Virus record (IMG/VR): IMGVR_UViG_3300009183_000269
Span: 1 to 29,404 of that record
Length of the DNA: 29,404 bases
Source of the DNA: a virus
Strand: one strand, 5' to 3'
In this document: positions 1 to 29,404 of the stretch, one piece after another
Numbering within the stretch: the stretch's first letter is position 1
Layout: each line of letters opens with the position of its first letter
The notes under the pieces: generated by a model
The model's input: only the letters and a program-made list of their open reading frames with translations
Database searches by the model: none
What the model was told of the DNA's origin: nothing
Made by a program: the position numbers and the translations under genes

Positions 1-570
1 GAAGCTATCTAGGTACTCATACTGAGCCTTGCAGTCTTTAACAGCCGCTGAAGCCCCATTACGGATGCTCACAGTAGGCCACTTGCTGCCTGTCATCTGA
101 TACGAAGCTAGGGCATCTAGTTCACCTTCGACAATGGTGATGTACTTACCTTCTTTCTGAAACAAAGACTGTCCGAAAAGTGTCGCTTTCTGAAAGTTTC
201 CGGCGATGGAGAATGTCTTGTTCTCTACAGATCGAATCTTCTCAGCTACCTTCAAGCCTGTCTCATCAAAGTAAGGATAGTAGTGCTTCCCTGTCTCCTG
301 TGTGACACCGAAGAACTCACAGGTTTCCCTGACGATCCCTCTGTCCACTATGGCCTTCACTTCCCCTTGTGTCTTCATTTGAAATACCTTTGTTGTCTGT
401 TGTTTATACGCAACAGGCTCATCATTTGAGCTATTGACGTAGTTATGACAAGCATGACAGTATGAATGCCCATCGTCATAGAGTGAGTTCGCGTCTGAGC
501 TACCACAATGGTCACAAGAGGTGTGACGTAGGAACTTAGACGCTACCTTGAGGTTACCCGTAGTAATCAT
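1..570 (-). CDS. T7 gp4-like DNA primase-helicase, N-terminal part (cut by window edge)
   Basis: The first 190 codons are present and the reading frame is open to base 1, so the C-terminal part, including any helicase domain, lies outside the window. Translation of the minus strand shows a zinc-binding domain with Cys19-x2-Cys22 and Cys38-x2-Cys41, the same arrangement as the T7 gp4 primase. A TOPRIM motif IVEGELDALA follows (E148 is the expected metal-binding glutamate), and then a stretch ending SIRNGASAAVKDC that closely parallels T7 gp4. By family knowledge the protein makes RNA primers and unwinds DNA at the fork. The start at 570 has AAGGAG about 10 nt upstream; an in-frame ATG at 579 is only 1 nt from that site and less likely. 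The gene overlaps the end of the upstream zinc-motif gene, suggesting translational coupling. Confidence 0.92.
   Translation of the reverse strand, partial: MITTGNLKVASKFLRHTSCDHCGSSDANSLYDDGHSYCHACHNYVNSSNDEPVAYKQQTTKVFQMKTQGEVKAIVDRGIVRETCEFFGVTQETGKHYYPYFDETGLKVAEKIRSVENKTFSIAGNFQKATLFGQSLFQKEGKYITIVEGELDALASYQMTGSKWPTVSIRNGASAAVKDCKAQYEYLDSF
398..415. repeat. TGTTG-N8-CAACA dyad inside the primase gene
   Basis: TGTTGTTTATACGCAACA, perfect arms with the same 8-nt spacing as the intergenic copies. It is coding on the minus strand (residues around PVAYKQQ of the primase-helicase), so selection at the protein level could explain it, but the match to the intergenic element is striking. Confidence 0.4.
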
Positions 571-730
571 CGCAATCATTCTCCTTGTCTACTGGTTCAT
601 CACCTGTGCCTCCACAATGGTAGCAACTAGAACCATCGTACATGCCCTCGCCTGAGCCATTACAGACATGGCAGTAATCAAACTCGTCTATCTCATCGGT
701 GTAGTCTTCATTGTCTTCATCGTGTTCCAT
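554..730 (-). CDS. Small acidic protein with DnaJ-type CxxCxGxG zinc motifs
   Basis: A 58-residue, very acidic protein. It carries CHVCNGSG and CYHCGGTG, two CxxCxGxG repeats like those of the DnaJ cysteine-rich domain, which together would bind one zinc. I chose the ATG at 730 because AAGGAG sits about 10 nt upstream; an upstream ATG at 772 in the same frame would add 14 residues inside the preceding gene. It overlaps the preceding gene by 14 nt and the primase start by 17 nt. Function is not recognised. Its place directly before the primase suggests a replication accessory or regulatory role, but that is inference. Confidence 0.75.
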   Translation of the reverse strand: MEHDEDNEDYTDEIDEFDYCHVCNGSGEGMYDGSSCYHCGGTGDEPVDKENDCDDYYG

Positions 731-872
731 TTTTGGGAAACTCCTTCTTAATCCATCTATCAAAGTTAGCATCTACTTCGCTAGGCTTTAACCGCTTCTT
801 ATGGTGTGATCGCTTAGGTGGCACTGGTGTCCATGTAGGCCACGGAGCATTGGGTACAAGTATTGTCTTCAT
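717..872 (-). CDS. Hypothetical 51-aa basic, proline-rich early protein
   Basis: A 51-codon frame starting MKTILVPNAPWPTWTPVPPK, followed by a basic segment (KRSHHKKRLKP) and ending KKEFPKNGTR. A GGGAG ribosome site lies 8 nt before the ATG. It fills the space between the flanking genes and overlaps the next gene by 14 nt, the packing seen through the whole early block. No family is recognised. The basic centre would suit nucleic-acid contact, but this is a guess. Confidence 0.6.
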   Translation of the reverse strand: MKTILVPNAPWPTWTPVPPKRSHHKKRLKPSEVDANFDRWIKKEFPKNGTR

Positions 873-924
873 TGTTTATGCTCCCGTCTTGGTAACAAAA
901 GATTGAGAATGTAATTTAGTACGC

Positions 925-1134
925 TCATAGCTTCACATCCTCCCACTTAGACAAGTCCTTGATGATGTCCGCTAGAACGGTCTCAGACAGCCCTTTATAG
1001 GCTTGGTAGCCTTGGGTAGCTGCCTTGAGACTTTCGAGCATCTGACAGGCTTCTAAGCCCTTCAGAGCATACTTGTGAGCCATGACCTGCTCAGGTTTAG
1101 ACAAGTCATACGTTAATGTTGCTGTACCAGACAT
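925..1134 (-). CDS. Hypothetical 69-aa early protein
   Basis: A predicted helical protein beginning MSGTATLTYDLSKPEQVMAH, with a second helix rich in Leu, Lys and Glu. The ATG at 1134 has GAAAGG about 7 nt upstream; a GTG at 1155 in frame would add seven residues but has a weaker context. Phages often carry a protein of this kind, with a DLSKPEQ-like start, near replication genes, but I cannot name a function. It ends in KLSKWEDVKL-like charged residues, and there is no signal peptide or TM segment. Confidence 0.7.
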   Translation of the reverse strand: MSGTATLTYDLSKPEQVMAHKYALKGLEACQMLESLKAATQGYQAYKGLSETVLADIIKDLSKWEDVKL

Positions 1135-1151
1135 ATAAATACCTTTCTCTG

Positions 1152-1208
1152 TCACTTAAGTGACACCTTGATTAAAGTTAAGACAAAGACAAACAAAGAT
1201 ATCACCAT
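1152..1208 (-). CDS. Candidate 18-aa hydrophobic micro-ORF
   Basis: MVISLFVFVLTLIKVSLK. The ATG overlaps the last codons of the upstream gene, and GGGGAG sits 5 nt before it, a better ribosome site than many larger genes here have. The peptide is almost wholly hydrophobic with two lysines at its end, as expected of a small membrane peptide. Its short length means chance cannot be excluded. Confidence 0.35.
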   Translation of the reverse strand: MVISLFVFVLTLIKVSLK

Positions 1209-1372
1209 TGTTTCTCCCCCATTGCAGTTCTTAAGTCCCCTATGACTTTATCCCATCCGTAAATGACAATCAATTCAACAAAAGCATTCATTGTATGGAC
1301 ATAGTGGAATTCTTCGTTCATTAGAGTCTGTTCTCTAATTTCTTCATCGTTTGTAGACATAAAATCTTTCAT
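1202..1372 (-). CDS. Hypothetical 56-aa early protein
   Basis: The frame runs from MKDFMSTNDEEIREQTLMNE to GDLRTAMGEKQW. It is acidic in its first half with a hydrophobic centre (FVELIVIYGWDKVIGDL) that reads as an amphipathic helix rather than a clear TM segment. AGGGG lies 6 nt before the ATG, matching the ribosome sites of several neighbours. It is not a recognised family; the C-terminal GWDKVIGDLR pattern should be searchable in other podophages. Confidence 0.65.
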   Translation of the reverse strand: MKDFMSTNDEEIREQTLMNEEFHYVHTMNAFVELIVIYGWDKVIGDLRTAMGEKQW

Positions 1373-1443
1373 GTTGTACCCCTATTAACTTTAAAGTAGT
1401 TTTAAAGATAGACAATAAAGTAGTATTTACTTTAATGTCTGCT

Positions 1444-1719
1444 TTAATGTTCTTCATGTTCATCATAGTCTCTATAGTTCTCTATAGTATCTATAATGAT
1501 GTCATGAAGTCCTGTAGAATCCCCTGTGTCCGCAATATCGTCATCTTCATCGGTGTCGAAGTCCTGTTCTGTCATCAATGCTCGATTGTCGATTGTAGGA
1601 ATGATTGTCTTCACATCTTCAAAACAAACTTTACATAAGTCTAAGAACTGAAATGTAATGGCGTGTTTTCGTGTCGCTTCAAAATCAGATAGCAGACGAT
1701 CGCAGTTTACGCAGTGCAT
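1444..1719 (-). CDS. Small two-CxxC zinc protein with acidic tail
   Basis: A 91-residue protein starting MHCVNCDRLLSDFEATRK, with Cys3-x2-Cys6 and Cys29-x2-Cys32, a classic four-cysteine zinc ribbon in its first 35 residues. The second half is strongly acidic (clusters of D and E), ending YDEHEEH. AGAGG lies 6 nt before the ATG. Similar small zinc proteins with a DFEATRK-like segment occur in the early regions of T7-like phages. The combination of zinc ribbon and acidic tail suggests a protein-binding or DNA-mimic role, but this is inference. Confidence 0.75.
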   Translation of the reverse strand: MHCVNCDRLLSDFEATRKHAITFQFLDLCKVCFEDVKTIIPTIDNRALMTEQDFDTDEDDDIADTGDSTGLHDIIIDTIENYRDYDEHEEH

Positions 1720-1820
1720 TTATAGCCTCTCTATTCAAGTTGAACATGGTTGCCTAGGTGCAGATATTACCCTACTTCTATTAGAGCCTTCTAGACCCCT
1801 TTAAAGCCTTCCTAGAGGCA
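1720..1820. other. Short early-operon gap with a direct repeat
   Basis: About 100 nt between two early genes. On the minus strand it contains TCTAGGAAGGCT and, some 21 nt later, TCTAGAAGGCT, an imperfect direct repeat separated by TTAAAGGGG. No gene with a convincing ribosome site was found. Its role is unknown; it could be RNA-processing or regulatory sequence. Confidence 0.3.
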
Positions 1821-2015
1821 TTAGAACCGATATGGCCCCTCACTTTTAGAGTAATCCTCTACCAACTTCTGCCTTATGTCTTCTAGTTCACTGATAACAT
1901 CAGCTAAGAAGTCCATTTTAGTCACCCATCCACAATCATCATAATTGCTTCTAAGTTTTACAAAACCTTCACCCAATGAATCATCCCACATTAGGGACAG
2001 TAATGCGTATTTCAT
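1821..2015 (-). CDS. Hypothetical 64-aa early protein
   Basis: MKYALLSLMWDDSLGEGFVK begins a mixed-charge protein with a C-terminal helix (DVISELEDIRQKLVEDYSKS). GAAAG precedes the ATG by about 7 nt. It starts 3 nt after the stop of the upstream 41-aa gene, so the two are probably translated together. No motif or family is recognised. Confidence 0.65.
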   Translation of the reverse strand: MKYALLSLMWDDSLGEGFVKLRSNYDDCGWVTKMDFLADVISELEDIRQKLVEDYSKSEGPYRF

Positions 2016-2018
2016 GGT

Positions 2019-2144
2019 TTATCTTTCAATCATAGGTGCATCAGGCACTTTAGCCCTTTGCTGTTGATCATACTCTCGCTGTTGTTCAGGCGTCCACGGC
2101 TTAGGCGGACACTCAGATGGGAAAGGCCAATAGGAATCTACCAT
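2019..2144 (-). CDS. Hypothetical 41-aa Pro/Gln-rich early protein
   Basis: MVDSYWPFPSECPPKPWTPE, then EQQREYDQQQRAKVPDAP. A strong GGAGG lies 4 nt before the ATG. The frame fills the gap between larger genes exactly, and its stop is 3 nt from the next start. The sequence is low in hydrophobic residues and likely disordered. Function unknown. Confidence 0.6.
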   Translation of the reverse strand: MVDSYWPFPSECPPKPWTPEQQREYDQQQRAKVPDAPMIER

Positions 2145-2197
2145 AAATCCTCCGCTATGATAAAGTCAATACAATAGCAAATGAGAATCATTGTCAT
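2138..2197 (-). CDS. Candidate 19-aa hydrophobic micro-ORF
   Basis: MTMILICYCIDFIIAEDLW. Its ATG overlaps the TGA of the upstream gene (ATGA junction), GGGAG lies 7 nt upstream, and its stop overlaps the start of the next gene. It is the second very short hydrophobic frame in this operon with a good ribosome site. It may encode a membrane peptide or simply couple translation between its neighbours. Confidence 0.35.
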   Translation of the reverse strand: MTMILICYCIDFIIAEDLW

Positions 2198-2433
2198 TTA
2201 GATGCTCCCCATTTCAGCGAAGGGAACGATTCTAATGGGTGTTTACCATCGAAAAAGGCATCTTGAAGCAATGTCGAATCCGTGTCTAGATCGACATAGA
2301 TGGTCATAGGTGCGAAATTGTGTCTCTCATAAGCCAAATCGTAAGCCATTGCCTCAGATTCTGCCTCAATGGTGTAGTCGCTGTGATAATTGCCGTTAGT
2401 GTCTTCCACATAGACATTGTAGGTTTTAATCAT
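2194..2433 (-). CDS. Hypothetical 79-aa early protein
   Basis: Starts MIKTYNVYVEDTNGNYHSDY, continues with TIEAESEAMAYDLAYERH and ends LKWGASK. The pattern of a short beta strand, an EAES motif and a helix resembles small phage proteins that adopt a compact alpha-beta fold, but no named family can be assigned. I chose the ATG at 2433 because GGGGG is 6 nt upstream; a longer in-frame version to 2514 would bury the preceding gene. It overlaps the preceding gene by 8 nt. Confidence 0.7.
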   Translation of the reverse strand: MIKTYNVYVEDTNGNYHSDYTIEAESEAMAYDLAYERHNFAPMTIYVDLDTDSTLLQDAFFDGKHPLESFPSLKWGASK

Positions 2434-2578
2434 TAATGACCCCCTGTGCTTTGGTTTCCTGTTGTGCATAGTCAAAGATGTCAAAGGCGACATAATTGAC
2501 CCCTTCATCGTCAACCCTCAGGATTAGATCGTAATCTTTCCCATCAAGGGTGAATTGAATGTGTTTATCTTCTCTCAT
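2426..2578 (-). CDS. Hypothetical 50-aa early protein
   Basis: MREDKHIQFTLDGKDYDLIL is followed by RVDDEGVNYVAFDIFDYAQQ, a strand-rich, acidic small protein. The ATG at 2578 has TGGGG 6 nt upstream and follows the previous stop by 1 nt (TAACATG). In-frame ATGs at 2590 and 2608 lie inside the upstream gene, the one at 2608 also with an AGAGG. Function unknown. Confidence 0.6.
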   Translation of the reverse strand: MREDKHIQFTLDGKDYDLILRVDDEGVNYVAFDIFDYAQQETKAQGVIND

Positions 2579-2579
2579 G

Positions 2580-2747
2580 TTATGCCCCATATGCTTCAAT
2601 GTAATCATCTACGGCCTCTTGTGCCGTTTCTGTGCCGATATACCATTCAGGCTTAGTGTCTAGCACATCTTGGGCATCTTCTACGGTAAACACTAGCCCC
2701 AAGGTAGAGGCGTAATCAATTATCTCTTGAATTGTCGGTTGTTTCAT
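2580..2747 (-). CDS. Hypothetical 55-aa acidic early protein
   Basis: MKQPTIQEIIDYASTLGLVF begins a predicted all-helical protein, continuing TVEDAQDVLDTKPEWYIGTE and ending DDYIEAYGA. GGGG lies 9 nt before the ATG. It sits between two supported genes with a 1-nt gap downstream and 4 nt upstream. No family is recognised. Confidence 0.65.
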   Translation of the reverse strand: MKQPTIQEIIDYASTLGLVFTVEDAQDVLDTKPEWYIGTETAQEAVDDYIEAYGA

Positions 2748-2751
2748 GATG

Positions 2752-2997
2752 TCATTCCCCTAGGTGGTAAGTTAAATTGTCGATCGAATCCATGCAATTA
2801 TCCCATTCCCTGAAATAATCTAAGTCTGTCACATCAGCATAAGCATTCAAAGCAGGTGAATACTTCTGTAGTACTTTATTCATTTCAGACATCAATGCCT
2901 TCAATTCGTCACGTGTTGATGCTAGTTCGTCAGCTAATGGGTTGCCTTCGCGCCACAATCGGCGCTCTAATTCAATAAAATCACGATTGTTTAGCAT
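2752..2997 (-). CDS. Hypothetical 81-aa helical early protein
   Basis: The sequence starts MLNNRDFIELERRLWREGNP and contains a likely coiled segment (LASTRDELKALMSEMNKVLQ). A strong GGAGG lies 8 nt upstream. It overlaps the end of the preceding gene by 7 nt. No catalytic motif, no TM segment; function unknown. Confidence 0.7.
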   Translation of the reverse strand: MLNNRDFIELERRLWREGNPLADELASTRDELKALMSEMNKVLQKYSPALNAYADVTDLDYFREWDNCMDSIDNLTYHLGE

Positions 2998-3233
2998 TCT
3001 TTAATCCTCCGCGCGTCTGTTACATGGATAATTTGAAAGTGATCCTCAAAGTATTGTTTATTCTCAGCAACAATCCTTTCATGAAGCTTACGCCCCAAGC
3101 GAATTAGATCCTCCGCTTCCTCATAGGTTAAACCCTTATGCTCTGAAAATGTCGTCATTGTCAAATAATCGTTAATGTATTCGAGATATGCGTCTTGAAT
3201 TGTCTCTTTAAGTGTAGGTTTACGTTTAGCCAT
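2991..3233 (-). CDS. Hypothetical 80-aa early protein
   Basis: A helical, charged protein beginning MAKRKPTLKETIQDAYLEYI, with KGLTYEEAEDLIRLGRKLHE in the middle. The ATG at 3233 has AAGGGG 7 nt upstream. The frame extends to 3239 but the later ATG has the right ribosome-site distance. Its start follows the stop of the preceding gene directly. Function unknown. Confidence 0.7.
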   Translation of the reverse strand: MAKRKPTLKETIQDAYLEYINDYLTMTTFSEHKGLTYEEAEDLIRLGRKLHERIVAENKQYFEDHFQIIHVTDARRIKEC

Positions 3234-3235
3234 TA

Positions 3236-3571
3236 TCAAACCCCTTGAAAAGTATTGTTTAAACCGATTTTAAGGGCGTTTTTAGCCGCTTTTTTGCTTT
3301 TCTTATGTGCATGATACGTCCGAACACTTTCACGCCACTTTAGCGCGAATCCTAGTGGCTTTGGAGACAATTCATCCAATAGGTTTACAATACGTAATGG
3401 CGCACCATAGTAATATGGCCCCATATCTTCGCCTAATTCCTTATATCCGAATTCGCCCCTTCGCAGTGTCCAGCGACATATCATCCCATAAACCCGTTTT
3501 ATCCCTTCTGGGTTTGTTGATTCGATAACCGCATACCATACCCGTCCGCGCATAGATTGATCAAGTTTCAA
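3236..3571 (-). CDS. DUF6927-like small protein
   Basis: A basic protein of 105-111 residues. The segment FGYKELGEDMGPYYYGAPLR, followed by IVNLL and WRESVR, resembles from memory the pattern (GYKDMxExMGPxxxxCPxxILxLL...WRxxCR) of proteins labelled DUF6927 on plasmids and phages; the family function is unknown to me. The C-terminus is very basic (HAHKKSKKAAKNALK), consistent with nucleic-acid binding. The start is uncertain: TTG at 3571 overlaps the upstream mini-frame and has only a weak GGTAAG, while the ATG at 3553 (MRGRVWYAVIES) lacks a clear ribosome site. Confidence 0.65.
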   Translation of the reverse strand: MKLDQSMRGRVWYAVIESTNPEGIKRVYGMICRWTLRRGEFGYKELGEDMGPYYYGAPLRIVNLLDELSPKPLGFALKWRESVRTYHAHKKSKKAAKNALKIGLNNTFQGV

Positions 3572-3638
3572 TGTAACGTAGTGGCTTACCGATTGATTCT
3601 TTAAGTACTTTTTTAGATTCGTAGTTGAAAACTAGCAT
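3561..3638 (-). CDS. 25-aa mini-ORF resembling the N-terminus of a longer phage protein
   Basis: MLVFNYESKKVLKESIGKPL then RYIET and a stop. GAAGGA lies about 9 nt before the ATG. From memory, the start (NYxxKKxLKExIGxPLxYxET) matches a family of roughly 60-70-aa phage proteins that normally continue past YIETS with an FGxEY-like segment. Here it stops there and the frame of the next gene takes over, so it may be a truncated copy or a remnant of a deletion or frameshift. Confidence 0.4.
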   Translation of the reverse strand: MLVFNYESKKVLKESIGKPLRYIET

Positions 3639-3722
3639 ATGTGCTTATCCTTCGCAAGTTATCGGGCAAAGTTACCCCGTAAACCCTAGAATTAAGGGCT
3701 TACAGTGTAGATCTACAGTGGC
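3639..3722. other. Non-coding early gap with inverted repeats
   Basis: Contains a perfect 12-bp palindrome TGTAGATCTACA (about 3704-3715), flanked by a direct repeat of ACAGTG, and a stem around CCCTAGAATTAAGGG. No T-run follows either structure on the minus strand, so they are not clear terminators. Possible operator or RNA-processing site. Confidence 0.3.
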
Positions 3723-3869
3723 TTAAAATCTAGCGATATATTCCGCTTCAATTAAGCCATATGATCCCGATTGTTTAAGTTTAGCCATTAGATCCGGATA
3801 TTCGTAAGACATAATCTTGAAAATTTCAATGTGCTTAGTGTTCAAATTGTGCGCTTGAATTCTATACAT
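3723..3869 (-). CDS. Hypothetical 48-aa early protein
   Basis: MYRIQAHNLNTKHIEIFKIM begins a small, mixed-charge helical protein ending EAEYIARF. AAGGGG lies 6 nt before the ATG, the same ribosome site as at 4723 and 3233. It follows the 242-aa gene with an 11-nt gap. No known family. Confidence 0.65.
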   Translation of the reverse strand: MYRIQAHNLNTKHIEIFKIMSYEYPDLMAKLKQSGSYGLIEAEYIARF

Positions 3870-3879
3870 GGTAAACCCC

Positions 3880-4608
3880 TTAGTTAACTACGAAACCAGT
3901 ATTGTCACGTTTTGCGGCGCCCTTAGCGTATAAGCCTACAATTACCCCTTGATCATCCAAGTGTCTTACGTCCGAATTGTCTCCGGACACTACGCGAATA
4001 CCCTTGAATGACAATGGGATATTTTCAATTTTACGGAAAACAACCGCCATTCGCATACCCTTCGATTGTGCTTTTTGGACATAAGGGGCAAAAGTAGAGA
4101 CACCACTGTAAGAGAATGTTAAATCATAGTTTACGGGCAAATCTTTGCGGTTTGCGTCCTTCGTATAATCGTAGAATTGCACTGTAGGGAATGCTTCGAA
4201 GATATTAGCGTACGGTACCCCGTCAATCGTTACTGGTATTGTCTCCCATCGAATGTCACTGGTTCCGTTCAATCGTACTAATGGATCTAGTTTTTTAGCA
4301 TATGCTTTTTTGATCAAACTTTGGACATTCTTAACTAGTTGATCCATGAATTCTGCACGTGCTTCGAAAAAGTACAGTGTCTTATCTATGCGTGATTGTT
4401 GAACGCTATTGAATGCACCACGTCCGGCACTGTAGAGACATGCCACCGCACATTGTGCCTTATGCGCCATCGAACATGTATTGTACTTAGTAGTATTTGC
4501 GGGCGCGAGATAGAGAATACCAGTTAAGTACCCGATCTTCTCGCCCTTGATTGTTTTGCTATCTGCAGAGATAGAGAGAAGGTTTTTAGATTTCTTGAAT
4601 GTAGTCAT
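3880..4608 (-). CDS. Gp88/DUF7227-like early protein
   Basis: A 242-residue soluble protein with an N-terminal segment NLLSISADSKT...GYLTGILYLAPA followed by Cys45, Cys53 and Cys57 in the order C-x7-C-x3-C, ending CLYSAGRG. From memory this is the layout of the mycobacteriophage Gp88 / DUF7227 family (a C...C...CY segment following a short N-terminal strand region), whose function is not established. The clustered cysteines could hold a metal or iron-sulfur centre; no SAM-binding motif can be confirmed by eye. The rest is alpha-beta without TM segments. AAGGA lies about 10 nt before the ATG. It is the largest complete gene of the early operon and close to its promoter end, so it is probably expressed early. 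Confidence 0.7.
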   Translation of the reverse strand: MTTFKKSKNLLSISADSKTIKGEKIGYLTGILYLAPANTTKYNTCSMAHKAQCAVACLYSAGRGAFNSVQQSRIDKTLYFFEARAEFMDQLVKNVQSLIKKAYAKKLDPLVRLNGTSDIRWETIPVTIDGVPYANIFEAFPTVQFYDYTKDANRKDLPVNYDLTFSYSGVSTFAPYVQKAQSKGMRMAVVFRKIENIPLSFKGIRVVSGDNSDVRHLDDQGVIVGLYAKGAAKRDNTGFVVN

Positions 4609-4645
4609 GATGTATCGATCCTTGATAAGTGAGTGAATGATTAGT

Positions 4646-4723
4646 TTATGCGGTTAACCAAATAACCACAATAGCGATAAACCCTAAGACATAAATAATT
4701 TTATCTGTTACTTGATTGTGCAT
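4646..4723 (-). CDS. 25-aa single-TM micro-protein, first gene of the early operon
   Basis: MHNQVTDKIIYVLGFIAIVV then IWLTA. Residues 8-24 form one hydrophobic TM-like helix after a short polar N-terminus. AAGGGG lies 6 nt before the ATG, identical in type to several neighbours, which makes it more than a chance frame. It is the most promoter-proximal leftward gene seen. Function unknown; a membrane-modifying early peptide is possible. Confidence 0.55.
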   Translation of the reverse strand: MHNQVTDKIIYVLGFIAIVVIWLTA

Positions 4724-4742
4724 GTTAAGCCCCTTGATTGTG

Positions 4743-4751
4743 TGTTGATAA
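4743..4751 (-). promoter_or_regulatory. DnaA-box-like 9-mer
   Basis: Minus strand TTATCAACA, one mismatch from the TTATNCACA DnaA box. The same 9-mer recurs at 4916-4924. Short motif, so chance is possible. Confidence 0.25.
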
Positions 4752-4850
4752 CGTAGTTTATATTGCACGATGTATGCCAACTAAGATTTTGTAGTACTGC
4801 AGTATTACTTATAGGATATACGTTGATATTATGTAACCTATTGTCTTATG

Positions 4851-4870
4851 TGTTGTTTTTATGCAACACT
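4851..4870. repeat. TGTTG-N8-CAACA dyad, copy 1
   Basis: TGTTGTTTTTATGCAACACT. Perfect inverted arms TGTTG/CAACA around 8 nt. Related copies lie at 4967, 5056 and 5085, and a perfect-arm copy at 398-415 in the primase gene. Looks like an operator, iteron or phage-specific promoter element. Confidence 0.6.
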
Positions 4871-4915
4871 ATTGATGCACTAATATGATGCATTTATGCC
4901 CCATAATGAATAAAC

Positions 4916-4924
4916 TGTTGATAA
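4916..4924 (-). promoter_or_regulatory. DnaA-box-like 9-mer (second copy)
   Basis: Minus strand TTATCAACA, identical to the copy at 4743-4751, in the same orientation within the same non-coding region. Confidence 0.25.
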
Positions 4925-4966
4925 CTTTTAACTGTTTTGGTGCAGATTTGCTTACACGAAACTGAC

Positions 4967-4986
4967 TGTTGTTTTTATACCACACT
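4967..4986. repeat. TGTTG-N8-CAACA dyad, copy 2 (one arm degenerate)
   Basis: TGTTGTTTTTATACCACACT, 18 of 20 bases identical to copy 1 and placed 116 nt from it. The right arm is CCACA rather than CAACA. Followed by TCAGAGACT, similar to the flank of copy 3. Confidence 0.55.
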
Positions 4987-5055
4987 TCAGAGACTAGGTG
5001 TTTACCCTTAGATCTAAATAGTTATACTAAATAGGTGCTACATAGCTACTCACAC

Positions 5056-5075
5056 TGTCTCTTTTTAGCAACACT
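5056..5075. repeat. TGTTG-N8-CAACA dyad, degenerate copy
   Basis: TGTCTCTTTTTAGCAACACT keeps the right half (GCAACACT) exactly and about 15 of 20 positions overall. The left arm is changed, so only one half-site is intact. The following TCATAGCACT resembles the flank of copies 2 and 3. Confidence 0.4.
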
Positions 5076-5084
5076 TCATAGCAC

Positions 5085-5104
5085 TGTTGTGTAAATACAA
5101 CACT
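5085..5104. repeat. TGTTG-N8-CAACA dyad, copy 3
   Basis: TGTTGTGTAAATACAACACT, perfect TGTTG/CAACA arms with an 8-nt centre, 118 nt from copy 2. The bases after it (TCACTGACT) resemble those after copy 2. Confidence 0.6.
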
Positions 5105-5125
5105 TCACTGACTGCTGAGTCATTA

Positions 5126-5143
5126 GCGAATGATTCTCATTAG
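5126..5143. promoter_or_regulatory. Short dyad AATGATTCTCATT (Fur-box-like half)
   Basis: AATGATTCTCATT at 5129-5141 is the exact reverse complement of AATGAGAATCATT at 2180-2192. The latter extends to TGAGAATCATTGTCA, close to the Fur 7-1-7 consensus TGATAATNATTATCA. Meaning uncertain. Confidence 0.2.
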
Positions 5144-5152
5144 TACTTGATA

Positions 5153-5197
5153 GGGGGGGAGGGGGAGGCTTGGGTGTTTACTTTTGTGGGAGCCTCC
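5153..5197 (+). other. G-tract (possible G-quadruplex) with adjoining stem-loop
   Basis: G7-A-G5-A-GG-CTT-GGG at 5153-5174 satisfies the pattern of four G3 runs with short loops. Overlapping it, GGAGGCT (5164-5170) pairs with AGCCTCC (5191-5197) across a 20-nt loop. No T-run follows, so it is not a standard terminator. The two structures are mutually exclusive. Confidence 0.45.
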
Positions 5198-5298
5198 TAA
5201 GTACACAAAAAAGAGTAATTAAGAAAGTAGACAATCATGACTAAAAAGTCTATAGAAATCATGGAACTTAACATAATAATTGGGGACAGGTTAGATCT

Positions 5299-5349
5299 AT
5301 GGAGATAATCTGTGCACAGGAGGGCTGTCATAGGCCCTTGAGGTCATGA
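5299..5349 (+). pseudogene. Tiny frame resembling a degenerate phage zinc-finger protein
   Basis: MEIICAQEGCHRPLRS, then a stop that overlaps the next ATG (ATGA). The CxxxxCxRP pattern resembles small phage zinc proteins that usually continue with RGLCxxHY. A shifted frame downstream reads TRGL-stop-SHI, as if a stop and a frameshift interrupt that motif. Weak ribosome site. Very speculative. Confidence 0.2.
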
Positions 5350-5415
5350 AAGTGGACACAAGAGGTCTATGAAGTCACATAGGAGACAGTAGACTAAATA
5401 AAGTTAAGAAAGTAC

Positions 5416-5443
5416 TTGACAAATGAGAAAAGTACTATATAAT
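5416..5443 (+). promoter_or_regulatory. Sigma70-type promoter for the terminase operon
   Basis: TTGACA at 5416-5421, 16 nt, then TATAAT at 5438-5443: both hexamers match the consensus perfectly. The upstream bases (AGTACTTGACAAAT) are shared in part with promoters at 7651 and 13959. Predicted start near 5450, just at a hairpin. Confidence 0.88.
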
Positions 5444-5450
5444 TCTCATT

Positions 5451-5556
5451 GAAGGTTATCCTTCCAAGAACTCAAATGAAGTCTAAGTAGACGGGCTACT
5501 TAGTTAATACGGGAAGTTCTTAATGAGTTACTTCAATGGACAACTTCCTAAGTTGT
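5451..5556 (+). promoter_or_regulatory. Hairpin-rich leader of the terminase transcript
   Basis: Successive inverted repeats: GAAGG/CCTTC (5451-5464); outer AAGAACT/AGTTCTT (5466-5521) enclosing CTAAGTAG/CTACTTAG (5483-5503); ACAACTT/AAGTTGT (5540-5556). GGAAGTT (5512-5518) can alternatively pair with AACTTCC (5542-5548), so mutually exclusive folds are possible. Confidence 0.55.
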
Positions 5557-5584
5557 ACACAAGAGGTAAATAAAGTAGTATAAT
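5556..5584 (+). promoter_or_regulatory. Possible second promoter before the terminase genes
   Basis: TACACA (5556-5561), 17 nt, then TATAAT (5579-5584). The -10 is perfect and the -35 matches four of six. Could supplement the stronger promoter at 5416. Confidence 0.4.
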
Positions 5585-5625
5585 ATACTTCATTAAGATT
5601 CTTGTACGTTAATGAAACTTACTAG

Positions 5626-5639
5626 GTACTCTAGAGTAC
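5626..5639. repeat. 14-bp perfect palindrome before the terminase gene
   Basis: GTACTCTAGAGTAC, between the promoter and the small-terminase start. Candidate operator, packaging-protein site or leader hairpin. Confidence 0.4.
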
Positions 5640-5697
5640 TATAGGTAGTGTATTCCCTATTGTTATTTATTATTATCTATCTCCTATAAGGACAAAG

Positions 5698-6129
5698 ATG
5701 GAACAGAGCACAGAGTTAAAGGTTAGTAGCTTGGATTCTCTCAAGCGAGGACGAGGTAGGCCCAAGAAGGGTGAGATAGTAGCTAAGAAGTCCAAGAATA
5801 GAGGAACCTTAGGTCGTCCTAAGGGTGATAAGGCTATTATCGATGAGTACAAAGCTAGGATGCTTAACTCCCCTAAGTCAGCTAAGGTCTTAGAGACTAT
5901 CCTCAATGCAGCTCTCAATGATGACCATAAGAACCAAGCAGCTGCATGGAAGCTAGTCGTAGATAGGATAATGCCAGTAAGTGCCTTCGAACAAACTAAA
6001 CAAGGATCTGGTACTCCTTCTATTAGCATTAACATTACAGGTCTCACTGCGCCTGTGGTTGATGCTGAAGAAGTTATGTATGACATCACGGACGTAGAGG
6101 CTAAGAACGAAGTGGACAATGATGACTAG
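5698..6129 (+). CDS. Small terminase subunit-like DNA-binding protein
   Basis: A 143-residue protein with two AT-hook-like motifs near its start, GRGRPKK (residues 18-24) and GRPKG (39-43), then a helical region (residues about 45-95, AIIDEYKARMLNSPKSAKVL ...) and an acidic tail. It lies directly upstream of and overlaps the large terminase by 11 nt, which is where the DNA-recognition subunit is normally encoded. AT-hooks contact the minor groove of AT-rich DNA; the AT-rich leader just upstream is a natural packaging-start candidate, but this is inference. The ATG has AAGGA 5 nt upstream. No direct similarity to a named TerS family was recognised, so the call rests on position, size and DNA-binding motifs. 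Confidence 0.7.
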   Translation: MEQSTELKVSSLDSLKRGRGRPKKGEIVAKKSKNRGTLGRPKGDKAIIDEYKARMLNSPKSAKVLETILNAALNDDHKNQAAAWKLVVDRIMPVSAFEQTKQGSGTPSISINITGLTAPVVDAEEVMYDITDVEAKNEVDNDD

Positions 6130-7381
6130 TCTCAACTTTGAACTCCTAAAATGGCAGCAGTCTGTCTTCGCTGATAAGCATCGCTTCAAGGTCGTAGCAG
6201 CTGGACGACGTTGTGGTAAGTCTAGGCTCTCAGCTGTGACCCTCCTCATTGAGGCTCTGAATTGTCCTGAAGGGTCAGCTGTGATGTACATAGCACCTAC
6301 CCTAGGACAAGCTAGAACTATTATGTGGGACTTGTTGCTAGACCTAGGTAGACCAGTCATCAAGTCATCTCACGTTAATAACTTGGAGATCACCCTTGTC
6401 AACGGAAGAAAGATTCTGGTACGTGGTGCTGATAATCCTGATTCTCTACGGGGTGTCTCTCTTACTTACGTAGTGCTAGACGAGTGTGCCTTTATCAAGG
6501 AAGACACATGGCAGAAGATCATACGAGCTTCCCTGTCTGACAAAAAAGGTAGAGCCTTGTTCATCAGTACCCCTAGTGGACGTAACTGGTTCTACGATCT
6601 GTTCAACCTAGGTCAAGAAGAGACTGACGAAGAATGGCGAAGCTGGCACTACACCACCAAGGACAACGAGACTATCGATCCTAAGGAGATTGAAGCTGCT
6701 GAGAGGACTCTAAGCTCCTTTGCCTTCAAGCAAGAATACTTGTCTTCCTTCGATACTGCCGGTAGTGATTTATTTAAAGAAGAATGGTTAAAGTACAAAG
6801 ATGAACCTCAATATGGTGATTACGTCATTGCGATTGACTTGGCGGGTTTTGAAGATGTGGCTAAGAACGCGGGAGCCTCTAAGAAGCGCTTGGATGAATC
6901 AGCGATCACTGTCTGCAAGATACTAGACAACGGTGACTGGTGGGTTAAGAAGATCATCCACGGACGTTGGGACATCAGAGAGACTGCTTCTAAGATCCTC
7001 CTAGCTGTCAAGGAGTATCAACCTGTCGCTGTGGGTATCGAGAGAGGAGCCTTGAAGAATGCTGTGATGCACTACCTTCAAGACTTGATGAGGAAGAACA
7101 ATGTGTATACGCACATCCACGACCTCACCCACGGGAACAAGAAGAAGACAGATAGGGTCGTATGGGCCTTACAAGGTCGTTTCGAGCATGGACGTATCTC
7201 CTTGAACGTCGATGAGGATTGGAAGCAATTTGAGGATCAGTTCATTATGTTCCCCGCCACAGGGGTTCACGATGACTTGATTGACTCCTTGTCTTACGTG
7301 GATCAACTGGCTATGACTAACTACCAGCAAGACTACGAAGAAGACGATCACGAAGTTTTAGATGTAATATCAGGATACTAA
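6119..7381 (+). CDS. terL: Terminase large subunit (packaging ATPase and nuclease)
   Basis: A 420-residue protein with the full large-terminase motif set: Walker A GRRCGKS (29-35), Walker B VVLDE (118-122), and the coupling motif ISTPSGR (149-155). The RNase H-like nuclease follows, with Asp240 in VIAIDLAG, Glu308 in VGIERGA, and the C-terminal HDDLIDSLSY motif (Asp386/Asp389). By family knowledge it powers DNA translocation into the prohead and cuts the concatemer. It overlaps the upstream gene by 11 nt; either of two adjacent ATGs (6119 or 6122) may be used. Length and motif order are typical of podovirus and siphovirus terminases. Confidence 0.97.
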   Translation: MMTSLNFELLKWQQSVFADKHRFKVVAAGRRCGKSRLSAVTLLIEALNCPEGSAVMYIAPTLGQARTIMWDLLLDLGRPVIKSSHVNNLEITLVNGRKILVRGADNPDSLRGVSLTYVVLDECAFIKEDTWQKIIRASLSDKKGRALFISTPSGRNWFYDLFNLGQEETDEEWRSWHYTTKDNETIDPKEIEAAERTLSSFAFKQEYLSSFDTAGSDLFKEEWLKYKDEPQYGDYVIAIDLAGFEDVAKNAGASKKRLDESAITVCKILDNGDWWVKKIIHGRWDIRETASKILLAVKEYQPVAVGIERGALKNAVMHYLQDLMRKNNVYTHIHDLTHGNKKKTDRVVWALQGRFEHGRISLNVDEDWKQFEDQFIMFPATGVHDDLIDSLSYVDQLAMTNYQQDYEEDDHEVLDVISGY

Positions 7382-7384
7382 TAT

Positions 7385-7639
7385 ATGACTATTAAACGAG
7401 GAAGCGAAGAGTTCGCAGGTTACAACAAACCTAAGAAGACTCCCGGTCATGCCACTAAGAGTCACGCTGTCTTAGCTAAGGAAGGTGATGAGATCAAGTT
7501 GATCCGCTTCGGTCAGCAAGGCGTAGAAGGTAGTCCTGACGGTTCAGCTCGTAACAAAGCCTTCAAAGACCGTCACGCTAAGAACATCGCTAAAGGTAAG
7601 ATGTCAGCAGCGTACTGGGCTAATAAGGTTAAGTGGTAA
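7385..7639 (+). CDS. Conserved small phage protein between TerL and portal
   Basis: An 84-residue basic protein starting MTIKRGSEEFAGYNKPKKTP, with a middle IRFGQQGVEGSPDG and an end MSAAYWANKVKW. From memory, this combination (GYNKPKxTP, IRFGQQG, MSAAYWANKVKW) recurs in small proteins in the packaging or head region of several aquatic phages. Function is not established. AGGA lies 9 nt upstream, at the end of terL, with only 3 nt between stop and start. The many lysines suggest DNA or capsid contact. Confidence 0.82.
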   Translation: MTIKRGSEEFAGYNKPKKTPGHATKSHAVLAKEGDEIKLIRFGQQGVEGSPDGSARNKAFKDRHAKNIAKGKMSAAYWANKVKW

Positions 7640-7650
7640 TAATAAACTAC

Positions 7651-7679
7651 TTGACAAATTACTACTTTTGTGATATATT
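7651..7679 (+). promoter_or_regulatory. Sigma70-type promoter for the portal gene
   Basis: TTGACA (7651-7656), 17 nt, TATATT (7674-7679), in a 69-nt gap before the portal. Preceded by AACTAC and followed by AAT like the promoters at 5416 and 13959. Confidence 0.82.
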
Positions 7680-7708
7680 CCGCACAATATAATTAGGATA
7701 CCCCGCAC

Positions 7709-9760
7709 ATGGCTGAAAATATGAACAACAGTGATGAAGCTCAGTTTGAAGAGCCATCTGAGAACGACAAAGAACTCGTATCGTGGGTGATGGATCACTG
7801 TGAGCGTTGGCGTGACTTCCGTGACGCTAACTACATTGATAACTGGGAAGAGTACGAGCGTATCTTCCGTGGTCAATGGCAAGCTAGTGACTCCACTCGT
7901 GAGTCGGAGCGTTCACGTATCATCTCCCCTGCCACTCAGCAAGCCGTTGAGACATCCCATGCTGAGATCATGGAAGCTGTGTTCGGTCAAGGTGAGTTCT
8001 TCGACATTGAAGATGACGTCAAGGACATCAACGGTCAGCCTATCGATGTAGGCATGTTGAAGGCCATGATGATGGAAGACTTCAACAAGGACAAGATCCG
8101 TAAGAGTATCGACCAGATTGGCTTGATGGCTAAAATCTACGGTACAGGTATCGGTGAATTGGTCGTGAAGACTGTTAAAGAGTACATCCCAACTACTCAA
8201 GCTATCCCCGGTGTGATGGGTCAAGCAGCCATTGGAGTCGTTGAGAAGGATCGTATCTCTGTCTCGTTGAACCCTATCAACCCTAAGAACTTCTTGTTTG
8301 ATCCTAACGGTACATCGGTGGATGACTGTATGGGTGTGGCTATTGAGAAGCCTGTGAGCTTGCATAAGATCGTAGCTGGTATGGAGTCGGGTATCTATCG
8401 CAAGGTAGACATCTCTCCTTACATGGACGATGACTCTCTAGAGGCTACTCAGGAACTGCGTCAGTACCAAGACGGTAAAGCTACGATGCTCACGTACTAC
8501 GGCTTAGTGCCTCGTGAGTACTTGATGCAGCTCGAAGGTGACGGTAAGGAAGTTGTAGATCTCTTCCCTGAAGACTCAGCAGCTGATGACTACTCTGACC
8601 TTGTAGAAGCTATCATCGTTATCGGTAACGGTTCCTTGCTCCTGAAGGCTGAAGAGAATCCTTACATGATGAAGGATCGTCCTATCATGACGTACCAAGA
8701 CGATACAGTACCTAACCGTCTGTTGGGTCGCGGTGTCGTTGAGAAGGCTTACAATATGCAGAAGGCCATCGATGCTCAGTATCGTGCCTACCTAGATTCA
8801 TTGGCGTTGACTACATCGCCCATGATCGCTATGGACGCTACTCGCTTGCCTCGTGGTGCTAAGTTTGAAGTTAAGCCCGGTAAAGCACTGCTCACTAACG
8901 GTAATCCATCTGAGATCATGATGCCGTTCAAGTTCGGTAGCACAGACGGTAACGCTCCTGCGGCAGCTCAGAACTTCGAGCGTATGCTCCTCCAAGCTAC
9001 TGGTACGATGGACACCAATGGCATGATCTCCCAAGTCTCCCGTGATGCTTCCCAAGGTGGTATCTCGATGGCTGTGGCTTCCTTGATCAAGAAGAATAAA
9101 CGTACTTTGACGAACTTCCAAGAGGACTTCCTGTCTCCTTTCATCAAGAAGGCAGCATTCCGCTTCATGCAGTTCGATCCTGAGCGTTACCCTTCAGCTG
9201 ACTTGAACTTCGTGCCTACAGCGACTCTAGGTATCATGGCTCGTGAGTACGAACAATCTCAGTTTATTGCTCTCTTGCAGACCTTAGGCCCTAACACTCC
9301 AGTGTTGCCTTTGATCTTGAAGGGCGTGATCGCTAACTCTTCCCTGTCTAATCGTGCTGAGATGATTGCAGCTCTTGATCAGATGGCTCAACCTGACCCT
9401 CAGGCACAAGAGATGCAGCAAATGCAGCAGCAACTAGCTATCCAAGCTGCTCAGGCACAGATTGCAGTCAATACTACTCAAGCTAAACGCAATGAAGCTG
9501 AGGCTATGAACACGATGGTGGAGACTCAGTTGAAGCCTAAGGAAGTTGAAGCTAAAATTATTGCTTCTACGACACAAAATCTTCCTAATAATGATGCTTT
9601 AGCTTCACAAGAGTTCGATAGACGTGTTAAAATTGCTGACTTGATGCTTAAAGAGAAAGACATTGAGAACAAATTGAAGGTTGTTGAGATGCAGACTGCT
9701 ACTAAGAACTCTCAAAAGCAAACTGACAACGAGTTCCTCAAGAAAATTATCGGTGAGTGA
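7709..9760 (+). CDS. Portal protein (head-tail connector)
   Basis: A 683-residue protein of the size expected for podovirus portals. Its central part, NRLLGRGVVEKAYNMQKAID followed by a segment ending in DATRLPRGAKFEVKPGK, is characteristic of phage portal proteins. So is a long alpha-helical region near residues 465-490 (KKNKRTLTNFQEDFLSPFIK). From about residue 560 the sequence becomes a Q/A-rich coiled coil (QEMQQMQQQLAIQAAQAQI), probably the portal barrel. The ring forms the channel at one capsid vertex through which DNA enters and leaves, and docks the terminase and the tail. AGGA lies 10 nt before the ATG, and the gene has its own promoter just upstream. Stop 9758-9760 abuts the next gene's GTG. 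Confidence 0.92.
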   Translation: MAENMNNSDEAQFEEPSENDKELVSWVMDHCERWRDFRDANYIDNWEEYERIFRGQWQASDSTRESERSRIISPATQQAVETSHAEIMEAVFGQGEFFDIEDDVKDINGQPIDVGMLKAMMMEDFNKDKIRKSIDQIGLMAKIYGTGIGELVVKTVKEYIPTTQAIPGVMGQAAIGVVEKDRISVSLNPINPKNFLFDPNGTSVDDCMGVAIEKPVSLHKIVAGMESGIYRKVDISPYMDDDSLEATQELRQYQDGKATMLTYYGLVPREYLMQLEGDGKEVVDLFPEDSAADDYSDLVEAIIVIGNGSLLLKAEENPYMMKDRPIMTYQDDTVPNRLLGRGVVEKAYNMQKAIDAQYRAYLDSLALTTSPMIAMDATRLPRGAKFEVKPGKALLTNGNPSEIMMPFKFGSTDGNAPAAAQNFERMLLQATGTMDTNGMISQVSRDASQGGISMAVASLIKKNKRTLTNFQEDFLSPFIKKAAFRFMQFDPERYPSADLNFVPTATLGIMAREYEQSQFIALLQTLGPNTPVLPLILKGVIANSSLSNRAEMIAALDQMAQPDPQAQEMQQMQQQLAIQAAQAQIAVNTTQAKRNEAEAMNTMVETQLKPKEVEAKIIASTTQNLPNNDALASQEFDRRVKIADLMLKEKDIENKLKVVEMQTATKNSQKQTDNEFLKKIIGE

Positions 9761-9761
9761 T

Positions 9762-10238
9762 GTGAAACTTAAAGAAGTTATTCTTTCCGATGTCTCTACG
9801 GAAGCTAAAGTAGCTGCTATAGCTATCCTTTTAGACAAGGAGCTTCCTAAACTAGCGGAATACGTTAACGAAGTTGAGAAACTTCAAGGCCCTCAAGGTC
9901 TTCAAGGCCCTCAAGGTGACAAAGGGGCTGACGGCAAGGACGGAATTGACGGAAAAGACGGTAAAGATGGTCTTAACGGCAAGGATGGCGTAGACGGTCA
10001 AGACGGTGACAACGGTATTTCAGTTGTTGAGGCTAAGTTGGACTTTGATGACTCCCTTGTCTTGACTTTATCAGATGGAAAAGAGTTAAACGTGGGTGAA
10101 GTACGAGGTGAGAAGGGTGATAGAGGCCCTCCCGGTATTACTCAAACGAATATCTACGGTGGTTCAGAGAACCTCGATGGTGGTTTTTACAATTCTAATT
10201 ACGGCGGTGTTCCTGTCGTAGACGGAGGAAGTCCTTAA
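9762..10238 (+). CDS. Collagen-like repeat virion protein
   Basis: A 158-residue protein started at GTG 9762, preceded by GGTGAG. An N-terminal helix (about residues 1-41, VILSDVSTEAKVAAIAILLD) is followed by 15 uninterrupted Gly-X-Y triplets (residues 43-85, GPQGLQGPQGDKGADGKDG and so on), a beta-rich stretch (DSLVLTLSDGKELNVGEVRG) and a second short GEKGDRGPPG. Phage collagen-like segments form triple helices in fibre shafts or decoration proteins, so a trimeric fibre or adaptor is likely. It directly follows the portal and precedes the long fibre; the stop TAA abuts the next ATG. The longer version of the frame, starting inside the portal gene, is less likely. Confidence 0.82.
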   Translation: MKLKEVILSDVSTEAKVAAIAILLDKELPKLAEYVNEVEKLQGPQGLQGPQGDKGADGKDGIDGKDGKDGLNGKDGVDGQDGDNGISVVEAKLDFDDSLVLTLSDGKELNVGEVRGEKGDRGPPGITQTNIYGGSENLDGGFYNSNYGGVPVVDGGSP

Positions 10239-11666
10239 ATGGCAGTACAATTACAACTTAGACGAGGTACTGCCTCTCAGTGGACTACGGCTAATACTTT
10301 GTTAGCTCAAGGTGAACTCGGTCTTGAAACTGACACAGGCAAGCTTAAAATTGGTGATGGTAGTACTGTTTGGACAAGTTTAGCGTATTACACTGCTGGA
10401 GCTGCTGCTGTTACCTCAGTTAACGGTCAAACTGGCACTGTTGTCTTAACAGCTAGTGATATTTCAGGCTTAGGTACTATTGCTACTCAAGCATCTAGTA
10501 ACATCACCATTACTGGCGGCTCAATCACAGGTATTACCGACTTAGCAGTGGCTGATGGCGGTACAGGAGCTTCTACGGCCTCCGGTGCTCGTACTAACTT
10601 AGGCTTGGTAATCGGTACAGACGTATTGGCTCCTAACGGTAGCGCAGCTTCTCTCACAAGCTTCCCTACGTTCAACCAAAATACTACAGGTACAGCTTCT
10701 AATGTTACGGGTATAGTAGCTGTTGCTAATGGTGGTACAGGTACGGCAACACCAAGTTTAGTGGCAGGTACAAACGTCACGATTACAGGTAGTTTTCCAA
10801 ATCAAACAATTAACGCAAGTGGTGGTGGCGGTAGCGGTACTGTAACCTCAGTAGCGTTAACTACGCCTACAGGGTTGTCAGTTTCAGGCTCTCCTATAAC
10901 TACATCAGGTACTCTAGCGTTGTCAATGACTGCTGGTTACGCTATTCCTACGACAGCTAGTCAAGCTAATTGGGATACAGCTTACGGATGGGGTAATCAC
11001 GCTTCCGCTGGCTATGTAGTCTCAGGCGGCGCATTAGGTACGCCTTCTAGCGGTACATTAACTAACTGTACGTTCCCCACTCTAAACCAGAACACTACAG
11101 GCACTGCTGTCAATATTACTGCTAGTAGCAATTCAACACTTACGACACTAAGTTCATTAAGTTTACCGTATTCACAATTATCTGGAACTGTCCCAACTTG
11201 GAACCAGAACACGACAGGAACTGCCTCTAACGTAACAGGTACAGTAGCTATCGCTAATGGCGGTACAGGCGCTACAACGCTTGCTGGAGCCTCTATTGTT
11301 ACCTATTCAGGTACTGAGACTCTCACAAACAAAGATATTGTTGAGCGTGTCGTGAGTATCGCGGATGGTACAAGCATCACCATCAACGCTGATACGACTG
11401 ATATTGCCACTCAAGCTAATACGCAGACAGCAGGTACTCTGACAATTAACGCTCCTACAGGTACTCCTGTGAACGGACAAAAGATTGTGTTGAGGTTACA
11501 ATCCACTAACGTGCAGACATTCTCATGGAACGCGATCTTTGCTGGATCAACTGATTTAGCTCTTCCAACAGCTTCTTCAGGGTCTAGTAAGTATGATTAC
11601 GTTGGTTTTATTTATAACTCAACAGCCTCTAAATGGCAGTTGTTGGCTAAAGTCTTTGGATTCTAA
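10239..11666 (+). CDS. Tail fibre with repeated NQNTTGTA / ANGGTG modules
   Basis: A 475-residue protein. The N-terminus (LQLRRGTASQWTTANTLLAQ then GELGLETDTGKLKIGDGSTVW) matches the N-terminal domain of phage receptor-binding proteins such as the major tropism determinant, known in many tail fibres. VNGQTGTVVL follows, another fibre motif. The middle is a low-complexity G/T/S/A-rich region with three NQNTTGTA modules (near 10663, 11077 and 11197) and repeated ANGGTG. It ends in a beta-rich C-terminal domain (LRLQSTNVQTFSWNAIFAGS). Such proteins form trimeric fibres that touch the host surface. Starts directly after the preceding stop (TAAATG), so translation is likely coupled. Confidence 0.82.
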   Translation: MAVQLQLRRGTASQWTTANTLLAQGELGLETDTGKLKIGDGSTVWTSLAYYTAGAAAVTSVNGQTGTVVLTASDISGLGTIATQASSNITITGGSITGITDLAVADGGTGASTASGARTNLGLVIGTDVLAPNGSAASLTSFPTFNQNTTGTASNVTGIVAVANGGTGTATPSLVAGTNVTITGSFPNQTINASGGGGSGTVTSVALTTPTGLSVSGSPITTSGTLALSMTAGYAIPTTASQANWDTAYGWGNHASAGYVVSGGALGTPSSGTLTNCTFPTLNQNTTGTAVNITASSNSTLTTLSSLSLPYSQLSGTVPTWNQNTTGTASNVTGTVAIANGGTGATTLAGASIVTYSGTETLTNKDIVERVVSIADGTSITINADTTDIATQANTQTAGTLTINAPTGTPVNGQKIVLRLQSTNVQTFSWNAIFAGSTDLALPTASSGSSKYDYVGFIYNSTASKWQLLAKVFGF

Positions 11667-11671
11667 ATAAA

Positions 11672-11830
11672 ATGAAGATTGATTTCTCTTTTGATACACA
11701 GTACGGCAAGTTTGCCGATGCTATTGTTTTGCCTGATGACCACACACTCACAGACGCTGAGATTGAAGCTATGAAGCAACAGCGACTAGACAACTGGATT
11801 GCTGTACTTACTACGCCATCTGAGGAGTAA
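11672..11830 (+). CDS. 52-aa conserved phage-tail-region protein
   Basis: MKIDFSFDTQYGKFADAIVL, then PDDHTLTDAEIEAMKQQRLD and NWIAVLTTPSEE. The YGKFxDAxxLPDDHxxTDAExEAxKQxRxDNWIA pattern is one I associate with small proteins adjacent to phage fibre genes. There is no clear ribosome site (TAAATAAAATG), so translation probably couples to the fibre gene, 5 nt upstream. Could be a fibre-assembly factor. Confidence 0.7.
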   Translation: MKIDFSFDTQYGKFADAIVLPDDHTLTDAEIEAMKQQRLDNWIAVLTTPSEE

Positions 11831-11832
11831 GC

Positions 11833-13938
11833 ATGGCTGATAGATATTGGAGGGGTGGAACAGGTACTTGGAGTTCAACAAATACCGCAAACTGGTCAAC
11901 TTCGTCTGGTGGTTCTGGCGGTGCATCTGTACCTACTGCCGCAGATAACGTATTTTTTGACGCAAACAGTAATACAGGAACGGGCGCATTTACAGTCACT
12001 ATGGCAAATTCGCCAAGGGTCTGTAACGACTTTACAGCGTCAGGTCTTGATGGAACAATGACGCTTGCTGGTACAAGTATTGGTTTGACAGTTTCAGGCA
12101 GTCTTACATTTCAAGCTACAAACTTTACCCGTTCCTATACAGGCACAACCACATTTAACGCAACAACAACAGGTAAAACTGTAACTACCAACGGTGTTGC
12201 TTTTGGCGGTAGTGTTGTATTTAACGGAGTTGGTGGTGGGTGGACACTAGGAAGTGCTTTAAATGCTGGTTCAAATTCAATTACTGTAACAAACGGTACA
12301 TTTGATACTTCTTCTAGTGGAAACTATGCTGTCAGTTGTACAAATTTTTCAACCGCTGGTTCAGGCACTAGAACTATAAATTTTAATGCGTCAACAGTAA
12401 CTATTTCAGCAGCAAACACAAGTGCATTTAACGGAGGCACTCCAACAGGAAGAACCTTTAATGCTGGCACATCTCAAATAAACCTTACAAATAGTTCAAC
12501 TTCTGGTATTAATTCTGGTGGCTCTTTAACTTTTTACAACGTATCTTTTACATCTACTACTGCTACAACTCTTTCAATAACGGGTGCAAATACATTTAAC
12601 AATTTAACAATTACAGGTAGAACTTCTACAGGTATTGCAGCAGTTACTCTTTCTTCCGACCAAGTAATCAACGGAACATTGACGTTAGGTGCTGGTACTG
12701 CCTCTGCTTACAGGACATTCCTAGCATCAAACACTATCGGCACACCCCGTACATTGACTGTCAATGCTTTAGCGGCTGGTGCTGCTGACATTGACTTTAG
12801 AGACATCACCGTTACGGGTAGCGCAGCTCCATTGACAGGTACAAGGTTTGGTGACGCAAAAGGAAATAGTGGTATTACTTTCCCTGCGGCTAAGACTGTT
12901 TATTATAGGCAAACCATTTCAACTAACTGGGCAGTTTCTGGTTCAGGATCGTGGTCGGCTACATCAGGTGGGGCGCTAGATGCAACCATGTTTCCATTGG
13001 CACAAGATACTGCTGTATTCCCTGCTGCGACATATCCAGCCAGCGGAAATACAGTAACTATCAGCGCCAACTTCAATATTGGCACAATAGATATGTCATT
13101 GAGAACGTCAAACACTATGACGTTAGCAACAGGCTCAACTACACCACAAATCTACGGTAACTGGATTAACGGTACTGGTATTACGTTGTCTGGTACTGGA
13201 GAAATAACTTTTGCGGGTCGCCAAACACAAACTATAACATCGGCTGGGATAACATTTGCAGGTTCTATTAGTCTATCCAATCTAAGTAATACTGTTAGTA
13301 TTGTCGGCAATACAGGTTCGGTAGTTGATACAACTTTAAATGGATGTACATTAGATTTAAACGGCTATTCTTGGACTTGCAGCTCATCTGGAGTTTTTTC
13401 TACTAGCGGGACATCAAATCTAACTTTCAATGGCGGCACATTACAGTTTAATAACAGTTTTACTGGTAACACTGGATTTACTACAACTCAAGGGTCTAGC
13501 GCAGGAAAAATTGTAGCGGGGGGTTCTAATTCTACTTTTAATGGTGGAGGTCTTACATACAACTGCACATTAGAAATATCTTCTTCCACCAATATAACCA
13601 TATACGGCTCAAATACATTTACAACAATTTCTAATACTGTATCACCGTTAGAAATTATTTTTGACGATCTCACAACTACTACAGTAACAAATTGGAACGT
13701 AAACGGGACTGCTGGAAACTTAATAAATATACATCCACTCGGTAGTGCACCTTTTTATCTTTCTAAAGCAAGCGGCGTTGTAAGTTCCGATTATTTGCAG
13801 CTTAGTGACTCAAATGCTGCTGGCGGGGCAACATGGTACGCAGGAGCCAACTCGATTAGTTTAGGCGGTAACACAGGGTGGATATTTACTGCTCCGCCAT
13901 CCGCAACAGCAACAGGTAACTTTTTACTCTTTTTCTAA
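11833..13938 (+). CDS. Large beta-rich adhesin / tail fibre
   Basis: A 701-residue protein beginning MADRYWRGGTGTWSSTNTAN, then WSTSSGGSGG and VPTAADNVFFDANS. This start is common in phage and aquatic-bacterial surface proteins that fold as beta-solenoids or beta-helices. The body is rich in T, S, N and G with many short strand-like repeats (TFNATTTGKTVTTNGVAFGG; NLTITGRTSTGIAAVTLSSD). GAGGAG lies 5 nt before the ATG. The start overlaps nothing but the stop of the preceding gene is only 2 nt away. Codon and base use look more AT-rich than the portal and capsid genes, with many AACA and TTTT runs, consistent with exchange of fibre genes. It is probably a receptor-binding or carbohydrate-contacting structure at the virion surface; there is no recognised catalytic motif. 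Confidence 0.75.
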   Translation: MADRYWRGGTGTWSSTNTANWSTSSGGSGGASVPTAADNVFFDANSNTGTGAFTVTMANSPRVCNDFTASGLDGTMTLAGTSIGLTVSGSLTFQATNFTRSYTGTTTFNATTTGKTVTTNGVAFGGSVVFNGVGGGWTLGSALNAGSNSITVTNGTFDTSSSGNYAVSCTNFSTAGSGTRTINFNASTVTISAANTSAFNGGTPTGRTFNAGTSQINLTNSSTSGINSGGSLTFYNVSFTSTTATTLSITGANTFNNLTITGRTSTGIAAVTLSSDQVINGTLTLGAGTASAYRTFLASNTIGTPRTLTVNALAAGAADIDFRDITVTGSAAPLTGTRFGDAKGNSGITFPAAKTVYYRQTISTNWAVSGSGSWSATSGGALDATMFPLAQDTAVFPAATYPASGNTVTISANFNIGTIDMSLRTSNTMTLATGSTTPQIYGNWINGTGITLSGTGEITFAGRQTQTITSAGITFAGSISLSNLSNTVSIVGNTGSVVDTTLNGCTLDLNGYSWTCSSSGVFSTSGTSNLTFNGGTLQFNNSFTGNTGFTTTQGSSAGKIVAGGSNSTFNGGGLTYNCTLEISSSTNITIYGSNTFTTISNTVSPLEIIFDDLTTTTVTNWNVNGTAGNLINIHPLGSAPFYLSKASGVVSSDYLQLSDSNAAGGATWYAGANSISLGGNTGWIFTAPPSATATGNFLLFF

Positions 13939-13958
13939 AAAAAGTACTCAAAAAGTGC

Positions 13959-13987
13959 TTGACAAATAGTACAAAATAGTATACATT
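13959..13987 (+). promoter_or_regulatory. Sigma70-type promoter after the fibre cassette
   Basis: TTGACA (13959-13964), then either TATACA (13980-13985, 15 nt spacing) or TACATT (13982-13987, 17 nt). The surrounding GTGCTTGACAAATAG resembles the promoters at 5416 and 7651. It serves the small head-gene operon from 14020. Confidence 0.72.
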
Positions 13988-14019
13988 ACAGTCTTATTAA
14001 TTACTAGGTTCTCCGCTAT

Positions 14020-14271
14020 ATGGACAAAGAACTACAAGATTTATCGAAATTCTACGATGATGCCTTCGACATGATGTCCACTCAAGGGTGGAAAGATCTC
14101 ATGGAAGACATCCTCAAAGTAAAGGATAGCTACGACAAACTATCTTCTGTCACGGAAACACACCCTCTAGACTTTCGTCGTGGACAGATGGATATTTTGA
14201 ACTGGTTATATGGCTTGAAGGAAGCCTACAGCCGTACTTATAAGGATTTGCAAGAGACTGGTGAGGTCTAA
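14020..14271 (+). CDS. Hypothetical 83-aa head-region protein
   Basis: MDKELQDLSKFYDDAFDMMS begins a wholly helical, acidic protein (TQGWKDLMEDILKVKDSYDK and then LDFRRGQMDILNWLYGLKEA). From memory, similar small proteins with an RRGQMDILNWL-type segment stand upstream of the scaffold genes of podophages. No enzymatic motif. The ribosome site is weak (AGG well upstream), and the gene is the first after the 13959 promoter. Confidence 0.72.
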   Translation: MDKELQDLSKFYDDAFDMMSTQGWKDLMEDILKVKDSYDKLSSVTETHPLDFRRGQMDILNWLYGLKEAYSRTYKDLQETGEV

Positions 14272-14272
14272 A

Positions 14273-14506
14273 ATGCCTCGTCGTATCTATGAATTCTTAT
14301 GTGAGAACGGTCATCGCACTGATGCTTTTGTAGACGCAGAGTGCCACGCAACTCCCTGTAGGGAATGTGGTTCTGATTCTAAGAGAGTAGTTAGCGCACC
14401 TACCATGAAGTTAGAAGGCTGGACAGGCTCTTTTCCGACAGCTTATGACTCATGGGAACGCAAGCGATCTGAAAAGCTCGCCCAAGAAAGAAAGCAGAAC
14501 TCATAA
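14273..14506 (+). CDS. FmdB-like zinc-ribbon protein
   Basis: A 77-residue protein starting MPRRIYEFLCENGH, then CRECGSDSKRVVSAPTMKLE and a basic C-terminal helix (SWERKRSEKLAQERK). The Cys9 ... Cys29-x2-Cys32 arrangement with the RVVSAP motif is typical of FmdB-type zinc ribbons, which phages often carry in the head-gene region. Here the first knuckle is incomplete (CENGH, lacking the second cysteine of CxxCGH), so His13 may serve as the fourth ligand. I chose the ATG at 14273 because TGAGGT lies 5 nt upstream; it starts 1 nt after the previous stop. Function unknown. Confidence 0.72.
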   Translation: MPRRIYEFLCENGHRTDAFVDAECHATPCRECGSDSKRVVSAPTMKLEGWTGSFPTAYDSWERKRSEKLAQERKQNS

Positions 14507-14584
14507 GTAGCAATACCGGGTTCATATATTTTAAATAGACTCCTAGAACCACATCTTATACGTGGCAGGAAAAGGAATTAGTAT

Positions 14585-15358
14585 ATGTTAGTAGATGATA
14601 ACGAAGATAGTACTGTAGGTGAACTCGACGTAGTTGAACAACTCACCGCACCGCCCAAGATTGAAGAAGATCACGTAGTTGAAGACACAATCCCTGAGAA
14701 ATACAAGGGGAAGTCCTCACAAGAGATTATTCGGATGCACCAAGAGGCTGAAAAGCTCATTGGTAAACAGGCACAAGAAGTTGGTGAGGTTCGTAAACTT
14801 GCTGATGAATTGTTGAAACAAAGTCTATCGAGTAAAACTGCTACACCTACTGAAGTAGAGCCTGAAATTGACTTCTTTGAAGATCCTCAGAAGGCAATTC
14901 GTAATTCTATTGACAAGCATCCAGATGTTCTCGCTGCACGACAAAGTGCTCAAGAATTTAAGAAGATGCAGATTCAACAGAAGCTAAGTCAAGAACATCC
15001 TGACTTCGGTGCTATTGTTCAAGATCCTGAGTTTGCGGAGTGGGTAAAACAATCTCCCGTTCGCACTCAGTTGTACGCTAGAGCCGATGCTGAGTTTGAT
15101 TACGACAGCGCAAATGAATTGTTGTCTACCTTTAAGCAACTTAAACAAGTTAAGACGCAGCAGGTAGCGACCAAAGGTAAAGAGACATTGAAGCAGAACT
15201 TAAAAGCTGCTACTGTCGATACCGGAGGTACTGGTGAATCATCGAAGAGAGTTTATCGTCGGGCCGACCTTATTCGGCTGCGAATGAGTGATCCGGATCG
15301 TTATGAAGCGTTAGAGCCTGAAATCATGCAAGCTTACGCTGATGGACGAGTCCGGTAA
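14585..15358 (+). CDS. Capsid assembly (scaffolding) protein
   Basis: A 257-residue, highly charged, helical protein immediately upstream of the major capsid gene, the usual place of a scaffold. It starts with an acidic segment (MLVDDNEDSTVGELDVVEQL), contains EKYKGKSSQEIIRMHQEAEK (a motif seen in many podovirus scaffolds), and a long helix (SAQEFKKMQIQQKLSQEHPD). The C-terminus is basic (RVYRRADLIRLRMSDPDRYE), consistent with the coat-binding end. Scaffold directs coat subunits into proheads and leaves or is removed on maturation. AAGGA lies 8 nt before the ATG. Confidence 0.85.
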   Translation: MLVDDNEDSTVGELDVVEQLTAPPKIEEDHVVEDTIPEKYKGKSSQEIIRMHQEAEKLIGKQAQEVGEVRKLADELLKQSLSSKTATPTEVEPEIDFFEDPQKAIRNSIDKHPDVLAARQSAQEFKKMQIQQKLSQEHPDFGAIVQDPEFAEWVKQSPVRTQLYARADAEFDYDSANELLSTFKQLKQVKTQQVATKGKETLKQNLKAATVDTGGTGESSKRVYRRADLIRLRMSDPDRYEALEPEIMQAYADGRVR

Positions 15359-15401
15359 CAAAGTAAATTTTTAATTAATTGTATATTTAGGAGTATTTAA
15401 A

Positions 15402-16340
15402 ATGGGTCTCGGAACATCACATGTAACCACCACAACAGCTAATACGTTCATCCCCGAAATTTGGAGTGATGAAATTGTAGCTGCGTATAAGAAAAGTTTG
15501 GTAGCGGCTAACCTCGTCAAGAAAATGAGCTTCAAAGGCAAGAAAGGTGATACAATTCACATTCCTAGCCCCACACGTGGCGACGCTTCTGTCAAGGCTG
15601 CATCTACTCAAGTAACTTTGATCGCCGCAACTGAAACCGAAGTGCAAGTTTTGATTAACAAGCATTACGAATACAGCCGCTTGATCGAAGATATCGTCGA
15701 AGCACAAGCTTTGTCTAGCCTCCGTTCATTCTACACAGAAGACGCTGGTTACGCATTGGGCAAGCAAGTTGACTCTGACTTGATCAAGTTGGGTCGTTTG
15801 GCTCAAGGTGGCGCTGGTGCTCGTTACGCTGGTGCTTTCATCGGTTCTAACGGTACTACCGCTTATGACTACACCACTGACAACCAAGCTGCTTTGACTG
15901 ACGCTGCAATTCGTCGTTCTATTCAGCGTTTGGATGACTCTGATGTGCCTATGGACAACCGTTTCTTCATCGTTCCTCCATCGAGCCGTAACACTCTGAT
16001 GGGCTTGGCTCGTTTCACTGAACAAGCTTTCGTGGGCGAACAAGGTGGTAACAACACCATCCGTAACGGTGAAATCGGTGATGTGTATGGCGTTAAAGTC
16101 TACGTGTCTACCAACGCTGACACACCTACAGACGCTAACGACGGTTCAGGTACAGCTCAACCAGCACGTATCTGTTTGATGGCACACAAGGACTCTATGG
16201 TCTTGGTGGAGCAAGTCGGTATCCGCGCACAGACTCAGTACAAACAAGAATACCTCGGTACTTTGTTTACTGCTGACACTCTGTACGGTGTTGCTGAGTT
16301 GCGTGACTACGCTTCTGTTGCATTGGCAGTGCCAACCTAA
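15402..16340 (+). CDS. Major capsid protein
   Basis: A 312-residue protein, directly after the scaffold gene, with the features of podovirus and P22-type coat proteins: an N-terminal arm (ANTFIPEIWSDEIVAAYKKS), a strand-rich segment (KKGDTIHIPSPTRGDASVKA), a spine helix (EDAGYALGKQVDSDLIKLG) and a C-terminal QYKQEYLGTLFTADTLYGVA. These fit the HK97 fold. About 415 copies form an icosahedral shell in T=7 phages, but the T number is not shown by sequence. AGGAG lies 8 nt upstream. Codon use (TTG and GCT, CGT dominated) looks strongly biased, as expected of the most abundant virion protein. A terminator follows directly. Confidence 0.93.
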   Translation: MGLGTSHVTTTTANTFIPEIWSDEIVAAYKKSLVAANLVKKMSFKGKKGDTIHIPSPTRGDASVKAASTQVTLIAATETEVQVLINKHYEYSRLIEDIVEAQALSSLRSFYTEDAGYALGKQVDSDLIKLGRLAQGGAGARYAGAFIGSNGTTAYDYTTDNQAALTDAAIRRSIQRLDDSDVPMDNRFFIVPPSSRNTLMGLARFTEQAFVGEQGGNNTIRNGEIGDVYGVKVYVSTNADTPTDANDGSGTAQPARICLMAHKDSMVLVEQVGIRAQTQYKQEYLGTLFTADTLYGVAELRDYASVALAVPT

Positions 16341-16355
16341 TAATTAGGCTTTATT

Positions 16356-16386
16356 GATCCCCTCTTCGCGGAGGGGGTCTTTTTTT
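16356..16386 (+). terminator. Rho-independent terminator after the capsid gene
   Basis: GATCCCCTC/GGAGGGGGTC stem around a TTCGC loop, followed by seven Ts (16380-16386). Likely lowers transcription of genes behind the capsid gene. Confidence 0.88.
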
Positions 16387-16420
16387 AGTCTTTCATAATA
16401 TTAATTAGGAGTTAAATAAA

Positions 16421-16744
16421 ATGGCTGCTGCTACCGCTGTTGTTACCCGTCAAGGTAATGACCAATTCCGTGGTATCTTTTCAGATACGTGGTCTGTTGT
16501 TTGTACTTTGAACGCAGATTCTTTGGTTGATGGCGCTGGTTCGTCTGATACTGTTGCCGTTCCCGGTGTTGCCCTCGGTGACATTGTTATCGGTTTTTCT
16601 TTTGGTGTTGACTTGGCTGGCGTTACTGCCACAGCTTACGTCAGTGCTGCTAACGTAGTGACTATTCGTATTCAAAACGAAGCAGCCGCTACTGTTGACT
16701 TGGCTTCGACTACCGTTCGCGTGGTTATTGGTCGTTTGGCTTAA
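16421..16744 (+). CDS. Small head decoration-like protein
   Basis: A 107-residue, strand-rich and mostly uncharged protein, MAAATAVVTRQGNDQFRGIF then VAVPGVALGDIVIGFSFGVD. Small beta-rich proteins with a TVAVPGVALGD-type stretch and a final VRVVIGRL-like strand are common right behind capsid genes, and often decorate the capsid. This function is inferred from position and composition. AGGAG lies 9 nt before the ATG, after the terminator. Confidence 0.75.
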   Translation: MAAATAVVTRQGNDQFRGIFSDTWSVVCTLNADSLVDGAGSSDTVAVPGVALGDIVIGFSFGVDLAGVTATAYVSAANVVTIRIQNEAAATVDLASTTVRVVIGRLA

Positions 16745-16760
16745 TAGCTAGACTGAAGGG

Positions 16761-16784
16761 GATCCTCACAAGGGGTCTCTTTTG
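16761..16784 (+). terminator. Weak terminator-like hairpin
   Basis: GATCCT/AGGGGTC-type stem (with G-T pairs) around CACAA, followed by TCTTTT. Much weaker than the one after the capsid gene; might attenuate the following small genes. Confidence 0.4.
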
Positions 16785-16808
16785 GTCTATCTACTAGGAC
16801 AAGATTAT

Positions 16809-16991
16809 ATGTTAGCAACTTTTAAATGCCTACTCAGCGGTAATACCGTTACCTTTGAACATCAAGTTGATATTGACTCGATGAAGAATCATCCTGACTA
16901 CGAGCGCGTGGAGGAGACTCCTGTGGCTGAAGAACCTAAGAAGCCCATAGGCCGTCCAGCTAAGAAGACCGAAGCTAGTGAGGTGGAGTGA
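16809..16991 (+). CDS. Hypothetical 60-aa protein with AT-hook-like tail
   Basis: MLATFKCLLSGNTVTFEHQV then DIDSMKNHPDYERVEETPVA and a basic, proline-bearing tail KKPIGRPAKKTEASEVE containing a GRP core. AGGA lies 9 nt before the ATG at 16809; an earlier start would be non-ATG (TTG at 16782). The stop is 2 nt before the next gene. Similar DYERV...GRP proteins occur in phage head regions. Function unknown. Confidence 0.75.
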   Translation: MLATFKCLLSGNTVTFEHQVDIDSMKNHPDYERVEETPVAEEPKKPIGRPAKKTEASEVE

Positions 16992-16993
16992 TC

Positions 16994-17197
16994 ATGGATG
17001 ACGTTTCCGCTCGTGAATTTGGTCGTCTAGAAGCTCAAGTAGATGCTTTACAGAATGAAGTATCTGATCTACGTAAAGACGTTAAGTGCCTTCTAGAGTT
17101 AGCCAACAAGTCTAAAGGTGGTTTCTGGATGGGCATGACCATTGCCTCTTTAGTTGGCGGTGCTATCACATTCTTCATGGATAGAGTATTTAAGTAA
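16994..17197 (+). CDS. Coiled-coil plus TM small protein (XhlA-like)
   Basis: A 67-residue protein: residues 9-40 form an acidic, heptad-like coiled coil (FGRLEAQVDALQNEVSDLRK), residues 44-62 a single TM helix (FWMGMTIASLVGGAITFFMD). The coiled coil followed by a C-terminal TM segment resembles the XhlA/haemolysin-like proteins found in lysis cassettes. Here it lies in the head region, away from the holin and endolysin. GGAG lies 5 nt before the ATG. Confidence 0.75.
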   Translation: MDDVSAREFGRLEAQVDALQNEVSDLRKDVKCLLELANKSKGGFWMGMTIASLVGGAITFFMDRVFK

Positions 17198-17214
17198 TAA
17201 AGGACACAAGACAT

Positions 17215-17418
17215 ATGGCTACAACTACAAAGAAACAAACTAAGAAAATCGGTAAGGTTATGGGTGAGTACAAAGAAGGTACTCTTCATAGCGGTAAAGG
17301 TGGCCCTGTCGTTAAAGACAAGAAGCAAGCTATTGCCATTGCCTTGAGTGAAGCTAAAATGCCCATGCGTGGCTCTCGTACAGCTAAGAACAAGATGAAC
17401 AAGTCTAAGAAAGTTTAA
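17215..17418 (+). CDS. DUF6496-like small basic protein
   Basis: A 67-residue protein with KVMGEYKEGTLHSGKGGPVV followed by KQAIAIALSEA. The pattern KVMxExKxGxLHSG...KQAIAIALSEA is that of the DUF6496 family as I know it, found in phages and bacteria. Strongly basic at both ends. Its role is unknown; a DNA- or capsid-bound function is plausible. AAGGA lies 10 nt before the ATG. Confidence 0.82.
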   Translation: MATTTKKQTKKIGKVMGEYKEGTLHSGKGGPVVKDKKQAIAIALSEAKMPMRGSRTAKNKMNKSKKV

Positions 17419-17432
17419 TAAGGTAACCAACA

Positions 17433-17750
17433 ATGTCTACATTTCAATTAGATCCTAACCAAGTAGCTTACGGTGTTGCCTCAATAGGGACTACGCAAGT
17501 TGCTTCAGTTACTAATACCAGTGCTCAAATGACTGCATTCGGAGCATCTACGACACTGATTCGTATTGCTTGCTCACTAGGTCATTGTCATTATCAAATC
17601 GGTACAAACCCTACAGCAAGTATCACAACATCAACCATGATACCCAATAACTCTATTGAGATTATTGCTGTCACTCCCGGACAAAAGATAGCGTTTATTA
17701 AAGATGCTACAGTTGCAGCCTCCACAGTTTCTGTTACAGAATTGGTATAA
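17433..17750 (+). CDS. Hypothetical 105-aa beta-rich virion-region protein
   Basis: MSTFQLDPNQVAYGVASIGT then a strand-rich middle with LIRIACSLGHCHYQIGTNPT and a final PGQKIAFIKDATVAASTVSV. The TLIRI...GHCHYxIGxxPTA pattern is typical of small phage virion proteins with a compact beta fold. Two Cys flank a His but no metal motif is certain. AAGG lies 9 nt before the ATG, and the stop is 5 nt from the adaptor gene. Confidence 0.72.
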   Translation: MSTFQLDPNQVAYGVASIGTTQVASVTNTSAQMTAFGASTTLIRIACSLGHCHYQIGTNPTASITTSTMIPNNSIEIIAVTPGQKIAFIKDATVAASTVSVTELV

Positions 17751-17755
17751 GCGTT

Positions 17756-18418
17756 ATGGCTTTGCCTACTTTTCTCTCTCTCGTGAATGATGTCTTAGTA
17801 CGTCTTCGTGAGCCTACTGTCTCTACCGTTGCTGAGAACACCCTGAGCACATTGGTAGGAAAGTTCGTGAATGACGCTAAACGTGAAGTTGCTGATGCTT
17901 ACGATTGGGATGCCTTCAACACTTCCGTGACAGTCACTACAGCAGCTAGTCAATACACTGGTTATACCTTGACAGGTGCTGGTACTCGTTTTCGTGTCAC
18001 TAACGTACTAGACATCACTGACTACGGTTCATTGTTGCCTACTACTGTCGATATGATTGAACGTAGGGTATATAGCTCTGCATCTCCTCAGAATGCTGAT
18101 CCTAGTGAGTATGCCTTCAACGGTGTAAGTAGCAACGGTGACGCTCAAGTAATGTTCTGGCCTATTCCAGTAGGTGCTAATAGTATCCGTTTTAGCTTGG
18201 TCGTGCCAGAAACTGACATGAGCGCTGATGCGGACACTACTAAGCTTCCTAAAGAGCCTATCGTCTTAGGTGCTCTCGCTAGAGCCTTTGTTGAACGCGG
18301 TGAAGATGGTGGATTGTCTAGCTCTGAGTGCTACGCATTGGCTAAGAAAGCCTTGGCTGATGTAATCGCTATTGAGCTGGCTCGTTCCCCTGAAAATGAT
18401 GCTTGGGTTCCTGCATAA
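17756..18418 (+). CDS. Head-tail adaptor (tail tubular protein A type)
   Basis: A 220-residue protein with an N-terminal MALPTFLSLVNDVLVRLREP and VGKFVNDAKREVADAYDWDA, the start seen in podovirus adaptor proteins (T7 gp11 / P22 gp4-type) that join the portal to the tail nozzle. The middle is strand-rich, and the C-terminal helix is acidic (ECYALAKKALADVIAIELAR). The following gene encodes the nozzle, as in T7. No strong ribosome site is visible; coupling to the preceding gene (5-nt gap) is likely. Confidence 0.78.
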   Translation: MALPTFLSLVNDVLVRLREPTVSTVAENTLSTLVGKFVNDAKREVADAYDWDAFNTSVTVTTAASQYTGYTLTGAGTRFRVTNVLDITDYGSLLPTTVDMIERRVYSSASPQNADPSEYAFNGVSSNGDAQVMFWPIPVGANSIRFSLVVPETDMSADADTTKLPKEPIVLGALARAFVERGEDGGLSSSECYALAKKALADVIAIELARSPENDAWVPA

Positions 18419-18419
18419 T

Positions 18420-19973
18420 ATGGGACAACCTTTACAAGCTTATTCAATATCTGCTCCGGGATTCTACGGATTAAATACTCAGGACTCATCTCTTGATTTG
18501 GATAAAGGTTGGGCGTTAGTAGCTAATAATTGCGTCATCGACAAGTATGGTCGTATCGGTGCTCGTAAGGGTTGGACTAAGGTTAATACATCCGTTAACT
18601 CAGACTTGTCTACTAACGACATCAAGATGATTGCTGAACTTGTGACTAACGCAGGTGTCAGCTATGTCATCCTAGCGGGTAACAACAAGCTCTTTGTTCA
18701 ATCTAGCACTACCTTGACTACCTTGACTTACGGTGGTGGCGGTACAGCTCCTACGATCACAGATAGTCACTGGCAAGCTGCTGCCTTGAATGGATACCTA
18801 GTCTTGTATCAATCAGGACATGATCCTCTTCTATTTGACCCTGCTGTATCCACTACGACATATCGACGTATCTCCGAGAAGACTGGGTACTTAGGTACTG
18901 TCCAAAACAGTAATGCTGTTATCTCAGCCTATGGTCGTACATGGTCAGCTAATACATCTGGAGACAAAGTAACAATTCAGTTCTCAGATCTCCTGAAGCC
19001 TTTTGCATTTTCAGGTGGTTCATCAGGTACTTTAGATACTACAACTGTGTGGCCTAAAGGAACTGATAACATTGTAGCTTTAGGCGCTCACAACGGCTTC
19101 TTGTATATCTTCGGTAAGAACAATATCTTGATCTATGAAGGTGCAGGTACGCCTTCGACTATGACATTGAGAGATGTCGTCACAGGTATTGGCTGCTATG
19201 CGAGAGACACCATACAAAACACTGGTTCAGATTTGATATTCTTGTCTTCTACAGGTGTTCGTAGCGTATTGAGAACAATCCAAGAAAAGTCACAGCCTCT
19301 AAATGATTTGTCTAAGAATGTACGTAATGACTTGATTGCAGCCATTCAAGGTGAGGACGTTAAGACAATTAAGAGTATTTACGCACCTATAGATGGTTTC
19401 TACGCTATCACTTTACCTGTCTTACGCTCAGCGTATTGTTTCGATACTAAGGCTGTTCTTCAAGACGGTAGCTTGAGAGTAACTACTTGGGATAGTATTC
19501 AACCTAAAAGCTTCTGTAGAAAGACTGATGGAACTATCTTGCTCGGTAAGGAAGGCTACTTAGCTACTTACAGCGGCTACTTAGATAATACTTCTACTTA
19601 TCGTTTCCAGTACTTTACTAACCACACTGACTTAGGTGCTCCATCGGTTACATCTATCCTTAAACGCCTTAAAGTAATTGTTATCGGGGGAAGTAATCAG
19701 TACTTGACAATGAAGTGGGGCTACGATTTTAAAAGTAACTATTACTCCTCTAATCAATTAATCCCTGCTCAGGCTGGTGCTGCTTATTACGGAGTTTCAG
19801 AGTATAATACCGCAGGTGCTGAATATACTGATGGAACTGCGCTACAGACTCTGACAGCCTATCCAACAGGTAGCGGTAAAGTTATTCAAACAGGTTACGA
19901 AGCAGATATTAATGGACTTCAACTGTCCATCCAAAAGATTGAGATACAAGCTAAGAATGGAAAGCTACTATGA
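18420..19973 (+). CDS. Tail nozzle / DNA-stabilisation protein (tail tubular protein B type)
   Basis: A 517-residue protein started at ATG 18420 (MGQPLQAYSISAPGFYGLNT), 1 nt after the previous stop. The sequence SAPGFYGLNTQDSSLDLDKG with WALVANNCVIDKYGRIGARK is typical of podovirus nozzle or P22 gp10-like stabilisation proteins. The rest has many beta strands (DGFYAITLPVLRSAYCFDTK) like a beta-propeller. It closes the tail tube below the adaptor. A longer frame to 18372 would overlap the adaptor and is less likely. Its stop overlaps the next start (ATGA). Confidence 0.82.
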   Translation: MGQPLQAYSISAPGFYGLNTQDSSLDLDKGWALVANNCVIDKYGRIGARKGWTKVNTSVNSDLSTNDIKMIAELVTNAGVSYVILAGNNKLFVQSSTTLTTLTYGGGGTAPTITDSHWQAAALNGYLVLYQSGHDPLLFDPAVSTTTYRRISEKTGYLGTVQNSNAVISAYGRTWSANTSGDKVTIQFSDLLKPFAFSGGSSGTLDTTTVWPKGTDNIVALGAHNGFLYIFGKNNILIYEGAGTPSTMTLRDVVTGIGCYARDTIQNTGSDLIFLSSTGVRSVLRTIQEKSQPLNDLSKNVRNDLIAAIQGEDVKTIKSIYAPIDGFYAITLPVLRSAYCFDTKAVLQDGSLRVTTWDSIQPKSFCRKTDGTILLGKEGYLATYSGYLDNTSTYRFQYFTNHTDLGAPSVTSILKRLKVIVIGGSNQYLTMKWGYDFKSNYYSSNQLIPAQAGAAYYGVSEYNTAGAEYTDGTALQTLTAYPTGSGKVIQTGYEADINGLQLSIQKIEIQAKNGKLL

Positions 19974-20731
19974 GTAATTACACCAAATCAACTAATTTTG
20001 CTTCTAAGGATTCACTGTCCTCTGGTGATCCGTTAAAGATCGTTAAAGGCACTGAGATTAACACGGAGTTCGATAACATTGCCACAGCTGTAGCTACTAA
20101 GGCTGATCTGAATAGTCCTACGCTTGTGACTCCTGCTTTGGGTACTCCTTCAGCTGCTGTGTTGACAAACGCTACAGGCTTGCCCTTGACTACTGGCGTC
20201 ACAGGTGTTCTTCCTACTGCTAACGGAGGCACAGGAGGAACTCTACCTGTCGCTAATGGCGGTACTGGTTCCACTACATTGACAGCTAACAATGTATTGC
20301 TTGGTAACGGTACAAGTGCTTTGCAAGTCGTAGCTCCCGGCACTACAGGTAACTTGTTAACGTCTAACGGCACTACTTGGACTTCAGCGGCTCCTCCATC
20401 TGGAGGCGTAACTTCTCTAGCTGCTGGTAACGGTATTGCTGTGTCTGCTTCAACAGGCGCTGTGACTGTTAGCTTAGATTTTTACACTGGTACGTCTAGT
20501 GCAAATACAAGTTACCCAATCGGCTCGTATCTAGCTAACATCGCTAATGGAGATGGATGTGTATACACTCCGCCCGACCTTAACGGAAGCTTTCCGGGTT
20601 CTGGACTTAGACTTGCAAGCGGTTCTTTATATTATGGCCCTGCAACTGGGTCAGCCGTTGCTGGCACTTGGAGAAGTCGTGGTAATCAACTTTCCGGCGC
20701 TGTTGTGTCAATGGCTCAACGCGTAGCATAA
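19970..20731 (+). CDS. Tail fibre or tail appendage protein with ANGGTG repeats
   Basis: A 253-residue protein starting MSNYTKSTNFASKDSLSSGD, then PLKIVKGTEINTEFDNIATA, an N-terminal module found in many phage tail fibre proteins, possibly the tail-attachment domain. It is followed by low-complexity repeats (ANGGTGGTLPVANGGTG) shared with the 10239 fibre, a TWTSAAPPSGGVTSLAAGNG motif, and a C-terminal domain ending AGTWRSRGNQLSGAVVSMAQ. The start overlaps the previous stop by 4 nt (ATGA). The last 60 residues probably define the tip or assembly domain. Confidence 0.78.
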   Translation: MSNYTKSTNFASKDSLSSGDPLKIVKGTEINTEFDNIATAVATKADLNSPTLVTPALGTPSAAVLTNATGLPLTTGVTGVLPTANGGTGGTLPVANGGTGSTTLTANNVLLGNGTSALQVVAPGTTGNLLTSNGTTWTSAAPPSGGVTSLAAGNGIAVSASTGAVTVSLDFYTGTSSANTSYPIGSYLANIANGDGCVYTPPDLNGSFPGSGLRLASGSLYYGPATGSAVAGTWRSRGNQLSGAVVSMAQRVA

Positions 20732-20740
20732 GGAAATCAA

Positions 20741-21040
20741 ATGACACACACTATTGGACACATTACATTTGGTGCAATTAAGAACGTCCGCAAATGTGGG
20801 ACTGAAGAAGGTGTTTATTACGCTGATATTGAAATTAGCGAAGCAGAAGGCTTTCCAATGGAAACTCATATGTACACCGCTAGGTCTGACGATTATGCAA
20901 TGACAGGTCGTTGGGTGTATCAGCAAATTATTGGCGGCAACTTTGAAGGTGCGGTAACTCAGCTTTTGCCGTTTGCTGACCCAACAACAGGCATTGTTCC
21001 TGCGAAGTTGCAGATTAGTCAAGGTGCTCAAGAGTTGTGA
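20741..21040 (+). CDS. Small tail accessory protein
   Basis: A 99-residue acidic protein, MTHTIGHITFGAIKNVRKCG, then ARSDDYAMTGRWVYQQIIGG. The DYAMTGRWVYQQIIGGNFEG segment recurs in small proteins that follow phage tail fibre genes, where an assembly or chaperone role is common but unproven. AAGGA lies 6 nt upstream. Its stop overlaps the next gene's GTG. Confidence 0.72.
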   Translation: MTHTIGHITFGAIKNVRKCGTEEGVYYADIEISEAEGFPMETHMYTARSDDYAMTGRWVYQQIIGGNFEGAVTQLLPFADPTTGIVPAKLQISQGAQEL

Positions 21041-21321
21041 CAGTCCACACAGTTATGCCAGCACATCAAATCATCTACAACGGTGCAACGGTTAATGTGT
21101 ACCACGCAGATAAAGGACAAGGATTACCTCGCCATGAACACAGTTACGCTCATCTGACCATGTGCCATGCTGGTTCTTGTTTGATTACAAAAGAAGGTAA
21201 GTCTTTGACGATGACCAAAGACACACAACCTGTTAACTTAGTTGCTGACGGATGGCACGAGATTGAAGCTTTGGAAGACGGTACAGTATTTGTAAATGTC
21301 TTCTCTGAAGGCAAGTATTAA
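21037..21321 (+). CDS. Cupin-fold protein
   Basis: A 94-residue protein with GQGLPRHEHSYAHLTMCHAG (His33, His35 and His39) and a later DGWHEIEAL (His74). The HxHx(n)...PxxxH pattern with strand-rich sequence suggests a one-domain cupin with a metal site. Starts at GTG 21037 in a 4-nt overlap with the preceding stop, or at ATG 21055. By position (between fibre accessory and internal virion genes) it belongs to the late operon. Its role could be a fibre cofactor or an enzyme; no substrate can be named. Confidence 0.72.
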   Translation: MTVHTVMPAHQIIYNGATVNVYHADKGQGLPRHEHSYAHLTMCHAGSCLITKEGKSLTMTKDTQPVNLVADGWHEIEALEDGTVFVNVFSEGKY

Positions 21322-21345
21322 AGAAAGTAATAAGGAATAAATATT

Positions 21346-22314
21346 ATGGGTTTTTTTAGTGATATTGCACCAATAGCCTCTCTTGCGGCTGGTGTCTATA
21401 CAGGTAACCCCGGCCTTATCGCTGGTGGTCTCGGCGCTCTAGGTGCTTCTCAGCAAGGACAAGCTGCACAACAAGGTAATCAACAGGCTGCTCAAGCTGC
21501 TCAGTTTAGACCTGTAGGTATCACTAACACCTTTGGTACTTCTAACTTTGGGTATGACGCTAATGGTAACTTGACAAATGCGGGTTATCAACTAGCTCCT
21601 CAACTTCAAGGTGCTCAAAACTACCTATTAGGCGGCATTGGTCAGAACTTACAAGACCAAGCTAACATTCAAGCTATGGGTCGTCAGTACATGGCTCAGT
21701 CTCCTCAGGAGCAAGCACAGCAGTACATTGCTAACCAGCAAGCTCTGTTGCAACCCTTACGTGATCGTCAACTAGCTGCTCTTGGTACTCAGAACTATAA
21801 CCAAGGTACTACTGGCTTGTCAGTCGCTCAAGGCGGTACTTTACAAGCTGCTAACCCTTATGCGTCTGCTTTGTTTAATCAGATGGCTCAACAAGATCTC
21901 GCATTGGCTGCTGATGCTACTAGAGCTGGTCAACAACAGTATCAATTTGGTCAGGGCTTATTGTCTAGTGCTTATCAGCCTTACACAGCTGGCTTGAATG
22001 CCGCAGGTGCTACTGAAGCCTTGGGACAACAGCCACTGGATATCAGTGCTCAACTTGCTGGACGTAGTGCTACTGCTGGAGCTAGGGCGGCAGACTATTT
22101 AAAGAATGCAGCAGCGTATAGTCCTTCTGGAGATTTCTTCACAACAGTTTCTAAAAACCCTGCTCTGATGCAAGGAATAGGAAGTGCGGCATCCGGTTTA
22201 TGGGACAGTTTTGTCAATCCGTATACTGTAGACACTTCAGGTATGGGTTTAGGAACATGGGGCGGAGTTGATACAAGTCTGTACGGCGGCGCTAACGGCG
22301 TATCTATTCGCTAA
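21346..22314 (+). CDS. Internal virion (DNA-ejection) protein A
   Basis: A 322-residue protein, MGFFSDIAPIASLAAGVYTG, then a small-residue, Gly/Ala-rich hydrophobic N-terminus (about residues 8-32) and Q-rich helices (QQGQAAQQGNQQAAQAAQ). It is the first of three large Q/A-rich proteins preceding the lysis genes, the position of T7 gp14, gp15 and gp16. The hydrophobic N-terminus could insert into the host membrane during ejection. AAGGA lies 9 nt before the ATG. Confidence 0.75.
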   Translation: MGFFSDIAPIASLAAGVYTGNPGLIAGGLGALGASQQGQAAQQGNQQAAQAAQFRPVGITNTFGTSNFGYDANGNLTNAGYQLAPQLQGAQNYLLGGIGQNLQDQANIQAMGRQYMAQSPQEQAQQYIANQQALLQPLRDRQLAALGTQNYNQGTTGLSVAQGGTLQAANPYASALFNQMAQQDLALAADATRAGQQQYQFGQGLLSSAYQPYTAGLNAAGATEALGQQPLDISAQLAGRSATAGARAADYLKNAAAYSPSGDFFTTVSKNPALMQGIGSAASGLWDSFVNPYTVDTSGMGLGTWGGVDTSLYGGANGVSIR

Positions 22315-22329
22315 TTAAAAGGAACAATA

Positions 22330-23436
22330 ATGGCAGCAGATTCTATTGTAGGTGGGATGTTTTCCACTCCTGAGCAATACCAACAGTCTCAATTAGCGCA
22401 ACAACAAGCAAACGCTATTGAACTTGCTCGTTTAACACCTGAGCAACGTGCTTCGGCTAACATGCAAGTTGCCGCTTATCAGGTTGGCGGCGGTTTAGCA
22501 AGTGCCTTAGGCGTTGAAGACCCTATGTTGAAGCTTCGAAGTATGCGTCAAAGCCTCGCACAAGGTAAAGATTTATCTTCCTACGAAGGTTGGGCGAACT
22601 ATGCTAAAGAGTTGAGTCAGAACAACGACATCCAAGGTGCTATGGCAGCTGCTGAAAAAGCTAAAGGATTCCAAAAGACAGGACAACTTCAATCACGTGT
22701 ACAAGCTTTGATTAACAAAGGTGTTGCAGCTAACCAAACAGAAGCTGAAGCTATTGCCTCTGACGATGCGGCTTTCCGTGAAGCTATGGGACTAACTCGT
22801 ACAACTCCTACACAACAGTTGGAAAAAGACTTACAAGCTCAGGCGGCTAAGTTGTATCCCGGCGATACAGCATCTCAAGTGTCTTGGATTAACCAACAAA
22901 AGGAACGTGGCAAAGCCCCTACTGATGCTGAAGTGCAGGATATTGCAGAGACAACTCAAGCGAATAGCATGATTAAAGCTCGTATTTCGGAAACAGATAA
23001 GTATCTTTCTATGGTTAGTGGCCCTAAACCTCAAGTTACTTTTGGCCCTCTATCTAATCTTACAGCGGCTGCTGAAGCTACAGGTTTCTTTGGTGAACCC
23101 GGTAAGAACACTCAAGAACAAGACAATATTCGTTCTTATTTGACTTCTGGTGTAAACGCTGTCCTTAACGCAGCCAAAGGTGTTCAAGCTAAGGATGACG
23201 CTACTCGTGCTAAAGATGAAATTCAAGGCTATCTAAAGTTGAATACTAATGCGGGTGCTCGACAAGCTCTTGAACGTCTAAAGAAAGCACAAGAAGATGT
23301 GCTAGAATCTAATAGGATTTACTTACAGACACGTGCTCGTCGTACTGCTCTTCCTACCGCAGGTGGCGGTGCTTCTCGACTTGATGAATTATTGAAACGT
23401 GCATCACCTGAGCAACTCAAAGCTGTTGGTCGTTAA
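22330..23436 (+). CDS. Internal virion (DNA-ejection) protein B
   Basis: A 368-residue, mostly helical, Q/A/E-rich protein, MAADSIVGGMFSTPEQYQQS, then LTPEQRASANMQVAAYQVGG. A glycine-rich hydrophobic piece (GGGLASALG) follows, and the end is coiled (LERLKKAQEDVLESNRIYLQ). By position it corresponds to T7 gp15. AAGGA lies 6 nt before the ATG, and the gap to the following gene is 12 nt. Presumed role: part of the trans-envelope channel formed at ejection. Confidence 0.72.
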   Translation: MAADSIVGGMFSTPEQYQQSQLAQQQANAIELARLTPEQRASANMQVAAYQVGGGLASALGVEDPMLKLRSMRQSLAQGKDLSSYEGWANYAKELSQNNDIQGAMAAAEKAKGFQKTGQLQSRVQALINKGVAANQTEAEAIASDDAAFREAMGLTRTTPTQQLEKDLQAQAAKLYPGDTASQVSWINQQKERGKAPTDAEVQDIAETTQANSMIKARISETDKYLSMVSGPKPQVTFGPLSNLTAAAEATGFFGEPGKNTQEQDNIRSYLTSGVNAVLNAAKGVQAKDDATRAKDEIQGYLKLNTNAGARQALERLKKAQEDVLESNRIYLQTRARRTALPTAGGGASRLDELLKRASPEQLKAVGR

Positions 23437-23448
23437 TTAAGGAATAAT

Positions 23449-26400
23449 ATGGCTCTTAGTGAACAAGAGTTTGCAGAACTGCAAGCACTCGTAGGTGGAT
23501 CTACGCCTACAAAACCTTCTACTCCTGTGTCTTCCGTTGGTGGTGGACGAGGTGTTGCTCAATTAGGAACAACATCGCCTAATCAACAGATTGCTGCTCA
23601 AAGACAATACCAACAAGAACAACAACTAGCAGCTCAAAAGAAAGCGTTAGAAGAACAAGGCTTTTTAGGGTACACAGCAGGTAATGCCCTTGATATCTTG
23701 ACAGGTCGGGGCCAAGGTAATATTGCTTCTAACCTCGTTACTGGCGGTATTACACGAGCTGCTGCGGCTTTAGGTAGCCAACCTGCCCAGAGAGAACTTG
23801 CTCAAGCTGAGATGAATGCTCGTCGTGAGAAACAGCTTCAAGAAGAATTGTACGGCCCTCAAACCTTTGCTGAAAAAGTAGGCACAGGTATCACCAATGT
23901 GGCTCGTTACGCTACTCAAGAACCTAGCCTGTTTACCTCTCAGCTGGTTTCTGGTTTAGCTGATCCCGCTGCTCTGGCTTTAGGCGGTCTTGGTGCTCCT
24001 ATTAAAGGCGCAGGTACGTTAATGAATGTCGGACGAGCTGTAGGAGGAGGAGCTGTAGGCACGGGTGCTGAATCTCTTGCTCGTTCCTTTGGTCAAGGAG
24101 CTACCGATTTAGAACAAGCAGCACAAGAGGCCGCTACTGGTGGTATTGTAAGTGGCGGATTGTACGGAGCAGGTCGCGCTGTGTCTGGTACTACGGCAGC
24201 TGCTGCTACGCCTTTTACAGCAGTCAAAGAAGCTTTGTCTCCTTTAAAACAACCGATTCCCAAGCCTATTGCTGAATTGATTACAGCTAATGGAAACGTA
24301 GCTCAAACATTTGATGATCTTGCTACCTTGAAGAAATTCTACGGTGAAGACTTCAAACCCAACTTAGCTGAACTTACCAAAGAAGTTGCTGTTATCGATC
24401 GCGCTCAAACAGCTGCAAAGAACGATGTTAATGCTATTTTGTCTTTACGTGCTAATCGTACTGCAACAGAGGAAGCTTTTAACGCAAAGTTAAACTCTTC
24501 GTTCCCTTCATCTGACGCTGTTTTAGACACCTTTGGTAAAGACATAGCTAAACAAAATCGTGTTCTCGAATCATCTATTGCTGCTCAAGAAGATGCGTTG
24601 AAAAACATTACAGCTAAGTTTAAAGCAACTGGAGGCGCTTCTATTCAAGAATTAGGTGCTGCTACTCGTGAACTTCGTGATAGTATCAAAAAAACTAAAT
24701 CTGATTATTGGCAAGAAGTTTTTAAAGAGTTCAAGACAAAAGGAGATGCTGAACAAATTTCCATGTCTCCTGAAAACGTAGGGGCTGTTTACGAGTCAGC
24801 CAAAGCTATCCCTGCGCCTGTATTGGACAGTTTCGACCCTAAAGTCAAACAACTTATCCGAGATTTGGATAATTATGTTAGTCAAACCAAGTCTCCTTTT
24901 GCTGGCGTAGGTGTTGATACAAGACAGAATACTTACGGGGCTATTCCATTTAGCGTCTTACATGATTATTCAACAGCTCTAAATAAAGAGTACTCTAAAG
25001 TGTACCAAGCAGCTTCTATGGGAAACCCAGAAGCACGTGTAATGCTCAATCAAGTACGTACAGCTAAAGATGCTTTAGATAAGGGACTGTCTACCCTTCC
25101 CGGAAAATTTGGTACGTCATATTTGGAAACTAAAGGCAAATATGGTCGGGAGTTCATGAACCCTTTCTACGAGGGTTTTGGTGGACAATTAGGTAAACGT
25201 AATCGTTTTGGTGAGTCTATTCAAGATTCTGATGTAGCTGCCAAACTGGTATCTAAGCCTGAAAACATCCAAGACTTCTTACGCTTGAATGACAATAGCC
25301 CAGAAGCTCAACAAGCTGTTCGTGAGGCTTTGATTCAAAAGTTCTTGAAGTCGGAAAGCGTTATCAATGCTGACGGATCTATTAAGCCTGAGAAACTTCA
25401 AGCTTTCTTGTATTCAAATACAGATAGTTTTAAAGCTGCGCCAGAAGCCCAACAAGCTTTTCAGAATCTTCAAACTAACTTAGATCTCTACATGAAATCT
25501 AAGGCTGACATGGAAGTTCGTAAAGCTTCTATTGCTGATGCAGCTACTACTCAACTGTTGAAAAAGACCCGTCTTGAAGATGTGTTCAATACCAATGAGT
25601 CAGGAGCTTTTGCAAAACCTGAAATGCTTACAAAACTGCTTCGTACAGCTGAAAAAGACAAGACAGGTGCTGAAACAGCTGGTATTCAACGAGCTATGAT
25701 TGAAGCTGCTCAAAAGTCCCCTAACCCTTCTGAATTTATCGCTAAGAATAAAGGCGTTTTTGACCAAGCTTTTACAGGACAACACGCTCAAAACTTAAAG
25801 ATGATTGAAAAAGGTCTGGATGTTCTTGAGACTAAACTGAATGTAACGCCCGGCACAAAGATTACTAACTACAAAGGTTTAGCTGTTGAGCTTGGCGTAG
25901 CTGGAGGCTTAGGTTTTGTGTCTCCATTTTTATCCGCTGGCTACATTGTACTTTCCTCTGTTGTGCAGTACTTAAAAAGCCGTAAAGATAGGATTGAGAA
26001 CTCAGCTTATGTGAATGCCTTGAATAATCCTGAAATTGCTAAGGAACTTCTTGTCAACATCAATAAAGCTCAGTCTGCTATTGCATCAGGTAAACAAGCT
26101 TCCATAGACTCTGCGGCAGCGGCTTTAAGGCAGACTTTGTTGAATAACGGGGTTGATATTGGAATGCAGCAACAAGGTGAGGCTACTCAAGTGGCTCCTA
26201 TGCCGGAGACAACAACTCAGCCAGTAACTCAACAAGAACAGCAACCCGCTTCTCAAGGTTTGTCTGATACTGAGTTTGAAGAGTTAAAGAAAGAGCTTCA
26301 GAAGTCTAAACAACCTCAGAAACAACAAGTATCGTCTATCATTGAAGATGAGGCTACTCGTTTAGGTATTCCTGAATACGTAGATTTGTTGACTAAGTTA

Positions 26401-26691
26401 GCTAAACAAGAATCAGGCTTTAAGCAATCAGCAGTGTCTCCTAAGGGCGCTATTGGTGTGATGCAACTCATGCCAGCAACTGCTCAAGAACTAGGTGTTG
26501 ATCCTAACGACTTAGAACAGAATGTACGTGGTGGTGTTCGTTATTGGGCTAAACAGTTGAGGTTCTTTAATGGTGATGTACGACTAGCTACAGCAGCTTA
26601 TAACGCTGGAGCTGGTAATGTTATCAAAGCTGGTAATCAAGTACCTAACTTTAAAGAAACTCAGAACTACGTGGCTGCTATTGTAGGATAA
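23449..26691 (+). CDS. Large internal virion protein with C-terminal lytic transglycosylase
   Basis: A 1080-residue protein. The N-terminal 250 residues include a small-residue hydrophobic stretch (about residues 165-260, GLADPAALALGGLGAPIKGA). The middle is helical and charged. A membrane-like stretch lies near residue 813 (VELGVAGGLGFVSPFLSAGY). The end is a soluble lytic transglycosylase (SLT) domain: LTKLAKQESGFKQSAVSPKG with catalytic Glu988, GVMQLMPATAQELGV, and AYNAGAGNV. The SLT domain cleaves glycan strands, presumably to open a local hole in peptidoglycan during DNA entry, as for T7 gp16 (whose SLT domain is at the N-terminus; here it is at the C-terminus). AAGGA lies 5 nt before the ATG. 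Confidence 0.88.
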   Translation: MALSEQEFAELQALVGGSTPTKPSTPVSSVGGGRGVAQLGTTSPNQQIAAQRQYQQEQQLAAQKKALEEQGFLGYTAGNALDILTGRGQGNIASNLVTGGITRAAAALGSQPAQRELAQAEMNARREKQLQEELYGPQTFAEKVGTGITNVARYATQEPSLFTSQLVSGLADPAALALGGLGAPIKGAGTLMNVGRAVGGGAVGTGAESLARSFGQGATDLEQAAQEAATGGIVSGGLYGAGRAVSGTTAAAATPFTAVKEALSPLKQPIPKPIAELITANGNVAQTFDDLATLKKFYGEDFKPNLAELTKEVAVIDRAQTAAKNDVNAILSLRANRTATEEAFNAKLNSSFPSSDAVLDTFGKDIAKQNRVLESSIAAQEDALKNITAKFKATGGASIQELGAATRELRDSIKKTKSDYWQEVFKEFKTKGDAEQISMSPENVGAVYESAKAIPAPVLDSFDPKVKQLIRDLDNYVSQTKSPFAGVGVDTRQNTYGAIPFSVLHDYSTALNKEYSKVYQAASMGNPEARVMLNQVRTAKDALDKGLSTLPGKFGTSYLETKGKYGREFMNPFYEGFGGQLGKRNRFGESIQDSDVAAKLVSKPENIQDFLRLNDNSPEAQQAVREALIQKFLKSESVINADGSIKPEKLQAFLYSNTDSFKAAPEAQQAFQNLQTNLDLYMKSKADMEVRKASIADAATTQLLKKTRLEDVFNTNESGAFAKPEMLTKLLRTAEKDKTGAETAGIQRAMIEAAQKSPNPSEFIAKNKGVFDQAFTGQHAQNLKMIEKGLDVLETKLNVTPGTKITNYKGLAVELGVAGGLGFVSPFLSAGYIVLSSVVQYLKSRKDRIENSAYVNALNNPEIAKELLVNINKAQSAIASGKQASIDSAAAALRQTLLNNGVDIGMQQQGEATQVAPMPETTTQPVTQQEQQPASQGLSDTEFEELKKELQKSKQPQKQQVSSIIEDEATRLGIPEYVDLLTKLAKQESGFKQSAVSPKGAIGVMQLMPATAQELGVDPNDLEQNVRGGVRYWAKQLRFFNGDVRLATAAYNAGAGNVIKAGNQVPNFKETQNYVAAIVG

Positions 26692-26692
26692 G

Positions 26693-27421
26693 ATGCCTCT
26701 AATAATCCTTGCTGGTGCTCTCAAGGCTGTTGAGGCTATCCAGCAGGGATGTGAGCTTTATAAAGAATATAAAGGTGTAGTCCTTAAAGCTAAGGAGACC
26801 TTTGATGAGGCTAAAGAGCACGTAGATGAAGTACTAGGTATATGGGAGTTCATCAAGAGTAAGCTGTTTCCGTCGAAGGAGCCTGATAAGCCTTCAGTGA
26901 CGGAAACTCCTACTGTTAGTAGTACACATAAAACTGTACAAAAGCCTAGTAAACGTGTATATACAAGTGAACAGGACATCAAGGCTGACTTGATAAAGAA
27001 CTTGAAAGTGTTCTTTAAGGCCATGATAGCGATAGACAAGAAGATAGCTGAACAACAGTTACGAATAGATACTCAGTACATTGAGCCTGATGAGCTATTA
27101 GATGTCTCCTTGGACTTAGTAGTTGCTAAGAAGGAGATGGAGAAAGCTCAAAAGGAGATTAGAGAGGTGATGATCTACCAAAGTCCTCCTGAGTTAGGTG
27201 CACTCTATAGTGACGTAATTGAAATGTTTGGAATAGTGCAAGAGAAACAAGAAATAACGCACTTGTTAACAATAAAGCGCAGAAAAGAAGAAGTATTAAA
27301 GAAAACTCAGTCAATTAATAAGATACGTAAACGGATAGGATTGGTCATAGTAATGGCTATATTGGTACTGGAAATATGGGGACTAACAGCGGCAATTCTT
27401 CTAGCGAGACACTCTACGTAA
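26693..27421 (+). CDS. Coiled-coil protein with C-terminal membrane anchor
   Basis: A 242-residue protein: MPLIILAGALKAVEAIQQGC at the start, helical region to about 60, a low-complexity P/S/T/K linker (residues about 62-90), a long charged coiled region (about residues 95-214, IKADLIKNLKVFFKAMIAID) and one C-terminal TM helix (215-237, IGLVIVMAILVLEIWGLTAA). I do not recognise a family. It follows the ejection-protein gene by one base and precedes the lysis genes. A tail-anchored protein with a coiled coil could be a spanin-like, superinfection-exclusion or membrane-remodelling protein, but none is shown. Confidence 0.75.
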   Translation: MPLIILAGALKAVEAIQQGCELYKEYKGVVLKAKETFDEAKEHVDEVLGIWEFIKSKLFPSKEPDKPSVTETPTVSSTHKTVQKPSKRVYTSEQDIKADLIKNLKVFFKAMIAIDKKIAEQQLRIDTQYIEPDELLDVSLDLVVAKKEMEKAQKEIREVMIYQSPPELGALYSDVIEMFGIVQEKQEITHLLTIKRRKEEVLKKTQSINKIRKRIGLVIVMAILVLEIWGLTAAILLARHST

Positions 27422-27525
27422 GCTTCCTCGTGTTGCTTACCTTGTTGTTCTGCATCATCTTACCTTTTGAACTCTACTTATACATTATCGTAAAGGACGC
27501 TGTAGCGGCGTGTAAACCACAATGA
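27376..27525 (+). CDS. 49-aa single-TM membrane protein
   Basis: MGTNSGNSSSETLYVSFLVL, then LTLLFCIILPFELYLYIIVK. It overlaps the end of the preceding gene by 46 nt and the start of the holin by 4 nt (ATGA). The TM helix (residues about 14-37) and short basic tail suggest a lysis-cassette membrane protein such as a holin partner or antiholin. The only upstream pairing is a weak GGA. No lipobox, so not a typical Rz1 spanin. Overlap with both neighbours and hydrophobic content argue for a true gene. Confidence 0.5.
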   Translation: MGTNSGNSSSETLYVSFLVLLTLLFCIILPFELYLYIIVKDAVAACKPQ

Positions 27526-28007
27526 ACGACATACTATCAGGTCTTTTAAAGAACGTAGCACCCGGTCTAGCCACTGCTGTTATGGGGCCTATGGGTGGCA
27601 TGGCAGTCAAGGCTATAGCGTCTAAGCTAGGCATTGAAGATACTGTTGAGGCGGTGACTGCACACCTTCAGGCCAACCCTGATGCAGCTTTGAAGCTTCG
27701 GGAGTTAGATCTCAAAGAGTTGGAATTAAACAACGCTAATACAGATAGTGCTAGGAAGATGAACGCTGAAGTGCAGAACTCAGCTAATGCGTCTTGGTTA
27801 GCAAAGAACATTGCATATTGTATTGACGTAGTAATTGTTACAAGCACTATTGGTCTTACATATATGTTGATGTCTCAGCAAGTACCAGCAGACAACAAGG
27901 AACTAGCTCTTATGGCTTTTGGTTCTCTTGTTACCCTGTGTGGAACTGTTGTGAATTTCCATAGAGGCTCTTCTCAGGGCAGCAAAGATAAATCGAAAGG
28001 TGTTTGA
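27522..28007 (+). CDS. Holin (3TM-type family)
   Basis: A 161-residue protein with a hydrophobic N-terminus (residues about 8-30), a helical charged middle (residues 55-92), and two clear TM helices (about 98-117 and 127-145), ending VVNFHRGSSQGSKDKSKGV. The FHRGSSQGSKDK tail and the TM pattern fit the 3TM-type phage holin family. It would form inner-membrane lesions that release the endolysin. Its ATG overlaps the preceding TGA (ATGA). The stop abuts the next ATG. Confidence 0.82.
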   Translation: MNDILSGLLKNVAPGLATAVMGPMGGMAVKAIASKLGIEDTVEAVTAHLQANPDAALKLRELDLKELELNNANTDSARKMNAEVQNSANASWLAKNIAYCIDVVIVTSTIGLTYMLMSQQVPADNKELALMAFGSLVTLCGTVVNFHRGSSQGSKDKSKGV

Positions 28008-28250
28008 ATGAAAGAACAAGTTATATTTGAAATTGCTAGGATGATTGCTAGGACTTTAGCTTTTGTGATGGTTGCCATGACTGTGACATTGTTAGGTGCT
28101 ATGTTTCTTCCTAACAGTGTTGTAGACAACAAGGACATCTTCCCGATCATCGCTCCTGCATTCTCCACGATTGTAGGTGGCTTTATCGGCTGGCTTGCAG
28201 CTATCAAGATGAACGGTGATGAGGAGAAGACAAATGACCCAGCTATCTGA
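28008..28250 (+). CDS. Two-TM membrane protein (second holin-like)
   Basis: An 80-residue protein with TM helices at about 15-33 (RTLAFVMVAMTVTLLGAMF) and 46-66 (PIIAPAFSTIVGGFIGWLAA) and a short acidic tail. It lies between the holin and the endolysin with zero and overlapping spacing, so it likely modulates lysis timing, as holin or antiholin. The start directly follows the holin stop. It overlaps the endolysin by 17 nt. Confidence 0.75.
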   Translation: MKEQVIFEIARMIARTLAFVMVAMTVTLLGAMFLPNSVVDNKDIFPIIAPAFSTIVGGFIGWLAAIKMNGDEEKTNDPAI

Positions 28251-28692
28251 GCACTTTAGCCTTGAAGAGGCTACCTACAGTGAAACTCCTGTACGTAACG
28301 GTATCGACAATCAACCTTCTACTGTCCAACTTGAGAACATGAAGGTAGCAGCTCAGAAGCTAGAGCAACTGAGAGCCGTTACAGGGCCTCTGAAGATTAA
28401 CTCTTGGTTGCGTCTACCAGCCGTTAACGTGGCTGTTGGAGGCTCTAAGGTGTCCTCTCACATGGACGGATGGGCTATTGATGTCTCCTCATCTAAGCTG
28501 ACTCCGATTCAGCTATGCAAAGAAGTCCAGAAGGCTGGTATCAAATTCGATCAGATGATCCATGAGTTTGGTCGCTGGATGCACATCAGCTTTGCACCTG
28601 AGATGAGACAACAAGAGTTGACTATCTTCAAACCTGAAGGTAAATACAAAGCAGGTATCCTCACTGAAGAGGAATATCACAATAAAGCCTAA
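28234..28692 (+). CDS. Endolysin, M15-type D-Ala-D-Ala carboxypeptidase-like
   Basis: A 152-residue protein with the peptidase M15 zinc-site pattern: SSHMDGWAID (His76 and Asp83) and WMHISF (His117), Glu111 as the likely catalytic residue, and INSWLRLPAVN before it. Such enzymes cut peptide bonds in peptidoglycan stems. It starts MTQLSEHFSLEEATYSETPV at ATG 28234, with GAGGAG 7 nt upstream; an earlier in-frame start lies in the preceding gene. No signal peptide is seen, so export depends on the holin. It ends the late operon just before the terminator. Confidence 0.9.
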   Translation: MTQLSEHFSLEEATYSETPVRNGIDNQPSTVQLENMKVAAQKLEQLRAVTGPLKINSWLRLPAVNVAVGGSKVSSHMDGWAIDVSSSKLTPIQLCKEVQKAGIKFDQMIHEFGRWMHISFAPEMRQQELTIFKPEGKYKAGILTEEEYHNKA

Positions 28693-28693
28693 T

Positions 28694-28756
28694 TGACTCA
28701 TAAACGAGTCACGAAGCCCTCTAATGTATCGTTAATGAGTCATTAGAGGGCTTTTC
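28694..28756 (+). terminator. Late-operon terminator with an extra stem upstream
   Basis: Perfect 12-bp stem AGCCCTCTAATG/CATTAGAGGGCT (28715-28752) with a 14-nt loop, followed by TTTCTGTTT. Preceded by the small stem TGACTC/GAGTCA (28694-28711). The loop includes half of TAATGAGTCATTA, which can pair differently. Probably ends the rightward late transcripts. Confidence 0.9.
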
Positions 28757-28761
28757 TGTTT

Positions 28762-28914
28762 CTATACGAAGAGGATTGCCATTGTGAAGAATCCTAGATG
28801 TATCAGGATAGCGTTAGCCATCTCGTATTCATCTTCGCCTGTCTCAACAACAGCTTGCTCAGTATGTTGAATACCGACTACGAAGCCTCCAGACCATGAG
28901 AAGTCTACAATCAT
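28762..28914 (-). CDS. Hypothetical 50-aa membrane protein downstream of RNR
   Basis: MIVDFSWSGGFVVGIQHTEQ, then AVVETGEDEYEMANAILIHL and GFFTMAILFV. The C-terminal 15 residues form a hydrophobic helix, the N-terminus a weakly hydrophobic strand. GGAGG lies 8 nt before the ATG. It follows the RNR gene by 78 nt on the minus strand, and is the last gene before the convergent terminator. No family recognised. Confidence 0.65.
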   Translation of the reverse strand: MIVDFSWSGGFVVGIQHTEQAVVETGEDEYEMANAILIHLGFFTMAILFV

Positions 28915-28976
28915 TACCAGTGCCTCCAAGTGTTAGCAATTATGTGAGCGCAGGTGATCATCTCGACCACCCGCAT
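28914..28976 (-). CDS. Candidate 20-aa micro-ORF
   Basis: MRVVEMITCAHIIANTWRHW. Its stop overlaps the next start (TAATG). No clear ribosome site, so support is weak; position between RNR and the 50-aa gene is the main argument. Confidence 0.25.
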   Translation of the reverse strand: MRVVEMITCAHIIANTWRHW

Positions 28977-28992
28977 GAGAACATTTGCGTAC

Positions 28993-29404
28993 TTAAATTT
29001 CGCAAACACCGGCAACACAGGCAAGCATTTGAGCGCCTTCCACATTATCAGTATTCTCTACCATTGATTCCCAGTCGATGCTCGTGGGCGTGTTAGCCAA
29101 GGCTTCCTCGTATTGTTCCTTGGTACAGGCTTCGTAGGGCGCTTGGCGATAACTTCCTCCGTCTAGTGGCAAGAAAGAAACACCTGTAATCTCGTCAAAC
29201 TTTTCCCACACCCATGAACCCACTTTAGGCCACTCATGTTCGTTAACAGAGATTGTAACAGACGGTTTATGTTCTGTCCAGTGGCGCTGGAATGTCAACC
29301 ACAAGTCCAAGTGTTCAATAGCACTCAAGTCCTCACGTAGACGAGCACCCTCAGGTGTCTTCATCGGGAAGGAGAAGATAGCTGTTGACTCAGGCTTCAT
29401 CACA
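28993..29404 (-). CDS. Class II (B12-dependent) ribonucleotide reductase, C-terminal part (cut by window edge)
   Basis: The last ~137 residues of the enzyme: STAIFSFPMKTPEGARL, KPSVTISVNEHEWPKVGSWV, then SYRQAPYEACTKEQYEEALA and an end LACVAGVCEI. These match the monomeric adenosylcobalamin-dependent ribonucleoside-triphosphate reductase (Lactobacillus leichmannii type). The final pair Cys-x4-Cys corresponds to its C-terminal redox cysteines. The frame is open to the window edge, so the N-terminal and catalytic core lie outside. It converts ribonucleotides to deoxyribonucleotides, supplying DNA precursors during phage replication, and is transcribed convergently to the late operon. Confidence 0.93.
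   Translation of the reverse strand, partial: VMKPESTAIFSFPMKTPEGARLREDLSAIEHLDLWLTFQRHWTEHKPSVTISVNEHEWPKVGSWVWEKFDEITGVSFLPLDGGSYRQAPYEACTKEQYEEALANTPTSIDWESMVENTDNVEGAQMLACVAGVCEI

Follow-up and report, generated by a model that had tools for sequence, protein, structure and literature searches.

Phage repressor operators, such as lambda OR/OL and those of P22 and 434, are palindromic sites of ~17–22 bp that are present in multiple copies in a divergent control region. The dyads described here, with the form TGTTG-N8-CAACA, share all of these properties. Unlike the lambda, P22 and 434 operators, the dyads have neither an adjacent repressor gene nor an identified lysogeny gene, and copies are also found within early coding sequence kilobases away. 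A second comparison is with the stoperators of cluster A mycobacteriophages, bound by L5 gp71. Stoperators (PMC9283540) lie in many copies over the early genes, where they are thought to halt elongation. The dyads resemble them in that copies of one site are spread across early genes. They differ in being palindromic, fewer, and without a known repressor, stoperators being asymmetric sites bound by a monomeric repressor.

Chromosomal parS sites, bound by ParB, form a third point of reference. Like parS, the dyads are scattered near an apparent origin in both intergenic and intragenic positions, and two relatives have a true parS-type site at a distance of 14 bp from a dyad; in contrast to parS systems, the dyad sequence is not that of parS and no par genes are recognised in the phages. 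As at origins with DnaA boxes (oriC and iteron plasmids), DnaA boxes cluster in the non-coding region that holds the dyads, whereas the dyads are not tandem iterons and the DnaA boxes of the DNA analysed here are degenerate. With HMO-2011-type and related marine podoviruses, the dyad-bearing phages share a T7-type primase-helicase (at most 50% identity), PolA, a GP88 gene and the SU10-type portal family. Their terminase and portal are, however, distant, with best matches of ~25% identity for terL and portal alike; no close sequenced phage was found in the collection, and no isolate among the phages searched is close to the lineage.

Gene layout and dyad copies

The window, the whole stretch of DNA that was analysed, is the full IMG/VR record IMGVR_UViG_3300009183_000269 of 29,404 bases. 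A leftward early operon fills its left 4.6 kb, with the N-terminus of a primase-helicase at the edge, many small genes, and a GP88-family gene. A rightward structural operon begins at 5698 and contains the presumed terS, terL, an SU10-type portal, and head and tail genes. The features of the early and control regions, apart from the dyads, are as follows:

1–579, minus strand: T7-type DNA primase-helicase, N-terminal part at the record end, by family match
1444–1719, minus strand: small acidic C4 zinc-finger protein, found in 16 of 16 genomes compared, without family assignment
3880–4608, minus strand: GP88-family gene (PF17338 / phrog_1617), by family match
4646–4723, minus strand: small membrane peptide, a 25-codon ORF (MHNQVTDKIIYVLGFIAIVVIWLTA), gene 1 of the leftward operon, kept in most relatives
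5416–5443, plus strand: sigma70 promoter TTGACA-16-TATAAT of the terS-terL-portal operon, a 12/12 match in the promoter scan
5698–6129, plus strand: presumed terminase small subunit, conserved adjoining terL, without family match
6119–7381, plus strand: terminase large subunit, by family match

Two AT-hook-like stretches (RGRGRPKKG and LGRPKGD) stand at the start of the presumed terS and are conserved in relatives. At least 110 stretches in IMG/VR encode a terL relative, and those of 36–41 kb show the remaining early operon, which includes PolA, endonuclease I, a 5'-3' exonuclease and a class II ribonucleotide reductase; no RNA polymerase was recognised in these early operons. Common to all dyad-bearing genomes are the primase, reductase, phosphoesterase, exonuclease, terL, presumed terS and acidic zinc-finger protein, and nearly all have an SSB-like protein and PolA. 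Gene presence or absence does not discriminate genomes with dyads from those without, the dyad-poor records being fragments or few. A search of bacterial genomes with terL found no relative that could indicate a host.

The 18-mer TGTTG-N8-CAACA is found with perfect 5-bp arms at 398–415, 4851–4868 and 5085–5102, and with one arm mismatch, CCACA, at 4967–4984. Scored with a matrix made from the sites of other genomes only, with the window's own sites left out, the copies are:

398–415, minus strand: dyad in the primase-helicase gene, 23.4 bits, in the linker that follows the zinc domain, encoding ..PVAYKQQT..
4851–4868, minus strand: dyad copy A, 24.0 bits
4967–4984, minus strand: dyad copy B, leftward TGTGGTATAAAAACAACA, 24.8 bits
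5056–5073, minus strand: half-site, no full dyad (leftward TGTTGTATAAAAGAGACA in relatives), 5.8 bits, within background
5085–5102, minus strand: dyad copy C, leftward TGTTGTATTTACACAACA, 25.9 bits

The window thus holds several copies of a repeated palindromic site, at a significance well resolved from chance. The four dyads top its ranking, with the next best position at 7.5 bits, and the best score in 300 order-2 Markov windows had a median of 10.4 and a maximum of 20.6 bits. The 20-mer pattern TGTTGTNNNNATNCAACACT with up to three mismatches finds 10 matches in the window, compared with 1.3 expected and a maximum of 5 in dinucleotide shuffles. A preliminary description of this DNA had listed the four dyads and given the spacings between copies A, B and C as 116 and 118 nt, all of which is correct. 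It had also read 5056 as a degenerate dyad, a copy that is withdrawn here: the position scores as background and is only a half-site, although it is conserved as TGTCTCTTTTATACAACA in six relatives (L007, L009, L032, L034, L035 and L037), even in those without copy C.

Distribution, conservation and symmetry of the sites

Among 80 terL loci (832 kb), 95 sites of at least 17 bits are spread over 49 loci, and 100 shuffled windows contain none. For 48 loci the positions were charted, and there every site of at least 17 bits lies left of terL: some are in the divergent control region, at about −580 to −2000 relative to terL, and the others in the leftward operon, out to −7.3 kb. Two relatives outside this chart (G016 and G017) have one strong site each, intergenic and on the rightward side. 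Control regions contain between 0 and 4 dyads, some relatives having none. In the more distant GP88 phages tested the dyad is not amplified, its counts being equal to those of a reversed-pattern control, with the exception of five loci (L135–L144) that have single sites 0.7–1.3 kb ahead of gp88.

The arms of the dyads are better conserved than their surroundings, taken as 40 bp on either side. For copy A, arm identity is 0.89 against 0.58 in the flanks (nine orthologous copies); for copy B, 94% against 77% (six orthologous copies); and for copy C, 0.97 against 0.39 among its orthologous copies. The A–B spacing is 116 bp in six of the six genomes that have both, and the B–C spacing is 108–119 bp across orthologues. 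The dyad of the primase gene recurs at the equivalent point of the gene in L012, L025, L029 and L021 and is absent from that point in G001, G002 and G019. Non-random placement and retention at matching positions in relatives, the two points on which the preliminary description had let the motif stand or fall, are both observed. Other conserved sequence is found nearby. The words TAGGTGTTTACCC and ATAGGTGCTACAT beside copy B (4991–5045 in the window, and in relatives) are retained in L022 despite loss of the adjacent dyad, and the control region at 5150–5215 has a conserved G-run and an inverted repeat, CACAAAAG...CTTTTTTGTG, with a weak fold (z −1.7).

Aligned leftward, 31 de-duplicated control-region copies give the consensus A-G-TGTTGTATWWAYACAACA-G-T with two-fold symmetric information content, in which the outer A (−10) and T (+11) form a symmetric pair that extends the site to a 22-bp palindrome. 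The leftward AGTGTTG edge noted earlier as an asymmetric feature is indeed common to the window's copies; with a partner T for the outer A, the edge is partly this wider palindrome.

A second kind of asymmetry is seen in the variant arm TGTGG, which is upstream in 19 of 20 informative copies, many of them within coding sequence. Coding copies occur at three places: in the primase linker (window, L012, L021, L025 and L029), in many relatives at the start codon of a short gene (V-V-K-I-Q-H..WPFP), and in a third small gene (VVNKQQYSLG). All three are in the identical frame, T-GTK-GT.-...-...-CAA-CA, in which T and G at the variable base both give Val and the mirror change would replace Gln by Pro; the alternative frames give cysteines or stops. 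The variable base of coding copies is mostly the third base of the Val codon, so these copies look like a DNA word fitted to protein-coding constraints. As a sign of a directional element, the strand polarity (19:1 by copies) was rejected as mostly codon constraint, and it is not established because the non-coding groups, counted by independent group, have the variant arm oriented only about 4:2. The dyads are accordingly not asymmetric sites held in one orientation to transcription, as stoperators would be.

Proposed operators of the leftward early operon and rival readings

The preliminary description had offered three readings of the dyads: repressor operators, a leftward phage-specific promoter family, and replication iterons. 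Operators are the best fit of the three, given sites that are palindromic, variable in number and position, both intergenic and intragenic, confined to the control region and early operon, and more conserved in their arms than in their flanks. The dyads form a genuine, conserved family of operator-like sites; that they are bound by a dimeric regulator of the leftward early operon is the most likely reading and is given an even chance of being correct. Further points in favour of operators are the symmetric information content with its outer A/T pair, the lack of compensatory RNA pairing, and the overlap, in orthologues, of copy A with the −35 position of a possible weak promoter facing leftward. 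The operator core would be TGTKGT-N6-ACAACA with a W-rich centre, in the control region as ANTGTTGTN6ACAACANT, and a two-fold symmetric regulator is predicted to bind it. One to four such operators would stand in the divergent control region before the leftward early operon, with others inside early genes and one at a start codon. The bound protein may repress or shut off leftward early transcription, both at the promoter and as roadblocks, and looping between copies A and B is possible, their constant 116 bp corresponding to 11 helical turns. Dimer binding, repression and looping are what we infer; the sequences themselves show the family, its confinement to control region and early operon, the conserved arms, the constant A–B spacing and the absence of RNA pairing. 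For a phage lineage that is widespread and uncultured and has no obvious regulator, the dyad is a strong candidate cis-element of gene control.

Three observations count against operators: the control-region number of 0–4 with none in some relatives, the lack of a leftward promoter clear enough to show dyads covering it, and the results of the search for a regulator. The search covered 116 early proteins from six relatives and 37 proteins of the window, and the stronger Pfam and PHROG matches listed for them include no repressor or HTH family; the listed families are those of enzymes, structural proteins and proteins of undefined function. Two candidates were rejected. A winged-helix-like ORF of 89 amino acids in the gap between primase and polymerase (L165:16671–16940, G001) has no relative in the other genomes compared, and the universal zinc-finger protein is very acidic and an unlikely binder of a palindrome.

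With no recognised HTH protein common to the dyad-carrying genomes, the binder may come from the host or be a phage protein that escaped recognition. In the first case the phage would time its early genes with a borrowed operator of a host transcription factor. This possibility is distinct from the operator and the origin readings and overlaps both, and it is plausible though doubtful. It would account for the missing phage regulator, and host-type DnaA and ParB sites share the dyad region. It is opposed by the bacterial genomes themselves: in a sample of 369 gammaproteobacteria, 39 have any site and none more than three, so that no regulon of the perfect-arm motif is seen, although the host is not identified and its genus may lie outside this sample. 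When bacterial and viral collections were scanned for the exact dyad pattern, the matches listed belonged to scattered taxa and indicated no host.

Returning to the phage's own transcription, the dyads could be read as a family of phage-specific leftward promoters. All charted copies are situated within leftward genes or ahead of them, and the claim that no clear sigma70 promoter faces leftward is borne out, the scan giving no good promoter and a single 9/12 site far to the right. The downstream arm of copy A falls where a weak leftward promoter would have its −35 box (ACAACA, 17 bp, CATAAT at 4828–4833), some orthologues have TACATT or CATAAT 16–18 bp past ACAACA, and −10-like words are found 16–18 bp past copies A and C in some orthologues. 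The −10-like word is consistent only at the position of copy A, where one leftward promoter may, by its sequence, overlap a dyad. As a family, promoters are very unlikely. The 58 de-duplicated copies share no sequence beyond the palindrome, no −10 box stands at a fixed distance overall in either direction, the site is two-fold symmetric, and several copies lie within coding sequence or on a start codon. No phage RNA polymerase or sigma factor was recognised among the early and window proteins scanned, those above 300 amino acids being partly covered, and the leftward operons read in relatives showed no ORF as large as a single-subunit RNA polymerase. On the rightward side, the 12/12 promoter at 5416–5443, which the preliminary description lacks, is also present in G001 by alignment; late genes such as a terminase and structural operon would not be expected to have a perfect sigma70 consensus before them without some other control as well.

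An RNA hairpin in the leftward transcripts, acting in processing, attenuation or translation control, is the least probable of the readings and can be given hardly any weight. Perfect copies can form a stem of 5–6 bp with a loop of 6–8 bases, and copies lie within transcribed regions, one of them at a ribosome-binding site. Pairing is nevertheless not maintained: of 38 distinct variants, 15 break pair 4–15 and none compensates for it, and covariation is below that of shuffles.

The control region as a probable replication origin

The control region contains a second class of sites. The control regions, 86 kb in all, contain 58 copies of the DnaA box TTATCCACA, compared with 8 in 525 kb elsewhere, a ~44-fold enrichment; permuted 9-mers in the control regions have a median count of 0 and a maximum of 23. 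Of these boxes, 48 of 58 point leftward, and 27 of the 48 terL loci have at least one. The boxes form a cluster in one non-coding region in relatives, and those of the window are only degenerate. One sublineage also has a chromosomal-type parS, TGTTTCACGTGAAACA, in its control region, and no par genes were recognised in this sublineage. The sites are:

4743–4751, minus strand: second DnaA-box-like sequence, TTATCAACA, from the box scan
4916–4924, minus strand: degenerate DnaA box TTATCAACA between copies A and B, aligned with a true TTATCCACA in relatives
L070, 8909–8924: parS, 0–1 mismatch, 14 bp from a dyad
L072, 8842–8857: parS, 0–1 mismatch, 14 bp from a dyad
L073, 2045: parS, 0–1 mismatch
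L074, 1844: parS, 0–1 mismatch
L075, 1173: parS, 0–1 mismatch

The window itself has no parS within two mismatches, and the dyad sequence differs from parS. From the DnaA-box enrichment and the parS sites of one sublineage, the control region is probably a replication origin as well as an early control region. In each of five relatives, the cumulative GC skew reaches its lowest value at the control region or immediately to its left, a pattern that divergent transcription alone could also cause.

The dyads may belong to replication rather than transcription, and a role at the origin is possible because the DnaA boxes cluster in the dyad region. A replication or partition function is the main rival to operators, a minority possibility that we consider somewhat unlikely. 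The divergent region would be an origin that recruits host DnaA, and ParB in some relatives, with the dyads binding a further initiator, an origin-organising protein or a centromere-like protein. Palindromes scattered near an origin, in and between genes, resemble chromosomal parS, and the DnaA boxes, the neighbouring parS sites and the GC-skew minimum agree with such a function. The skew is, however, confounded by divergent transcription, no ParA/ParB-like or initiator gene was recognised, and some dyads are 3–7 kb from the region. The earlier suggestion of replication iterons is not supported in its classical sense, the dyads being present in 0–4 copies, ~110 bp or kilobases apart and scattered up to 7 kb, without iteron-like clustering. 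Tandem direct repeats at helical-turn spacing with an adjoining initiator gene are not found.

A broader proposal is that this is a lytic lineage with a chromosome-like origin hub, which would combine host DnaA boxes, host-type parS in some members, and the dyad, to which a third and so far undescribed protein of origins or nucleoids would bind. Host chromosome-maintenance proteins would then run the replication and segregation of the phage as well as its early transcription. This is speculative and decidedly unlikely. More generally, the dyads and the co-located DnaA boxes and parS mark the likely replication origin of T7-type replication modules without their own RNA polymerase. To our knowledge, the mechanism by which replication starts in such modules is not settled.

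Origin-type sites are also seen in other loci. A further parS with 0–1 mismatch is at L150:2981, and a degenerate one with two mismatches is at L096:6079. In distant GP88 phages (L136, L139 and L141–L145), DnaA boxes are found upstream of gp88 and are mostly directed towards it.

Follow-up and report, generated by a model that had tools for sequence, protein, structure and literature searches.

A conserved, covarying leader RNA and a candidate start-codon hairpin ahead of the terminase genes of a podovirus-like phage

Comparative evidence indicates that a conserved RNA fold precedes the terminase genes in the window, by which we mean the whole stretch of DNA analysed (29,404 nucleotides). In a podovirus-like phage of ~37 kb, the stretch studied here (5416-5697) would form the 5´ leader of the late mRNA, which covers packaging and structural genes, and would carry two RNA modules. 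The first ~155 nt of the leader (5450-5605, module 1) is, judged by covariation, a conserved fold made up of three helices, P0, P1 and P2, and a second, smaller hairpin spans the start codon of the first packaging gene (module 2). Overall, the explanation we find likely is that the leader joins a cis-acting late-operon RNA (module 1) to a translational gate (module 2). Such a leader probably sets the timing of particle assembly and filling.

The 29.4-kb window is a fragment of an uncultivated virus record. Rightward from 5698 it encodes a TerS-like ORF, the terminase large subunit (TerL), the portal and the major capsid protein, with an endolysin close to the right end; a T7-type primase-helicase and a GP88 protein are among the leftward genes, and the leader is flanked by the minus-strand GP88 gene (start 4608) on one side and TerS on the other. 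The TerS-like ORF is named from its place ahead of TerL and is without a match in Pfam or PHROG, though two basic, AT-hook-like GRP motifs are visible by eye in the protein sequence, in agreement with the preliminary description. A strong hairpin-T7 terminator lies inside the late operon, immediately after the major capsid gene (16356-16379), and a similar one is present in the ~37-kb relative G012 (L150 2239-2273). By eye, the ORFs of G012 include a family-A DNA polymerase and a ribonucleotide reductase, and no phage RNA polymerase was recognised among its ORFs of at least 110 aa, inspected in the same way with no profile. A second good promoter (7651-7679, 11/12 consensus) is found downstream of the leader. 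The features discussed below are as follows.

5416..5443, plus strand: sigma-70 promoter, TTGACA-16-TATAAT, 12/12 consensus, predicted start near 5450
5451..5464, plus strand: P0 hairpin GAAGG-uuau-CCUUC at the predicted transcript 5´ end (+1); compensatory changes in 5/5 pairs, 93.2% of cells paired
5465..5481, plus strand: P1 5´ arm (P1a 5465-5470, invariant CUC of the internal loop 5471-5473, P1b 5475-5481); covariation
5483..5503, plus strand: P2 hairpin CTAAGTAG/CTACTTAG with pentaloop ACGGG 5491-5495; 89.6% of cells paired
5509..5513, plus strand: second ACGGG, matching the P2 loop in type (ACRRG) in 56/56 members having the loop
5557..5566, plus strand: conserved ACACAAGAGG segment inside P1; CACA invariant in 46/46 leaders
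5588..5604, plus strand: P1 3´ arm (P1b´ 5588-5594, conserved AGA 5596-5598, P1a´ 5599-5604); covariation
5676..5702, plus strand: candidate TerS start-codon hairpin UCUAUCUCCUAUAAGGACAAAGAUGGA, covering the Shine-Dalgarno AAGGA 5688-5692 and AUG 5698-5700, with a 4-nt CAAA bulge
5698..6129, plus strand: TerS-like ORF (143 aa)
6119..7381, plus strand: TerL (Pfam Terminase_6N, phrog_2)

The consensus promoter described earlier is indeed present (TTGACA at 5416 and TATAAT at 5438, 12/12 across a 16-nt spacer), and a TTGAC-n16..20-xWxxxT element, as defined by our own regular expression, precedes the RNA by no more than 45 nt in 66 of the 80 covariance-model matches introduced below. Downstream of the promoter, the preliminary description had seen a cascade of hairpins. 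All of the strings it named are present, in place or displaced by 1-2 bases: AAGAACT 5466 / AGTTCTT 5515, CTAAGTAG 5483 / CTACTTAG 5496, ACAACTT 5540 / AAGTTGT 5550, the palindrome GTACTCTAGAGTAC at 5626-5639, and the two arms suggested to cross-pair, GGAAGTT 5512 and AACTTCC 5542. In the window alone, the surplus of inverted repeats over chance is modest. Between 5444 and 5697 we counted 7 perfect 7-nt inverted repeats (loop 3-60) versus 2.5 in dinucleotide shuffles, a number reached by 17/300 shuffles, and 2 with 8-nt arms versus 0.8 (60/300 shuffles); the MFE of the whole leader is unexceptional (z = -1.55). A single sequence is unable to settle the structure question, and the case rests on comparative data.

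A terminase-based search gave 80 loci. Apart from L001, which is identical, 28 of 51 leaders align with the non-coding DNA at 5145-5697 over at least 450 nt (69-86% identity). A leader-derived pattern recovered 52 stretches including 19 new contigs; in 17 of these, all those with enough sequence, the leader is followed by TerS, and the other two end too early to tell. The first alignment comprised 46 leaders, each less than 98.5% identical. A covariance model then added 12 further loci with E about 1e-11 to 6e-4 (two extra rows were copies of the same contigs), and the enlarged alignment, which was fitted to the structure, holds 80 model matches in 75 distinct rows, out of 91 sources searched.

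In the 46-leader alignment, 93.7% of the P0, P1 and P2 cells are paired versus 91.4% in shuffles, and 8 pairs show double changes versus 2.5. RNAalifold picked P1 unprompted from this alignment, P1 occurs in the MFE structure of 21/46 leaders (its two halves have mean pair probabilities of 0.71 and 0.65), and the MFE z of the core domain averages -3.6 across the 46 related leaders. An unguided all-pairs covariation test (R-scape-like) on these 46 close leaders gave no pair below E 0.05, likely due to their small divergence and to much module exchange. The signal is far stronger in the enlarged alignment: 95.4% of pair cells are standard versus 81.4% (sd 0.5) in shuffles, and 220 cells are double changes versus 48, with 0/500 shuffles reaching either value. 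Further pair types number 44 versus 34.5 in shuffles, and slid controls are 29-52% paired. Across the 75 distinct rows, 99.6% of P1a and 100% of P1b cells are paired (P1b there taken as 5475-5480). P2 has double changes at 4 pairs, while its two middle pairs are frequently open; in the 46-leader alignment they are broken in 20 and 16 of 45 distinct rows. When changes were mapped on a tree of the 70 members whose TerL was long enough, P1 was double-kept on 46 branches, single-kept on 3, double-broken on 2 and single-broken on 0, compared to 0-5 double-kept and 40-62 single-broken branches for three slid controls, although not all of these branches are independent events, as leader modules may recombine.

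A further scan used GAACTCANNTNAA ... TTNANNTAGATTC as its pattern and left the pairing positions free, an assay independent of structure fitting. All 20 new terminase-linked loci (L259-L278) pair at 3/3 inner and 3/3 outer positions, whereas all nine loci without a terminase (L258, L279-L282, L285-L288) fail, with 0-2 of the 3 inner pairs. L283 and L005 proved to be one contig, and L284, a separate new case, is considered below. Bacterial and archaeal genomes contained 15 pattern matches, none of which pairs at 6/6 positions (at most 4/6), and an extra viral scan gave one chance match, inside an ORF. The distant matches of the covariance model, which include L194, L214, L225, L166 and L162, have both arms altered in step, as in L194 (CAGGAA-CUC-AGGUAAA with UUUACC-AAGA-UUCCUG), and the TerS of L162 is merely 36% identical. 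In 37 other leaders, a stricter de novo search with the P1 pattern found no match, and those of L066, L163, L175 and the L015/L217 group were therefore taken as other types.

We noted that L066, L070, L163, L175, L177, L200 and L217 have different leaders at the equivalent place that apparently are structured too. By eye, those of L066 and L070 combine a CAGGGG..CCCCUG helix with AGUGAA/UUCACU arms around CUC and AGG.

The homologous leaders show the compensatory base changes expected of a structured cis-regulatory leader RNA, which module 1 would be by this measure. Covariation or conservation in homologous leaders had been set beforehand as the test of that idea, and the idea survived; structured RNA control is strongly supported, but the fold differs from the one proposed. 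The repeats of the hairpin cascade are real, yet only CTAAGTAG/CTACTTAG recurs as a helix among those named, and the best-supported helices (5451-5464, 5465-5481/5588-5604 and 5676-5702) were absent from the earlier list. The nested outer hairpin AAGAACT/AGTTCTT is without covariation in the homologous leaders; as a conserved fold it was rejected, its covariation score being reached by 496/500 shuffles and one of its pairs being open in 32/45. The AAGAACT arm has its partner in TTCTTG ~130 nt downstream, rather than in AGTTCTT, and the earlier outer hairpin competes with P1 for this one 5´ arm. The ACAACTT/AAGTTGT region is swapped for other sequence in many members, and the palindrome GTACTCTAGAGTAC is complete at 14 bp in 3/46 leaders, its inner CTYTA core alone recurring.

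Several unpaired segments of module 1 are also highly conserved. The 5´ arm reads AACTCA in 80/80 members and the 3´ arm xAGATT in 79/80, making the CUC/AGA internal loop nearly absolute. In 56 members the P2 loop is GACRRGC and is followed by UACRRG, with equal RRG triplets in 56/56 (AGG in 33, GGG in 15, AAG in 8); no column fully complementary to the ACRRG purines was found in the leader or the upstream region, and the identity of the two copies could reflect block inheritance. The other 24/80 members are without the GACRRGC loop, and most show, by eye, a GAAG-CCUGACCCCA-CUUC hairpin instead. The ACACAAGAGG segment possibly forms a small hairpin with a bulged A, and variants such as CACCCUGAAAGGGG were seen by eye in distant members.

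The module 2 hairpin has the form NNN-UCC-loop-GGR-YAAA-N´N´N´ and lies directly ahead of TerS. In the window it is weak (-7.1 kcal/mol, z -1.68), and near matches of its motif (up to 3 mismatches) occur at this site only, although chance would often yield one. A scan for its core, requiring UCC, GGR and NAAA with the outer arms free, was carried out on 74 terminase-selected loci with at least 440 nt upstream of TerL, and the core was present in 65. Outer pairs 1-3 are complementary in 40/40 distinct sequences despite changes in pair type (CG30/GC9/UA1, UA38/UG1/CG1 and AU34/GC5/UA1), and the unpaired YAAA bulge is kept. In collection scans with the S position of the 3´ arm left free, 96 distinct TerS-linked sites comprised 67 C-G and 29 G-C pairs with 0 mismatches, while 9 mismatches were found among 32 sites without TerS. 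Thus, base pairing of the Shine-Dalgarno sequence and/or start codon is kept by covariation, as in phage operator hairpins at ribosome binding sites. In distant relatives the AUG has moved just past the stem, leaving the start codon outside it (GUC/GAC forms). Where an HNH ORF is inserted, this ORF uses the AUG of the hairpin, and its stop codon overlaps the restart of TerS. By our own reading, the ORFs inserted between the hairpin and TerS are HNH- or NUMOD-like in L018, L221, L231, L232, L246, L104 and L235.

Module 1 occurs once per record in 12/16 phage records and is not matched in the other 4. It is separated from the start-codon hairpin by 27-407 nt (median 74; 69/80 matches have a hairpin within 900 nt), and this variable distance, together with the HNH-type ORFs after the hairpin, suggests that module 1 is independent of a fixed spacing to the start codon. 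The L284 locus extends this observation. Its RNA (model E 0.0012, 6/6 tested pairs formed) lies downstream of TTGACA...TACTAT; after it come a 182-aa ORF with no Pfam match and then an unrelated TerS and TerL (best phage match EBPR podovirus 1, 39%). Although a single case, this arrangement favours an operon-level role over a TerS-specific one.

We envisage that the transcript would start near 5450 and that module 1 would fold while leaving RNA polymerase, the +1 hairpin forming before the domain closed by P1 with its CUC/AGA loop. The target of this cis-acting RNA would then be the transcription complex or the 5´ end of the mRNA. Tentatively, and at somewhat less than even chances, module 1 might help host RNA polymerase transcribe the long late operon, a function like that of the put RNAs of phage HK022. 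An effect on the transcription complex is the option we prefer, since the element lies close to its promoter, tolerates variable spacing and is common to unrelated first genes, and since the operon contains the hairpin-T7 terminator after the capsid gene. Terminators after capsid genes can, as in T7, be only partly effective with no antitermination involved. The leader itself was found to contain no terminator, and given the second promoter at 7651-7679, the late genes need not depend on the leader. Otherwise, module 1 may be a protein- or ligand-sensing or stabilising leader. For module 2, there is a good likelihood that the hairpin holds translation of the packaging operon low until it is opened or is released by a protein. 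A broader proposal, to which we give a rather low probability, is that a promoter-proximal fold unrelated to put, alone or with one protein at the paired ACRRG sites, reprograms host RNA polymerase for the whole late operon, and that this module, coupled to a separate start-codon gate, has been inherited by or exchanged between unrelated lytic podoviruses without their own RNA polymerase.

Several other readings of the leader were weighed. One that is possible, but doubtful, is a protein-responsive leader, in which TerS or another phage protein binds the paired ACRRG, the start-codon hairpin or both, and thereby represses the operon when packaging protein suffices. The identity in type of the two ACRRG copies in 56/56 members without a complementary partner in the leader is what a shared trans partner would produce, and the preserved YAAA bulge and the basic GRP motifs of the TerS-like protein fit as well. 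Against it, the element stays with the operon rather than with TerS where an HNH ORF or another first gene follows, and a TerS homologue still follows in 23/24 members that have no GACRRGC loop. The compact RNA, with conserved unpaired segments and a nearly invariant internal loop in a long-range helix, might also suggest a riboswitch that senses an infection metabolite, such as a nucleotide, and gates the late operon. A 9-bp alternative pairing of the P1 3´ arm (5590-5598) with 5518-5526 is possible in many leaders, and by alignment reading all 8 leaders with CATTAAG in the 3´ arm carry the matching CTTAATGAG. However, this pairing is mismatched by eye in several members, and a bistable switch in which 5518-5526 and 5465-5481 compete for the 3´ arm was set aside for this reason. 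A riboswitch is improbable given also that the leader has no expression platform (there is no terminator, and the distance to the ribosome binding site is long and variable) and no Rfam riboswitch match.

Two readings tied to packaging itself are weaker still. Packaging-recognition (pac/cos) sites are often located just before terS, and the preliminary description had considered the repeats as possible sites for the TerS-like protein. The leader lies immediately ahead of terS, and conserved non-coding DNA extends upstream of the promoter to about 5145. Yet compensatory changes preserve complementarity across a span of 107 to 140 nt while the sequence itself changes, which argues for an RNA rather than a DNA site; the element is linked to a promoter; and no clustering of contig ends in the leader was seen among ten long relatives. 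In this set, the end overlaps the start by 123-127 nt in six, a length typical of assembly k-mers, and by 58 nt in one, with no overlap in three and scattered breakpoints, a picture compatible with packaging ends here or elsewhere. The 36-kb relative G008 starts just past its equivalent of the GGGGGGGAGGGGG tract (see below) and ends there in a poly-G run, so contig breaks near that tract probably are sequencing artefacts. We regard a DNA-level packaging signal as very unlikely. A trans-acting or structural RNA released from the leader, akin to the packaging RNA (pRNA) of phi29, is the least probable of these readings. It would account for the terminase linkage, the single copy per genome and an end well ahead of the gene, but past 5605 there is neither a terminator nor a separate 3´ end, the element keeps its place at the head of the operon in the examined loci, and a phage whose terminase is unrelated carries it too. 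The phi29 pRNA is likewise a phage RNA tied to DNA packaging genes, but it is a separate transcript that acts in trans on the motor. Compared with known pac/cos sites next to terS, the location and the repeats or dyads are alike, whereas conservation here tracks RNA pairing and not DNA sequence.

Returning to a cis-acting leader RNA with a start-codon gate, the two modules resemble different known systems. Phages without their own RNA polymerase must steer late genes via the enzyme of the host, usually with a protein like lambda Q; control by RNA alone is represented by put. RNAs of the put type suppress pausing and termination by binding the beta´ zinc-binding domain of RNA polymerase. Like the put RNA of HK022, module 1 would be a structured RNA at or near the +1 position of a phage operon read by host RNA polymerase, as predicted from the sigma-70 promoter at 5416-5443. 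In the published account, putL sits just downstream of its promoter, and the put RNAs are ~70 nt long with two stem-loops, occurring in early operons in two copies (PMC9378689). In contrast to that description, module 1 is ~155 nt long (down to ~94 nt in L067), combines a 5´ hairpin with a domain closed over a long range, and heads a late operon in one copy. Lacking the ~70-nt fold of two stem-loops given in that description, module 1 is outside the put family.

For module 2, the closest likeness is to the translational operators that phages place at ribosome binding sites, such as those of MS2/R17 coat and of T4 RegA and gp43, which share a short hairpin with an unpaired bulge over the Shine-Dalgarno sequence and AUG. 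The hairpin described here, a candidate operator, differs from these in that the start codon leaves the stem in distant relatives. Its occurrence suggests a general timing device for terminase expression.

Searches of Rfam (4227 families) gave 0 matches at the gathering score in the window and none up to E 1 in L194, L214 and L166. Three sub-threshold, chance-level matches fell near the leader, the best being a T-box at 17.2 bits versus a cut-off of 93. No description of this leader RNA was found in one open-access literature library, which is no proof of absence from print. On sequence grounds, module 1 is a new family of phage leader RNA, and as a recurrent, covarying RNA absent from Rfam it provides a concrete new element for assays.

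Conservation about equal to that of the leader also extends over the non-coding region upstream of the promoter (5145-5415), which as a plus-strand RNA folds unusually strongly (z -3.12, 0/200 shuffles). Within it, CACAGGAGG (5315) and GGACACAAGAGG (5354) resemble the ACACAAGAGG segment of the leader, and a conserved GGGGGGGAGGGGG tract lies at 5153-5166. Further upstream, the divergent intergenic region at 4965-5113 contains three direct repeats of ~31 nt (ACTGTTGT...ACACTTCA), possibly sites for a regulator or an origin.
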